Part shown: positions 1 to 60,559 of the stretch, one piece after another
How the letters are laid out: each line of letters begins with the position of its first letter
Numbering within the stretch: the stretch's first letter is position 1
Source of the DNA: Ferruginibacter sp.
GTDB lineage: Bacteria > Bacteroidota > Bacteroidia > Chitinophagales > Chitinophagaceae
DNA length: 60,559 nt
NCBI GenBank assembly: GCA_030655145.1
Contig: JAURWD010000083.1
Location: 1 to 60,559 of the forward strand
Direction: 5' to 3'
Notes under the pieces: model-generated
The model's database searches: none
Seen by the model: the letters and a program-made list of their open reading frames with translations, nothing else
Told to the model about the DNA's origin: nothing
Program-made: the position numbers and the translations under genes

Positions 1-1129
1 CCTTCCAGAGATAAATGTCATTCAAAAGACCGATCTCTGTTCTGAGCCCGGTAAAAACAAAGAAGAGCGGCAGCAACAATACCAGCGCAACATCTTCTAC
101 TTTTTCAATAAAGATGTTTCGAAACTTAATATTTTCCGGCATGATGGCGCCCGCCATAAATGCCCCGAAGAGCGCATGAATTCCAATAACTTCAGACGCG
201 TAAGAAGATAAAATAAGAATGATGAAGAATATGGCGACAACCGGTTTGCCCAGGTTCTCCCGCGTGGTATGCAGATCACCCACTCTTTTCAGGAAGGGCC
301 TTATAACTTTCAGCATCAATAACACATAACCGACAGCAAGCAGGATGATGTAAAGTGAACTTACAAAGGAACCCGCTTTCACAATGGCAATAACGGCGGC
401 AAGAACACACCAGGCTGTAATGTCATCAGTTGCGGCACAGGTTATCACGAGCGTACCGAGGCGGCTTTTATTGATCCCGCGTTCCTGCACGATGCGGGCA
501 AGAACCGGGAAGGCGGTGATGCTGAGTGCAATGCCAAGGAATAATGCAAAGGAAGAAAACTGCACACCTGCAGGCGCAAAATTATCATAGATAAAATATG
601 CCAGCCCCATACCCAGCGAGAATGGAATCACAATACTTGCATGGCTGATCACGACTGCTTCGTGCGCCTGGTTTTTGAGCACCTTCAGGTCGAGTTCCAT
701 GCCGATCACGAACATAAAAAGGATGAGCCCGATCTGGCTTAAAAACTGGAGGTTACCCAACGAAGCTACTGGAAAGAGCGCAGCACTCAACCCAGGAAAA
801 TACATCCCGGCGAAAGACGGGCCTAACAGAATCCCGGCCGCTATTTCGCCGATCACCGTGGGCTGACCGATCTTTTTACAGACCCAGCCCAGAAGCCTGG
901 CGACGAGAATAATGGTTACGATCTGGAGGAGAAGAATGGCAAGCGGATGCCGCAAATTACTGGTAACGGAAAGCAGGAATTCGGACCATTGGGATTTACC
1001 TGTTGCGGGCGTAACGACGTTGCGACCTTTTTCGAGCAGTGACCCGTGATTCATGATCCAGTACATCAGGAAGCCCGATGCGCCCACAATGAAGAAGTAA
1101 AAAAGGCTGTCTTTAAGTCTTTTCATCAT
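1..1129 (-). CDS. Kef-type cation/H+ antiporter (CPA2 family), C-terminus truncated by window edge
   Basis: Reverse-strand frame from ATG at 1129 reads MMKRLKDSLFYFFIVGASGFLMYWIM...QPTVIGEIAAGILLGPS...FLSQIGLILFMFVIGMELD..., typical of Na/H exchanger family antiporters; runs off position 1. Confidence 0.88.
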   Translation of the reverse strand, partial: MMKRLKDSLFYFFIVGASGFLMYWIMNHGSLLEKGRNVVTPATGKSQWSEFLLSVTSNLRHPLAILLLQIVTIILVARLLGWVCKKIGQPTVIGEIAAGILLGPSFAGMYFPGLSAALFPVASLGNLQFLSQIGLILFMFVIGMELDLKVLKNQAHEAVVISHASIVIPFSLGMGLAYFIYDNFAPAGVQFSSFALFLGIALSITAFPVLARIVQERGINKSRLGTLVITCAATDDITAWCVLAAVIAIVKAGSFVSSLYIILLAVGYVLLMLKVIRPFLKRVGDLHTTRENLGKPVVAIFFIILILSSYASEVIGIHALFGAFMAGAIMPENIKFRNIFIEKVEDVALVLLLPLFFVFTGLRTEIGLLNDIYLWK

Positions 1130-1209
1130 TTCCGCAGCTATTGATGGATAAAATTCAATACCCGCCGGTCCAGGTCTTCCGAAAAATTCAGGCTCGCAGG
1201 TTCAGGATA

Positions 1210-1229
1210 TTTTCTGTCGCGACAGAAAA
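1210..1229. promoter_or_regulatory. 20-bp perfect palindrome upstream of the antiporter gene
   Basis: TTTTCTGTCGCGACAGAAAA reads identically on both strands; in the gap 1130-1284. Confidence 0.6.
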
Positions 1230-1284
1230 AAAGCCAGGCGAAAAAAAGGCAATTAATGCTATAGACCAAGCTTACGCCTGCTCG

Positions 1285-2409
1285 TTAGTAAGCGATCACC
1301 TGTTCTTCCATAACCGCGGGCATCGCACGAAATTCGTATTGCTGGTTGCGTAGTTGTGGCTCAAAACCGGCTTCACGGATAGCTTCCTGTATTCCCTTGC
1401 TGGTGAAACGGTGCGGTGCACCTGCGGCACTAACCACGTTTTCTTCGATCATGATGCTGCCAAAATCGTTGGCTCCCGCATTCAGACAAAGCTGTGCAGT
1501 TTTTTTACCAACGGTGAGCCAACTGGCCTGTATGTTTTTTACGTTGGGCAACATGATGCGACTAAGGGCGATCATGCGAATGTATTCTTCAGGAGTAGTC
1601 AAATTTTGTACGCCGCGAATCTTCGCGAGCAGGGTATCTACATCCTGGAAGGTCCAGGGAATAAAGGCAACAAAACCTTTTGCATGCTCGGGTTTGCGAC
1701 TTTGTACTTCCCGCAGTTTGACGAGGTGTTCAAAACGTTCCGTGATGGTTTCCACGTGACCAAACATCATGGTGGCACTGGTGGTAATGTTTAGTTTGTG
1801 CGCTTCATGCATAATGTCGAGCCATTCCTGGCTGCCACATTTTCCCTTGCTGATGAGGCGCCTAACCCTATCCGTTAGTATCTCAGCACCGGGGCCCGGA
1901 AGACTGTCGAGCCCGGCCTCTTTCAACGCCATCAAAACTTCCCGGTGAGTACTTTTTTCCAGCTTTGTGATATGCGCAACCTCTGGTGGTCCCAGGGTAT
2001 GCAGTTTAATATTTGGGTACAGGCTTTTCAGTTCCCGGAACAAACCAACATAGTATGCCAGGCCAAGATCAGGGTGATGACCGCCTTGCAGTAACAGTTG
2101 TTCGCCACCGTAGCGAATGGTTTCTTCGATCTTCTTTTTGTATGTTTCTATATCGGTAATGTATGCTTCGGGATGACCGGGTATGCGGTAGAAATTGCAG
2201 AACTTACAGTTCGCGATGCATACGTTCGTTGTATTTAGATTTCGGTCGATGATCCAGGTAACTTTTCCGTGCGGAACCTGCTTCTTTCGCAACTCATCCG
2301 CTACATACATCAACTCGGTCAAAGCCGCATTTTCGAAGAGGTAAACGCCTTCTTCTACCGAGAGAAATTCGAAGTCCACGGCTTTCTTTAACAGGTCATT
2401 TATATCCAT
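1285..2409 (-). CDS. mqnC: Cyclic dehypoxanthinyl futalosine synthase (radical SAM, menaquinone futalosine pathway)
   Basis: CIANCKFCNFYR radical-SAM cluster motif, LLQGGHHPDLGL, LHTLGPPEVAH, QASWLTVGKKTAQLCLNAGANDFGSIMIEENVVSAAGA. Confidence 0.88.
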   Translation of the reverse strand: MDINDLLKKAVDFEFLSVEEGVYLFENAALTELMYVADELRKKQVPHGKVTWIIDRNLNTTNVCIANCKFCNFYRIPGHPEAYITDIETYKKKIEETIRYGGEQLLLQGGHHPDLGLAYYVGLFRELKSLYPNIKLHTLGPPEVAHITKLEKSTHREVLMALKEAGLDSLPGPGAEILTDRVRRLISKGKCGSQEWLDIMHEAHKLNITTSATMMFGHVETITERFEHLVKLREVQSRKPEHAKGFVAFIPWTFQDVDTLLAKIRGVQNLTTPEEYIRMIALSRIMLPNVKNIQASWLTVGKKTAQLCLNAGANDFGSIMIEENVVSAAGAPHRFTSKGIQEAIREAGFEPQLRNQQYEFRAMPAVMEEQVIAY

Positions 2410-2431
2410 AAACCATTTATAAAATTATTGG

Positions 2432-2439
2432 CAAAAGTA
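2432..2439 (-). promoter_or_regulatory. Putative Bacteroidota -7 element of mqnC
   Basis: Minus strand TACTTTTG(C), exact TAnnTTTG; 22 nt upstream of the ATG; no clear -33. Confidence 0.5.
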
Positions 2440-2473
2440 CATCCATTACGTTGTATATTTAGTTATCTGCTTT

Positions 2474-3664
2474 ATGAACAAATTAATATGTATACTTGGT
2501 TTACTTATCTCTGGTGTTGTTTGTAAGGGGCAGGAAATCTTAACTCCACCGCTCCAGGCTAAATTCATTACCCGTTTTCCTTTTAAACAATACAGTGGTG
2601 GTGTGATGGTGGTACGGGCCCAGCTCGGAGATATTCCAGACACCTTAAATTTCATTCTCGATACAGGCAGTGGGGGCATTTCGCTGGACTCCGCAACATG
2701 CGCATATTTTCAATTAAAACCTACTCCCTCAGATACAACCATTAAGGGTATGGGGGGCGAGCACAAGGTTAGTTTTATGTTTAACCAGCGGCTTCATTTT
2801 CCCGGGCTTACCCTCGAGCGCCTTAATTTTCATGTGAATGATTATGAGGTCTTAAGCAGTGTATATGGTGAAAAAATTGATGGTATCATCGGGTACAGTT
2901 TTTTTAGCAGGTACCTGGTCAAAATTGATTTTGACAGCTCAAGGCTGGAAGTATTTTCGCCAGGCGAAATGGCTTACCCCCGTGGCGGTCATACGCTGCG
3001 CCCGGCCTTTACAACGCTCCCCATTCAGAACCTGATGATCCGCGATCGTCGTAAACTGAACTTCAATTTTTACTTTGATACAGGAGCCGGTTTGTGTTTT
3101 CTCCTGAGCGAACGCTTTGCAAAAGACAGCAGCGTGTTGGACCCGAAGCGCAAAACCTTTTCTACCCAGGCTGAAGGCATGGGTGGCCGGCTTGAAATGC
3201 GCATAACCGTATTGAAGACTGTACAAGTTGGACCGTATCGTTTTCGCAATGTGCCAACCTATTTATATGATGATGATTTTAATGTGACCTCGTACCCGTT
3301 TGTGGGCGGACTCCTCGGAAACGATTTGCTGCGCCGGTTTAATATGATCGTCAACTATCCAAAAAGAGAAATTAACCTGTTGCCGAATTCTCATTATAAA
3401 GATGCTTTTGACTATGCATATACCGGTATGGCAGTTTATTACCTGGACGGATTGATCGTGATTGAAGATATTATCGCGGGATCACCGGCCGACAGAGCAG
3501 GATTAAAAAAAGATGATGTCATCATTGGGGTGAATTACAATTTTTCGAATAACATCATGCAATACAAAACCGTTTTGCAGACTCCGAATGAAAAAGTTAA
3601 ACTTACGATCAGCCGCGGCAAAGAACTCCTGATGCTTACCATCAAGCCCGCAAGTATCCTTTAG
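2474..3664 (+). CDS. Retropepsin-like aspartyl protease with C-terminal PDZ domain
   Basis: Two aspartyl protease motifs (LDTGSGG, FDTGAG) and a C-terminal PDZ-like IAGSPADRAGLKKDDVIIGVN; N-terminal signal peptide. Confidence 0.85.
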   Translation: MNKLICILGLLISGVVCKGQEILTPPLQAKFITRFPFKQYSGGVMVVRAQLGDIPDTLNFILDTGSGGISLDSATCAYFQLKPTPSDTTIKGMGGEHKVSFMFNQRLHFPGLTLERLNFHVNDYEVLSSVYGEKIDGIIGYSFFSRYLVKIDFDSSRLEVFSPGEMAYPRGGHTLRPAFTTLPIQNLMIRDRRKLNFNFYFDTGAGLCFLLSERFAKDSSVLDPKRKTFSTQAEGMGGRLEMRITVLKTVQVGPYRFRNVPTYLYDDDFNVTSYPFVGGLLGNDLLRRFNMIVNYPKREINLLPNSHYKDAFDYAYTGMAVYYLDGLIVIEDIIAGSPADRAGLKKDDVIIGVNYNFSNNIMQYKTVLQTPNEKVKLTISRGKELLMLTIKPASIL

Positions 3665-3771
3665 ACAGCCCTGGCAAAATTTCTCTCAAACTGCATCCCT
3701 TTCCCGTTCTCCCAGCCTGTCACAGTTGATTTTTAAAAGATTTATGCAAAATGTATTACTCCTTCTCTCCT

Positions 3772-3780
3772 TAACTTTGC
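3772..3780 (+). promoter_or_regulatory. Putative Bacteroidota -7 element abutting the M16 start codon
   Basis: TAACTTTGC, exact TAnnTTTGC, 3 nt before the ATG at 3784. Confidence 0.55.
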
Positions 3781-3783
3781 CGC

Positions 3784-5022
3784 ATGATTCAGTTTGATAA
3801 GTTTGCCCTGGATAACGGATTAAGGGTAGTGGTGCACGAAGATAAAAGCACACCCATGGTAGTAGTCAATGTGATTTTTGACGTTGGTGCCCGGGATGAA
3901 AATCCGCAGAAAACTGGTTTTGCCCATTTGTTTGAACACTTAATGTTTGGCGGAAGCGTAAACATTCCTGAGTATGATGAGCCGTTACAAATGGCTGGGG
4001 GAGAAAACAACGCTTTCACCACAAACGATCTTACCAACTATTATTGCCAGCTACCGGCTGAAAATATCGAAACAGCCTTTTGGCTGGAAAGTGATCGCAT
4101 GCTAAGCCTGGCCTTTGATGAAAAAAGCCTGGAAGTGCAACGTAAGGTTGTATGCGAAGAATTTAAAGAGCATTATATCAACAAGCCTTACGGCGATGCC
4201 TGGCATAAACTACGCGGCCTGGCATACACTACCCATCCCTACAGGTGGATGACGATCGGGAAAGAATTGAAGCATGTTGAAGATGCTACTTTGCAGGATG
4301 TAAAAGATTTTTTCAACAAACATTATACGCCAAGTAACGCCATCCTGGTAGTGGCCGGAAATGTTACCTTGGATAAGGTGAAGGAACTCGCAGACAAGTG
4401 GTTCGGATCCATTCCCGCAGGCGATAAATACAATCGTGATCTTCCCCTGGAGCCGCAGCAAACAGCTCCGCGATCTTTGGAAGTTCGGGCCAATGTTCCG
4501 CTCGATGCCTTGTACAAATGCTGGCACATTTACCCGCGCTTAGACAGGCGCTATTACATTACCGATCTTATTACCGAGATATTAAGTGGTGGTGGTTCTT
4601 CCCGCCTGTTCCAGGCGTTGGTGAAAGAAAAAAAATTGTTCAGCAACATTGATTGTTCGCATTATGGCAGTACAGATGCCGGCTTACTTTCCATTGAAGG
4701 CAAACTGGTGAAAGGTGTGAATATGCAGGACGCCGAACAGGCGCTCATGGAAGAGATCATCAAACTCCAGGAAGAAGGCATCAGTGAAAAAGAGCTGGAA
4801 AAAGTGAAGAACAAAACCGAGAGCATGATGGCCTTTGAAGATATGAGCGTGATGAACCGGGCCACCAGCCTGGCCATGTATGAGCTCCTCGGTGACGCCA
4901 ACCTCATCAATACCGAACTCGAAAGTTATAATTCTGTTACCCGCGATGAGATCCTGCAGGAAAGCAGGGTCATTTTCAATGAGAACAACAGCAACACCCT
5001 TTACTATTTTGCAAACAACTAG
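3784..5022 (+). CDS. M16 family zinc peptidase, catalytic subunit
   Basis: HLFEHLMF (HxxEH) motif and full M16 architecture. Confidence 0.92.
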   Translation: MIQFDKFALDNGLRVVVHEDKSTPMVVVNVIFDVGARDENPQKTGFAHLFEHLMFGGSVNIPEYDEPLQMAGGENNAFTTNDLTNYYCQLPAENIETAFWLESDRMLSLAFDEKSLEVQRKVVCEEFKEHYINKPYGDAWHKLRGLAYTTHPYRWMTIGKELKHVEDATLQDVKDFFNKHYTPSNAILVVAGNVTLDKVKELADKWFGSIPAGDKYNRDLPLEPQQTAPRSLEVRANVPLDALYKCWHIYPRLDRRYYITDLITEILSGGGSSRLFQALVKEKKLFSNIDCSHYGSTDAGLLSIEGKLVKGVNMQDAEQALMEEIIKLQEEGISEKELEKVKNKTESMMAFEDMSVMNRATSLAMYELLGDANLINTELESYNSVTRDEILQESRVIFNENNSNTLYYFANN

Positions 5023-5023
5023 A

Positions 5024-6301
5024 ATGAACCGAACCATCGCCCCAGTTATAAAAGACGCTATAGAATTCGAACTTCCGCTTAAACTTTACGATAAATACAT
5101 ACTCGACAATGGGGTAGAAGTTTATGCCATCAACGGTGGTGCCCAGGATGTGTTGCAGGTGGAACTGGTGTTTTATGCAGGCAACAGTTACGAAGAAAAA
5201 AATGGTGTGGCAGCAGCCACGAATTACCTGTTGAAAAATGGCACCTCAACTAAAACGGCCTTCCAGATAAATGAACACTTCGAGTTTTATGGTTCGTACT
5301 GTAACCGTGCCTGTTATAATGAGACCGCAGTCGTATCGCTGCATACCCTCAGTAAACATTTGCCTGAATTATTACCCGTGATGAAGGAAATGATCACTGA
5401 CTCAATTTTCTCGGAAGAGGAATTGGAAACCTACAAACAAAACACGAAGCAAAAACTTACGGTTAACCTGCAGAAATGTGATTTTGTAGCGAACCGACTC
5501 ATTGATGCCTGCCTGTTTGGCGAAACCCATCCCTATGGTAAATACCTGGTGGCCGGGGATTATGAAGCGCTTACCAGGGAACAATTACAAGCGCATTTCG
5601 AGAAATACTATGTGCACGGTCGCTGTATCATTTTTGTCGGCGGAAAACTTCCCGACAACATTGAAACATTATTGAACCAGTCTTTTGGTAAACTGGCGAT
5701 CGGGCCCCGCGAGATCACAACTTTCGTTTATCCGCCGGTGGTAGCTTCACAAAGAAAACTGCGGATCACCAATGATCCTGAAGGAGTGCAGGGAGCTATT
5801 CGTATCGCCCGGTCGTTTCCTGACCGTCATCATCCCGACTTTATGGGTGTAATGGTGTTGAATACAGTTTTTGGTGGCTTCTTCGGCTCCCGCCTGATGA
5901 GCAATATCCGGGAAGAAAAAGGGTATACTTATGGAATTCACAGCTATGTGCAAAACCACATCGGTGAAACAGCCTGGCTTGTAAGTACCGAAGCCGGCAA
6001 AGATGTAACGGAAGCAACGGTTGAAGAGGTTTACAAGGAGATGAAAATTTTACGGGAAGAATTGATCGACGAAGAAGAATTGCTGCTTGTGCGAAATTAT
6101 ATGATCGGGTCTATCCTTGGTGACCTGGACGGTCCCTTCCACATCATCGGTCGTTGGAAAAATATAATTTTGAACAACCTCGACGAACAGTATTTTTATG
6201 ACTCAATAAAAACGATAAAAACGATCTCCGCGGAATCATTGCAGGAGCTGTCACAAAAATACTTGCAGCCGGATGACTTTTATGAATTGGTAGTCATTTA
6301 G
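5024..6301 (+). CDS. M16 family peptidase-like protein, non-catalytic partner
   Basis: ATG directly after the upstream stop; M16 fold (VFYAGNSYEEKNGVAAATNYLLKNGT) without HxxEH; the longer ORF from 4880 overlaps the upstream gene. Confidence 0.88.
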   Translation: MNRTIAPVIKDAIEFELPLKLYDKYILDNGVEVYAINGGAQDVLQVELVFYAGNSYEEKNGVAAATNYLLKNGTSTKTAFQINEHFEFYGSYCNRACYNETAVVSLHTLSKHLPELLPVMKEMITDSIFSEEELETYKQNTKQKLTVNLQKCDFVANRLIDACLFGETHPYGKYLVAGDYEALTREQLQAHFEKYYVHGRCIIFVGGKLPDNIETLLNQSFGKLAIGPREITTFVYPPVVASQRKLRITNDPEGVQGAIRIARSFPDRHHPDFMGVMVLNTVFGGFFGSRLMSNIREEKGYTYGIHSYVQNHIGETAWLVSTEAGKDVTEATVEEVYKEMKILREELIDEEELLLVRNYMIGSILGDLDGPFHIIGRWKNIILNNLDEQYFYDSIKTIKTISAESLQELSQKYLQPDDFYELVVI

Positions 6302-6332
6302 GATTTTCCGCTTTACACGATTGCCAACTGCC

Positions 6333-6728
6333 ATGATATTTAAGAACCACGAGAAGCCAATCAAGACCAATCAATTTTTAATTAAAATTTTGATCACAAC
6401 GGTCAATGCATTCGTGCTGCAATACATTGTGCCCGGCATAAAATTCCGCAGCATCTTTACCGCGCTCTTTGTTGCCATCATTCTCGCTTTGCTCGACGCA
6501 CTCATTAAACCCTTGTTGGTCATACTCACCCTCCCGGTTACCATCATTACGCTCGGCTTATTTTTATTTGCCATCAACGCTTTTATCGTCCTCATCGCCG
6601 AATACATTGTGCCGGGGTTCGAGGTCCAAAGCTTCTGGCATGCCTTTCTTTTTAGCCTCCTGCTTTCCTTATTCAATTCGTTTGTGCATAAGCGGGCCTT
6701 TCCAAAAGAAAAGGCCGCCCGCCCATAA
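6333..6728 (+). CDS. Phage holin family (4-TMS, superfamily IV-like) membrane protein
   Basis: Four hydrophobic helices with LKPLLVILTLPVTIITLGLFLFAINAFIVLIAEYIVPGF pattern. Confidence 0.8.
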   Translation: MIFKNHEKPIKTNQFLIKILITTVNAFVLQYIVPGIKFRSIFTALFVAIILALLDALIKPLLVILTLPVTIITLGLFLFAINAFIVLIAEYIVPGFEVQSFWHAFLFSLLLSLFNSFVHKRAFPKEKAARP

Positions 6729-6741
6729 ATTTTCAATTCGG

Positions 6742-7926
6742 TTATTGAATGGTCATATTAAATTGCTTTGCTTGCTTACGCAGGATATTTTCAATTTCTG
6801 ATTCCAGTGTTACAGCTGCATTTGCGCCCGCATTCTTTTGTTTTTGAGCTTTTAGGTAGCCCTCTCTTTTTACCGAAGTTTCAGCGATCTGCTGCTGTAT
6901 CAGGTCACGTTCCCTATTTTTATTGGCAACAATCGTTTTAATTTCTGTGCGGGTCTTTTTTTGGAGGCTATCTGGGAGCGATTTCATCTCAACTTTTTCC
7001 AGGAAGCTTTTGTCAGCTGCGCTTGCATCTACCAGGTCCCAATGATTGTTGTTGTACAATTCTTTTTTTCCTTTTACCGCTACGCGTTTTGCTGCGACCG
7101 ATTTATTCATCGAGTAATTCATTTTGTCAACGTCTGCCTGCACTTCATAATTCTTTTCACCCTCCTTTCCATAAGCGATGTACGTCCGGTTTAATGATTC
7201 GTTCAGGGAGAAAAGCGTGCTGTCATATGGTGTTGGAATATCATCGATCGCCGCGTCCTGGTTGATATTTGTAAAGCTGCCGGTACCGCATTCACCCGTC
7301 AGGTTCCAATGCTCCCGGATGCCGTCCATCCTGTTGCCGCAATAAATTGTATTCACCAGCACGCCTTTCTTTTTAGCTGCTGCGCAAGCGGTCGTAAACG
7401 ATACCCTGCCTTGCAGGAAATCCTCATTACCGGCGATGAAGATCACTTTGTAATTCGTGTTCGCGGTATCCCAGTTTAAATCCGTCAGCGAAGTGTACAT
7501 GACCTGTCCACAATATTCATCACCGCCAAAGGTTTTTAATGCGAACAAAGTTTTTGATAGCTGGTCCAAATCGGAGGTAAAGCCACTCAGTTGTTTCACG
7601 AAACCTGATTTTACATCGTTGCTTGGCCGCCCATACTCATACAATGCAATCTCAATTTTTGGAGCAACATCATTGCCGCACCTGGTGCGCCCAAGCACGG
7701 TGGCCATGTTCCATAACTGCGCCTTAGCCTGTTCGATGAGGCCATCCATACTGTTGCTGACATCCAGTAAAATGGCGACTTGAATTTTGGGTGTTTTTGC
7801 CGGGAGAACATTTTTTTCTTGCGGGATAATCACCGGTTGCCGTTCGGATCCCGGCCTGGAAATTAAACCTGCGAAAGCGAGTAACGAGAGTAACAAGGGA
7901 ACTGCTGCAAACAAATATTTTTTCAT
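6742..7926 (-). CDS. Secreted von Willebrand factor type A domain protein
   Basis: MIDAS-like LLDVSNSMDGL, signal peptide MKKYLFAAVPLLLSLLAFAG. Confidence 0.85.
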   Translation of the reverse strand: MKKYLFAAVPLLLSLLAFAGLISRPGSERQPVIIPQEKNVLPAKTPKIQVAILLDVSNSMDGLIEQAKAQLWNMATVLGRTRCGNDVAPKIEIALYEYGRPSNDVKSGFVKQLSGFTSDLDQLSKTLFALKTFGGDEYCGQVMYTSLTDLNWDTANTNYKVIFIAGNEDFLQGRVSFTTACAAAKKKGVLVNTIYCGNRMDGIREHWNLTGECGTGSFTNINQDAAIDDIPTPYDSTLFSLNESLNRTYIAYGKEGEKNYEVQADVDKMNYSMNKSVAAKRVAVKGKKELYNNNHWDLVDASAADKSFLEKVEMKSLPDSLQKKTRTEIKTIVANKNRERDLIQQQIAETSVKREGYLKAQKQKNAGANAAVTLESEIENILRKQAKQFNMTIQ

Positions 7927-8165
7927 ACTGGTGGTTTTATTCCATGGATGCACTGATCATTTCGATTACATAATTTTTTAGTTTTCCTAACTTTTATTTA
8001 ACGAATGCTTTTCCATACACACCGCTGAGGCCACTGCAGCCGGTAAAAATTATCGGGGCTTCTACTAATTTCCCACGCCGTTTCAAAAACTTCGTTGAAG
8101 CTATAATTGTTACCTTCATGCTGAAATCAATCTTGCCATATCATCGTTTCAAATAACACCTGTTC

Positions 8166-10184
8166 ATGCAATTCAATAGAAAAGATCTTTCCGACGAAAA
8201 CCTTCTCGACTTATATAAATCATTGCTCTTACCCCGGATGATCGAAGAGAAAATGCTGGTCTTACTTCGCCAGGGAAAAATTTCAAAATGGTTCAGTGGC
8301 ATCGGCCAGGAAGCCATTTCAGTTGGTGCTACCCTTGCGCTGGAAGAAGATGAATGGATCATGCCATTGCATCGCAACCTTGGGGTCTTCACCTCGCGGG
8401 ATATGCCGCTACATAAATTGTTTAAGCAATGGCAGGGCAGTCGCGATGGCTATAGTAAGGGACGTGAACGCAGCTTTCATTTTGGAAATAAAGAACATCA
8501 TATCTGCGGAATGATCTCGCATCTTGGTCCGCAACTCGCGATCGCCGATGGCGTCGCATTGGCGCATAAGCTTAAGGGTGAGCAGAAGGTTTCCCTCGCA
8601 TTCACCGGCGACGGTGGTACCAGTGAAGGTGATTTTCATGAAGCCTTGAATGTGGCAGCAGTTTGGGACCTGCCCGTAATTTTTGTGATCGAAAATAATG
8701 GGTACGGATTAAGTACCCCCGTGAGCGAACAGTATCGATGTTTCAGCCTGGTTGAAAGGGCGAAGGGTTACGGCATGGAGGGTGTGCGCATAGATGGAAA
8801 TAATATTTTAACCGTGTATGAAACCATCCGCGGTATCCGGGACTATTGCATCAAAAATCAAAAGCCGTATCTCGTTGAATGTATGACCTTCCGCATGCGT
8901 GGGCATGAAGAAGCCAGCGGCGTAAAATATGTCCCCAAACATCTTTTTGACCTTTGGGAACAAAAAGATCCGGTTGTGACCTTTGAGAAATTTTTGGTCG
9001 AACAAGCTGTACTCACGGAGCAAACTATTACGGCTATACGCAGTGAAACGCGTGAACACATCGAGGCCGAGTTGCGCCTTGCTTATGATTCCCAGGTGAT
9101 AGTTCCCAATACTTTAGAAGAAGTCAACGACGTGTATGCGCAAAAAGAAATAGTCGCTGGCGCGAAGGCGATCCCACAACTGAATGGTGTAGAGTCGGCG
9201 CACGAAGAAGGTTTCGAAACCACGGAGAAAAGATTCATCGAAGGAATTCGTGAAGGGCTTATCCAGAGTATGGAGCTGCACAGCAACCTGGTATTGATGG
9301 GACAGGACATTGCGGAATATGGAGGCGCATTTAAAATAACGGAAGGGTTAATGGAAACCTTTGGCAAACCGCGGGTGCGCAATACGCCTATTTGCGAAAG
9401 TGCGATCGTGGGTGCCTGTCTTGGTATGGCATTAGAAGGCCATAAAACGGTGATGGAAATGCAGTTCGCGGATTTTGTTACCGTTGGTTTTAACCAGGTG
9501 GTAAACAACCTGGCAAAGCTCCACTACCGGTGGGGGCACCACGCCGATACGGTAATTCGTATGCCAACAGGTGGTGGCGTAGGCGCCGGGCCGTTTCATA
9601 GCCAGAGTAACGAAGCCTGGTTTGTGCATACCCCAGGATTAAAAGTTGTTTATCCCTCAACACCGATGGATGCAAAGGGATTGCTGATCGCCGCCATCAA
9701 TGATCCAAACCCGGTTTTATACTTCGAACACAAGGCGCTCTATCGTAGCATCAGTGGCCCGGTCCCGGCTGGGTATTACGAGACACCGATTGGAAAAGCA
9801 AGACTTGTTCAGGACGGTGATGATCTCACGATCATTTCCTATGGCGCTGGTGTTCATTGGGCGCTGGATTATGCAAAGAACCATCCGAATCTTTCCCTGT
9901 ACATCCTCGACCTGCGCACATTGTTGCCTTTGGATTATGAGGCCATTCGTGCTGCTGTGCAGGCAACGGGCAAAGTGATCGTTCTGCATGAGGACACACT
10001 GACTGGTGGTATCGGGGGCGAGATCGCCGCATGGATCGGCGAGAATTGTTTTGAGCACCTTGACGCACCCGTCTTGCGTTGCGCTTCTCTTGATACACCG
10101 ATTCCTTTCAACCTGGAGCTGGAGAAAAATTTTATGGCCTATAGCCGATTAGATGAAATGGTCGAGAAGCTGTCTAATTATTAA
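8166..10184 (+). CDS. 2-oxoisovalerate-type dehydrogenase E1, alpha and beta subunits fused
   Basis: ThDP-binding GDGGTSEGDFHEALN...ENNGYG alpha half; GQDIAEYGGAFKITEGL...FADFVTVGFNQVVNNLAKLHYRWG beta half in one ORF. Confidence 0.92.
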   Translation: MQFNRKDLSDENLLDLYKSLLLPRMIEEKMLVLLRQGKISKWFSGIGQEAISVGATLALEEDEWIMPLHRNLGVFTSRDMPLHKLFKQWQGSRDGYSKGRERSFHFGNKEHHICGMISHLGPQLAIADGVALAHKLKGEQKVSLAFTGDGGTSEGDFHEALNVAAVWDLPVIFVIENNGYGLSTPVSEQYRCFSLVERAKGYGMEGVRIDGNNILTVYETIRGIRDYCIKNQKPYLVECMTFRMRGHEEASGVKYVPKHLFDLWEQKDPVVTFEKFLVEQAVLTEQTITAIRSETREHIEAELRLAYDSQVIVPNTLEEVNDVYAQKEIVAGAKAIPQLNGVESAHEEGFETTEKRFIEGIREGLIQSMELHSNLVLMGQDIAEYGGAFKITEGLMETFGKPRVRNTPICESAIVGACLGMALEGHKTVMEMQFADFVTVGFNQVVNNLAKLHYRWGHHADTVIRMPTGGGVGAGPFHSQSNEAWFVHTPGLKVVYPSTPMDAKGLLIAAINDPNPVLYFEHKALYRSISGPVPAGYYETPIGKARLVQDGDDLTIISYGAGVHWALDYAKNHPNLSLYILDLRTLLPLDYEAIRAAVQATGKVIVLHEDTLTGGIGGEIAAWIGENCFEHLDAPVLRCASLDTPIPFNLELEKNFMAYSRLDEMVEKLSNY

Positions 10185-10546
10185 GTGTTGATTTTTTTTG
10201 TACTACTCCCGCGATTTATTCGGCCTATCGTTCCCTATGCCGGACTCGTAACCTGTCGGGATGTCAGTTAATTTTATTCCTACCAGGTATCCTGGTTTTC
10301 CATCCTTGCTACATTCGAATTTTAGCCCGGTTATCTCTGCGAAAGAAGCTGGTGTTGTTGGCAATCCGTCTACCTCCGCCCGCTAATAATAGTGTCGCTG
10401 CATGCCCTTGATATACACGCGGCTTCCACTATTTTTCCTGCCCTATTTGATTTACGTAACGCAACTCCTATCTTTCTGCTTCTGATCCTTCCTGCGAAAG
10501 CCAGCTTTCATTTTGCCTTTATTTATCCACTTCCAAACTCAATAAC

Positions 10547-11914
10547 ATGGACCAGCATTTCACAGGGATTTCCGGAGCCGCACCTGTAAGTCAGCGCGAA
10601 CGTATTGTGATCATTGACAGTCTGCGCGGTATTGCCCTCCTTGGCATTTTACTCATGAATATTCCCTACTTCGCACTACCTATGCCCGGCGTTGATAACC
10701 TCGCGGTTAATAACGAGATCGGCACCGTCAACGGAAAAACCTGGTATGGCATCAACTGGTTTCTTGAAGGATCCCAACGGGCGATTTTTTCAATGCTTTT
10801 TGGCGCAGGTATCATCTTATTCCTAACCCGCCTGGAAAAAAGAGTCGAAGGATTAATGACCGCGGAATATTTTATTCGCCGGCAATTGTGGTTGCTGATA
10901 TTCGGGTTGGTAAATGCCTTTGTGTTGTTGTGGCCCGGCGACATACTTTTTGAGTACGCGATCATTGGCATCATTGCTTTTGCTTTCCGGAGGCTCTCTG
11001 CAAAACACCTGCTGCTGGCGGCGTTCGGTTGCATGGTGTTAATGACAGCCAGGGAGAATCTTGATCTCTCCCGCCGCAAGGCGATGGTTGCAAAGGGTGA
11101 AGCGATCGCCCGACTTGATACCTCCGCCATAAAATTAACTGAAGTGCAACGGGAAGAATTAGGGGCAATGACAGCATTCAAGGAGCGATCAACAATTGAA
11201 AGTCAGCGTAAGGAAAATCAGAAAACCCTAAGGGCAGTTAGCGGCAGTTACGGGCAGGTATACACGCACCTAAGCGATGTGAGTGCTTTTTGGGAATTCC
11301 ATCACACTTACTATGGCCTTTGGGATGTGTTGTTATTTATGTTCATCGGTATGGCGTTTTTTAAGAATGGTGTTTTGACTGGCGATGCTCCCACGAAGTC
11401 TTACTGGATGTTATTTATTGTTGGTATGGGTGCAGGATTGGTGATCTCTTATTTCCGGTTAGCGCCGTTATTTAAGACGAACTTCAACAGCTTTGATTAT
11501 GTAAGGACAATTCCTTTCGAGTATTACGAGATCTCAAGAACCTTCCGCTCGCTGGGCATTTTCGGCTTTATCATGTTGCTGTATAAATCCGGTTTCTTTA
11601 ACTGGCTCTTCAAACTTATGCAGCCAGTTGGCCAGATGGCGTTTACAAATTACCTCATGCAATCGTTGATCTGCGCCTGCTATTTTTATGGCTTTGGATT
11701 TGGCATGTTTGGCAAACTGCAACGCTTTGAGATCTACTATGTGGTTGCGGCGATCTGGATCGTTGAGATCGCGTGGAGCCATGCCTGGCTGCGGTTCTTT
11801 CGCTTCGGTCCGCTGGAGTGGCTTTGGAGAAGCCTGACCTACTGGAAACTTCAACCGATGAAAAAAACGAGCCCGGCTCCGACAGCGATTGAGGATGTTG
11901 CCATTGCCGGATAG
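10547..11914 (+). CDS. DUF418 domain membrane protein
   Basis: RIVIIDSLRGIALLGILLMNIP N-terminus and GPLEWLWRSLTYWK C-terminus typical of DUF418. Confidence 0.88.
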   Translation: MDQHFTGISGAAPVSQRERIVIIDSLRGIALLGILLMNIPYFALPMPGVDNLAVNNEIGTVNGKTWYGINWFLEGSQRAIFSMLFGAGIILFLTRLEKRVEGLMTAEYFIRRQLWLLIFGLVNAFVLLWPGDILFEYAIIGIIAFAFRRLSAKHLLLAAFGCMVLMTARENLDLSRRKAMVAKGEAIARLDTSAIKLTEVQREELGAMTAFKERSTIESQRKENQKTLRAVSGSYGQVYTHLSDVSAFWEFHHTYYGLWDVLLFMFIGMAFFKNGVLTGDAPTKSYWMLFIVGMGAGLVISYFRLAPLFKTNFNSFDYVRTIPFEYYEISRTFRSLGIFGFIMLLYKSGFFNWLFKLMQPVGQMAFTNYLMQSLICACYFYGFGFGMFGKLQRFEIYYVVAAIWIVEIAWSHAWLRFFRFGPLEWLWRSLTYWKLQPMKKTSPAPTAIEDVAIAG

Positions 11915-12204
11915 AAATGCGATCACTGAATAATTTTGCAACTGCTATAAGCTCAAATTAATATTGCCTGCGAAGTATTTCTATTTTGAAACTCCAGCAG
12001 CTGGTGGGTGCGACCATGTCCGTCTACAAATTCGAGAGCCAGGTATTTTTTAATTTTTCCGAAGATAACGGGGGCAGCTAACGCTAACCGTGACGATCAT
12101 GTCCTGGAATAAAACCTGTCTCATCCAAGCCCAAAAAAAGCCTCGCCGGGGAATTTGCCCGGTAATAAATCATTACCTTTCTTTTCCATCAACCCAATCA
12201 CATT

Positions 12205-13764
12205 ATGCAAAATAAATTACAGTCCCTCCTCATAGGGTACCTGTTGATATCCGGCGTGTATGCGCAGGAGAAAGTCGATATCAGCGCCATTGATAAGATC
12301 AAAAAAGAAGGGCTGCAGAATTCTAAGGTCATGGATATTGCTTTTCAATTGACCGACGTTGCCGGTTCACGACTGACCAACTCACCCGGATATTTTCGTG
12401 CCGCAAACTGGGCACGCGCCGAGATGACAAAATGGGGCCTCACAAGCGCGGCATTGGAGCCCTGGGGCGACTTTGGTAAAGGTTGGGAACTTAAAAAATC
12501 TTACATCGCTTTGACAGCGCCGTATTACCGTCCGCTGATCGGTTATCCAAAAACCTGGACGAAAGGAACCGGTGGCTTAAAGAGTGCCGATGTTTTGTTG
12601 ATCAAGGCCGCTGACTCTGCTGCCCTGGAAACATATCGCGGCAAACTTAATGGCAAGGTATTGTTGCTTTACCGCACCGATACGCTGAAGCAAACTTTTA
12701 TTACTGACGCCACCCGTCGTACAGATGATGAGTTGGAAAAAATGGCCAGCGCCCAACCACCGGCCCCACTGGACACTGCAGAATTGCGGCGTAGGCGTGC
12801 ACAATTCGGTGGCCGCGGTGGTATGAACATCGCTACCCGCCTGCGGGATATGGCTGCAAAGGAAGGCGCAGTTGCCCTGCTCAGTATGAGTCCCCGCGGT
12901 CATGACGGAACCTTGTTTGTGCAAGGTGGTGGCGCCTACGGCGGAAAAGATCCTGAAAATGTATTGGACATTATGATTGCTATGGAAGATTATATGAGTC
13001 TTGTTCGCCTTGCCGCCGCCGGCCAGGCGGTGAAACTAGATGTGGATGTGGAAACGGCGTTCAACGATAAAGACCTGAAAGGATACAATGTGATTGCAGA
13101 GCTGAAGGGAACCGACCTGGCAAATGAGATCGTTATGCTCGGGGGGCACCTGGATAGCTGGCAAGGCGCTACAGGTGCAACAGATAATGCGGCAGGATCT
13201 GCAGTGATGATGGAGGCAATGCGCATATTAAAAACCAGTGGACTGCGCCCAAGACGTACCATCCGCATAGCGCTTTGGAGTGGTGAAGAACAGGGATTGC
13301 TGGGGTCACGCGGGTATGTAAAAGCGCATTTCGCCGATCCGGCAAATATGCAGTTGAAAGATGAACATGGTAAACTGTCTGCCTACTTTAACCTTGATAA
13401 TGGTACCGGTAAAATTCGCGGGGTTTACCTGCAGGGTAACGAGCAGGTAAAGCCGATCTTTTCAAAATGGCTTGAACCATTTTATGAGCTGGGTGCAAAA
13501 ACCGTCACCATCTCAAATACGGGCGGTACCGATCACCTGGCATTCGATGCAGTGGGCATTCCCGGCTTCCAGTTTATACAGGATGAAATTGAATACAATA
13601 CCCGCACGCACCATACCAATATGGATAGCTATGATCACCTTATCGCCGCTGATCTTACCCAGGCTGCAACGATCGTTGCGGCATTTGTGTACAATGCAGC
13701 CACCAGGGATGAAAAGCTGCCGCGCAAAGAATTGCCAAAGGCAAGGGGTGAAGGACAACGATAA
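12205..13764 (+). CDS. Secreted M28 family metallopeptidase with inserted PA-like domain
   Basis: GGHLDSWQGATGATDNAAGSAVMMEA, WSGEEQGLLGSRGYV, HTNMDSYDHL; signal peptide. Confidence 0.92.
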   Translation: MQNKLQSLLIGYLLISGVYAQEKVDISAIDKIKKEGLQNSKVMDIAFQLTDVAGSRLTNSPGYFRAANWARAEMTKWGLTSAALEPWGDFGKGWELKKSYIALTAPYYRPLIGYPKTWTKGTGGLKSADVLLIKAADSAALETYRGKLNGKVLLLYRTDTLKQTFITDATRRTDDELEKMASAQPPAPLDTAELRRRRAQFGGRGGMNIATRLRDMAAKEGAVALLSMSPRGHDGTLFVQGGGAYGGKDPENVLDIMIAMEDYMSLVRLAAAGQAVKLDVDVETAFNDKDLKGYNVIAELKGTDLANEIVMLGGHLDSWQGATGATDNAAGSAVMMEAMRILKTSGLRPRRTIRIALWSGEEQGLLGSRGYVKAHFADPANMQLKDEHGKLSAYFNLDNGTGKIRGVYLQGNEQVKPIFSKWLEPFYELGAKTVTISNTGGTDHLAFDAVGIPGFQFIQDEIEYNTRTHHTNMDSYDHLIAADLTQAATIVAAFVYNAATRDEKLPRKELPKARGEGQR

Positions 13765-13785
13765 GCGCATAAGGAAAAACTTTAC

Positions 13786-13807
13786 AGGAGCTTCGGCTCC
13801 TTTTTTT
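13786..13807 (+). terminator. Intrinsic terminator after M28 peptidase
   Basis: AGGAGC-TTCG-GCTCCT followed by T tract. Confidence 0.8.
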
Positions 13808-13866
13808 ATGCACATACTTTCGCGAATTTTCGGGCATCATTTTTTCAGCAACTATAAAAAAACAAT

Positions 13867-14559
13867 ATGCAGTTAAGTACCGAGGTTCGTTGGTTTTTCA
13901 AGGGGGGAGATGAACTTGCCGCCATTCTCAATTGGTTTGAAAGCTTCGGACAAAGATTGACGCCGGCAAATTTCGAACGGGCTGATTTTTATCTCCTGTT
14001 ACCAGGCATCAACAACCTCGGCTTGAAGATCCGGGAACCAAGGCAGGCCGATGGCGATGGCTGGTCAGGTAGGTTGGAAGCAAAAGTCTTAACCCGGGAC
14101 CTTGGCGCATTACAATTAGAAAATGGCTCTGTCGGTAATGGCAACCAATGGGCAAAATTCAGTTTCCAGGTTAAAGAAGGAGATGAAACATTGAATGCCG
14201 TGTTGAACAGTTTTTTATTACCGAAGATTAATTCTGCAGAACGAAATCATTGGATAAAGATGGAAAAGAATCGCTTACTCGTGTTCTATGACCAACAGCA
14301 CAAATCTTTTTCAGCCGATGGGGTGAAGATTAAAGAAGGCTGTGGGATTGAACTCACCGCGATCCGCATCCACGAACAGTTAGACTATAGTTTTGCCTTC
14401 GAAAGTTTTTCTTCAAGCGGCCAACAGGAAGAAAATTTTTTCGAAGCGTTGAATGTATTTTTCAGCGAAGTGCAACTTCCCCCATTTCAAGGGAACCGGT
14501 CATTTGGCTATCCATCCTTTTTGCTGGAGAAAATTCCACCGACAACATTAAATGGCTGA
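13867..14559 (+). CDS. Uncharacterised protein, ~230 aa
   Basis: Well-formed ORF followed by an overlapping co-directional gene; no recognised domain. Confidence 0.7.
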   Translation: MQLSTEVRWFFKGGDELAAILNWFESFGQRLTPANFERADFYLLLPGINNLGLKIREPRQADGDGWSGRLEAKVLTRDLGALQLENGSVGNGNQWAKFSFQVKEGDETLNAVLNSFLLPKINSAERNHWIKMEKNRLLVFYDQQHKSFSADGVKIKEGCGIELTAIRIHEQLDYSFAFESFSSSGQQEENFFEALNVFFSEVQLPPFQGNRSFGYPSFLLEKIPPTTLNG

Positions 14560-14800
14560 CCCCATGCCGTCGACCGTGATCGCACATAAGCAATATTTTC
14601 CCGAAACAGGAACATTACGCATCGTGTTTGTCTCGGGGCTTGTGTATGATTACAAAAACGTACCTGCGGAGGTTTACGAGCAATTTCATGCGGCTTTTTC
14701 GAAGGGAACCTTTTTCAACTCCCATATCAAACCAAATTATGCGTTTGTGAAAGTCGACCCTGCTTCGCAATCATCAAATGAACTAAAACAAAAAAAATGA
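14552..14800 (+). CDS. KTSC domain protein
   Basis: FPETGTLRIVFVSGLVYDYKNVPAEVYEQFHAAFSKGTFFNSHIKPNYAF; ATGGCTGA overlap with the upstream gene. Confidence 0.85.
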   Translation: MADPMPSTVIAHKQYFPETGTLRIVFVSGLVYDYKNVPAEVYEQFHAAFSKGTFFNSHIKPNYAFVKVDPASQSSNELKQKK

Positions 14801-14816
14801 CCGCCAACAGCGGTCA
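14798..14816 (-). terminator. Terminator between convergent KTSC and ggt-like genes
   Basis: TGACCGC-CAACA-GCGGTCA; poly-A on + strand gives a T tract on the minus strand. Confidence 0.75.
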
Positions 14817-14858
14817 CTTCAGATAACTTTTTTGCCAGGTCTTGACGCCAGTTATTTC

Positions 14859-16829
14859 TTACCAGCCAATTCCATAATCCTGCCCATTGTTGGAGCTGCC
14901 ACCCCAAAAGCTGCCATGTTTCCAATCGAAGTAAATAGCATTGATCGGGCCACTGGTCCTGTCTTCAAAACTTAAGGTATATCCCATTTCTTTTAACCGG
15001 GTGCGGATGGCTTCCGGCGTTGTATCACCCAGTACAAGCGCACCCGGCTTAGGCAGCCGGTCGCTGAGTTTTGTGCCACCAAGCGAAAGCCACAATTGGT
15101 TGGTATTAATGTTTGCCGCTTCGCAGGCTTCCTGCACGGTCATGTTAAACTCAACCATATTTAGAAAGAACTGCAGAAGATTCTGATCCTGGGTGTCACC
15201 GCCCTGTACCGCAAAAGATAAAAAAGGTTTTCCATCTTTTAGGGCAAGCGTCGGCGTTAGTGTAACCCGTGGCCTTCGTCCGGGCGCAACAACATTAAAC
15301 GGGTTGATGACACTGTCCAATACAAAACTTTGCATCCGCTGGCTCATGCCGATACCTGTATTCCCGGCAATACAGGCCGGTAGCCATCCACCGCTTGGTG
15401 TAATTGAAACTACCCACCCATCTTTATCAGCAGCTTCCACCGAGGTGGTTCCGCGCCAAAGCCGATCCTGGTATGCTGCTGTCTCCACATCGTTTCCCGG
15501 GAGCTTAATTTCATCTGCCAGCATTGCCGTTTCGGCCGCAAGCAATCTTGCTTCTTTCGGCGCCAGGTTAAAAGATTGCTGATCATGTTTCGGTATTGGA
15601 CTCCCATTATTGGCAGTACTATCATTGATGGTTGCACGAAGTTTCAGCAGATTTGTCCAGGGATTCTGTTTGCCCTCGAACGGGTACGGATCACCCGGGC
15701 CGGCGCTTGCATTATTTTTATCCGGCGTGATGAGTGCTGCTCTTGATTTTGCATAGGCTTTACTTAGCAATCCCTCCATAGGTTCTGCCGGCGGGAAATA
15801 TGGATCGCCGTAATAAAAATCCCGGTCAGCAAAGGAAAGGCTCATTGTTTGATAAACTGTATTTATGTAATCCGCACTGTTATAACCCATTTTTTTCAGG
15901 TCAAAATTTTCCAGGATATTCAGTGCCTGCAAGAGCATCGGCCCCTGTGTCCATTGCTGTAATTTGTAAACGTCGATGCCTTTATAATTTACCTTCAGCG
16001 GTTCTTCTTCAATTGGTTTCCAATTTGCCAGGTCTTCCATGGTGATCAGTCCACCCTGCTCTTTTGATCCGCGTACAAATTCCCGGGCAATGTCTCCTTT
16101 ATAAAACCGGTCATTCGCTGCCATGATCGCCTGCTTACGGGTTTTCTTTTGTTTGATGGCCAGTCGTTCTGCTTCCACCATTTTTGTGAGCGTTTGCAAC
16201 AAATCTTTCTGAACAAAGATCTCACCGGCTTCCGGTGCGGAGCGCTTCTCACCGGTATGCGGTAAAAAAACTCTTGCGCTGTAGGGCCATTCGCTGATCA
16301 TCTTTTTATTCCGTTCCATCTGGTTTGCGGTCTGTGCCTCGATGGGATACCCGGCAGCGAGTTGCATGGCTGGAGCTAGAACCTGTTCCAGGCTCATCGT
16401 GCCATATTCGGCAAGCATATAACAAAGGCCTCCGGCTGTGCCGGGAGTGGTCGCTGCAAGTGGGCCATACTCGGGCGGAAAATTATATCCTTTGTCTTTG
16501 AAGAATTTTACTGTAGCTCCGGTTGGTGCAACACCGAGCGCATTGATGGCGATGACTTTTTTTGTTTTGGGGTTATAGATCAATGCCTGCGTTTCACCAC
16601 CCCAACTCAGCACATCCCACATGGTGCAGGTAGCAGCAAGCATGGCACAAGCCGCATCTACCGCGTTGCCGCCTTTTTGAAACACAATGCTGCCTGCTGT
16701 TGCGGCTAAGGGTTTACCGGTGATCGCCATCCAGTTCTTACCATGTAGCGGTGGCTTTTGTGTTCGTTGAGAAAAACTGAGGACTGAAAATAAAAGGGCG
16801 GGAAGGATCAGGAGGTTGGTCCGCTTCAT
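14859..16829 (-). CDS. Gamma-glutamyltransferase family protein
   Basis: GGNAVDAACAML, GTTSVEAADKDGWVVSITPSGG around the expected catalytic Thr, NTGIGMSQRMQSF; signal peptide. Confidence 0.88.
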   Translation of the reverse strand: MKRTNLLILPALLFSVLSFSQRTQKPPLHGKNWMAITGKPLAATAGSIVFQKGGNAVDAACAMLAATCTMWDVLSWGGETQALIYNPKTKKVIAINALGVAPTGATVKFFKDKGYNFPPEYGPLAATTPGTAGGLCYMLAEYGTMSLEQVLAPAMQLAAGYPIEAQTANQMERNKKMISEWPYSARVFLPHTGEKRSAPEAGEIFVQKDLLQTLTKMVEAERLAIKQKKTRKQAIMAANDRFYKGDIAREFVRGSKEQGGLITMEDLANWKPIEEEPLKVNYKGIDVYKLQQWTQGPMLLQALNILENFDLKKMGYNSADYINTVYQTMSLSFADRDFYYGDPYFPPAEPMEGLLSKAYAKSRAALITPDKNNASAGPGDPYPFEGKQNPWTNLLKLRATINDSTANNGSPIPKHDQQSFNLAPKEARLLAAETAMLADEIKLPGNDVETAAYQDRLWRGTTSVEAADKDGWVVSITPSGGWLPACIAGNTGIGMSQRMQSFVLDSVINPFNVVAPGRRPRVTLTPTLALKDGKPFLSFAVQGGDTQDQNLLQFFLNMVEFNMTVQEACEAANINTNQLWLSLGGTKLSDRLPKPGALVLGDTTPEAIRTRLKEMGYTLSFEDRTSGPINAIYFDWKHGSFWGGSSNNGQDYGIGW

Positions 16830-17000
16830 AAAATATTTTTCTTAAAGTTAGGTAAAGAAAGAACAGCAAGATGAGTGCGGAGATTTCGCTTTTTCGAAAA
16901 GAGTCGTGGACCCAAAACCTCCCTGGTATATATTTCGAACCAGCTTTCAGTCAGCAAGGATTATGAGTTTTCGTTGTTTGATGAAGTTCAATTCACTCCA

Positions 17001-17037
17001 AAAAAAAGCAGGAAACATTTTTAGTTCCTGCTTTTTT
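17001..17037 (-). terminator. Terminator downstream of VOC gene
   Basis: AAAAAAAGCAGGAA ... TTCCTGCTTTTTT. Confidence 0.75.
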
Positions 17038-17068
17038 ATTCTTTCATCTTTCGACGATTGCAAACACC

Positions 17069-17560
17069 TTATTTGTTGTAAGCGGCTTCCAGGTCTGCAA
17101 TGATGATCTTTTTCATTTTCATCATCGCCTGCACAACATTTTGCGCCTTACGTGCATCTTTATCCTGCATCAATTCTATCAACCTCCGTGGAACGATCTG
17201 CCACGACAGGCCAAACTTATCTTTTAGCCAACCGCATTGACTTTCCTGCCCACCGGCCACCAATTTATTCCAATAGTTGTCTACTTCCTCCTGCGTTTCA
17301 CAATCAACAACAAAGGAGATGGCTTCGGTAAATTTAAAATGAGGTCCTCCATTCAAGGCCACAAACTGTTGCCCCTCCAGTTCAAACGCGGCAGTCATCA
17401 CAGACCCTTCCGGCCCGGGGCCGCCAGCGCCGTATCGCGTAACCCCCGAAATTTTTGAGTTGGGAAAAATAGATGTATACAGGTTCAGCGCTTCTTCAGC
17501 ATTGTTGTCGAACCACAGAAAAGGTTTGATCTTTTGCATCACGTTAATTTGGGTGTCCAT
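17069..17560 (-). CDS. VOC / PhnB-like (3-demethylubiquinone methyltransferase-like fold) protein
   Basis: IKPFLWFDNNAEEALNLYTSIFPNSKI...FKFTEAISFVVDCETQEEVDNYWNKL...CGWLKDKFGLSWQIVP. Confidence 0.9.
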   Translation of the reverse strand: MDTQINVMQKIKPFLWFDNNAEEALNLYTSIFPNSKISGVTRYGAGGPGPEGSVMTAAFELEGQQFVALNGGPHFKFTEAISFVVDCETQEEVDNYWNKLVAGGQESQCGWLKDKFGLSWQIVPRRLIELMQDKDARKAQNVVQAMMKMKKIIIADLEAAYNK

Positions 17561-17683
17561 AAAATTTGAGTACTCAAAGATCTCATGATTTGTAAACTTA
17601 TAACAGGTTGTTCACGACAATTTACATGGCTGTCCGCGACAATTTTTCTCCAGTCTTCCCAGGTAGCAATATGCGTAGAAAAG

Positions 17684-18835
17684 CTATGCCGGCTTACCAG
17701 GCTGCGCGGATAAGATCTTTTTCAAGAAGAGCAGCCCGCTCAAAGCTGCAATGATGGATGCCGCCAGGATGGCGATCTTTGCCTCATTTATAAGTTCCGC
17801 ATCTTCATAAGCGAGCAGCGTAATAAAGATCGACATGGTGAATCCAATTCCGCCCAGCATGGCAGCACCAAAAATGTGTTTCCACTTGAGATCAGCAGGT
17901 AAAGAACAAAGTCCGATCGCAGCACCCACACAGGAAAACAAGAAAATTCCGAGCGGTTTACCGATCACCAGGCCGGCGATGATGCCCAAACCTCCCGGCT
18001 TGCTTAACCCTTCGAGGGATTCCATTCCTATCGCGAAACCTGTATTCGCCATTGCAAACAGCGGAAGGATGAAAAAGGCTACCGGCTTGTGTAAACTTTG
18101 TTGTAGAATATAAGAGGTTGAACGCTCGTCTCCATCACCAAAGGGGATTGCAAACGCCAGCAAAACTCCGGTGATGGTGGCGTGAACTCCGGAGTTCAAC
18201 ATGAAATACCACATCGCAATTCCACCCAACAGGTATGGCACAAGGTTGCGCACTTTGAGGCGATTCAGTGCCAGTAACGAAGCGAAGATCGATAAGGAAA
18301 TAATGAGGTTCAGCCACACCAGGGTTTTCGTGTAGAAAATAGCAATGACGATGATGGCACCAAGATCATCTATCACGGCCAGGGCCGTGAGAAATATTTT
18401 GAGAGAGGTTGGCACTTTATTACCCAGCAAGGATAAGATGCCGATTGCAAAAGCAATGTCGGTAGCCATTGGAATGCCGGCACCAGGTTGTGTTTTAAGT
18501 CCATAGTTCACTACCAGGAAAATACCGGCCGGCACCAGGATACCACCAAGCGCACCAATGACCGGGAGTGAAGCGTTTTTTAAAGTGGATAATTCACCCT
18601 GGTAAATTTCTCGTTCGAGTTCCAGGCCGATGAGGAGAAAGAAGATGGTCATAAGCCCATCGTTGATCCAATGTGTAAGGCTGTGGCCACCAACATCCAT
18701 ATTCCAGAATTGAATGTACCCCTCACCAAACGTGCTGTTTGCAACCAGCAGCGAGACGGCGGTCATAATAACCAGGATGAAGCCCCCGGACTTTTCACTT
18801 TCAAAAAAGCCTGTAAAAAGTTTTGATAGGTTCAC
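17684..18835 (-). CDS. nhaA: Na+/H+ antiporter NhaA
   Basis: MTIFFLLIGLELEREIYQGEL, PMATDIAFAIGILSLLG, LALAVIDDLGAIIVIA-type core (TALAVIDDLGAIIVIAIFYT); GTG start. Confidence 0.95.
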   Translation of the reverse strand: MNLSKLFTGFFESEKSGGFILVIMTAVSLLVANSTFGEGYIQFWNMDVGGHSLTHWINDGLMTIFFLLIGLELEREIYQGELSTLKNASLPVIGALGGILVPAGIFLVVNYGLKTQPGAGIPMATDIAFAIGILSLLGNKVPTSLKIFLTALAVIDDLGAIIVIAIFYTKTLVWLNLIISLSIFASLLALNRLKVRNLVPYLLGGIAMWYFMLNSGVHATITGVLLAFAIPFGDGDERSTSYILQQSLHKPVAFFILPLFAMANTGFAIGMESLEGLSKPGGLGIIAGLVIGKPLGIFLFSCVGAAIGLCSLPADLKWKHIFGAAMLGGIGFTMSIFITLLAYEDAELINEAKIAILAASIIAALSGLLFLKKILSAQPGKPA

Positions 18836-18973
18836 GCGGGATATTTTTTTTACTCGAATTTGATGATTGAGGAGTTAAACTTTTTACTTCAAGAGCCAGG
18901 GCCGCAAGTTACCGGCAAAAAATTAAATCGTCGTTACGTCCCATGAGCCAAGTCAAAAATCGGGTACAAATAA

Positions 18974-18997
18974 AAAACCCCTCGTCAAAGGGGTTTT
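18974..18997 (-). terminator. Terminator downstream of the RD-rich protein gene
   Basis: AAAACCCC-TCGTCAAA-GGGGTTTT. Confidence 0.7.
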
Positions 18998-19022
18998 CAT
19001 CTGGATCCGTCATAGGGCATGT

Positions 19023-19415
19023 TTACCAATTTCTTCTCCTGTCATTGTCATCAGCACTGTTTGAACGATGGTTGTATCTTTCATACACTTTCCTGATCTC
19101 GTACCGGCGCTCATTTTCCAACTCACGCATCATCCGTTGTTTTTTTCCGTTGCTTGCAAACCATTTGCTGTTGACAGCGTTGATCCTTTGATCGTAGGTG
19201 CGATTGATCTGCGAGATCTGCATGTCGCGGTCTCTCTTGCTGAAATAATAACGGTTATTCCGGCGATCATCGCGACGATCGTCGTTGCGATCATAGCGGC
19301 TGTCATTGTAGACTACATCCCTGTCTTTGTCGTGACCGTAAGCTCTTCCATTGGGTTGGGCAAATGCTGTTGCAACCAGGATAACCGAAGCGACAAGCGT
19401 AATAATCTTTTTCAT
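19023..19415 (-). CDS. Secreted Arg/Asp-rich hypothetical protein
   Basis: Signal peptide MKKIITLVASVILVATAFAQ, then low-complexity RD/RN-rich region. Confidence 0.7.
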   Translation of the reverse strand: MKKIITLVASVILVATAFAQPNGRAYGHDKDRDVVYNDSRYDRNDDRRDDRRNNRYYFSKRDRDMQISQINRTYDQRINAVNSKWFASNGKKQRMMRELENERRYEIRKVYERYNHRSNSADDNDRRRNW

Positions 19416-19581
19416 AATTGTAATTTTTAAAGTGATTTAATTATGTATGAGATGTATTTATTTATTCAATGTTTACAAAGAGTTTGTTAAGAGTAAAATA
19501 GTTGGGTTACTTTTTGAGGTGAATAAAAAAAAGCTTGTAACAGGAAACAATTTTGTGTGTTGATTATTAAACATCAAAACG

Positions 19582-20334
19582 ATGCGAATGGTAATACGAA
19601 CAATTTTACTGGCCCTCTTAACCTCCGGATTTTTTACACAGTGTAACTCACAGAAGCGAACAAACGAACCTTTGGAAAAACCGGGCGATTCTGCATACAC
19701 TTATCATGTTGCTTCACAGGATGGCATCGGCAAATTTTATAAAGGAAGAGAGATCGCACATGTGATGGGCGCTGCGGGCAGCGACTGGCTGGAGAGGCCC
19801 GATCGAAACCAGGAAGAAAACACAAAGCTGGCAATAGAAAAGATCGATGTGCCCCAAACCGCCACCATTGCTGATATAGGCGCCGGCACAGGGTACTATA
19901 GTTTTCGGCTTGCAGCAAAAGTTCCGAAAGGGAAAGTGTATGCCGTGGAGATCCAGCAGGAACTCATCGATCTATTGGAGCAAAAAAAAGCTGCCTTGAA
20001 AGACAGCGTTGTGGAGATTGTTCGTGGCACGATCAAGGAACCGGGCCTTGCGGAAAACAGTGTTGACCTGGCTATCATGGTGGATGTTTACCACGAACTC
20101 GAATTTCCCCAAGAAATGTTGCAGGCTTTGGAAATTGCATTAAAGCCCGGTGGCAAGATCTTGTTGATAGAGTACCGCGGTGAAGATGCAAGCGTGCCGA
20201 TCAAGGCGCTGCACAAAACCTCGGTGGCGCAATTAGAAAAAGAATTTTCTGCCAATGGTTATCGGCTGGCATCTCGTGGCGACTTTTTACCCATCCAACA
20301 TTTTCTGCTGTTTGAGAAAAAGCTCGAGCGCTAA
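19582..20334 (+). CDS. Class I SAM-dependent methyltransferase, exported (lipoprotein-like leader)
   Basis: IADIGAGTGYYSFRLAAKVPKGKVYAVEI motif I; N-terminal SGFFTQCNSQK. Confidence 0.88.
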   Translation: MRMVIRTILLALLTSGFFTQCNSQKRTNEPLEKPGDSAYTYHVASQDGIGKFYKGREIAHVMGAAGSDWLERPDRNQEENTKLAIEKIDVPQTATIADIGAGTGYYSFRLAAKVPKGKVYAVEIQQELIDLLEQKKAALKDSVVEIVRGTIKEPGLAENSVDLAIMVDVYHELEFPQEMLQALEIALKPGGKILLIEYRGEDASVPIKALHKTSVAQLEKEFSANGYRLASRGDFLPIQHFLLFEKKLER

Positions 20335-20364
20335 CGTATACGTAGCCACGCAATTTTCCTGTCC

Positions 20365-20787
20365 TTAATTTGCTTCTGTATATTTTTTAAAATTGTCCAT
20401 GATTGCCTGCCATCCACCTTGCTGCATTTCAAGGCTATTAGTAGCTTCAGCTTCAAAATTTTCAACTACCCTTGTACCCTGGCCTTCTGCGGTAAATTTA
20501 ATGTCCACTTTTCTTCCATCGCCCAGGGTGTACGTAATTTGCTGGTGCGGAGTAACCTCATCATAGATTCCACCAAAATCAAAACCCATAGATCCGTCCT
20601 TTGCTTCCATCCTGCAAGAAAAACTGCCCCCTGCCCGCAGGTCATTGGTAGCGGTCGGCGAATGCCAGTCTGGAGACGCACTGTTCCATTGGGTGATGTG
20701 TTCGGGTTTTGTCCAGTAGTCCCAAACTTTTTCGATGGGAGCTGCTACGTTTGTTTCGACGGTGAGCATTTGTTTTTGTGTTTCCAT
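20365..20787 (-). CDS. SRPBCC / AHSA1-like domain protein
   Basis: TVETNVAAPIEKVWDYWTKPEHITQWN...FEAEATNSLEMQQGGWQAIMDNFKKYTE; start chosen at METQKQ. Confidence 0.9.
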   Translation of the reverse strand: METQKQMLTVETNVAAPIEKVWDYWTKPEHITQWNSASPDWHSPTATNDLRAGGSFSCRMEAKDGSMGFDFGGIYDEVTPHQQITYTLGDGRKVDIKFTAEGQGTRVVENFEAEATNSLEMQQGGWQAIMDNFKKYTEAN

Positions 20788-21113
20788 TTTTGTGATCGTT
20801 TTGATGATGAATATCCTGGTGCAAACATCCTGACTAAAAGATAACCAGGCGCTGTGCAAACACGACAAATAAAAGGATTTTTGCGACAAGATGCTCCCAA
20901 CTTTTTTGACAGCGCCAACTGTTCCCTTTCAAGTTCTGTGGTGAGTCATCCGGTAGGTTAAAGTTTTATTGCGATATAAAAATCCAGGGCGAACCATTCA
21001 TAGCGAGATGCTACCTGCTATAATCTTTCCCAAAATAGCCAGTTCAAAATCCCTATTTTGACACGCAGTTTTATCCACTGCTTAAATTTTACAGGCGCCT
21101 AAATGTTCACATC

Positions 21114-22799
21114 ATGAAATTCAAGTACAGAAATTTTCTCTTTTTCTTTATTGCTGCCACAGCCTTGCCACACTTAGGCAGTGCACAGAAATTTCCAGAC
21201 TCACTCGTAAAAAAAATTGATAGTCTTTTTATAAAATGGGATAAGAAGACGAGTCCGGGCTGCACGATTGGCATCGTGATGAATGACCAGCTGGTGTATT
21301 CAAAAGGTTACGGAATGGCAAACCTTGAGTACGATATACCAAATACCCCCGGAACAATTTACCACATGGCTTCGGTGTCGAAACAGTTTACAGCCTGGAG
21401 CATTTTGTTGCTGGCGCAACAGGGAAAGCTATCGCTGGAGGATGATGTACGCAAACACCTTCCCTGGTTTCCAACCCTGGCGAAGAACAAGATCACTATC
21501 CAACATTTACTTAATCATACGAGCGGCATCCGCGATCAGTGGCAATTGCTGGCGATATCCGGCACCCGGCTGGATGATGTTATTACGCAGGATCATGTGG
21601 TTAAACTATTAAGCATGCAAAAGGCGCTCAACTTTCAGCCAGGTGAAAAATATAGTTACTCCAACAGTGGCTACACGATGCTGGCAGAGATCGTAAAATC
21701 AGTGATGGGTCAAACGCTTCGTAAGTTTTCAGATTCAGCTATTTTCAAACCACTCGGAATGCTGAATACGCATTTTCATGATGACTACACTGAGCTTGTA
21801 AAGAACCGGTCCTATTCATATGGACAAGCGGACAGCGCCACCTTCAATAATGCGGTCCTTAGTTATTCCGTTGCCGGAGCTACCAGTCTCTTTACCAATA
21901 TTCCTGACATGAGTAAATGGATCATGAGTTTTTACAAGGCTGTCAATTACAACCTGAACGTCGACTCGTTAGCGAAGAAGGGACGGTTGAATTCCGGCAA
22001 AGAGATCAATTACGCGAATGGTATTTCCGTGGGTGATTATCGCGGGCAAAGAGAGTTGGCCCACAGCGGTGGCGATGCAGGGTACCGCACTTTTCTTTCT
22101 GTATTTCCGGGTTTAAAAATGGGCTTCCTGGTGTTTTCAAATTTTGGTGAAATAGACCCCGGCAACCTGGCGCACCAGCTTGCCAATTTTTTTATCAAAG
22201 ACAGTTCGAAGAACAGCACTGCGAAGGCTCCGGGAAAATCTAAAACTTCCGCTGCGGATGTTTTGGGGTATAAAAAATTTACCGGGAGTTATATTGGCGA
22301 AGAGGGCTTACCATTCACAATTGAGGTGAGTGAAAATAAACTCCACTATCAAATTTACTCGCAGCGAGGCGAACTGGTGAAAGAAGCCGGCAATAAATTT
22401 TTAATCGCGGACGCACCACAGATTTCCTTTAGTTTCAGCACTTCCGGCAAAGACACCCTGCTCAACATCGTTACCCCCGATGATGAACTTCACCTGTTTA
22501 AATATGTGGCCATGGGTAAACAGGCAGACACATCGTTATCCCGCTTTGTCGGCACATACTATTCACCGGAATTAGATTGCAAATATGGTATTGTATTCAA
22601 AGATCACGGCTTGCTGCTCACCAATTCAAAATACCCGGACGCGAAACTGACCCTATTGAACAACGATCACCTGACGAGTGAAAACTGGTGGATTAATCAT
22701 TTAAAGATGCTGTATGATGCAAACAAAAATGTTACAGGTTTTGAGATAAACTCCGGCCGCATCATGCACCTCAAATTTGATCGCATCAAGGTTGAGTGA
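21114..22799 (+). CDS. Serine hydrolase (beta-lactamase class C / S12-like), exported
   Basis: SVSKQF (SxxK), YSNSGY (YxN), HSGGDAGY. Confidence 0.9.
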   Translation: MKFKYRNFLFFFIAATALPHLGSAQKFPDSLVKKIDSLFIKWDKKTSPGCTIGIVMNDQLVYSKGYGMANLEYDIPNTPGTIYHMASVSKQFTAWSILLLAQQGKLSLEDDVRKHLPWFPTLAKNKITIQHLLNHTSGIRDQWQLLAISGTRLDDVITQDHVVKLLSMQKALNFQPGEKYSYSNSGYTMLAEIVKSVMGQTLRKFSDSAIFKPLGMLNTHFHDDYTELVKNRSYSYGQADSATFNNAVLSYSVAGATSLFTNIPDMSKWIMSFYKAVNYNLNVDSLAKKGRLNSGKEINYANGISVGDYRGQRELAHSGGDAGYRTFLSVFPGLKMGFLVFSNFGEIDPGNLAHQLANFFIKDSSKNSTAKAPGKSKTSAADVLGYKKFTGSYIGEEGLPFTIEVSENKLHYQIYSQRGELVKEAGNKFLIADAPQISFSFSTSGKDTLLNIVTPDDELHLFKYVAMGKQADTSLSRFVGTYYSPELDCKYGIVFKDHGLLLTNSKYPDAKLTLLNNDHLTSENWWINHLKMLYDANKNVTGFEINSGRIMHLKFDRIKVE

Positions 22800-22839
22800 T
22801 GCAGCTTCCATTTTGTTGGGACTAAAAATATTAAGCAAA

Positions 22840-22876
22840 AAAAAGGTTGTTAGCCAAATCGGTTAACAACCTTTTT
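22840..22876. terminator. Bidirectional terminator between convergent genes
   Basis: AAAAAGGTTGTTA ... TAACAACCTTTTT, 13-bp perfect arms. Confidence 0.85.
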
Positions 22877-22889
22877 CAGTTGGAGCATT

Positions 22890-25800
22890 TTATGGAGCAG
22901 TTGCGCCAGGCCTTTTTAATAAGCCATTAAAACGATTATTGAAAACAGCAAACTCTTTTTCCAGCAGCTCGATCGTACCTACGTTTGTCGCTGACAATGG
23001 TTCCAGCGCCAGGGCCACTTCGAAGTACACATCGCTTAGGCGTCTCCGGTATTTAAACTCGTCAAAGAAAACAGTCTGCCGGTTTAATTCAAGCATTTCT
23101 TTCCGCATGGTATCCAGCGAGTCAAGCAGGGTTTTTTGAGCGGCTGTCTTCGTGGCTAATTTTGTTGTGGTCGCGATCACTTTATCCATGCTATCTACAA
23201 GAGTGGCCAATTTCTCATGTAATCTATGCAAGCGCATTCCCTGCTCATAAAGCGCGGTCATATTTTTTGCCGTAAAGTTTCGGGCATCATTTGGCTTAAC
23301 ATTGATGAATTGCTCATACTGTTTACCAGCTACCGTGAGAACCGCCCTGTACCTGCCCACCGGCACTTTCGGTGCGACAAGCCCGGAATAAAATACACTT
23401 GATCCCGCAACAAATCCCCCTTTCGCAACCTTTGGCGGGTTGATGTTATACGGCCAGTAAACTTTGTTCAAACCTTTGCTGGTTGTTCCATTCAGGTCTT
23501 TTATTTTCTTGTTGGCTGGGTCAAATATTTCAAGCTTAACTCCCGCTGTATTACGTTCCTTCAAATAATAGGTGATGGTGGGCAGTACAACTTTATTGCC
23601 CGCCACGTAGCCGTTAACGTTAGCCCCGGTTGATGGGGCCTGCGGTGGAAAGTCGTATTCAAAATCTTTCACGGGGTACATGATCACATCTGCGTTCACA
23701 TCAGATTTTACCAGTTGCCTCAGCGGTTGCAGGTCATCGATAATATAAATGCCACGTCCATGAGAGGCGATGAGGAGGTCACTTGTTTTCGGATGAATTT
23801 GAATGTCCCGTACCTGGTTACTCCACGGCATTTCCTGGTACTTGCTGCGCATCCAACTGCCGCCGCCGTCGATCGAAATGTATAAACCCATCTCGGTTCC
23901 GGCGAAGAGCAATTTTTCATTTTGCAGGTCTTCGCGGATAACATGTGCAAAGCCGCTAAACTCAGCCGAGTTGAATTTGGTCCAGGTGTTGCCACCATCG
24001 CTGCTCATGGCGAGATAAGTTTTATGATCGCCATACATGTGGTTGTCAAAACTCGCATACATCCGTTTCGCATTCTGTTTCGATAATTCGATGGAGCTTA
24101 CCCAGCTACCCTTGGGAATGCCGGCTTGCCAGGCAGCAGCGGCTTTGTTTGTCCAGGTTTTACCACCGTCAACGGTTACCTGCAGGTTGCCATCATCGGT
24201 GCCAACCCAAATAATATTTTCATTCGCCGCATCCTGGGTGATGGTAAAAATGGTGCAATGATTTTCAGCAGAAGTATTATCCCCGGTGATGCCACCGCTT
24301 TCTTCTGTTTTAAGTTTTGCCGGGTCGTTGGTGGTTAGGTCCGGGGAAATGCGCTGCCAGTTGCGTCCTTCATCCGTAGAGCGATAGAGGAATTGATTAG
24401 CCATGTATAAATTATACTGTGCTTTACCATTCGCAGCTTTTTTCTTTGACATCCCGGTTACAATCGGCGTATTCCAGTGAAAGCGATGTTCCGCCTCCCC
24501 GCTAACTTTTTGTGGTTTTATGGAAGCTACATTGCCGGTAACCAAATCGACACGATTGGCATTTCCACCCTGCGATTCTGCAAAAACGATCTTCGGATTC
24601 AACGGGCTGGGCTGAACCCAAAAACCATCGCCTCCATTGATATCCATCCAATCCGCACTTGAAATGCCGCCCGCAGATGAGCTCGGGGCCATCCAGCTTC
24701 CGTTGTCCTGCAGGCCGCCATAAACGTTATAGATCTTTTCATTGTCAGCCATAACATGATAAAACTGGCCGACAGGTAAATTATTAAGAAACTGCCAGGA
24801 AATGCCTTTGTTGACGCTGAGGTAAACGCCACCATCCGTGCCGAGGTACATCATCTGCGTGTTGTTTGGATTGATCCAAAGTGCATGATGATCCGCATGT
24901 GGATCTACACCACCGCTCAGCATATTGTTCCAGGAGAAGCCGCCATCTTTGGAATATTGGAAATCGTACGCCGGACGGTACACCAGCTTCGGATCTTTAG
25001 GATCGAAGACAAGGGTGCTAAAATAAAATGGGCGTGCCGTGATGTTCTCGGTCGCGGCCAGATTTTTCCAGCTGCTGCCTTCATCTCCGGAGATCAACAG
25101 GCCAGGTTTTTTTGCCTCAACGATCGCCAGCACCTCCGTAGGTTTTGATGGGTTGATGGTAACAACGATCCTGCCCAACTCACCTTCGGGCATACCTTGT
25201 GTCACCTTCGCCCAGTTGTCACCACCATCCACAGTTTTATATAAAGCACTTCCCGGCCCGCCGGAAGCAAACGAATACGGTTGTCGCCGGAATTGCCAGA
25301 AACTGGCCAACATGATCTTTGGATTGGTAGGATGGATGGCGATATCCGCACAACCTGTTTCATTGTTTACAAATAGGATCTTCTTCCAGGTTTTTCCAGC
25401 ATCCGTTGTTTTATATAATCCGCGATGTTCACTGCTGTTCCAGAGTGGTCCTGGCACCGCTACAAACAGTGTTTTATTATCCGTGGGATCAAATACGATC
25501 TTGCTGATATGCTCTGAACTATCGAGCCCGATCTTTTGCCAGTTGCTGCCACCATCAGTTGACTTGTAGATGCCATCGCCGATAGAAACGGTGTTGCGCA
25601 TATTGCTTTCTCCTGTACCTGCATAAACGACTTTTGCATTGTCTTTTTCAACCGCCAGTGCACCAATGCTCTGGCAGTATTTATCAAAGACCGGGGCGAA
25701 GGACATGCCGCCATTCTGCGTCTTCCAGATGCCACCGCCGGCGGTACCCACATACAAGGTTAATTGATCATTTACAGTAAGGCCTTCAATAGCGGTGATA

Positions 25801-25934
25801 CGCCCACTCATTGTGGATGGGCCCAGGGACCGGGCCGTCATTGTTTGGAAATAGGATGAGTTGAGGGTCGTTTGTGCGGAGAGTTGTAAGGCACACGCAG
25901 TTAAGAGAAAGAACAGGAAAGATTGTTTTTTCAT
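22890..25934 (-). CDS. Exported VPS10/sortilin-like BNR-repeat beta-propeller protein
   Basis: Repeated (S/T)xDGGxxW motifs (KSTDGGSNWQK, KTTDAGKTWKK, MSSDGGNTWTK) over ~1014 aa; signal peptide. Confidence 0.88.
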   Translation of the reverse strand: MKKQSFLFFLLTACALQLSAQTTLNSSYFQTMTARSLGPSTMSGRITAIEGLTVNDQLTLYVGTAGGGIWKTQNGGMSFAPVFDKYCQSIGALAVEKDNAKVVYAGTGESNMRNTVSIGDGIYKSTDGGSNWQKIGLDSSEHISKIVFDPTDNKTLFVAVPGPLWNSSEHRGLYKTTDAGKTWKKILFVNNETGCADIAIHPTNPKIMLASFWQFRRQPYSFASGGPGSALYKTVDGGDNWAKVTQGMPEGELGRIVVTINPSKPTEVLAIVEAKKPGLLISGDEGSSWKNLAATENITARPFYFSTLVFDPKDPKLVYRPAYDFQYSKDGGFSWNNMLSGGVDPHADHHALWINPNNTQMMYLGTDGGVYLSVNKGISWQFLNNLPVGQFYHVMADNEKIYNVYGGLQDNGSWMAPSSSAGGISSADWMDINGGDGFWVQPSPLNPKIVFAESQGGNANRVDLVTGNVASIKPQKVSGEAEHRFHWNTPIVTGMSKKKAANGKAQYNLYMANQFLYRSTDEGRNWQRISPDLTTNDPAKLKTEESGGITGDNTSAENHCTIFTITQDAANENIIWVGTDDGNLQVTVDGGKTWTNKAAAAWQAGIPKGSWVSSIELSKQNAKRMYASFDNHMYGDHKTYLAMSSDGGNTWTKFNSAEFSGFAHVIREDLQNEKLLFAGTEMGLYISIDGGGSWMRSKYQEMPWSNQVRDIQIHPKTSDLLIASHGRGIYIIDDLQPLRQLVKSDVNADVIMYPVKDFEYDFPPQAPSTGANVNGYVAGNKVVLPTITYYLKERNTAGVKLEIFDPANKKIKDLNGTTSKGLNKVYWPYNINPPKVAKGGFVAGSSVFYSGLVAPKVPVGRYRAVLTVAGKQYEQFINVKPNDARNFTAKNMTALYEQGMRLHRLHEKLATLVDSMDKVIATTTKLATKTAAQKTLLDSLDTMRKEMLELNRQTVFFDEFKYRRRLSDVYFEVALALEPLSATNVGTIELLEKEFAVFNNRFNGLLKRPGATAP

Positions 25935-25970
25935 AAAAGTGTTTTGGCAGTTGGAGAGAAATAAAAAAGC

Positions 25971-25994
25971 CTTACGCGACCGGGGAAGCGTAAG
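25971..25994. terminator. Terminator downstream of LolA-like gene
   Basis: CTTACGC-GACCGGGGAA-GCGTAAG flanked by A and T runs. Confidence 0.75.
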
Positions 25995-26014
25995 ACTTTT
26001 TGGAAAGAAAAACT

Positions 26015-26725
26015 TTATTTATCGCTGAAGATCTTTTCATCAACCGGCGGATTGGTCGACACTGTTTTTGTCACCAACATCATCCCGTTTTGATCTACTT
26101 TGAACGGCATCTTAACACCAAAATCGGTATCCTGGTAATCCAGCATTTTGCTCGTCATTTTTACATCCTGTCCCTGTTGCTGGGTTACGGATTCCTGTTT
26201 GTAGATAAGGTTTGTTTTAAGATCGAAATAATAGGTTGTTTCGTTCTTGTTCTTGGTTGTGAGCTTTATTTTGAAATACTCATTGCCATCTTCTTCATCT
26301 TTTCCCAGGGCTTCAACTATGCTTCCTTTCTCTTTGTAATCAACGAACGGCCCTTGTATATCCAGGTCATCCAGTTTATTACTCAGCTCATCGGGAGTCA
26401 AGGGTTGCAAAGTTGTTTTTCCCATCATCGGGTTTTGCATCCAGCCCTTGTCTGGAGTTGTGATGTCGATAATTTGGTTCCCCTGGAATTCTGCATCCAC
26501 CCGCAACCCCTTGAGGTTGATCGCCTGAACCTTAAACGGGATCTCCAAACCCTGCACCTCTATCTGGCCATCCATCTTTAAGGAATTGATTTTTTTCCAT
26601 TTGTCTTTCCCGCCAATGGCGGTAAGATATTTATCAATTACCTCATCCGCTGTTTGCGCAGATGTTGTAAAAACGGCACACACAAAACCCATCAAAATGA
26701 ATGAGTGGAGCAAAACTTTCTTCAT
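26015..26725 (-). CDS. Outer-membrane lipoprotein-sorting-like (LolA-fold) exported protein
   Basis: TADEVIDKYLTAIGGKDKWKKINSLKMDGQIEVQG...YYFDLKTNLIYKQE; start chosen at MKKVLLHSFILM. Confidence 0.8.
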   Translation of the reverse strand: MKKVLLHSFILMGFVCAVFTTSAQTADEVIDKYLTAIGGKDKWKKINSLKMDGQIEVQGLEIPFKVQAINLKGLRVDAEFQGNQIIDITTPDKGWMQNPMMGKTTLQPLTPDELSNKLDDLDIQGPFVDYKEKGSIVEALGKDEEDGNEYFKIKLTTKNKNETTYYFDLKTNLIYKQESVTQQQGQDVKMTSKMLDYQDTDFGVKMPFKVDQNGMMLVTKTVSTNPPVDEKIFSDK

Positions 26726-26866
26726 ACTATTTGTTTTAAAATTTAGGTGAATCGGCACAATGTTCACGCTAAAATTTCATATTAGAAAAATTGTTTGATA
26801 AGCGGCCTACCAGCTGTATTCCCTTTTGAGGTGAGTTTCGCCAATCTCAAATGTAAACGATCAATT

Positions 26867-27145
26867 TTAGGCAGTAGGATCCTGCACGGCGGCGAGGTTA
26901 TTTTCCGTGTAAAATTTATCACGGTGCTCCTGGAATTCCTGGTGCAGGTCCGTAACGATCGTCACACCACTGTCTACCTCGGCGTGTAGGTCCGGCAGCT
27001 TTTGTTCAAGCAAGCCTACGCCAAGATTAATATTGTCGGCTTCAATTTGAGCCAGTTTCTTCAACACAGAAGTTTGACTGTTTTTAAGATCATCCAGTTC
27101 CCGCAGGATCTTGTCCATCAATTCTAATTTTTTCAATTTATCCAT
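26867..27145 (-). CDS. Short coiled-coil hypothetical protein
   Basis: MDKLKKLELMDKILRELDDLKNSQTSVLKKLAQIEADN...; heptad-like spacing. Confidence 0.55.
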   Translation of the reverse strand: MDKLKKLELMDKILRELDDLKNSQTSVLKKLAQIEADNINLGVGLLEQKLPDLHAEVDSGVTIVTDLHQEFQEHRDKFYTENNLAAVQDPTA

Positions 27146-27250
27146 AACATTGGTTTTTAGTGAAAATTCAATTGTCACGGATAACTTAACAAAAATGGTG
27201 CGGCAAAAGTTGGGGAAATCATTTTCGGCGATGCCGGGGATAAGTAAAAA

Positions 27251-28468
27251 TCAGAAATTTACCTGGGCCTGGAGCCGCAACAATTGGCCTTCCTGGTAGT
27301 TGTTCTGCTTATTAAAATCTTCAAATCGACGGTGTGAGATGGTATACATGGTAACCAGTTCAAAATTGCGAAAGGGTTGCCACTCGAGCCCGATCTCGAA
27401 CTCGTCCACGTCATAGCTCCTCGCATCCAGCTCATGTTTCTTTCCCCCTGAGTAAGTTTGAATCCTTACAAACGGGATCAAAACCTGGTCCTTTGCCTTA
27501 AACATGTAGGAAAAAAGGGCGTAACCGCCGGACAAGGATCTGCTTTCGATTGAATCGGTGGCTGTATTAAATTCGGGCCCTGTGCCCCAATTGTACTCAG
27601 CCTGTATTCCAAAAGGCTTGGGGTACAACACAAAGGTTCCGGCAATGCGCTGATCGAGGTAGTTATTTCCTTTTTTGATCTTTGTTCCCGCAGAAAGCTG
27701 ATCAGGAGTTATAAAATATTTGCCGGTGTATGCCTGGATGGCGGGTTCGATCAGTTGACTTCCGACCTCCATCGGGTAACTGATTCTGCCGACCACATGT
27801 AGATTTTTATTTTGCTCGGGTTTATTCATGGTTTGCCCGTTGAATACACCGAAGCCAACAACGCCATAATCACCGGACCCCTTTAATCCATCACTCACGA
27901 GGGAAGAAAAAAGTTGTCTCGTTTTTTGTGGTGCCCAGTAAAACATGGCTCCAATGTCGCGTTCGTTTGCTAAGGAACTGTTCAAGGCATCGGTTCGGTC
28001 AAGCGGGAGCCGGTTTTGACTGGACTGCATGTTTTCGAACCCGAAAGGCAATTTGCTTTGCCCTACCCGGATGCGGTATTCATTTTTGCTGTCAAGCCCG
28101 AGGTCGATGTAGGCATCGCGTAACTGGGCAAAATTTTGGGTGGTTGAAGAGGGAGAGCTTGCAAAATCGGGTTGAATGTAAAAATATAGTCGGGGATGAA
28201 TTTGCCCGAAGACTATGATCCGCGCCCTGCGAATAAAGAATCCGCCGTTTCCGCCCCAGGAGCGATCGCATTGCTCGCACTGGAGCGCTGAATTGGTTTC
28301 CAGCAACCGGTTGTAGCGTGTTTGCAAATACCCTCGCAGCGAAATTGTCTCGTACCATTTAGGTCTTGGCTTCGCTGGCGTTGCGACAGCCTGCTTCGAA
28401 GACGAACTATCTTTTTGAGCCATTGCACCGGATTGGTACAGGCAGAGAACAAGTAACAATTTCTTCAT
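27251..28468 (-). CDS. OprO/OprP-like porin
   Basis: RRARIIVFGQIHPRLYFYIQPDFA...QLRDAYIDLGLDSKNEYRIRVGQSKLPFGFENMQSS...LDRTDALNSSLANERDIGAMFYW. Confidence 0.87.
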   Translation of the reverse strand: MKKLLLVLCLYQSGAMAQKDSSSSKQAVATPAKPRPKWYETISLRGYLQTRYNRLLETNSALQCEQCDRSWGGNGGFFIRRARIIVFGQIHPRLYFYIQPDFASSPSSTTQNFAQLRDAYIDLGLDSKNEYRIRVGQSKLPFGFENMQSSQNRLPLDRTDALNSSLANERDIGAMFYWAPQKTRQLFSSLVSDGLKGSGDYGVVGFGVFNGQTMNKPEQNKNLHVVGRISYPMEVGSQLIEPAIQAYTGKYFITPDQLSAGTKIKKGNNYLDQRIAGTFVLYPKPFGIQAEYNWGTGPEFNTATDSIESRSLSGGYALFSYMFKAKDQVLIPFVRIQTYSGGKKHELDARSYDVDEFEIGLEWQPFRNFELVTMYTISHRRFEDFNKQNNYQEGQLLRLQAQVNF

Positions 28469-28697
28469 CAAAACTTAATATTCGGCAAAAATAAGGGGTA
28501 TTGATTACAAGATCGTTCCGGGGGGAGAACTGAGTTGAGGCTTGTTTTACTTTGTATCGAACCAAGCTACGCAGAAGGAATAGCAGGCACTAGTTTCGGA
28601 AAAATGATAGACAGCTTTTGCGGCTGTAAACCCGAATCGAAATTTTGGAGAGATGGGCTTAGCAGCGAATCACCAGGCAAACGAGGCCAGGTGGCTA

Positions 28698-29351
28698 CTA
28701 ATTATTGATGAATGCCAGGGTCACCTTATCGTACCGGGGCTTTTTTACCTGTTCCCGCAAATTTTTGAAGGTTTCGAAAGGGCCTTTCGTAGCGAACATA
28801 TTGATTAACCAGGCTGGGATGGTACCACCTGGATCTACCTCTAACAAATATTCAATCTTGAGTAAACCATTTGGTAGCGGCGTTATCAACCACTTTGAAA
28901 AGGAGCGTTGAATGCGAACAACATTCTTATTTTCCGGCAGGTAGGTTGGTTTGTTTTCTCCCAGCACAGTAACAACCTTTGTTTTTTCGTCCTGCGAAAC
29001 TTTGAGGCGAATGATAAAGTCACGGTTGCTGACTGGCCAGGGAACGGCGATCTCTGAATAATAGGTTAGGTCTGTCGGCGAACTAACTTTTAACACAGAA
29101 CATTTTTTCGTGGAATAAACCCAGTCGGCACTGTTCTCAATATCGAGCAGTACAGCTGTGAGCCGGCTCATAGAAGATTTGATGGTACAAACAGTTTTGA
29201 TTGCCTTATATGGAGAGTTCTCCAGGTTTTTGGTGTAAACCGTAATGCCCTCCTTATTCATTTTTAATTCCCAATCGCTCTGGCTAAATAGATCAAGCGT
29301 AGAAATCAGCAAGAGGGCCGGTAAAAACAAAAAAGTGCATTTAATCGTCAT
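28698..29351 (-). CDS. START domain protein, exported
   Basis: WELKMNKEGITVYTKNLENSPYKAIKTVCTIKSSMSRLTAVLLDIENSADWVY. Confidence 0.87.
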   Translation of the reverse strand: MTIKCTFLFLPALLLISTLDLFSQSDWELKMNKEGITVYTKNLENSPYKAIKTVCTIKSSMSRLTAVLLDIENSADWVYSTKKCSVLKVSSPTDLTYYSEIAVPWPVSNRDFIIRLKVSQDEKTKVVTVLGENKPTYLPENKNVVRIQRSFSKWLITPLPNGLLKIEYLLEVDPGGTIPAWLINMFATKGPFETFKNLREQVKKPRYDKVTLAFINN

Positions 29352-29864
29352 TCGTCAATTACTGTTTACAATACAAACGGAAATTATCGCCCGAAGTTGC
29401 AGGCGACCGTGCCAGCCGTTTGTTTTAAATTTTAATTAATATCCAACAAAGACAATATTCATTCCATAAAGACTTGAATTTTAGTGGACCGCCTGCATTT
29501 TTCGGTCAATTGTTAATGCGAAATAAATTTACAAGACGCTTTTTTGCTACATGTTTCCAGCGAAGTGGCGCTGGAACACCTTTCCGCTTTTCCCGACAAG
29601 GCAACAATGCGTACTCCGACTTGTTAACCCAAGGAATGCAGTTTGCTCAACATGGTTTCACAAACTCCTTTTTTAACATTTCCGCAACAGAATTAAACAT
29701 GACTTTTCAGCAGACCAAGGGTTTAAGAGATGGCTAAAAGGGCCGATTGACGTAGGTTTGCGCTTCAAAAAACCACGTAGCGGGCTGCCACTCACCTTAA
29801 CAACGGGCACACACGATACGTTCTTTAAAATCCTGGGCAGTTTTTCCCCCAACAAATATTCAAC

Positions 29865-32408
29865 ATGAAACATTTTTTTCTCTCTTCTCTCTCTTTCATA
29901 CTTTTTTTGACGGCGTTCTCGCAGCAACCGGAGCAACAACCCGACAATGTGACCATGAACGCTGCAGTAAGTGAAGGCCTGTATGGAAAACTTCTTGATA
30001 ACGCCACGGGCAAACCGATCGCTGCAGCCTCAGTGCAGATCTACGTGCCCGGTACTAACACCGACAGCCTTTTTGACGGAATGCTGACGCGGCCGAATGG
30101 TGAGTTCAGGTTCGAACGGCTACCGGTTGCCGACAGTATCAAGCTGGTAATATCGGCCCTAGGTTATCAACCTCAGGAACAATACGTCCGGGCGGGTACA
30201 AATCAAACTAACCGGCCTGCGGGTTTTCAACGCGACCTCGGAAATATCTCCTTGCAAACAGATGTAAAACAGTTGAGTGAAGTGGTGGTGAGTGCAACCC
30301 GGCCAGCCTTGCAAATGGGGATCGACCGTAAGATCTTTGACGTTAGTAAAAGTTTACTTGCCGCTGGCGGAACCGCAGTAGACATTATGAAGAACATCCC
30401 TTCCGTGTCGGTTGATATCGAAGGAAATGTTGAACTAAGAAATAGCACGCCCCAGATATTTGTTGACGGCCGGCCAACCATCTTAACCCTTGACCAGATA
30501 CCTGCAGATCACATCGACAAAATTGAACTCATCACCAATCCATCTGCGAAATTTGACGCTGCCAGTTCCGGTGGAATCATCAACGTAGTATTGAAGAAAA
30601 ATAAACGCATTGGCCTCAACGGCGTCATCTCACTGAGTGGTGGTACCCCCGAATTGTTTAGTGGCAACTTAAACATAAACCTGCGCCAGGGTAAGTTCAA
30701 CTTCTTTGCCAGTGTGGGCCATAACCAGTCAGGCGGCATTGCCCGCGGACAAACCTTGCGGCAAAATAAAAAAGGTGGTGTTGTTACCGATTACTTCAAC
30801 CAGTTCTCCAAAAACGAACGCGACCGGAATTTTAATTCCCTCCGTTTTGGAACAGACATTTTTCTCAGCAACCGCAACACCATCACGATCTCCCAGGATT
30901 TTTCAAAAGGTAAATTTGGTAACGTGGAAATGCAAAACCAGGAATACCTGGATGCGAGCCGGGTGCTGACCTACTCAGGACTTCGGCGTTCGGATGGAAG
31001 TTCTAAATTCGACCGGGGTAGCACGCGCTTGAATTTTAAACACAACTTCCCGAAAGAAGGAAAAGAACTCACTGCGGATATAAATTATAACTATGGTTCC
31101 CGCACAAGTCTGTCCGATATCAATACGCTTTACTTTAAACCCGATGGATCGCAATATCGTCAACCTTCGTTGGTCTGGAATGATGGCAGCAACGAAGAAA
31201 ACCAATTGACCATACAGGCAGATTATGTAAATCCGATTAACGAAAGCACAAAGATCGAAACCGGCCTGCGCAGTTTTACCTCGACCTTTAAAAGCTATTA
31301 CAATGCTTACGCCGATGATAATGGACAGGCGGAAAAATTACCCCTCAGCAATAATTACGCTTACGACCAGGCCGTTACCGCAGCCTACTTTACATTTTCA
31401 AAAAACCTGAAAAGTTTCTCATACCAACTTGGACTTCGGGGCGAACATTCAAAATTTGACGGTGAACTAGTTGACAGTGCCTACAAATTTGGTTATGAGT
31501 ACCCGGGCAGTTTAAAAAATATCTGGGATGGTTTGTTTCCAAGTGTGTACCTCACTAAAAAGTTGAACGAATCCAACGAGATGCAATTCAATTATAGCCG
31601 GCGCATCCGTCGTCCTCAATTCTGGCAACTTAACCCGTTTGTTGATATCAATGATCCCGCAAACCTGCGCCAGGGTAATCCCGCGCTGCGCCCGGAATTT
31701 ATCAATTCATTTGAGGTCAACTATAATAATACGTACAAGCAAGGCAACTTTTTAGCAGTTGTTTATTTCCGCAATAACCCCGATGACATTACTGAATACA
31801 GCGATACCATCACCGCTGCCCAATACCAGCAATTTGCAAATGCGGCGATCGATCCAAACGCTATTTTAAACACTTTTATAAACGCGAGTACGACTAACCG
31901 TTATGGTGCCGAATTTACCCTGCAACATAAGATTGGAAAGAACTTCGACATTACGCCAACCGTGAACCTGCAGTACCGCACGGTGAGTGCCAAAGTAAAT
32001 GATCTTGTGCTTGATAATAAGGGTTTCAACTGGGAAGCCAAACTAATCACTAATTACAAGATTGAAACTGAACGCCCGTCCTTCTTCAACAACTTCGGTT
32101 TCCAGGCCATTGTAGATTATGAATCACCGCAGGTAATCCCGCAGGGAAAAAATATCGCAGAGTTCCAGGTTGACCTCGCCTTCCGTAAAGATTTTATGAA
32201 GAATAAAAAAGCCTCACTGACACTTGCCGTAAGTGATCTGTTTAACAGCCAGCGCTGGGGAACTATTTATGACACGGAACAATTTTACCAGGATTCATAC
32301 CGTCGCTGGAATGTGCGCAACTTCCGTTTGACTTTCAGTTATAAGTTCGGCGATAATAAATTCTCTCTCTTCAACAACAACCGCAGACGCGAGAACGATG
32401 ATGACTAA
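29865..32408 (+). CDS. TonB-dependent receptor / outer membrane beta-barrel protein with carboxypeptidase-regulatory-like domain
   Basis: N-terminal CarboxypepD_reg-like region, plug (VVVSATRPALQMGIDRKIFDVSK), C-terminal aromatic barrel strands. Confidence 0.9.
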   Translation: MKHFFLSSLSFILFLTAFSQQPEQQPDNVTMNAAVSEGLYGKLLDNATGKPIAAASVQIYVPGTNTDSLFDGMLTRPNGEFRFERLPVADSIKLVISALGYQPQEQYVRAGTNQTNRPAGFQRDLGNISLQTDVKQLSEVVVSATRPALQMGIDRKIFDVSKSLLAAGGTAVDIMKNIPSVSVDIEGNVELRNSTPQIFVDGRPTILTLDQIPADHIDKIELITNPSAKFDAASSGGIINVVLKKNKRIGLNGVISLSGGTPELFSGNLNINLRQGKFNFFASVGHNQSGGIARGQTLRQNKKGGVVTDYFNQFSKNERDRNFNSLRFGTDIFLSNRNTITISQDFSKGKFGNVEMQNQEYLDASRVLTYSGLRRSDGSSKFDRGSTRLNFKHNFPKEGKELTADINYNYGSRTSLSDINTLYFKPDGSQYRQPSLVWNDGSNEENQLTIQADYVNPINESTKIETGLRSFTSTFKSYYNAYADDNGQAEKLPLSNNYAYDQAVTAAYFTFSKNLKSFSYQLGLRGEHSKFDGELVDSAYKFGYEYPGSLKNIWDGLFPSVYLTKKLNESNEMQFNYSRRIRRPQFWQLNPFVDINDPANLRQGNPALRPEFINSFEVNYNNTYKQGNFLAVVYFRNNPDDITEYSDTITAAQYQQFANAAIDPNAILNTFINASTTNRYGAEFTLQHKIGKNFDITPTVNLQYRTVSAKVNDLVLDNKGFNWEAKLITNYKIETERPSFFNNFGFQAIVDYESPQVIPQGKNIAEFQVDLAFRKDFMKNKKASLTLAVSDLFNSQRWGTIYDTEQFYQDSYRRWNVRNFRLTFSYKFGDNKFSLFNNNRRRENDDD

Positions 32409-32703
32409 TATTAGGTGGGATAAAATTTGGTACGGGATTTCGTCAATCCGGCTCATGCTTTTTCCTGTTGGTTAAATGTTGATGGTGTAAACAAAACATT
32501 ATAATAAATCGGCCTCACCGACCGTGCAACAGCCTCTCCCGTCATCATTTTTTAACAAATAAGCCCGCTAAAAATTTATTCGGTTTTGCTTTCAGATAAC
32601 TCATCCAAAAAAATCTATAACTCAGTCAATTGGCCCGGTTTAACGGGAGCACTTTAACATAAAATTTTGCCCTTAGGATTTAGTCTTCACTAAACCGACG
32701 GTA

Positions 32704-35700
32704 ATGAAAAATTTTATTCTGCTCTCGCTCTTTTTCGTTTTGAGCCTTGGGGCTATGGCCCAAACAACTACGATCAGGGGAAATGTTACGGATAGCCTGG
32801 GACGGCCCGTACCCAATGTTTCGGTTACTGCTAAAGGTGCTTCCGGAGGGGTTTCCTCCAGCGCCGATGGTAGCTTTTTGTTGTCAGTTCCTTCCGGAAC
32901 GAGAACACTTAGTATCAGTTCGGTCGGCTATGCAGACCAGGAAATTTCTGTGGGCAACCGCTCCAATATTGACATTGTTATGTCGACGAGGGAAAAGCAA
33001 TTGGAAGCAGTGGTGGTGGTGGCTTATGGAACGCAGAAGCGAAAAGAGATCACGAGCGCTATCTCAACAGTGAATGCTGATGCGATCAAGGCGCAGCAGG
33101 TAACATCTGTTGGACAGGCCTTGCAGGGCACCGCCTCCGGGGTGGTAGTGGTTAACAATTCCGGGCAGCCCGGTGATAACCCGATCATCCGCATTCGCGG
33201 CATAGCTTCCGTAAATGCCGCTGCCGACCCGTTGGTCGTGCTTGATGGCGTTCCGTTCCAGGGAAACCTGAACATGATCAGCCCCGCCGACATTGATAAT
33301 TTTTCGGTGTTGAAAGACGCGACTGCTACTGCTCTCTACGGCTCCCGTGCTGCAAACGGCGTTATATTGATCAACACAAAGGGAGGAAGAAAGAATGCGG
33401 CGCCGGTGATCAATGTTTCTGCCATACGGGGCTATTCATCCCGCGCTGTCCCGGAGTATCCCTTTCTTAACACACAACAACATTTCGAACTTGGTTGGGA
33501 AGGCCTGCGCAATCACTACGGGGCAGATCCTAACGCGGCGCAACGTGCAACAGATAACCTGATACGCTCGGCCTTTCATTACAACCCTTATGGGAGCATC
33601 ACAAAACCGGTTGATGTGAATGGGAAACTGGTGGACGGTGCACAACCCTTATGGAACACAGATTGGGTGAAAGAATTGCAACGCGAAATCGCCGGGCGCA
33701 CGAATGTTAACCTGGGCATTTCCGGCGGCACCGACAAGTCGCGTTATTTTTTTGGCGGAGAGTACCTCGACCAGGATGGCTATATCATTACCTCGAAATA
33801 CAAACGGGTTTCAGCCCGCTTCAATTACACCACTGATCTAAAAGACTGGTTGCAATTGGGCGCTCGCACGGCCATCGTTTCTTCCAATCAAAATTTCCCT
33901 GACCAGGGCAGCAATAGTTACACCGACGTTATTTTATATTCCCGGACTTTGTCAAGTGTTTTCCCTCTGTACAAACGTGGTGAGGACGGCTCCTTGTTGA
34001 AGGACGCGGGCGGCAACCCCATCTTTGATTACGGGGTTGGAGATCCTAATAGAGAGGTGAATGTAAATCGCCTGATCCTTACCAACAGCAATGATGTTGC
34101 GACAACCTTTCTCGATAGGAAACGGAACGATCGCCTGATGATTAATCTGAATACCTATGCCGATATCCGGCTGGCGCCGGGATTGAATTTCAGGTCGAGT
34201 TTTGGTATCGATCGCTTTACCCTTAATTCCCTTTCGCACGATAATAAAGATTTTGGTTTTGCTGCAAATGTTGGCGGTCGCACTACCCGTACAAACAATC
34301 TTACCACTTCCTGGACCTGGAACAACATGCTGAGCTACCAACAACGTTTTGGCGAGCATAACCTGAACGTGATGGCGAGCTATGAAGCTTTCGATTATAA
34401 ACTGGAAGCCCTTTCCGGTTCCAAAACAGGCTTTCCTTTTGGCGGCCTGGAAGAACTCAACAACGCCGCAACAAATGAAACCTTGAACGGGTCTACCACC
34501 AGCGAGCGCTTGTTGAGTTATCTCGGCCGCGTGAAGTATGATTACAAAGGAAAATATTTTGCGGAATTCGCGGCCAGGCGTGACGGGTCTTCCCGATTTG
34601 AAAAAGCCAATCGCTATGGCTTCTTTCCCGCCGGAGGCGTTTCCTGGTTGATCAGCGAGGAAGGTTTTTTGAAAGGAAAAAATAACATCGACCTCTTGAA
34701 GCTCCGTGCTTCGTATGGTGTTGTTGGTAACAACCAACTCGCCTCTTACTTCCCATATCTTGGCACCTTCAGCACCGGTTATGATGAGCTCACCAACCCG
34801 GGCTTATATTTTGATCAGCTCGCAAACCTGGACATCAAATGGGAGCGACAGGGCAACACCAATATCGGGCTCGACTTTGAGGGATTCAACAGTCGCCTCA
34901 CCGCAAGCCTCGACGTATTTAATAAGTCATCGATCGATCTGTTATTCAATCTTCCCCTGGTTTATTCCGGCGGTATCGGTACAGTTGCTTTCAACATTGG
35001 TAAGGTAGAGAACAGGGGTGTTGAACTTGCCTTGAATTATGCCATCATCAAAAATCGCAACTTCACCTGGACGGCGGGTTTCAATGCAACCTATCTGCAG
35101 AATACGATCAAGAAATTGACTGACCGCGACACCTTAGCGCCTTCCGGCTCTCAGCGCCTGACCGTAGGCAAATCCAGGTATGAATTTTACCTCGCCGATT
35201 GGGCAGGAGTTGATCCGGCCGATGGCTTGCCTATGTGGTACGTTGATGAGCTCGGAACCAATGGTCAGCCAACGGGAAAACGCATCACTACAAAAGATGC
35301 GGCAGAGTCCGCAAACGGCCGAAAGTATTTTGGTTCCGGCATTCCCAAATTTACCGGTGGACTTAGCCAGCGCCTTTCTTACCGCGGCTTCGATCTCAAC
35401 ATTCTTTTCAACTACGCTTTCGGCGGAAAATATTATGACGCCAATTACGCAAACCTGATGCACGGTTTGTTCAGTGGGTATGGTTCGCAGATGCATGCCG
35501 ACATTTTAGGCCGTTGGCAAAAGCCCGGCGATGTCACAAATATCCCGCGGCTTGATCCTGATAACGGTGACGTAACAACGCCATCGAACAATTATCTCTT
35601 TAGTGGTGACTATGTAAGGTTACGCAACATTTCGCTCGGGTACTCGATACCGGTAGCAAACCAAAAAGTCATCAAGGGTATTCGCTTCTTCGTGCAGGGT

Positions 35701-35826
35701 GATAACCTCATGACCTGGGACAAGCTGAAAGCAGGTTCAGATCCGGAGGCCAATATCGACGGCACTTCAAACGGAAACTCAAACGTTTACAAAACGATCT
35801 CAGCTGGCCTCGACTTTACATTCTAA
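32704..35826 (+). CDS. SusC/RagA family TonB-linked outer membrane protein
   Basis: IRGNVTDSLGRPVPNVSV..., VVVVAYGTQKRKEITSAISTV plug, VLDGVPFQGNLNMISPADIDNFSVLKDATATALYGSRAANGVILI. Confidence 0.96.
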   Translation: MKNFILLSLFFVLSLGAMAQTTTIRGNVTDSLGRPVPNVSVTAKGASGGVSSSADGSFLLSVPSGTRTLSISSVGYADQEISVGNRSNIDIVMSTREKQLEAVVVVAYGTQKRKEITSAISTVNADAIKAQQVTSVGQALQGTASGVVVVNNSGQPGDNPIIRIRGIASVNAAADPLVVLDGVPFQGNLNMISPADIDNFSVLKDATATALYGSRAANGVILINTKGGRKNAAPVINVSAIRGYSSRAVPEYPFLNTQQHFELGWEGLRNHYGADPNAAQRATDNLIRSAFHYNPYGSITKPVDVNGKLVDGAQPLWNTDWVKELQREIAGRTNVNLGISGGTDKSRYFFGGEYLDQDGYIITSKYKRVSARFNYTTDLKDWLQLGARTAIVSSNQNFPDQGSNSYTDVILYSRTLSSVFPLYKRGEDGSLLKDAGGNPIFDYGVGDPNREVNVNRLILTNSNDVATTFLDRKRNDRLMINLNTYADIRLAPGLNFRSSFGIDRFTLNSLSHDNKDFGFAANVGGRTTRTNNLTTSWTWNNMLSYQQRFGEHNLNVMASYEAFDYKLEALSGSKTGFPFGGLEELNNAATNETLNGSTTSERLLSYLGRVKYDYKGKYFAEFAARRDGSSRFEKANRYGFFPAGGVSWLISEEGFLKGKNNIDLLKLRASYGVVGNNQLASYFPYLGTFSTGYDELTNPGLYFDQLANLDIKWERQGNTNIGLDFEGFNSRLTASLDVFNKSSIDLLFNLPLVYSGGIGTVAFNIGKVENRGVELALNYAIIKNRNFTWTAGFNATYLQNTIKKLTDRDTLAPSGSQRLTVGKSRYEFYLADWAGVDPADGLPMWYVDELGTNGQPTGKRITTKDAAESANGRKYFGSGIPKFTGGLSQRLSYRGFDLNILFNYAFGGKYYDANYANLMHGLFSGYGSQMHADILGRWQKPGDVTNIPRLDPDNGDVTTPSNNYLFSGDYVRLRNISLGYSIPVANQKVIKGIRFFVQGDNLMTWDKLKAGSDPEANIDGTSNGNSNVYKTISAGLDFTF

Positions 35827-35846
35827 CACCCCTTAATTACTAGTTT

Positions 35847-37382
35847 ATGAAACTTTCAATTCGAATAATAACAAAACAATTGTTCCCTTTCTTTTGCCTG
35901 CTCCTGGCTGCATCCATGCTGGTGACTGGGTGTAAGAAAGATTTCCTTGATGAACCAAGGCCGACTGACAAGGTCAGCACCGTCGATGTATTTTCTTCGA
36001 CCGATGGGGTTCGGGCTTTTTTCAATGGGTTATATCGCAACCTGCGTTCGCAATGGACGAGCCTCGATGGCTCCGCCGGCGGCAACGATGATACCTACAG
36101 TTTTGTATCGCTGAACATTACCCGTGGTGCTAAAGGAAAAGATGTGGTGATGGCTTTTCCTACCTGGTACATTTATGATTATCAAAATGAAAACCGCGAA
36201 CCGACTTATCGCCGCGTAAACTTCACCTGGGAATTCCTGTACGAAAACATCAACCAGGTGAATATCCTCATCAAAGGAGTAGCGGAAAGCCCGTCCATTT
36301 CAGCTGACGATAAAACGCTGCTATCCGCAGAAGCAAGGGCGCTGAGGGCCTGGCTTTATTTCGAACTCATCCGCGAATTTCAACACACGATTACCAAAAA
36401 TCCCAATGCACCCGGGGTACCCGTTTACACGGAGCCAACGTCAATTCAAAATAAAGGAAAGGCCCGCGGAACCATCAAGGAAACCTACGACCAGATCAAC
36501 AGCGATATTGAATTCGCTACCGCAAATATTGGCAGCAGCCGAAATTTGAAAAGCCAGGTCAATAGCAATGTCGCCTGGGGCATGGCCGCCCGCATTTACC
36601 TCGAGCAACAACGCTGGGCTGATGCAAAGGCCGCGGCGCAAAAAGCAAGAATAGGCCTGCAGTTAGACGAAGAAGGCTATGCAACTTATTACAACGACCT
36701 CACCTCGAGCGAAGTGATCTGGGGCTTGCCACAAACAACAGGTAATGGTGGACAAAGTCTTTATTATGGTACCCTCAGTTCGTTCTTTGAACAAACCGGT
36801 GACGGCTACGACGGATTTTATGTGAGCGAAGAGCTGGTAGAGCGTTTCACGACAACGGATATACGCAATACCTTCTTCGAATACAATGCGCCCGGTACTC
36901 CAGATAATTACGCGACCAACAAATTCGGGATAGCGCATGCCTCCTACGAGGTCACCTTATTGAACGGTGAAACGGTAAAACAAAAGACCATAAACTTTGA
37001 TGAATCGATCATCATGATGCGGGTAGCAGAGATGGTGTTGATCGAGGCGGAAGCAAAGGCCCGGCTGGGTGAGGCAGACGCCGCGGAGTTGTTGTTCTCA
37101 TTGCAATCGAACAGGGATGAAGCAGCTGTGCGCTCCGGAAACACAGGTGCGGCATTGATCAACGAGATTTTGGTAGAGCGGCGCAAAGAATTGTACGGCG
37201 AGCTGGGGATTGATTGGCTCGATGCAAAAAGATTGCAACTGGCTTTAGACCGCTCAGGTTCTAACCATGAGGCACCAAACGATTATATCATGGTAACAAA
37301 TGACCCGCGACTTATTTTGAAAATTCCGCAAAAGGAAATTGATTCCAATGATTTTATCAATCAATCAGATCAGAATCCTTAG
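35847..37382 (+). CDS. SusD/RagB family nutrient-binding lipoprotein
   Basis: Lipobox LVTGC followed by KKDFLDEPRP; ARALRAWLYFELIREF; C-terminal ILVERRKELYGELGIDWLDAKR; directly downstream of SusC. Confidence 0.95.
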   Translation: MKLSIRIITKQLFPFFCLLLAASMLVTGCKKDFLDEPRPTDKVSTVDVFSSTDGVRAFFNGLYRNLRSQWTSLDGSAGGNDDTYSFVSLNITRGAKGKDVVMAFPTWYIYDYQNENREPTYRRVNFTWEFLYENINQVNILIKGVAESPSISADDKTLLSAEARALRAWLYFELIREFQHTITKNPNAPGVPVYTEPTSIQNKGKARGTIKETYDQINSDIEFATANIGSSRNLKSQVNSNVAWGMAARIYLEQQRWADAKAAAQKARIGLQLDEEGYATYYNDLTSSEVIWGLPQTTGNGGQSLYYGTLSSFFEQTGDGYDGFYVSEELVERFTTTDIRNTFFEYNAPGTPDNYATNKFGIAHASYEVTLLNGETVKQKTINFDESIIMMRVAEMVLIEAEAKARLGEADAAELLFSLQSNRDEAAVRSGNTGAALINEILVERRKELYGELGIDWLDAKRLQLALDRSGSNHEAPNDYIMVTNDPRLILKIPQKEIDSNDFINQSDQNP

Positions 37383-37423
37383 AAAATACTAGCCCTATCT
37401 GACAACTATAATTCCTCGTTTTT

Positions 37424-37451
37424 GAGCGACCATTCCCGGTCGCTCTTTGTT
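37424..37451 (+). terminator. Terminator after SusD
   Basis: GAGCGACC-ATTCCC-GGTCGCTC then TTTGTTT. Confidence 0.8.
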
Positions 37452-37452
37452 T

Positions 37453-37528
37453 GGCGTGCCCTAACGGAACGGGCTATCCGCTGCAAGCCTTGCTGCGCTG
37501 CGGGCTTTCCGCTGCTATCCCTCACGCG
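37453..37528. repeat. Intergenic repeat-like element with internal direct repeats
   Basis: GGGCTATCCGCTGC (37471-37484) and GGGCTTTCCGCTGC (37502-37515), 13/14 identical, around AAGCC...GGCTT; ends TATCCCTCACGCG. Confidence 0.6.
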
Positions 37529-37569
37529 AATTTATTGTATTGAAAATTCGTTTCCAGGGGAAGCAAAAA

Positions 37570-37589
37570 GGCAGCCCGCTAAGGCTGCC
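37570..37589 (-). terminator. Terminator of PRC-barrel gene
   Basis: GGCAGCC-CGCTAA-GGCTGCC, A run on the + strand. Confidence 0.75.
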
Positions 37590-37616
37590 CTTGACAAGTA
37601 GTATTCGTTAGAAACC

Positions 37617-38294
37617 TTAATCAAAATCCTTGTTCATATTCTGACTTTTATTATCATCAAACTCATCGGATCCCTTGCGGTTTGCCAGATTTGTTTTTTC
37701 GGTTTGTGTATTGTCAAGCCCACGATTCCGGAGTCGATATCCGCCCTTTTCTGTTTCGCTTTTTGAATCATAATCTACCGGTTGAACTTCATCTAAGCTG
37801 CCGGTTTGATTGGTCCGCTGAATGCGGTTGCGGTAAAGGTTTGCATCATTGAAATGTTCATGATTGTAGAATTCATCATCATGATGCAGATCACCCGGCT
37901 TCGCGGAGGCTCCCAGCCCACCGAACACATTGCTCACACTTGATTCAACCCCGGTATCGAATCTTTCCTCGTTGTATTCAGGCAGGGCCTTTAATTGATG
38001 GATTGTTATGGAAGGCAATATAACGTTATCGTCCTTCTCATGCAACTCTGCTATGCCGATCGGAAGCAATACTTCCCGATCACCAAGATCATACTCATTG
38101 TCTTCGAGGTCAACGACGAGGTATCGCACTTTCTGGCTGGCATAATCGAAGATCAGGTCTTCTACTTCACCGAGATGTTTGCCGGTAGCATCCCGCACGT
38201 CCCAGCCACGGATGTCAGGTTGCCCATCAACAATTTCAAAGTCGCTGCCGCTTAGTTTCTGCAGGCGCGTATGCCTGATATTTTCTGAATTCAT
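37617..38294 (-). CDS. PRC-barrel domain protein
   Basis: IVDGQPDIRGWDVRDATGKHLGEVEDLIFDYASQKVRYLVVDLE. Confidence 0.88.
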   Translation of the reverse strand: MNSENIRHTRLQKLSGSDFEIVDGQPDIRGWDVRDATGKHLGEVEDLIFDYASQKVRYLVVDLEDNEYDLGDREVLLPIGIAELHEKDDNVILPSITIHQLKALPEYNEERFDTGVESSVSNVFGGLGASAKPGDLHHDDEFYNHEHFNDANLYRNRIQRTNQTGSLDEVQPVDYDSKSETEKGGYRLRNRGLDNTQTEKTNLANRKGSDEFDDNKSQNMNKDFD

Positions 38295-38350
38295 GTCAAA
38301 TTATTTTATGGGCAAGCGCCCGTTAAAAAATAGTTGTTCGTTGATCAATC

Positions 38351-39025
38351 TTAGGTAGTTCCGTTACCACGAGCTACGATCTCCACGCGGCGATTTTGCT
38401 GGCGACCTTGTTCCGTCGCATTCGATGCAGCCGGTCGGGCTTCGCCGACTGCATTTACAGAGATGCGACTTGCATCAATTCCATTCGTTTGCAACCAATC
38501 CTTTACCGCATTCGCCCGGCGTGCTGCGAGGTCCTTATTCGTTTCGCTACTTCCTTCTGTATCTGTGTAACCATATACCCTTATATCGCTACCCTCGTAT
38601 CTTTTCAACAACGAAGATTTTATTTGATTAAGGTTAGCTTTTGCATTTGAACGCAGCTCTGCCTTCCCTTCGTCAAAGAGTACAGATTCTCCAATGCTGT
38701 AAATACCGTAACTCGTATTGCCCTGCACATTGATATTCTGATCGGTGATCTCCTCATATTTCACCACTGGCGCATTAAAATCAACGGAATTCCAGTCGTT
38801 GTTCGCAGTTGATCTGCTGTTTATTTCCGCTGTATCAGGTCTGTTAAGAACCGGGGTGCTGGATATGCTGTCGACGGCTGTCGTATCAGTCACCACTGTA
38901 TTTGCGGCGCTATCTACGTCCTTATCGCGGGTTAAAAACCAGGCAACCGCTATGATCGCAAGGAGGAGCAATACCCATGGTAGTATGGAACTTTTTTTCT
39001 TCGGTTGAACATTCAATTCTGCCAT
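38351..39025 (-). CDS. Membrane-anchored OmpA-family (peptidoglycan-binding) protein
   Basis: MAELN...SSILPWVLLLLAIIAVAWFLT TM helix; OmpA motif VYGYTDTEGSSETNKDLAARRANAVKDWL...GEARPAASN...QNRRVEIV. Confidence 0.9.
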   Translation of the reverse strand: MAELNVQPKKKSSILPWVLLLLAIIAVAWFLTRDKDVDSAANTVVTDTTAVDSISSTPVLNRPDTAEINSRSTANNDWNSVDFNAPVVKYEEITDQNINVQGNTSYGIYSIGESVLFDEGKAELRSNAKANLNQIKSSLLKRYEGSDIRVYGYTDTEGSSETNKDLAARRANAVKDWLQTNGIDASRISVNAVGEARPAASNATEQGRQQNRRVEIVARGNGTT

Positions 39026-39187
39026 AATAAATTCATTTGAGTGACCAATAGTTAACATCTCTATGGCTTCAATTTCATGCCACATACATTCCGTGCAGCC
39101 CTGACCGGAATGTGTGGTTGTTTTTCCTCTTGGCGGGTAGTGTTGGAAGTGTGTTGTTAGGTTCAAGTCAATAAAGCACAAAAAAAA

Positions 39188-39209
39188 CCACCAGCTTTTC
39201 TGCTGGTGG
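39188..39209 (-). terminator. Terminator of carboxylesterase gene
   Basis: CCACCAGC-TTTTCT-GCTGGTGG, A run on the + strand. Confidence 0.8.
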
Positions 39210-39245
39210 CTATTTGATATTTATTTTATCTGCGCCTTGCGCCAA

Positions 39246-40886
39246 TTATTTTTTCGAAGTATATGATTTGTCGAGAAAGCGATAACGGCCTTCATCGTTG
39301 GACTTTACCGATTTTGATTCAACATCTATAACCATCACATCGGGATTTTTATCACCTGCTTTCGCAGCTGGCCAAACCGGGAGTTTAGCACCGTTTGGAT
39401 CGCCGTTGATAATGAAGTTGGCAAAATAATTTTGCATGGTTTCCGACACTTTGTAATCTTCCGGCGTCCAGGCAAAGTCTTTTACCAGGTGCAGGTTACC
39501 CATGCAGTATTCAATTTCGCAGGCATGCGGCGCACCGATCGCTTCAGGTGCTTTTGGAGCTTTCGCGTCTTTTTTAAGTGTGCCGCCGGCAAGACCCGCT
39601 GTGAGTTGTTGATTGGCCAATGGCGGACGAAGCTTGCTATAGAGGTAGCGATACACAGGTTTTGAACTATTCGCCAACTGAAGGTCGGCCCACTTCCAGG
39701 TGCTGTACGCGATAAAGCGGTCAGAGGCCAGCGCCGTAGCTGAGTATTCAATTTGTTTAGCGGAATCACCTGGGTATAATTTCAATACTTCCTCGTGGTC
39801 GTTCGGATATTCTTTTTTGAGACGGGTGACGTAATTTTCTTTGGTATATGGTGGCATGCCGTACATAAACGCCGCACCTGGAATTTCAGCTGAGTTCCAG
39901 CCTACTAATACCGGAACCATTGCCTGTTGTTTTGCAGCAAATACTTCTGGTAGAGAAGACTTTAAAAAATAGCCATCGATCACCACAGGGAAGCCAAACC
40001 GTTTTGATTCAGCGTATATTTCAAACAGGTCACGCGTGCTGAGTTTGCGCAATTCGGCCAGGGTGGAATAGCCTGCTTTCTTTGCAAACTCGAGTCCCAC
40101 CTTTTCAGCAGAATCTAATTTGATCGGTGCCAGGGTTGGGTAAATACCTGCACCGCTTTCGCCGATAGCGCCCGCGATCAGGTCTTTTGACAAAGGTGAA
40201 GCCATCTGGTAGCTTACAGAGATTGATCCGGCTGATTCACCTGCAATGGTCACACGTTTCGGGTCTCCACCAAAGGCAGCAATGTTTTTCTGCACCCACT
40301 TTAATGCAGCCTGCTGGTCGAGTAATCCATAATTACCGGATGCTTTGTACGGCGCTTCTGCACTTAACTCAGGATGAGCCAGAAAGCCAAATACACCCAG
40401 GCGGTAATTCACCGTTACAGCCACCATTCCCTTCGCCGCCATGCTTTCTCCATCATATCTTGGTTCCGCTCCGTCTCCTGCTACAAAACCACCTCCATAA
40501 AAATAAACCAGCACCGGAAGGTTTTTTGTGGTGCGTTTCGCCGGCGTCCATACATTCAAGTACAAACAGTCTTCACTCAAACCCTCGGAGCGACTGCCCA
40601 TATCACCGAATACAATTCCCTGGACGGCACGCGGGCCAAATTTTTTCGTGTTTTTAACTCCCTGCCAATTAGCGAGCGGCTGTGGCGCCTTCCAGCGAAG
40701 CGGGCCAACTGGTGGCTTTGCAAAAGGAACACCGAGGTACAACTGCATACCGGTTTTAGTGTCATACCTGCCTTCGATAACGCCGTTTTCCACGGTCGTT
40801 TGAACAGGCAGGTAGTTATCAGTTTGGGAGAAAGCAGTAAGTACCATTAAAGCACTCACCCAGGTGGTAAAAAGTAATTTAGTCAT
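39246..40886 (-). CDS. Type B carboxylesterase, exported
   Basis: VTIAGESAGSISVSY nucleophile elbow, LPVLVYFYGGGFVAGDG oxyanion region, EDCLYLNVW. Confidence 0.95.
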   Translation of the reverse strand: MTKLLFTTWVSALMVLTAFSQTDNYLPVQTTVENGVIEGRYDTKTGMQLYLGVPFAKPPVGPLRWKAPQPLANWQGVKNTKKFGPRAVQGIVFGDMGSRSEGLSEDCLYLNVWTPAKRTTKNLPVLVYFYGGGFVAGDGAEPRYDGESMAAKGMVAVTVNYRLGVFGFLAHPELSAEAPYKASGNYGLLDQQAALKWVQKNIAAFGGDPKRVTIAGESAGSISVSYQMASPLSKDLIAGAIGESGAGIYPTLAPIKLDSAEKVGLEFAKKAGYSTLAELRKLSTRDLFEIYAESKRFGFPVVIDGYFLKSSLPEVFAAKQQAMVPVLVGWNSAEIPGAAFMYGMPPYTKENYVTRLKKEYPNDHEEVLKLYPGDSAKQIEYSATALASDRFIAYSTWKWADLQLANSSKPVYRYLYSKLRPPLANQQLTAGLAGGTLKKDAKAPKAPEAIGAPHACEIEYCMGNLHLVKDFAWTPEDYKVSETMQNYFANFIINGDPNGAKLPVWPAAKAGDKNPDVMVIDVESKSVKSNDEGRYRFLDKSYTSKK

Positions 40887-40906
40887 ACAGGAAGTTGATT
40901 GAGGAG

Positions 40907-40933
40907 ATTATTGTCTCTTTGTGAGACAATAAT
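40907..40933. promoter_or_regulatory. Perfect inverted repeat, putative operator between esterase and NrtR-like regulator
   Basis: ATTATTGTCTC-TTTGT-GAGACAATAAT, 11-bp perfect arms and 5-bp spacer. Confidence 0.8.
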
Positions 40934-40978
40934 AATCCTTTTTTTAAAATTTAACCTATTATTGTTCAAAATACTTTG

Positions 40979-41701
40979 ATGGCGAAACAAAAAGTTAGCC
41001 CGGTTTCGGTGGATGGAGCGGGGTTTTTGACACATGTCGCGTATGACTCGGTGGTGTTCGGCTTTTCGGAAGGGCAGCTTAAGATCTTGTTGATGGAATA
41101 CCATAACACAGGCTTGATCGCCTTGCCGGGCGGATTTATCAGAACGGACGAAGACCTGGACGAAGCGGTGAGACTCGGGCTGGAAGACCGGACCGGAATC
41201 ACTAATATATACCTGGAGCAGTTTCACACTTTTGGCAATAAGAGCCGGCACAAGCCAGAAATACTTCAAAAGATCCTCGAGGCAAATGGGATCCATGCAC
41301 CCAAAGAACACTGGATGTTGCAGCGCTTTATTTCCGTGGCTTATTATGCGTTGGTTGATATCAGCACGGTCTCACTCCAACCAGATGCATTATCGGATTC
41401 GTGTACCTGGTACGAGATCAATCGCCTCCCAAAGCTCATCCTTGATCACGCGACCGTTATTGAAAAAGCCCTCAAGACTTTACGCTTTAACCTGGATAAT
41501 AAGATAAAAGACAGCAACCTCCTGCCTGAAAAATTCACGATGAAAGACTTGCAAAAAGTCTATGAAGCCATCCTGGGCGAAGAGCTGCGGCGCACGAGTT
41601 TCCAAAGAAAAATGCTTGCAGGAAGAATTTTAAAACGCCACGACAAATTATATTCGGGTGAAGCCCACAAAGCTCCGTTCATCTACAGTTTTCACAAATA
41701 G
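40979..41701 (+). CDS. NrtR/AraR-type transcriptional regulator (Nudix-like domain plus winged helix)
   Basis: Nudix-fold N-terminus (VVFGFSEGQLKILLMEYHNTGLIALPGGFIRTDEDLDEAVRLGLEDRTGI) plus C-terminal KFTMKDLQKVYEAILGEELRRTSFQRKMLAGRILKRHDKLYSGEAHKAPFIYSF. Confidence 0.88.
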   Translation: MAKQKVSPVSVDGAGFLTHVAYDSVVFGFSEGQLKILLMEYHNTGLIALPGGFIRTDEDLDEAVRLGLEDRTGITNIYLEQFHTFGNKSRHKPEILQKILEANGIHAPKEHWMLQRFISVAYYALVDISTVSLQPDALSDSCTWYEINRLPKLILDHATVIEKALKTLRFNLDNKIKDSNLLPEKFTMKDLQKVYEAILGEELRRTSFQRKMLAGRILKRHDKLYSGEAHKAPFIYSFHK

Positions 41702-41965
41702 GCAGCTTTGTGTGTTGCTTTTTTTAAGAGCGGAGCGATCACAACATTTTATTCCCCTCACTTACGACCGCATGGATCAATTATCTGCGGCCACCAAAAA
41801 GAAACGGTTTCATCTCATCACAGGTTGTGCATTCGAATCCACAAATATTCATTCGGGGTTAAGCAGGCGACCTATTCCTGTTTATCAAATAATTGAAGGC
41901 ATACACGCAGCAATCAACAAAATCGCAAGGGCATATTATTTGACACTGCTAGAGAAAACAATTCT

Positions 41966-42292
41966 ATGGCAACAACAAAAAAAGCAGCGCCTAAAAAAGC
42001 CGCTGCTCCGAAGAAAAAATCAGCAGCAAAAAAAGCGGCACCGAAAAAAGCCGCAGCAAAAAAAGCCGCACCCAAAAAAGCATCGGCCAAAAAAACTGCA
42101 ACAAAGAAATCAGCTCCAAAGAAAGCCGCAAAAAAATCGGGCGGTAAAAAGAACAAGCTAGGCGTTAAAAATTCTTTAGTGAATAACATCAATGCACGGA
42201 AAAAAAAGGGCGCTTCCCGGCCAAAGAAGAAATCGACGGTATCAAAAGAGAGTTACAACAAAATGGAAAATAACTGGGACGATAAAAAATAG
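41966..42292 (+). CDS. Histone H1-like Lys/Ala/Pro-repeat DNA-binding protein
   Basis: MATTKKAAPKKAAAPKKKSAAKKAAPKKAAAKKAAPKKASAKK... repeats; distinct C-terminal tail NSLVNNINARKKKGASRPKKKSTVSKESYNKM. Confidence 0.8.
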   Translation: MATTKKAAPKKAAAPKKKSAAKKAAPKKAAAKKAAPKKASAKKTATKKSAPKKAAKKSGGKKNKLGVKNSLVNNINARKKKGASRPKKKSTVSKESYNKMENNWDDKK

Positions 42293-42533
42293 CGCCGCAA
42301 ATTCAGCATAGACAAACATTTATTATCAGCAGGGATTTCTTCCCTACCGCCCGCGCATGTCATTAAGTCTTTGGGGCTGCAGCAATAATGATTCAAACCG
42401 CTGTTGTTGCATATCGAATAGGGTTATCGATCCTTATAAATTGAAAACTTAACATTTCTGATTTTCATATCGTGTGTGTTAACGTGGGACTGGCAAATTT
42501 TTTGTTCTTACCTGCGCAACTAAATAGTAACCC

Positions 42534-43088
42534 ATGTATCTCAGAACAATTGCCAGGAAGGCATCGATCTCATTAGCTGTTACCGTGTTTTTTTCTTTCG
42601 CCGCAACAGCCCAGCATGCAAAAGACGAGCGTGTTATTAATGATTCAAAACGCGCTAAAGAAGAATTTGTGCAAACTGATCCTTTGATGAAAAGTCTCTT
42701 CGATAACTCTTACGGATACGTGCTTTTTCCTAATGTTGGAAAGGGTGCCATCGGCATTGGCGGAGCGATCGGGAATGGAATCGTTTTTGAAAAAGGTCAA
42801 ATGATTGGTGCCGCAAAACTGAAGCAACTCAGTGTCGGTTTCCAACTGGGTGGACAGGCATATCGCCAGGTGATATTTTTTGAAGATGAGGCGGCGTTGC
42901 AACGTTTTAAAGAAAATAATTTTGAGTTCGCTGCACAGGCTTCAGCCGTTGCCGTTACAAAAGGCGCCTCTGCCAATATCAAGTACCGGGATGGCGTGAT
43001 GGTGTTCAGCCAGCAAAAAGGCGGGCTTATGTATGAAGCATCGATCGGGGGACAAAAATTTGACTACGCTTCTTTCTCAGAAGAATAA
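42534..43088 (+). CDS. SYLF (YSC84-like) lipid-binding domain protein, exported
   Basis: GYVLFPNVGKGAIGIGGAIGNGIVFEKGQMIGAAKLKQLSVGFQLGGQAYRQVIFF. Confidence 0.92.
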   Translation: MYLRTIARKASISLAVTVFFSFAATAQHAKDERVINDSKRAKEEFVQTDPLMKSLFDNSYGYVLFPNVGKGAIGIGGAIGNGIVFEKGQMIGAAKLKQLSVGFQLGGQAYRQVIFFEDEAALQRFKENNFEFAAQASAVAVTKGASANIKYRDGVMVFSQQKGGLMYEASIGGQKFDYASFSEE

Positions 43089-43105
43089 GACAAGCCTAAC
43101 GCTGA

Positions 43106-44944
43106 TCACATATCGAACTCCCACACGGTGCGATAACTGCCGTGTTTTTCAACGTAGCTCAGAAAGGAATTATAAAAAGCGTCACCCCCAATGGTGGCGC
43201 TATCTCCTATAACAAACAGGCGTTCTTTTGCCCGCGTAATGGCCACGTTCATGCGCCGGTAATCTTTTAAAAAGCCGATCTCTCCATCATCATTGCTTCT
43301 AACCAGCGAAAGAATGACCGTCTCCTGTTCCTGTCCCTGGAAACTATCGATCGTGCTAATGCGCAATGTTGGAGGTAGAGTTTCTTTTGCAAGAGCAACC
43401 TGGCCCGCATATGGCGAAATAAAGGCAGAAGCTGATGGAGTAATGGCGTCGGTCTCCAATAATTTTCCCGCGATCCGCAACTCGCCTTCATTTTGCAAAC
43501 TGGAGCCGTCACGCCCACGTTCCTCATTATATCCTGATCCGGCGGTATCCACGAAGTGAATGTGGATGCCGGTATTGGCGAGGTGCGGAGCTGTGAGTAA
43601 CAATGCATTGTAAAAATAATTGCTGCTGAACCCAGCGATCATTTCCCGCATGCGGTATTGGGTATCCAGGAGGAATGTACGCGGAACGGTTCCAATGGCC
43701 AACTCTAGTATGGATCGGTTGAGACCGAGTTTCGCCGCCTCGTTGCTCAAAACGGTCGGTGGCAGTTGGAGATGATCACCCGCCAGCACATACTTATCTG
43801 CAAGCGGAAAAATGCACCAGGCCAGGGGTTCTATACATTGACCGGCTTCGTCAATCACCAGGGTGGCGAACTTATACCTGTTTAATTTGGCATCGTACAA
43901 ACCAATGGGTGTGCCTGCAATTACCTGCGCATCGGTATATAATTTCTCTTCGTTGTAAGCTTGTATTTTCTTGATTTCGTCCCTGATATTTTTTACTTCT
44001 TTGAAGAGCAGGTTTCTTTGTTCCCGCTCTGCTTTACCAAAGCTTCGTTTGTATTTTACGGCCATCTTACGAAACTGTTCCGCCCGGATCTTGAGTTCCT
44101 TTATTACCTTTTGTTGTTTGCTGTTTGCCAGCTGCCCTTCAGGCGTATGTTGAAAAATAGCTTCGTCTACCTTACTGGCATTTCCGACGCGAAGTACGTT
44201 TAAACCACGACGAATCAGTCCCTTCGTAATATTATCGACGGCCGTATTACTCGCTGCTGACACCAGCACTTTTTCGCCCATGCCAACCAACTGTGCCACC
44301 GCTTCGATCAAGGTGGTTGTTTTGCCGGTGCCTGGTGGGCCATGAATGATCCTGACGCTTTCATTCTCCGTAATGGCCGTAACTGCTGCCTGCTGGCTGG
44401 CATTTAGTTGCTTGTTCGTGAAAACAAGTGGTGCTTCCCGCGCTGCCTGGTCCTCGAAGTTTATTTGTCCGTCTCCATGCAATTGCTGGAACAGGCTGTA
44501 CATCTCCTTCCTGTTTTGCAGGTCCTTCAACACCGTCTTCATGATGGTAGTCGTTCGCTGGTCGGGCGCCAGTTTAATGCCCACACCGTTGTCTTCGATC
44601 CAATCCGGGAAATCGGGTGCAAACAGGCGAAACTCACCCGACCGTCCTTCCAGGCTGAGCAAGACGCCTTTAACCGGCGGCTCACCACTTATAAAGCATT
44701 CAATGGCTGAACCGTCTCTAAAAAGATTTGTTTCGGTCGGAAAATTTAGCCGGAAACTGATCTCGGGGTAATCCGCATAACCAAAATTTCGCCTGGTAAC
44801 CACCAGGGGATGGAGGGCAAGTCCCTCGGCCTTTAGCGCCTTCAGGGTATGTTGCTGATCGAGACTATAGCGGTTAACCTGTTCTTCTTCTTCAAGATCG
44901 ATACATCGTAAAAGTGTTGCCAGGTGCGGATCGGTGACTGCCAT
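43106..44944 (-). CDS. SF1B (UPF1/IGHMBP2-like) AAA superfamily DNA/RNA helicase
   Basis: GPPGTGKTTTLIEAV Walker A, LVIDEAGQCIEP, AGDHLQLPPTV, STIDSFQGQEQETVILSLVRSN, RRMNVAITRAKERLFVIGD. Confidence 0.94.
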   Translation of the reverse strand: MAVTDPHLATLLRCIDLEEEEQVNRYSLDQQHTLKALKAEGLALHPLVVTRRNFGYADYPEISFRLNFPTETNLFRDGSAIECFISGEPPVKGVLLSLEGRSGEFRLFAPDFPDWIEDNGVGIKLAPDQRTTTIMKTVLKDLQNRKEMYSLFQQLHGDGQINFEDQAAREAPLVFTNKQLNASQQAAVTAITENESVRIIHGPPGTGKTTTLIEAVAQLVGMGEKVLVSAASNTAVDNITKGLIRRGLNVLRVGNASKVDEAIFQHTPEGQLANSKQQKVIKELKIRAEQFRKMAVKYKRSFGKAEREQRNLLFKEVKNIRDEIKKIQAYNEEKLYTDAQVIAGTPIGLYDAKLNRYKFATLVIDEAGQCIEPLAWCIFPLADKYVLAGDHLQLPPTVLSNEAAKLGLNRSILELAIGTVPRTFLLDTQYRMREMIAGFSSNYFYNALLLTAPHLANTGIHIHFVDTAGSGYNEERGRDGSSLQNEGELRIAGKLLETDAITPSASAFISPYAGQVALAKETLPPTLRISTIDSFQGQEQETVILSLVRSNDDGEIGFLKDYRRMNVAITRAKERLFVIGDSATIGGDAFYNSFLSYVEKHGSYRTVWEFDM

Positions 44945-45036
44945 GCGGTGAAAGTACAAATGAGAAAAGGATTAAAAAAATCAGGGGAGGACGCATTGAC
45001 TTAGAAAAGTCCAGTCGTATTTAAGCGATAAAAAAA

Positions 45037-45054
45037 GGCAGGAAATTTCCTGCC
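45037..45054 (-). terminator. Terminator of HAD-like gene
   Basis: GGCAGGAAATTTCCTGCC preceded by A run on the + strand. Confidence 0.7.
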
Positions 45055-45089
45055 GTCAATGATTTGGTTGATCTGAGTAACATGGAGGT

Positions 45090-47153
45090 CTACTCGAGAT
45101 TGAAAATTCTTTTTACATATGTTTTGGTTTCGCGAAAAACGCGGCCGAATTCACTTCTACCTTTAACCCTCATGTGGCCGGCGAACGTAAAAAAGTAAAG
45201 CGGGAACACTCTCCAGTCTCTTTTTGCCCAGGCTCCGGCTCCCCATACCCCGAGAACGCCTGCATTTCCTACCAAAATAAATTTTCCAAAAGTGAGCGCT
45301 TCCCTGACTGTTCGTGCATTTACTGGTGTTTTCGGAGCCAGTATTGTCGAGTTCTTTCCAAATTGATCATGAATAAACGGAATGCTACCCCAAACTTCGG
45401 CATCATCCCTGGAAGGGCTTTCAACAAAAACTTTAAGCAGGTTATAGGCTGGGTTCCGCAGGTTATAAAATTTCATCGAACTCATGATATCGAGCGGCAA
45501 TAGATCACAAAACCGGTCCATGATGACGAAATATTTATTGCGGCCCCATTTGTCAAGTTCTTCTTCGCCAACCTGGTTAAAGAGCGCCACAATTTTATTA
45601 CCCTGTCTTTCAAATCCTAAAACCGATCCATGTGGTGCAAAGCAAAAGCTTTCGATGATCACCGGTAACCCGTTGATCGATTTATAAGTGAGATCCAGGC
45701 CATGGATAAATGTACTGATGCGGTGTTGGTCGTGCAGGTAAATATTCGGCAACAAACCGAAATAAAACCAATGCAGATTTTGCGATTTTTCCTCGCCCAG
45801 GATCCGTTCGAAGGAAATGCGGGTTCTACCGGCCCAGCCAATTTCCACCATACCTGTTTTTAAATTGAAGTCAATTCCTTCCTGGTCGAGGTAGGCCAGC
45901 AGGAGCTCTCTTTTTTCCCTGGCGATGTTCAAAATATGTTCTTTTAAAACCGTGTTGGTTTCAATAAGGTTCCTGATTTTTGACTGCACGTCCGCGGTTA
46001 CTTCCTGGTCGGGTGAAGAAAACAGTGAGCGCACTTCCGGGGCTATTTCATTGATCTCTTCCCAGCTCATACTCACACGCTTAAAGATCGATTCTACCGA
46101 AGCGCCTTTAAAATTTTCCAATATCCAACTAAAGGAAACTTCGTCAAATTCGTGCAGGCCCGGCGTATGCCACGACTGTCGGCTTCCGTACATGTAAAAC
46201 GCCTGGATGTCAAAGCCCATTGCCTTACTGAGCCTGTTGCAGATCAGGTACGGAACATATCCATCCCTGGCCACAAAACACAACTGTTTAAGCCCCCTGA
46301 CCTTTGCTTCTTTTAAGATCCAAAGTACATAGGTCACCAACGTGGGCGCAACCACATCACCGATGATTCTTGCCATACCGGCAGTATGGCCGGATAAGTG
46401 AGCGTAATTTAATCTCAACAAACGGCCGGTGCCTGCCAACAGCCCGGCTAATCCGTCTGTTTCTTCACGATGCGCTTCCAGGATCACTTCGTAGTTAGTG
46501 GGATTGGCGCGGGGCAGTAAAACTCCTTTCAAACCAGCTTTTAAAGCACCTTTATAATCAATGTATTCATCATTACCGTGATGACGGATATCCGCGGCTT
46601 TTACTCCCGGATTCAATTCCATCAACTTATGAAAAAGTCGCCCGGTATCTTTAGATGCACCATGTTCGGCAGAAACCAATAACTGGTCGCCTTCGCGAAT
46701 AAAATTAGCATCTGAGAGGAAGGTCCGTATAACATCGGTGCTCCAGTACATGTCGGAAACAAATGCCACCTTATGTCCTGAGATCCTTTCCTTATCAACC
46801 ATTTCAGCGGCTCCGGGGATGGGTACCAGCATCTTGCGTTCCCATTCGATTTCAAGGGCACGCAGGCGTTGACCGGTTTCGGGAGTGGTTACGAGCAATT
46901 TTGCGAGAAAATCAAAAATCCGGCGGTCGTCAGTTTGCCAGTCGGGTTGCCCGGTGCGGGTAACGGTTTCGGCCTCTCTTCTGAGTTTCACGTAAGTTTC
47001 CGCAGAACAATGGATCAGGCCTTCTTCGATGGCACTGATTGCACAGAAATAAAAAACGGAGTGAGGTGAAGTAACGCGGCGGGTAAGCAGCGTATCAAAA
47101 ACGTCAAAGCTCACAAGTTTTGTGGCAAGGGTAGCATTGGTAGTGTGGCTCAT
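45090..47153 (-). CDS. HAD-superfamily hydrolase-like protein of the large (COG5610-like) type
   Basis: FDVFDTLLTRRV motif I, VAFVSDMYWSTDVI, HHGNDEYIDYKGALKAGLKGVLL; long C-terminal extension. Confidence 0.8.
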   Translation of the reverse strand: MSHTTNATLATKLVSFDVFDTLLTRRVTSPHSVFYFCAISAIEEGLIHCSAETYVKLRREAETVTRTGQPDWQTDDRRIFDFLAKLLVTTPETGQRLRALEIEWERKMLVPIPGAAEMVDKERISGHKVAFVSDMYWSTDVIRTFLSDANFIREGDQLLVSAEHGASKDTGRLFHKLMELNPGVKAADIRHHGNDEYIDYKGALKAGLKGVLLPRANPTNYEVILEAHREETDGLAGLLAGTGRLLRLNYAHLSGHTAGMARIIGDVVAPTLVTYVLWILKEAKVRGLKQLCFVARDGYVPYLICNRLSKAMGFDIQAFYMYGSRQSWHTPGLHEFDEVSFSWILENFKGASVESIFKRVSMSWEEINEIAPEVRSLFSSPDQEVTADVQSKIRNLIETNTVLKEHILNIAREKRELLLAYLDQEGIDFNLKTGMVEIGWAGRTRISFERILGEEKSQNLHWFYFGLLPNIYLHDQHRISTFIHGLDLTYKSINGLPVIIESFCFAPHGSVLGFERQGNKIVALFNQVGEEELDKWGRNKYFVIMDRFCDLLPLDIMSSMKFYNLRNPAYNLLKVFVESPSRDDAEVWGSIPFIHDQFGKNSTILAPKTPVNARTVREALTFGKFILVGNAGVLGVWGAGAWAKRDWRVFPLYFFTFAGHMRVKGRSEFGRVFRETKTYVKRIFNLE

Positions 47154-47422
47154 GGTACTAGGTACTGTTAAGTTTCTTGTGTTGGCGTCTGGTGAGATCG
47201 CCTCATAATTTAGTTTCGAGGTTTTTATTGGCTGGAAAAAATCCTTAATCCGGTGTTGGGGTGTCCGGATGTCGAGGTGTTCGTATAGAAACGAATCTAA
47301 GGTAAAAATAGGGTTTTAAAATTTGCCGGAAAAAAAATCAATAAGATTTTGCCGTTACGACTACTAATTAAAGCCTTGGGACCTAAAAGATCCAACAACA
47401 GTCAATGGTTCTTAAAAAAACT

Positions 47423-47464
47423 AAGCCAGGACCGCTTGCGCAATGCAGCAAGTGGTCCTGGCTT
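47423..47464. terminator. Large hairpin, probable terminator of cytochrome gene
   Basis: AAGCCAGGACCGCTTGC / GCAAGTGGTCCTGGCTT, 17-bp stem with one G-U, 8-nt loop. Confidence 0.75.
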
Positions 47465-47493
47465 CTTTATGTTAGTCGATAAATGCGCGTAAA

Positions 47494-47835
47494 TTATTCC
47501 GCGGCTCCTTCTGCCTGCCATTTTTTTAGCAAGGCGATCTCGGCTTCTGGTAATGGGTCATGCTTCATTGGCATGTAGCCTTTCTCGGTAGGTGCCAGTT
47601 GCACTCTCCTTATAATGTCATCAATATTTGTTTTTACCGCAGTGTAAGTATCCAGGGCCAGTTTTTTTCCACCAGCCGCCGGGATGTGACACGGTGTACA
47701 TTTAGCCTGCATGATACTGTTTACGCTGGTTGCGTAAGAGGTTTTAGCAACAGTTGCAGTAGGTGAACTTTTTCTTGAGCACGAGATAACAATAATGGAG
47801 GTGACAAGAAAGCAAAAAACAGCTAGAAATTTCAT
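47494..47835 (-). CDS. Mono-haem c-type cytochrome-like lipoprotein
   Basis: CTPCH (CxxCH) haem motif; lipoprotein leader VTSIIVISCSRKSSP; downstream Met in YMPMKHDPLPEAEIALLKKWQAEGA. Confidence 0.82.
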   Translation of the reverse strand: MKFLAVFCFLVTSIIVISCSRKSSPTATVAKTSYATSVNSIMQAKCTPCHIPAAGGKKLALDTYTAVKTNIDDIIRRVQLAPTEKGYMPMKHDPLPEAEIALLKKWQAEGAAE

Positions 47836-47881
47836 ATTGTGTTAAGGTTTAAGTGATGACGCGTTGATGGTAAATGGTGTA

Positions 47882-48850
47882 TTAACTATGGGTGGCATGA
47901 TAGATAAAATACCAGTTAGCACAAATATAAATGAATAACAATACCTGCGCAATGATCATATCAAAACGATTGGCTTCTTTTAATTTTCCTTTTTTAACCA
48001 GGTTTAGCGCGTAAACGGACGCTGTAACCACTGCGAAAATAAAGACAAGTGTAAGTCCGTGAAGCGTGTCAACCAAGGTAAGGGAGGTTGATTCCGGTAA
48101 CGATGAGTCGATGATGTATTTATTTCCAATGGCAGCAAACAAGGAGCCCACACTGAGCCCGAACCGTGAGTCGATGTTATCCGCGTGAATAAAAAAGCAG
48201 ATGTAGGCAATAAAGAAAGAAACATACATTCCCAGGAACATTTTCCAGAAGAGTTCACCGGCATCCCGCCGGATCCCGATCCTTACTTTGAAAGAACTGT
48301 ATTCTACATGTTGCTTGCTGATGCTTTCATCTCCGAATGTTGTTTCATACGCCTTGATGCCGGTGACCATTTCAAAGCTATCGATGTTCCAGCCGCGTAA
48401 GGTGAAACGCGGATCAAAATGTTTGCCGACCGTATCTGTAACAAAGATCAATGACCTGGAATCAAATTGTGAGTTTTCAAGTGAAAGCCGGAGCTTTTGA
48501 CGATCGAAGGGAAAATTGGCGATTTTCCAGGAGTCCTTCATGACGCACTGAAGTTTCATGAGGAGATAGACGCGTTCGCCCGAACTGTCGATGGTAGAAA
48601 ATGATTTCAACACCGATTTTGCTTGAGGGATCTCCAGGTTTTGCACAAAATTAAAAGCCCGGTTTTTATATTTCAGCCACAGCCAAAGATCGATCGTGTA
48701 TTCTTTCTCTTTAAAATCAATGTCGTGGATACTCGTGATGTAAATGCCGGTGGACACCGTGTCCGGCTGGGTATCCAGCGCGAAAGAGGGACGACTGGCC
48801 TGTATGGCGAACAGGACCAGGAACAAAACGAGGGGGCGAAGTTTTTTCAT
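47882..48850 (-). CDS. Pentameric ligand-gated ion channel (Cys-loop superfamily) homologue
   Basis: Signal peptide; beta-rich ligand-binding domain (TGIYITSIHDIDFKEKEYTIDLWLWLKYKN), WKIANFPFDRQKLRLSLENSQFD at the Cys-loop position, four C-terminal hydrophobic helices. Confidence 0.8.
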   Translation of the reverse strand: MKKLRPLVLFLVLFAIQASRPSFALDTQPDTVSTGIYITSIHDIDFKEKEYTIDLWLWLKYKNRAFNFVQNLEIPQAKSVLKSFSTIDSSGERVYLLMKLQCVMKDSWKIANFPFDRQKLRLSLENSQFDSRSLIFVTDTVGKHFDPRFTLRGWNIDSFEMVTGIKAYETTFGDESISKQHVEYSSFKVRIGIRRDAGELFWKMFLGMYVSFFIAYICFFIHADNIDSRFGLSVGSLFAAIGNKYIIDSSLPESTSLTLVDTLHGLTLVFIFAVVTASVYALNLVKKGKLKEANRFDMIIAQVLLFIYICANWYFIYHATHS

Positions 48851-49144
48851 GCGCAGTTATAAAATTCCGGCTGGTAGTAACATTGATTTTGAAACCCTTT
48901 ACCGGCGTGCATTATGAACGACTTTCGACGGTTTTTAGTACTTGTCAACCGGCACCAGTTGCTTTCAGACAGTTCAGTTCTGGATAACCGGGAAGGAAAC
49001 TATGTAAAATTCGTGATTGAACCTACAGGAAATATTGATTGGGAGGACTTCGTCGCTATCCCAATTTAGCGCGGCGCAGTAGCATTAACAATTCACCAGG
49101 CAGTAAACTTTCTTGTTAAAGATTTTATAAAGCAAACCTATCCC

Positions 49145-49174
49145 TTTGTTCGTACGAAAACTTTCCTACCTTTA
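49145..49174 (+). promoter_or_regulatory. Putative promoter/operator of the BlaI-M56 operon
   Basis: TTTG (49145-49148), palindrome TTCGTACGAA (49149-49158), TACCTTTA (49167-49174, 7/8 of TAnnTTTG consensus positions apart from the last base). Confidence 0.6.
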
Positions 49175-49178
49175 GGTC

Positions 49179-49574
49179 ATGAGCAAACAGGAAGACAATT
49201 TTTCATCAGAACCAACAAAGTCCGAGCTTGAAATTCTCCAGGTCATCTGGCAAAATGGTCCCTCAACCGTTCGATTTGTGAACGACACTTTAAATGAGCA
49301 AAAGCGCCCGGTCCAGTACACTTCTACATTGAAACTAATGCAAATTATGGCGGAAAAGAAAATGCTTCACCGCGACGAAAGCAGCATGAAGCATGTATAT
49401 AGTGCGGCCATGGGCGAGCAACCAACAAAGGGTGCCTTGCTCGACAAGTTTGTAGATACAATGTTCAACGGCTCCGCCAGCAGTTTGATGATGCAGCTAC
49501 TTGGTAATAAGAAAACTTCCCAGGCCGAGATACAGGAAATCAAAGAGCTATTAAATAAACTCGATAAAAGTTAA
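49179..49574 (+). CDS. BlaI/MecI/CopY family transcriptional repressor
   Basis: PTKSELEILQVIWQNGPSTVRFVNDTLNEQKRPVQYTSTLKLMQIMAEKKMLHRDE winged helix. Confidence 0.94.
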   Translation: MSKQEDNFSSEPTKSELEILQVIWQNGPSTVRFVNDTLNEQKRPVQYTSTLKLMQIMAEKKMLHRDESSMKHVYSAAMGEQPTKGALLDKFVDTMFNGSASSLMMQLLGNKKTSQAEIQEIKELLNKLDKS

Positions 49575-49591
49575 TCTTAAAACCACACCCA

Positions 49592-51505
49592 ATGAGTTTG
49601 CTATCCTTCCAGGCATTGTTTAGTGAATCCTTCATAAAAGCGATCAGCTACACCTTGGTGCATTCGCTGTGGCAAGGAATGATATTGGGCCTGGTAGCGG
49701 GTGCCATCATCCTGTTGACAAGGTCAAAGAAGCCTTCCACCCGGTACAATGCGCTGGCAGCGTCCTTGGTCGGTTTTACCGCAGCTACCATTGCAACGTT
49801 CTGGACACAGCTTGGCTCTCTGGCGACGAAATCAATCCAAGCAGTTGAAGTAACTAATATACCTACGGCAACCTATGCAGGAGCCGAACTTCATCCAGTC
49901 GCAGGCTCCACTAATTTTTTAGACCAGGTGTTGTACACTTTCAACAGTTACGCTGACTGGCTTGTGCTTGGATGGATGACAATTATTCTCTTGAAATCAA
50001 TACAACTCACCGCCGGCCTGGTGCAGGCCCACAAGCTGAAAAGCAGCCAGGTCAATGCGGTCAGCGAATATTGGAATGAAAAATTAGTGCAACTAGGCAG
50101 GCAAATGGCCCTTCATAAAGTGGTTTGCTTATTGGAATCCCGAAGAGTGCAGGTTCCCGCCGTTATTGGTTTTATGAAGCCGGTTATCCTGATTCCGGCC
50201 GGGTTGCTAAGCCAGCTCTCGCCGGCGGAAGTCGAGGCCATCCTCTTGCATGAACTGGCGCATATCCGCCGAAAAGATTACCTGGTAAATATTCTGCAAC
50301 ATTTTGTTGAGATCATTTTCTTTTTTAATCCTGCTGTGAGATGGGTTTCAGGTTTGATAAAAGCTGAACGCGAAAATTGTTGCGATGAGATCGCTGTCAG
50401 TCAGACCAATAGCAAAAATAACTACATCAGCGCACTGGTCGCGTTTCACGAAAAAGCGCAGCAGCAACTACCAACCTTCATCCCGGCCTTTGCCGGCGAA
50501 AAAAATCATTTACTCAACCGGGTAAAGAGGATCATATATAATAACAACAAAACATTGAACAACATGGAAAAGAAAATTCTGGCAGCAGGCGTCATTTTGA
50601 CAAGCCTGTTTTTTGTAGCATTCACTTCGCGGGAGCAGCAACCCGTGAAATCTCCCTCCACTGAAATCGCAGATCAATCGACAACCGCAGCTGCGGCGCT
50701 CCCTCCCCAGGATCTCGTTGCGGAACTACGTATTGCAACTGACACCTTGCCCGATAAGGTGCAGAAAGGATTATCCGGTACCATCAATACAACCGTGAAC
50801 GGGAAGAAATACAAAATCGTTACCAAAAACAACGAGGTGCTTGACCTGTATGTAAATGATCAACAAATTCCCGGCGATAAGATCAGCGAACATCGGCCGG
50901 TCATCAACAAAATAATGAAACAGTCAAGGGCTGACCTGGAAGATGCCGAAAAAGAAATAGCCGAGGCACAGATCGAGATCGTGAACGCCGAGAAAGAAAT
51001 TGAAAATGCACAAAAAGAATTAGTCACAGCCCACATCGAATTAACACAGCAGCAGGAAGAGGTGGAAAAGGAACTGGTTCAGGCCACAAAAGACATGGAG
51101 GACTCGAAATCAGAAGTTGAGCAATCAAAGAAAGAGATGGCAGCAGCAAAGTTGGAAATAGAGCAAGCTAAAAAGGATATGAAAAAAGATATGGCCAATG
51201 CAAAAATTGAAATTGAGCAAGCAAAAAAACAATTGGAGCAATCCAAGATTGAAATAGCCAATGCAAAAAAAGATATTGAGCAAGCGAAAAAAGACATCGC
51301 CGAATCTAAAAAAATGCAGGAAGCCATTACCGCAGATTTTGTAAAAGAAAAACTCATCGGTAGCAAAGCTGAACTTGAATCCTATCAACTAAACAACGAC
51401 GAGTTGATCATCAATGGTGTAAAACAATCCGCTGAGATGCATAAAAAGTTCAAGACAAAATTTGTAAAAAGTGAGAAATGGTCTATCAATTATAACAACG
51501 ATTAA
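49592..51505 (+). CDS. M56 family (BlaR1-like) membrane metallopeptidase with long C-terminal coiled coil
   Basis: LLHELAHIRRKDYLVN (HExxH) with upstream TM helices, then a TM (ILAAGVILTSLFFVAFTS) and ~130 residues of heptad repeats. Confidence 0.92.
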   Translation: MSLLSFQALFSESFIKAISYTLVHSLWQGMILGLVAGAIILLTRSKKPSTRYNALAASLVGFTAATIATFWTQLGSLATKSIQAVEVTNIPTATYAGAELHPVAGSTNFLDQVLYTFNSYADWLVLGWMTIILLKSIQLTAGLVQAHKLKSSQVNAVSEYWNEKLVQLGRQMALHKVVCLLESRRVQVPAVIGFMKPVILIPAGLLSQLSPAEVEAILLHELAHIRRKDYLVNILQHFVEIIFFFNPAVRWVSGLIKAERENCCDEIAVSQTNSKNNYISALVAFHEKAQQQLPTFIPAFAGEKNHLLNRVKRIIYNNNKTLNNMEKKILAAGVILTSLFFVAFTSREQQPVKSPSTEIADQSTTAAAALPPQDLVAELRIATDTLPDKVQKGLSGTINTTVNGKKYKIVTKNNEVLDLYVNDQQIPGDKISEHRPVINKIMKQSRADLEDAEKEIAEAQIEIVNAEKEIENAQKELVTAHIELTQQQEEVEKELVQATKDMEDSKSEVEQSKKEMAAAKLEIEQAKKDMKKDMANAKIEIEQAKKQLEQSKIEIANAKKDIEQAKKDIAESKKMQEAITADFVKEKLIGSKAELESYQLNNDELIINGVKQSAEMHKKFKTKFVKSEKWSINYNND

Positions 51506-51526
51506 AGTCGTAAACTTTGTATCAAT

Positions 51527-51558
51527 AAAAAAGCGCCAGCATTTGCGGGCGCTTTTTT
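51527..51558. terminator. Terminator of BlaI-M56 operon
   Basis: AAAAAAGCGCC ... GGCGCTTTTTT. Confidence 0.85.
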
Positions 51559-51592
51559 ATTTATACAAACCGAATTACAAAAAGCTGTCAGA

Positions 51593-52498
51593 TTAGCGAT
51601 AGGCTTTTATTAACGCCTGCTCGCCATCTTTACCGGGTTTTGCATTACCATGTTCCATCCCGAGCACACCTTTATACCCTTTGTTGTAAATGTGTTTGAA
51701 AATGTTTTTGTAATTCATTTCGCCAGTTGTCGGCTCGTTCCTGCCCGGATTATCCCCGATCTGTAAATAGCCGATTTCTTCCCAGGTTTTATCAAGGTTG
51801 TTGATGATGTTCCCTTCGTTGCGTTGCATGTGGTACATATCAAACAGGAATTTACAGGCAGGACTATTGACCGCTTTGCAGATCATGTATGTTTGATCAG
51901 AATGGCGGAGGAATAAGTCAGGATTATCGCTCAAGGCTTCCAACACCATCACCAGCCCATGCGGGTTTAAAATGTCGGAGGCCTTTCTCAATGCATTGAT
52001 AACATTTGCTGTTTGGTAGTTGATCGGCAAACTGCGTTCATAATTCCCCGGTACAACGGTCATCCATTTAGCGTTGCATCTTTTAGCTACCTCAACAGCC
52101 TGTTTACAATCTTTAACCATCAGGTCGATCCATTCCTGCTTGCCCGTTGTGAGTGTTGTTTTCCAATGCCAGTTCTCAGATGTTACCACGAAAACACCCA
52201 TCGTCATTCCCAGGCTTGCAAGCGTGTCGCCAATTTTCTTTTGTTGTTCAACCGATCTGCCCATCATTCCATTGTCTTCAATGGAGCGAAAGCCCATACT
52301 GTGTGCAAACTTTATCTGGTCAACAAAATCATTACCAGCATGGTTCTTAAACATGCCATCATGAATACCATAATTCAGGTGAAAAACTGGTTCCGCCGAA
52401 GGGGTTGTCAACGGAATTGTGCCAGGATTAGAGATACAGTTGGTGAGCAGGGCGCCACTGGCAAGGAACCCTTGTTGCATGAATTTTCTACGGTGCAT
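51593..52498 (-). CDS. TIM-barrel sugar phosphate isomerase/epimerase, Tat-type signal
   Basis: MHRRKFMQQGFLASGALLTNC leader; CKFLFDMYHMQRNEGNIINNLDKTWEEIGYLQIGDNPGRNEPTTGEMNYKNIFKHI. Confidence 0.9.
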   Translation of the reverse strand: MHRRKFMQQGFLASGALLTNCISNPGTIPLTTPSAEPVFHLNYGIHDGMFKNHAGNDFVDQIKFAHSMGFRSIEDNGMMGRSVEQQKKIGDTLASLGMTMGVFVVTSENWHWKTTLTTGKQEWIDLMVKDCKQAVEVAKRCNAKWMTVVPGNYERSLPINYQTANVINALRKASDILNPHGLVMVLEALSDNPDLFLRHSDQTYMICKAVNSPACKFLFDMYHMQRNEGNIINNLDKTWEEIGYLQIGDNPGRNEPTTGEMNYKNIFKHIYNKGYKGVLGMEHGNAKPGKDGEQALIKAYR

Positions 52499-52531
52499 AT
52501 TGTATTGGGTTAGGCATTAAATTTACCGATA

Positions 52532-53575
52532 TTGATTTTAAAAAATTGCACATTGCTTCGAAGAATCTTTTTGGTATTACTCGTTTTCTTATACGCCTTC
52601 ACTGGCATCAGCCAGGAACGATTTGTTTTTACGCAGCCAAAGATGGGTTCACCGTTCACCATTATCCTTTATGAAAACGATTCAACGCGAGCTAGTGCAA
52701 TAGCTTCTGCGAGTTTTGTATTGGTGGACTCGCTGGTAAATATTTTCAGTGATTATATTGATAGCAGTGAACTCAACAGGTTAAGCGCCCGTGCAGGCAC
52801 AGAAGGTGAGGAAATGCAGGTTTCCGAGCCGTTGCTAGAAATCATGCTGCAAGCCAGGCTGGCGTACGAATCCAGTAAGGGTATGTTTGATATTACGCTG
52901 GGGCCACTCACCCGGTTGTGGCGCAAGGCGCGAAAAGACAAGGTATTTCCAACGAATAACGAGGTGAAAAGAAGACTTGCGTTAACGGGATTTAAAAACA
53001 TCAACATCAATGCTGAGCGGAAAACCGTGTCGCTTTCAAAAAAAGGCATGTTGCTTGACCTCGGTGGAATTGCGCAGGGGTATATCGCTGGGAAAGTTAT
53101 CAATTACCTGGAAAAAAATGAGATCAAAGCCGCCCTGGTGGATGTAAGCGGTGACATCATGACCTTGGGTGCGCCACCAGGAACCGAAGGCTGGACAATT
53201 GGCATTAATGTTCCAGGCGAAGAAGGAAGGTTGTTGCCACAAAACATTTCTATCCGCAGCCAGGCTGTCACCACCTCCGGTGATCTTTACCAGTTCATGG
53301 AACATAAAGGGAAACGATATTCCCACGTCTTAAACCCAACAACAGGTTACGGTATTACCTCTCAACGAAATGTTACCGTCATTTCTCCCGATCCCACGCA
53401 GGCAGACTGGCTAACTAAAGCCTGCAGCCTCTTGCCGATAAAAGCAGCAAAGGTGCTGGTTAAACGCTTTGGCGCGGAATTACTGATCGTGGAAAATCCC
53501 CACGGTAAACTTAACGCTGTAACTTCAACCGGTTTTAGTAATTATTGGAAGAAAAGGGATCTTGAAAAAGATTAA
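52532..53575 (+). CDS. apbE: FAD:protein FMN transferase (ApbE)
   Basis: MLLDLGGIAQGYIAGKV, ALVDVSGDIMTLG, AVTTSGDLYQFMEHKGKRYSHVLNPTTGYG; TTG start by track. Confidence 0.9.
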   Translation: MILKNCTLLRRIFLVLLVFLYAFTGISQERFVFTQPKMGSPFTIILYENDSTRASAIASASFVLVDSLVNIFSDYIDSSELNRLSARAGTEGEEMQVSEPLLEIMLQARLAYESSKGMFDITLGPLTRLWRKARKDKVFPTNNEVKRRLALTGFKNININAERKTVSLSKKGMLLDLGGIAQGYIAGKVINYLEKNEIKAALVDVSGDIMTLGAPPGTEGWTIGINVPGEEGRLLPQNISIRSQAVTTSGDLYQFMEHKGKRYSHVLNPTTGYGITSQRNVTVISPDPTQADWLTKACSLLPIKAAKVLVKRFGAELLIVENPHGKLNAVTSTGFSNYWKKRDLEKD

Positions 53576-53716
53576 TAAAGCAACATCTGGCGTTGAAAAA
53601 TTCACTTGAAAAACCGCACAATCGAAATTATCTAAAGATTAAAACGCATTTATAAATCGGTGCAGCAGGAGCATTTTATTCGTTAACTTGAGACCCGAAA
53701 AAAATCAGTCGCAACA

Positions 53717-54676
53717 GTGAAGAGCCATGTCATAAGTTTCATCGGATGTATCGCATATTTAACAGGACTTGCCCAGGAACCTGTCGCCTTCAAAGAGTTC
53801 ACCCAGGTGGTTCCGGGATCTTCCCATCAATTTAAAATGGTGCCCATCAATGGTGGCAGTTTTACCATCGGTACCAGGTCAACCGAACCAAATCACCAGC
53901 CCAATGAAGGTCCGCAGAAGACCGTGCAGATAGCTCCATTCTGGATAGGTGCTTTTGAAGTCAGCCGTGATGCTTTTGATGTTTTTTATAAGGATGAAAA
54001 TACCAGCCAGAATTCGAAGGTGGATGCAGTCACCCGCCCCAGCCCGCAATATATTGACCTCAGTTTAGGTATGGGGAAAGAAGGCGGTTTCCCGGTGAAC
54101 AGTTTGTCGCAACATGGCGCATTGATGTATTGTCGTTGGCTCTACGATAAAACCGGGGTTTTTTATCGCCTTCCGACGGAAGCAGAATGGGAATATGCTT
54201 GTCGTGCCGGTTCAACTACGCCTTGGAATTTTGGTAACAACGCCGCAGAGTTAGGGAAGTACGCCTGGTTTAAAAATAACAGTGATAATAAGTTTCATAA
54301 GTCTGGCGAAAAGTTGCCCAATGCCTGGGGGCTTTACGATATGTTAGGTAATGTTAGTGAGTGGACGCTGGATCATTACGACGCGAGTGCTTTTGCAAAA
54401 AGGGTCGACAAAGCCCTGGATAGCGTACCTGCACCTACGCCTGGCCGTTATCCAAAGGTCACGAAGGGTGGTGGTTTTACAGATGCACCTGAGTTGCTGC
54501 GCAGCGGTGCAAGAGTCCCCTCTGATCCTTCCTGGAACAGGAGAGATCCACAAATTCCGAAAAGTAAATGGTGGCTTACCGAGGCTTCATTTGTGGGATT
54601 TAGGTTAGTGCGGCCACAACAACAACCTGATCGCGAAGCGGTCAATCAATTTTTTAAAACTTATCTTGGTAACTAA
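53717..54676 (+). CDS. Formylglycine-generating-enzyme (SUMF1) domain protein, exported
   Basis: MVPINGGSFTIGT, FWIGAFEVSRDAFDVF, YRLPTEAEWEYACRAGSTTPWNFG, WGLYDMLGNVSEWTLD; GTG start. Confidence 0.93.
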   Translation: MKSHVISFIGCIAYLTGLAQEPVAFKEFTQVVPGSSHQFKMVPINGGSFTIGTRSTEPNHQPNEGPQKTVQIAPFWIGAFEVSRDAFDVFYKDENTSQNSKVDAVTRPSPQYIDLSLGMGKEGGFPVNSLSQHGALMYCRWLYDKTGVFYRLPTEAEWEYACRAGSTTPWNFGNNAAELGKYAWFKNNSDNKFHKSGEKLPNAWGLYDMLGNVSEWTLDHYDASAFAKRVDKALDSVPAPTPGRYPKVTKGGGFTDAPELLRSGARVPSDPSWNRRDPQIPKSKWWLTEASFVGFRLVRPQQQPDREAVNQFFKTYLGN

Positions 54677-54708
54677 AATCGATAGCTTTCACTCCTTAAA
54701 AAAATGTT

Positions 54709-56049
54709 ATGAATAACGATGCTTCAAAATTGAACGCTACCTCCAGGCGGTCCTTTGTAAAACAATCAACCGTACTTGCCGGGGGAATTCTTGCTGCTCC
54801 ATTGTTTTCATCTGCCAACTTCTTTTCCGGAGCGGATGATGTGATCAAGATCGCACTCGTAGGTTGCGGCGGACGGGGTACGGGTGCTGCTATGCAGGCA
54901 CTTTCTACCAAACAGAACATTAAGCTGGTGGCCATGGCCGATGCTTTCCGTGATAACCTGGACAATTGTTATAAAGAATTGACGGCAGATAATATCAACG
55001 AAACAGGAACCAACCTGCGCAGCAGGATCGATGTTCCGGAAGATCGTAAGTTCACAGGTTTTGACGGCTATCAAAAAGCCATCGCGTTGGCGGACGTTGT
55101 ATTACTTGCGACGCCTCCCGGCTTCAGGCCTTTACATTTTGAAGAAGCCATCAATAAAGGCAAGCACGTATTCATGGAAAAACCTGTGGCAACCGACCCT
55201 GCAGGTATACAGAAAGTGATAGCTGCCGCAGCCATCGCCAAACAGAAAAAACTCAACGTGGTAGTAGGCTTACAACGCCGCTACCAAAACTCTTACCTGG
55301 AACTTTTCAAAAGAAAGAACCTGGTTGGAGATATTACCTCGGCCCAGGCCTGGTGGAATAACGACGGTGTTTGGGTACGTCCACGTAAAGCGGATCAAAC
55401 CGAAATGGAATATCAAATGCGCAACTGGTATTATTTCAACTGGCTTTGCGGAGATCATATCACCGAACAACACGTGCACAACCTGGATGTGGTAAACTGG
55501 TTTAAAGACGGTTACCCGGTAAAAGCCCAGGGCATGGGTGGTCGCCAGGTACGCAAAGGAAAAGATCATGGCGAAATTTTCGACCATCATTTCGTGGAAT
55601 TTGAATATGCTGATGGAAGCGTATTGAATAGCCAGTGCCGCCACATACCGGGCACTATGAGCAAGGTGGACGAGCTATTGATCGGTACCAAGGGGAAGAT
55701 CTATTGCGGCGCAGGCAAGATCACTGACTTAAAAGGAAAGGCCCTTTACGAATTTGACAATAAGAAAGAAAATAATCCCTATCAAACAGAACACGACGAC
55801 TTGTTTGCAGCCATCGCAAAAGGGGAGTATAAATTCTGGGATGCTGAAAGAGGTGCAAAAAGCACGATGACTTCTATCCTTGGCCGCATGGCAACTTACA
55901 GTGGACAAACTGTTGAGTGGGATAAGGCGATCAATTCAGGGCTTGACCTACAACCAAAAGTGTTTGACTGGAGTGCATTACCACCAATAAAGCCGAACGC
56001 TGATGGTTTTTATGACATTGCCGTTCCGGGTAAAACGCATTACGCTTAA
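54709..56049 (+). CDS. Gfo/Idh/MocA family oxidoreductase with Tat-type leader
   Basis: RRSFVKQSTVLAGGILAAP; IKIALVGCGGRGTGAAMQAL; GKHVFMEKPVATDPAG; DHITEQHVHNLDVVNW. Confidence 0.93.
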   Translation: MNNDASKLNATSRRSFVKQSTVLAGGILAAPLFSSANFFSGADDVIKIALVGCGGRGTGAAMQALSTKQNIKLVAMADAFRDNLDNCYKELTADNINETGTNLRSRIDVPEDRKFTGFDGYQKAIALADVVLLATPPGFRPLHFEEAINKGKHVFMEKPVATDPAGIQKVIAAAAIAKQKKLNVVVGLQRRYQNSYLELFKRKNLVGDITSAQAWWNNDGVWVRPRKADQTEMEYQMRNWYYFNWLCGDHITEQHVHNLDVVNWFKDGYPVKAQGMGGRQVRKGKDHGEIFDHHFVEFEYADGSVLNSQCRHIPGTMSKVDELLIGTKGKIYCGAGKITDLKGKALYEFDNKKENNPYQTEHDDLFAAIAKGEYKFWDAERGAKSTMTSILGRMATYSGQTVEWDKAINSGLDLQPKVFDWSALPPIKPNADGFYDIAVPGKTHYA

Positions 56050-56061
56050 TAATTTTTTGAG

Positions 56062-56427
56062 ATGAAATTGATTGTTCTGATAGCTCCGCTGCTAATGATG
56101 AGCTTTACCGGCAGAGCTCAAACACCAACGTCCGATTCCGCCTTTCGTGTAAATGATGCAAGCTTGCAAGTAGTGGAAGCCGCCTGCGGTCAATGCCGGC
56201 TTGGTTTGCCGGGAAAAGATTGTAACCTTGCTGTTCGCATTGACGGTAAGGCCTATTTTGTGGATGGCACTACCATTGACGAACACGGTGACGCCCATGC
56301 GCCCGATGGTTTTTGCCAGGCTATAAGGAAGGCAGAAGTGAAAGGCGCCGTTGTGAACAACAGGTTCAAAGCGAGCTATTTTAAGCTGCTTCCTGCTGCG
56401 CCCAAAAAGGCAGGGGGAACAAAATAA
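56062..56427 (+). CDS. DUF6370-like small exported Cys-containing protein
   Basis: Signal peptide; VVEAACGQCRLGLPGKDCNLAVRIDGKAYFVDGTTIDEHGDAHAPDGFCQAIRKAEVKG. Confidence 0.72.
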   Translation: MKLIVLIAPLLMMSFTGRAQTPTSDSAFRVNDASLQVVEAACGQCRLGLPGKDCNLAVRIDGKAYFVDGTTIDEHGDAHAPDGFCQAIRKAEVKGAVVNNRFKASYFKLLPAAPKKAGGTK

Positions 56428-56449
56428 TTCTGTCGATCTTTTTTAGGTT

Positions 56450-56486
56450 AACTCATCCTGATCTTCGGAGCAGGATGAGTTTTTTA
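56450..56486 (+). terminator. Terminator after DUF6370-like gene
   Basis: AACTCATCCTG-ATCTTCGGAG-CAGGATGAGTT then TTTT. Confidence 0.85.
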
Positions 56487-56692
56487 TTTACAGGAACCGA
56501 CTTGGTTGTTACACTTTCGCTCGTGAATTATTGTGAAATGCAGTTCCGCTGCGGCGGGATTTACCGTACAAGAGAGCGATGCAAGGATGCTGCTATTGGG
56601 GAAGCAGCCCGGACAAAATCCCGATTTCGATGCGGGTAAGTTCAAAAAATCAGCGGAGGTAGATATTATTAGGGACCGGAAATTCGTTTGAA

Positions 56693-58339
56693 GTGAAGAA
56701 AACCCCCAATCCTGTGAAAAAATCTTTACTTATCCTGGTAATTCATGCCCTGTTTTCTGCGGCAATTGCCCAGCCTGCACCGCCTAAGCCAGCCTACAGC
56801 GATTCGCTCGGTGCCTTGATAGAACAAAAGAATCACATCATTACACCGGAAACAATCCTCAAGGTTGAAAACCTTGGGACTAATATCAATACCGTGCTCC
56901 CGGAATTGCGGCCGACCATTTCTGCTGATGGCAACCTCCTTTTTTTCATCTGCCAAAATCACCCCGAAAACACGCGGTACAACGAAGTGCCTAATTCGCA
57001 GGACATCTGGTTTTCCGCAAGGGACAGTTTCGGCAATTGGGGCGAGGCCATTCACCTCGGCTACCCGCTCAACACTTATTATTACAACGCGGTTTTTTGG
57101 ATCTCCCCGGACAATAACCGCATATTAATTCGCAATGCATTTATCAACGGTGATTATGCCGGCAACGGGATCAGTATGTGCCACTTGAAAAAGAATGGGT
57201 ATTGGAGCAAACCAGAAATGTTGCGCATCAACAATTACGGGAAGTATGACCGTGGAAGGCAAAACGGTGCAGTGATGGGCCACGACGGACAGACCTTATT
57301 GTTTTATATGACGGAAGAGGAAGGCGGGATGAACAACGACCTGTATGTAAGTTTTTTGGAAGATGGAGACATTTGGTCAGAGCCCAAAAGCCTGGGTAAA
57401 AAAATCAACCTCAAGAAATCAAATGAAACCACGCCCTACCTGGCACCAGATGGGGTAACCTTATACTTCAGTAGCAGTCGCCCGGGAGGACTTGGCCACA
57501 ACGACATCTGGATGACGCGGCGCCTCGACGATACCTGGCAAAAATGGAGTGAGCCGGTGAACCTGGGTAGTCCGATCAATACCGAAGACATGGATTCATT
57601 TTTTACCCTGGATGCGGGTGGCGAATATGCGTACATGAGTACGGAGTTAAAATCTTACGGGGAGAGTGATATCGTCCGAATTAAATTGCTGGAGCGGGAA
57701 AAGCCTGACCCGGTGATACTGGTTAGTGGCAACGTGTATAACAAAAAAACCAATCAGCCTTTAAGTGCCTCGCTGATCTACGAAACCCTGCCAGAAGGTG
57801 CGGTTGCAGGTAACGGTATTTCAAACCCGGATGACGGTGCGTTTAAGATCGTGTTGCCCTATGATAAAAACTACCTGATACGGGCAAACGCAGATCATTT
57901 TTTTGCGATCTCAGAAAACCTGAATCTTGATTCGCTCATCAAAGAAGGGCATAAAGAAATCCATAAGGACCTGTACCTGGTGCCGATCGAGATCGGGCAG
58001 GTTGTGCGGTTGAACAATGTTTATTTTGACTTTGATAAATGGGATCTGCGGCCGGAGTCGTTTGTTGAGCTGGACAGGGTAGTGAAAATGCTGGCAGAAA
58101 ATCCGGCAGTCGAAATTGAAATGAGTGCGCATACGGATAGCCGCGGGTCGGATGAATATAACATCAAGCTGAGTGCTAACCGGGCTAAGTCAGTGATGGA
58201 TTATATTATTTCGAAAGGCATTGCAGCAACCCGAATCATCTCTGAAGGTTATGGAGAAACCAAGCCGGTAGTGCCGAATGATACCGATGAAAATCGCCAG
58301 TTGAACCGTAGGGTTGAGTTTACGATCCTGAAGAATTAA
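56693..58339 (+). CDS. OmpA family protein with PD40/WD40-like beta-propeller
   Basis: ELRPTISADGNLLFFICQN, TPYLAPDGVTLYFSSSRPGGLGHNDIWMT; OmpA C-terminus MSAHTDSRGSDEYNIKLSANRAKSVMDYI; GTG start, alternative GTG at 56714. Confidence 0.92.
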   Translation: MKKTPNPVKKSLLILVIHALFSAAIAQPAPPKPAYSDSLGALIEQKNHIITPETILKVENLGTNINTVLPELRPTISADGNLLFFICQNHPENTRYNEVPNSQDIWFSARDSFGNWGEAIHLGYPLNTYYYNAVFWISPDNNRILIRNAFINGDYAGNGISMCHLKKNGYWSKPEMLRINNYGKYDRGRQNGAVMGHDGQTLLFYMTEEEGGMNNDLYVSFLEDGDIWSEPKSLGKKINLKKSNETTPYLAPDGVTLYFSSSRPGGLGHNDIWMTRRLDDTWQKWSEPVNLGSPINTEDMDSFFTLDAGGEYAYMSTELKSYGESDIVRIKLLEREKPDPVILVSGNVYNKKTNQPLSASLIYETLPEGAVAGNGISNPDDGAFKIVLPYDKNYLIRANADHFFAISENLNLDSLIKEGHKEIHKDLYLVPIEIGQVVRLNNVYFDFDKWDLRPESFVELDRVVKMLAENPAVEIEMSAHTDSRGSDEYNIKLSANRAKSVMDYIISKGIAATRIISEGYGETKPVVPNDTDENRQLNRRVEFTILKN

Positions 58340-58359
58340 TATAAGTAAAAAATGTAGGA

Positions 58360-58396
58360 TAATAAAAAAAGGGGCTGATTCCAGTCCCTTTTTTTA
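58360..58396. terminator. Bidirectional terminator between convergent OmpA and serine hydrolase genes
   Basis: AAAAAAAGGGGCTG-ATTC-CAGTCCCTTTTTTT. Confidence 0.8.
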
Positions 58397-58441
58397 TTTA
58401 ATGCAATTGATCTGACACCCACGAGGGGTTGATTCAACATC

Positions 58442-59719
58442 TTAATCGTTCAAAGCCTGGTAAACCAGTGCCCGGAATTTCTCCACAACATCGCCGTGGC
58501 TGCCGCCTTGTAACTGGCGATAAAATAGCAAGACCATTTTTTCTTTGGGATCGACCCAATAGCTGGTGGCAAATGCGCCACCCCAGCTAAATGTTCCTTC
58601 CTGTGCGGGAGTGCGGGCACTGCCTCTTTCGGTTACCACCTGGAAGCCAAGACCAAACTTGTCATTACCCAAAGAAATATCACCAACCTGGTTCATCGTC
58701 ATCATGCGCACAGTATTGCGGCCGAGCAGGCGTTGACCGTTGTAGGTACCACCATTGAGTAACATCTGTAAAAACACGCCGTAATCATAGACGGTAGAAG
58801 AAAGGCCCGCCCCCCCCGAATAGTAATCAGATTTCATCAACGGGTAGTCTGCCATGGCTGGTCCGTTGAGCATGCGGGCATCTGCTTTTTGCAGTTTGCC
58901 CAATGAATCTTCACGATATAAAGTCACGAGGCGTTTGCTTTTTTCAGCCGGCACCTGGAAGTACGTATCCTTCATACCAAGCGGTTGAAAAATACGTGTG
59001 CGAAAAAATGCGTCGAGGTTGGTTCCGGAGATTACTTCAACTAAGCAGCCGAGGAGATCAGTGTTTAGGCCGTAGGTGAATTTTTCACCGGGCTGGTGCA
59101 TCAATGGAAGTTTGCCCAGCCTGGTCATGGCATCAAGCAATTTATCTCCCTGTACCCCGATCCCAACGGGAATGTTATTTTTAGCGTAGATCGCGTTGGC
59201 CTCTTTGGAGCCGATCATCGCATAGCCGAGGCCGGAAGTGTGGGTCAGTAATTCACGGATCGTGATCTCTTTTTTAGCCGGTACGGTCGTGTACGTTGTA
59301 TCTGCTGCGGTGAATTTGTCCAACACGGTTTGTTTGCCGAAAGCTGGAATGTATTTCGAGACGGGGTCGTCGAGTAACAATTTACCATCATCAAACAACA
59401 TCATGATGGCGACACTGGTGATGGCCTTTGTTTGCGACGCGATGCGAAAGATATCATCTTTTCTAACCGGGGTTTTCGAAGCCAGGTCATTGTAACCCAC
59501 GCCTTTGTAATAAGCGATCTTGCCATTGCGGATCACCAGGGCTGCGGCGCCATTCATCCATTCTTTTTCCGCCCATTCGTTCAGGGCTTTATCAAGTTTT
59601 TGAAGTCGCTGACCGGAGAAGCCCGCGGCCTCCGGCGTTGAGGCCGGCTGCACTTGTTGTGCGGATAGTAGAACGGTTTGTAGCAGCACAGCCGAAAAAA
59701 GCAGGCAATGTTTAAGCAT
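58442..59719 (-). CDS. Serine hydrolase (beta-lactamase family / EstB-like), exported
   Basis: RIASQTKAITS (SxxK), FTYGLNTDLLG, FSWGGAFATSYWVDP. Confidence 0.92.
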   Translation of the reverse strand: MLKHCLLFSAVLLQTVLLSAQQVQPASTPEAAGFSGQRLQKLDKALNEWAEKEWMNGAAALVIRNGKIAYYKGVGYNDLASKTPVRKDDIFRIASQTKAITSVAIMMLFDDGKLLLDDPVSKYIPAFGKQTVLDKFTAADTTYTTVPAKKEITIRELLTHTSGLGYAMIGSKEANAIYAKNNIPVGIGVQGDKLLDAMTRLGKLPLMHQPGEKFTYGLNTDLLGCLVEVISGTNLDAFFRTRIFQPLGMKDTYFQVPAEKSKRLVTLYREDSLGKLQKADARMLNGPAMADYPLMKSDYYSGGAGLSSTVYDYGVFLQMLLNGGTYNGQRLLGRNTVRMMTMNQVGDISLGNDKFGLGFQVVTERGSARTPAQEGTFSWGGAFATSYWVDPKEKMVLLFYRQLQGGSHGDVVEKFRALVYQALND

Positions 59720-59826
59720 AAATTTAATATTAATGTTTGATGAGAAGCTGGATGTGTATGGTTGGGAAATCTCAGCGATTTTAAAAGTGAAGTAATTTAC
59801 TGCTCTTTCAAATATGCTGCGAATAA

Positions 59827-60559
59827 TTAGTTAGAACCAAGCAAGATACTGTTACCACGTAAGGTTTTACCTGGGCGGGCACCGGTATGTTTACCTGTTT
59901 CCACCACAATTTCACCGTTGACGACCACCGTAGAAAAGCCGGTTGAATATTGATGCGGCTTTTCAAAGGTTGATTGATCAGTGACAGTCGCGGGATCGAA
60001 AATGAGGATATCGGCCGCAAAGCCTTCCTTCAATAAACCCCGATCTTTCAATTGAAACTTTTGTGCAGGCAATGAGGTCATCCTGCGAATGGCTTCCTCA
60101 AGCGGTATTACTTTTTCAACCCGGACATATTTTGACAATACCCGGGCATTTGTGCCATAACCCCGCGGGTGTGGTACGCCGCTTCCGTACTCACGGATAC
60201 TTGCATCTGAAGCAAACATATTGAATGGGTATTGCATGATCCGTTTAACATCCTCCTCGCTCATCCCATGAAATACCATCCCTGCCCCACCCTGTTGCAT
60301 CAACTGGAGAATGGTTGCTGCTTCTGCTGCAGCTTTATGTTTCCGGCCTTTTAACAGGTTGATGGCCTCAATACTTTTTCCATTCAGTGTTGTATCGGCT
60401 TTGTGGTAGGTGACTACGGCGTAACTAAAGTGTTTCAATTTCCGGTTCTTAAGCTTTTTCAGCATCCGGTCAATTACTTGTTTTTTTATAGCTGGGTTAA
60501 TCAACCGGGCATTGATAGAATCCTGGCCGTCGGCAAGAATTTCTTCAGGCACGAGCGTG
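59827..60559 (-). CDS. N-acyl-D-amino-acid deacylase-type amidohydrolase, N-terminus beyond window
   Basis: FASDASIREYGSGVPHPRGYGTNARVLSKYVRVEKVIPLEEAIRRMTSLPAQKFQLKDRGLLKEGFAADILIFDP; frame stays open to the window edge. Confidence 0.88.
   Translation of the reverse strand, partial: TLVPEEILADGQDSINARLINPAIKKQVIDRMLKKLKNRKLKHFSYAVVTYHKADTTLNGKSIEAINLLKGRKHKAAAEAATILQLMQQGGAGMVFHGMSEEDVKRIMQYPFNMFASDASIREYGSGVPHPRGYGTNARVLSKYVRVEKVIPLEEAIRRMTSLPAQKFQLKDRGLLKEGFAADILIFDPATVTDQSTFEKPHQYSTGFSTVVVNGEIVVETGKHTGARPGKTLRGNSILLGSN

What the first reader, a model, noticed from the sequence alone, without database searches (positions are those of the whole stretch)
49592..51505. M56/BlaR1-like peptidase whose sensor is replaced by a long heptad-repeat coiled coil
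The HExxH membrane peptidase core is followed by a TM helix and a small domain (GTINTTVNGKKYKIVTKNNEVLDLYVNDQQIPGD). Then come about 17-18 near-perfect heptads (EIVNAEK EIENAQK ELVTAHI ... QAKKQLE QSKIEIA NAKKDIE QAKKDIA), with one 4-residue KKDM insertion that acts as a stutter. A short tail follows (LESYQLNNDELIINGVKQSAEMHKKFKTKFVKSEKWSINYN). Classical BlaR1/MecR1 carries a penicillin-binding sensor here; this protein shows no SxxK sensor domain. The coiled coil could sense envelope spacing or stress, or recruit a partner, and signal through M56 cleavage to BlaI.
Basis: partly seen in the sequence, partly recalled or inferred. Interest (0 to 1): 0.65.

Follow-up and report, generated by a model that had tools for sequence, protein, structure and literature searches.

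The report
BlaR1-like switch with shared periplasmic tail
A Bacteroidota relative of the antibiotic sensor BlaR1 has no penicillin-sensing part and instead ends in a small, previously unmodelled domain held on a variable coiled-coil spacer; the same domain also occurs on a separate membrane protein whose gene carries sites like those of the BlaI repressor, and on a proton pump encoded beside a BlaI/BlaR1-type pair, pointing to an uncharacterised signalling network.

Summary
In detail: window 49592-51505 encodes a 637-aa M56 (BlaR1-type) peptidase, 17 bp after blaI, with no PBP domain, no SxxK motif C-terminal to the peptidase, and a heptad-repeat helix. The interpretation needs correcting. The coil is not the conserved sensor: across Bacteroidota it is a spacer of 0-280 residues, often Pro-rich, absent in two 482-aa homologues. 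What is conserved is a ~60-residue C-terminal domain with no Pfam, NCBIfam or PDB match ('VNGK tail'); a small domain after the last TM is distantly similar to it. The tail recurs (i) on M56 proteins (30 of 33 with blaI directly upstream), (ii) on a stand-alone TM-coil-tail protein, with an own-genome copy, and (iii) on H+-pyrophosphatases often adjacent to a blaI/tail-less-M56 pair. A BlaI-operator-like repeat (TACGAA-N4-WTCGTA) overlaps the predicted blaI promoter. Its only perfect copy in the 5.3-Mb genome lies 25 bp upstream of the stand-alone tail gene; 19/21 family members carry it (26/562 background genes, P=2e-21). A conserved periplasmic PDZ gene has paired sites in 30/30 relatives, none in a genome without a detectable M56. 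Likely an autoregulated proteolytic switch with a non-beta-lactam periplasmic input; ligand unknown. New variant of a known kind.

The parts
49153..49168 (+). Candidate BlaI operator TACGAAAACTTTCCTA; overlaps the perfect palindrome TTCGTACGAA at 49149-49158
   Evidence: conserved at the same distance from the blaI ATG in orthologous tail-M56 operons (L032, L033, L050, L102, L118, L121, L130, L132); one mismatch to TACGAAn4TTCGTA
49167..49174 (+). Bacteroidota-type -7 promoter box (TACCTTTA), overlapped by the operator
   Evidence: sequence read; consensus TAnnTTTG from general knowledge, not tested
49179..49574 (+). BlaI/MecI-family repressor, 131 aa
   Evidence: PF03965 E 1.3e-22; aligns with S. 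aureus BlaI 1sd4, E 2.1e-6; the S. aureus cleavage site N101-F102 aligns with Q106-L107
49592..51505 (+). M56/BlaR1-like membrane metallopeptidase with periplasmic domain 1 - coil - VNGK tail
   Evidence: PF05569 E 2.9e-33; Foldseek best hits are BlaR1 8exs/8ext/8exq/8exp
49919..50530 (+). M56 peptidase core; HELAH at 50249-50263; E261/D265 and R310 conserved
   Evidence: H220, E221, H224, E261, D265, R310 invariant in 37 homologues
50561..50626 (+). Last hydrophobic (TM) helix, residues 324-345
   Evidence: AF2 secondary structure; hydropathy
50777..50902 (+). Domain 1, three-stranded 'VNGK-like' unit (residues ~396-437)
   Evidence: AF2 strands 396-402, 405-412, 415-421; profile similarity to the tail, hhalign probability 84-90%, E 2e-6 to 8e-6; peptidase-region controls 0.1-0.2%
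50909..51319 (+). Variable heptad-repeat spacer (residues ~440-576), predicted as two helices
   Evidence: 21-bp tandem repeat 51200-51294
51320..51502 (+). VNGK tail domain (residues 577-637): helix, beta hairpin, helix, strand
   Evidence: profile hits across the order and phylum; AF2 pLDDT 88; no PDB fold match

Best explanation
The window holds an autoregulated blaI-M56 operon that works like BlaR1/BlaI but with a non-beta-lactam input. The M56 protein sits in the inner membrane; its periplasmic domain 1 and VNGK tail, joined by a coiled-coil spacer, are the input module. A periplasmic change or partner acting on the VNGK units alters the peptidase, which cuts BlaI and opens BlaI-repressed promoters: its own operon and, in this family, genes for a stand-alone TM-coil-tail protein and a periplasmic PDZ protein. 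The stand-alone protein carries the same tail, so once induced it can compete for the same partner (feedback) or deliver the signal in trans to tail-less M56 peptidases; on H+-pyrophosphatases beside blaI-M56 the tail may connect the same pathway to the pump. Shown by sequence: the architecture, catalytic residues, absence of a PBP domain, recurrence of the tail, shared operator-like sites, neighbourhoods. Inferred: periplasmic location, BlaI cleavage, that BlaI is the protein binding the sites, ligand or partner binding by the tail, direction of feedback.
For: M56 and BlaI family hits, adjacent genes; catalytic residues invariant in 37 homologues, matching the BlaR1 HExxH / E242xxxD246 / R294 set (PMC9834060); Foldseek to BlaR1. 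blaI directly upstream in 30 of 33 tail-M56 genes with sufficient context. Operator-like block overlaps the predicted blaI promoter and is conserved among orthologues. The only perfect TACGAAn4TTCGTA in the genome is at C244:31937-31952, 25 bp upstream of the stand-alone tail gene; such a site is upstream of 19/21 such genes and 60/67 blaI genes versus 26/562 background genes, Fisher P 2e-21. PDZ gene: paired sites in 30/30 genomes and in 7 of 9 further genomes; the two without sites are G060, with no detectable M56, and G181. H+-PPase is next to or near blaI + tail-less M56 in all 20 loci selected for inspection and carries the tail in a subset.
Against: No biochemistry or expression data. 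Operator assignment rests on motif sharing; the genome has four blaI genes and which BlaI binds the C244 and C200 sites is unknown. The ATCGTA-type second half-site resembles the operators of the tail-less-M56 blaI genes, so the stand-alone and PDZ genes may belong to that paralogous BlaI (own copy on C138) and not to the window's BlaI. H+-PPase/M56 proximity exists with or without the tail, so it is weaker evidence for the tail itself. The reverse-read control pattern gives more one-mismatch genome hits than the operator (46 vs 22), so single one-mismatch sites are not informative alone. The full-length model has pTM 0.55 and no coordinates were available, so packing of domain 1 against the tail was not tested.
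Confidence: 0.58

Rival explanations
1. One reading: the coiled coil itself is the sensor (envelope spacing or stress) and the tail is an incidental cap.
For: Clear heptad pattern in the window protein and helical spacers in its nearest relatives L032 and L003.
Against: Spacer not conserved in length or type, Pro-rich in many homologues, absent in L118/L123, while the tail persists.
Confidence: 0.12
2. The tail is a structural or assembly element (for example an oligomerisation or anchoring cap) common to several Bacteroidota envelope proteins, with no signalling role; operator sharing reflects a general envelope regulon.
For: The tail also occurs on secreted or single-TM proteins without BlaI-type sites (L131, L135, L144, L148, L150) and as two copies in one protein (L148, L193).
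Against: Within the family it is found mainly on M56-linked hosts, and the stand-alone form carries BlaI-type sites in 19/21 genes.
Confidence: 0.2
3. The system is a beta-lactam response after all: the M56 protein detects drug damage indirectly and BlaI controls a resistance gene.
For: Homology to BlaR1/MecR1 and BlaI; the M. tuberculosis homologue also lacks the sensor and its means of beta-lactam detection is unclear (PMC9834060).
Against: No PBP domain in the protein; the candidate targets found are the operon itself, a tail protein and a PDZ protein. No beta-lactamase search was made for the rest of the genome.
Confidence: 0.1

Closest known systems
BlaR1/MecR1 - BlaI/MecI of Staphylococcus and Bacillus (peptidase family M56)
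   Same: M56 HExxH core, E-xxx-D and Arg residues, repressor of the BlaI family as neighbour, inverted-repeat site at the repressor's promoter
   Different: no penicillin-binding sensor; periplasmic part is domain 1 - spacer - VNGK tail; candidate targets are a stand-alone tail protein and a PDZ protein
M. tuberculosis BlaI/BlaR (Rv1846c with its M56 partner)
   Same: M56 partner described as lacking an equivalent sensor domain (PMC9834060); BlaI linked to energy genes (Rv1303, co-transcribed with ATP synthase genes; PMC12565901), compare the H+-PPase synteny here
   Different: no VNGK tail known there; not compared directly here
Membrane H+-pyrophosphatase (PF03030)
   Same: the Chitinophagaceae enzymes with this tail are full H_PPase matches
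   Different: carry an extra C-terminal VNGK tail in a subset, and lie beside blaI and a tail-less M56
Type I signal peptidase non-catalytic hairpin (PF10502)
   Same: local 'L-x-V-N-G-K' hairpin resemblance: one member E 0.0013 in Pfam, SpsB E 0.028 by profile, SpsB top but insignificant by Foldseek
   Different: none of the matches is convincing alone; no peptidase domain around the tail

Membership tests
Peptidase family M56 | HExxH zinc motif plus downstream E and D within the M56 membrane fold | tested here: met
   PF05569 E 2.9e-33; HELAH 220-224, E261, D265 invariant in 37; Foldseek BlaR1
BlaR1/MecR1 beta-lactam sensor | C-terminal penicillin-binding domain with SxxK | tested here: not met
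   no Pfam/NCBIfam/PDB-sequence hit after residue 345 to a transpeptidase; only SxxK at residue 13; equivalog score 94 vs cut-off 400
BlaI/MecI repressor (neighbour) | Penicillinase_R fold | tested here: met
   PF03965 E 1.3e-22; aligns to 1sd4, 1okr
BlaI/MecI repressor (neighbour) | inverted-repeat operator at own promoter | tested here: met
   as a sequence feature only; binding not tested
BlaI/MecI repressor (neighbour) | cleavage by the partner peptidase | not testable with these tools
   the S. aureus site N101-F102 aligns to Q106-L107
Coiled coil | heptad periodicity above shuffles | tested here: met
Coiled coil | parallel rod versus antiparallel hairpin | tested here: inconclusive
   two helices of 77 and 74 residues with a low-confidence loop; coordinates not available

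The most novel reading that the evidence does not exclude
Bacteroidota use a BlaI/M56 proteolytic switch whose input is a VNGK domain shared in cis and in trans: fused to the peptidase, on a BlaI-controlled membrane protein, and on an H+-pyrophosphatase encoded beside blaI, so that envelope and proton-pump status are reported through one recognition module.
Probability: 0.25. Interest if true: 0.8.

Novelty: new variant of a known kind. Interest (0 to 1): 0.6.

Why it matters
What M56/BlaI pairs without a penicillin sensor respond to is open: for the M. tuberculosis homologue the 2023 structural paper calls its beta-lactam detection unclear (PMC9834060). Here a recurring candidate input domain, a candidate operator and three candidate target promoters are defined together, so the input and output of such a system can be tested directly. 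The tail domain matched no Pfam or NCBIfam model in these searches and would merit one.

Tried and rejected
Coil as the conserved sensor: rejected on spacer variability. A known fold for the tail: no PDB match at E<0.001. Signal-peptidase relationship: weak in each of three searches, kept only as a lead. H+-PPase/M56 proximity as proof of tail function: weakened, because it holds with and without the tail. DT[VLI]P motif after the last TM in tail proteins: noted, 'DT.P' in 33/46 tail-M56 entries (some duplicated) versus 23/302 background proteins; meaning unknown, may be a lineage habit. One-mismatch operator hits inside genes (C103, C202, C263) treated as chance. Papers searched for M56/BlaR1 in Bacteroidetes, penicillinase repressor with M56, and Chitinophagaceae BlaI/PDZ gave nothing on this system.

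Full report
Observation. The ORF at 49592-51505 encodes a 637-aa protein 17 bp after a 131-aa blaI gene at 49179-49574. Pfam places Peptidase_M56 at residues 110-313 (E 2.9e-33) and Penicillinase_R on the neighbour (E 1.3e-22). HELAH is at 220-224; E261, D265 and R310 are invariant across 37 homologues, matching the catalytic set described for S. aureus BlaR1 (PMC9834060). Foldseek's best hits for the AF2 model are the BlaR1 cryo-EM structures. No penicillin-binding domain is found by Pfam, NCBIfam or PDB sequence search, and the only SxxK is at residue 13.

The coil. Residues 447-575 show heptad periodicity well above the shuffle mean and near the maximum of 2000 shuffles, with a 21-bp DNA repeat underneath part of it. 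AF2 gives two helices, 428-504 and 512-585, with a weak loop; whether they fold back on each other could not be tested without coordinates. In homologues the segment between peptidase and tail varies widely: often Pro-rich, and practically missing in the 482-aa L118 and L123. The coil is therefore a spacer in this family, not its defining part.

The tail. The last ~60 residues, profiled from 13 sequences, hit 106 of 249 genomes sampled in the order, and an 86-sequence profile hits 44 of 393 in the phylum. Pfam gives nothing for the window's tail and only scattered single-member weak hits for the other 12; NCBIfam gives nothing for the stand-alone forms beyond weak coiled-coil hits and one chance-level hit. 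The AF2 model (pLDDT 88) is helix, two strands, helix, strand, with no PDB match at E<0.001. Domain 1, just after the last TM, is similar to the tail by profile comparison (probability 84-90%; peptidase-region controls 0.1-0.2%). Some homologues carry two tails (L193).

Where the tail occurs. Among tail-bearing proteins collected, three main kinds appear: M56 fusions, H+-pyrophosphatases, and others, mostly ~250-340 aa with an N-terminal TM or signal peptide, a helical middle and the tail. Outside the family it also appears on anti-sigma-like single-TM proteins and secreted proteins ('anti-sigma-like' is a reading of the sequence, not a test). blaI is directly upstream in 30 of 33 tail-M56 genes with enough context. 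The window's genome has the fused form here and a stand-alone form on contig C244.

Operators. A block TTCGTACGAA...TTCSTACCTTT ends about 5-10 bp before the blaI ATG in the window and in orthologous operons. It contains an inverted repeat related to TACGAA-N4-TTCGTA, which occurs upstream of many blaI genes. In the window's genome the only perfect copy is 25 bp upstream of the stand-alone tail gene. Within 100 bp upstream, a copy with at most one mismatch to TACGAA-N4-WTCGTA is found for 19/21 stand-alone tail genes, 60/67 blaI genes and 26/562 other genes (P 2e-21; related genomes are not independent, so the P value overstates). One-mismatch sites pair up 43 bp apart in front of a periplasmic PDZ-domain gene on C200; the same paired arrangement recurs in 30/30 genomes and in 7 of 9 more. 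The two exceptions are G060, where no M56 was found, and G181. This makes a BlaI the likely binder, but does not say which of the genome's four. The second half-site of the stand-alone genes resembles operators of the blaI genes paired with tail-less M56, so the paralogous system on C138 may be the main controller there.

H+-PPase. Twenty loci chosen because PPase and M56 lay close all show blaI and a tail-less M56 in the PPase neighbourhood, mostly adjacent and same strand. The PPase has the tail only in a subset, so the neighbourhood does not by itself prove a tail function. It does parallel the reported control of an ATP-synthase-linked gene by mycobacterial BlaI (PMC12565901).

Mechanism. 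By analogy with BlaR1, a periplasmic event acting on domain 1 and tail would alter the peptidase, cut BlaI and open its promoters; the induced stand-alone tail protein would then feed back or signal in trans. Cleavage, location, partner and direction are inferred. The verdict is a new variant of the M56/BlaI kind; it is not a member of the beta-lactam-sensing BlaR1/MecR1 group, whose defining sensor is absent.

Noticed in passing
window 47882-48850 (-): Protein with a weak Neur_chan_LBD match (E 1.8e-7): a possible pentameric ligand-gated channel relative beside the blaI operon.
   Followed up: no
window 41976-42130: 15/30-bp tandem repeat rich in AAA and GCA, inside ORF 41658-42161.
   Followed up: no
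L051 upstream of 7483 (-): The orthologue in G016 has no blaI ORF directly upstream, but an operator-like block (TTCGTACGAAATTTTTCCTATCTTT) and what looks like the 3' end of blaI remain: a possible internal deletion or an assembly effect.
   Followed up: partly
L165 1575-2668: The PDZ gene of the window's genome reads as two ORFs in different frames: frameshift or assembly error. Its N-terminal part has an ITVNGKPL hairpin with short profile similarity to the tail (22 columns, probability 92%).
   Followed up: partly
L168 1501-1516: One-mismatch operator-like site about 30 bp upstream of a gene resembling an outer-membrane receptor; chance not excluded.
   Followed up: no
L193, L194, L200: M56 proteins of another family, with two tails in L193; beside a conserved secreted-protein gene.
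   Followed up: partly
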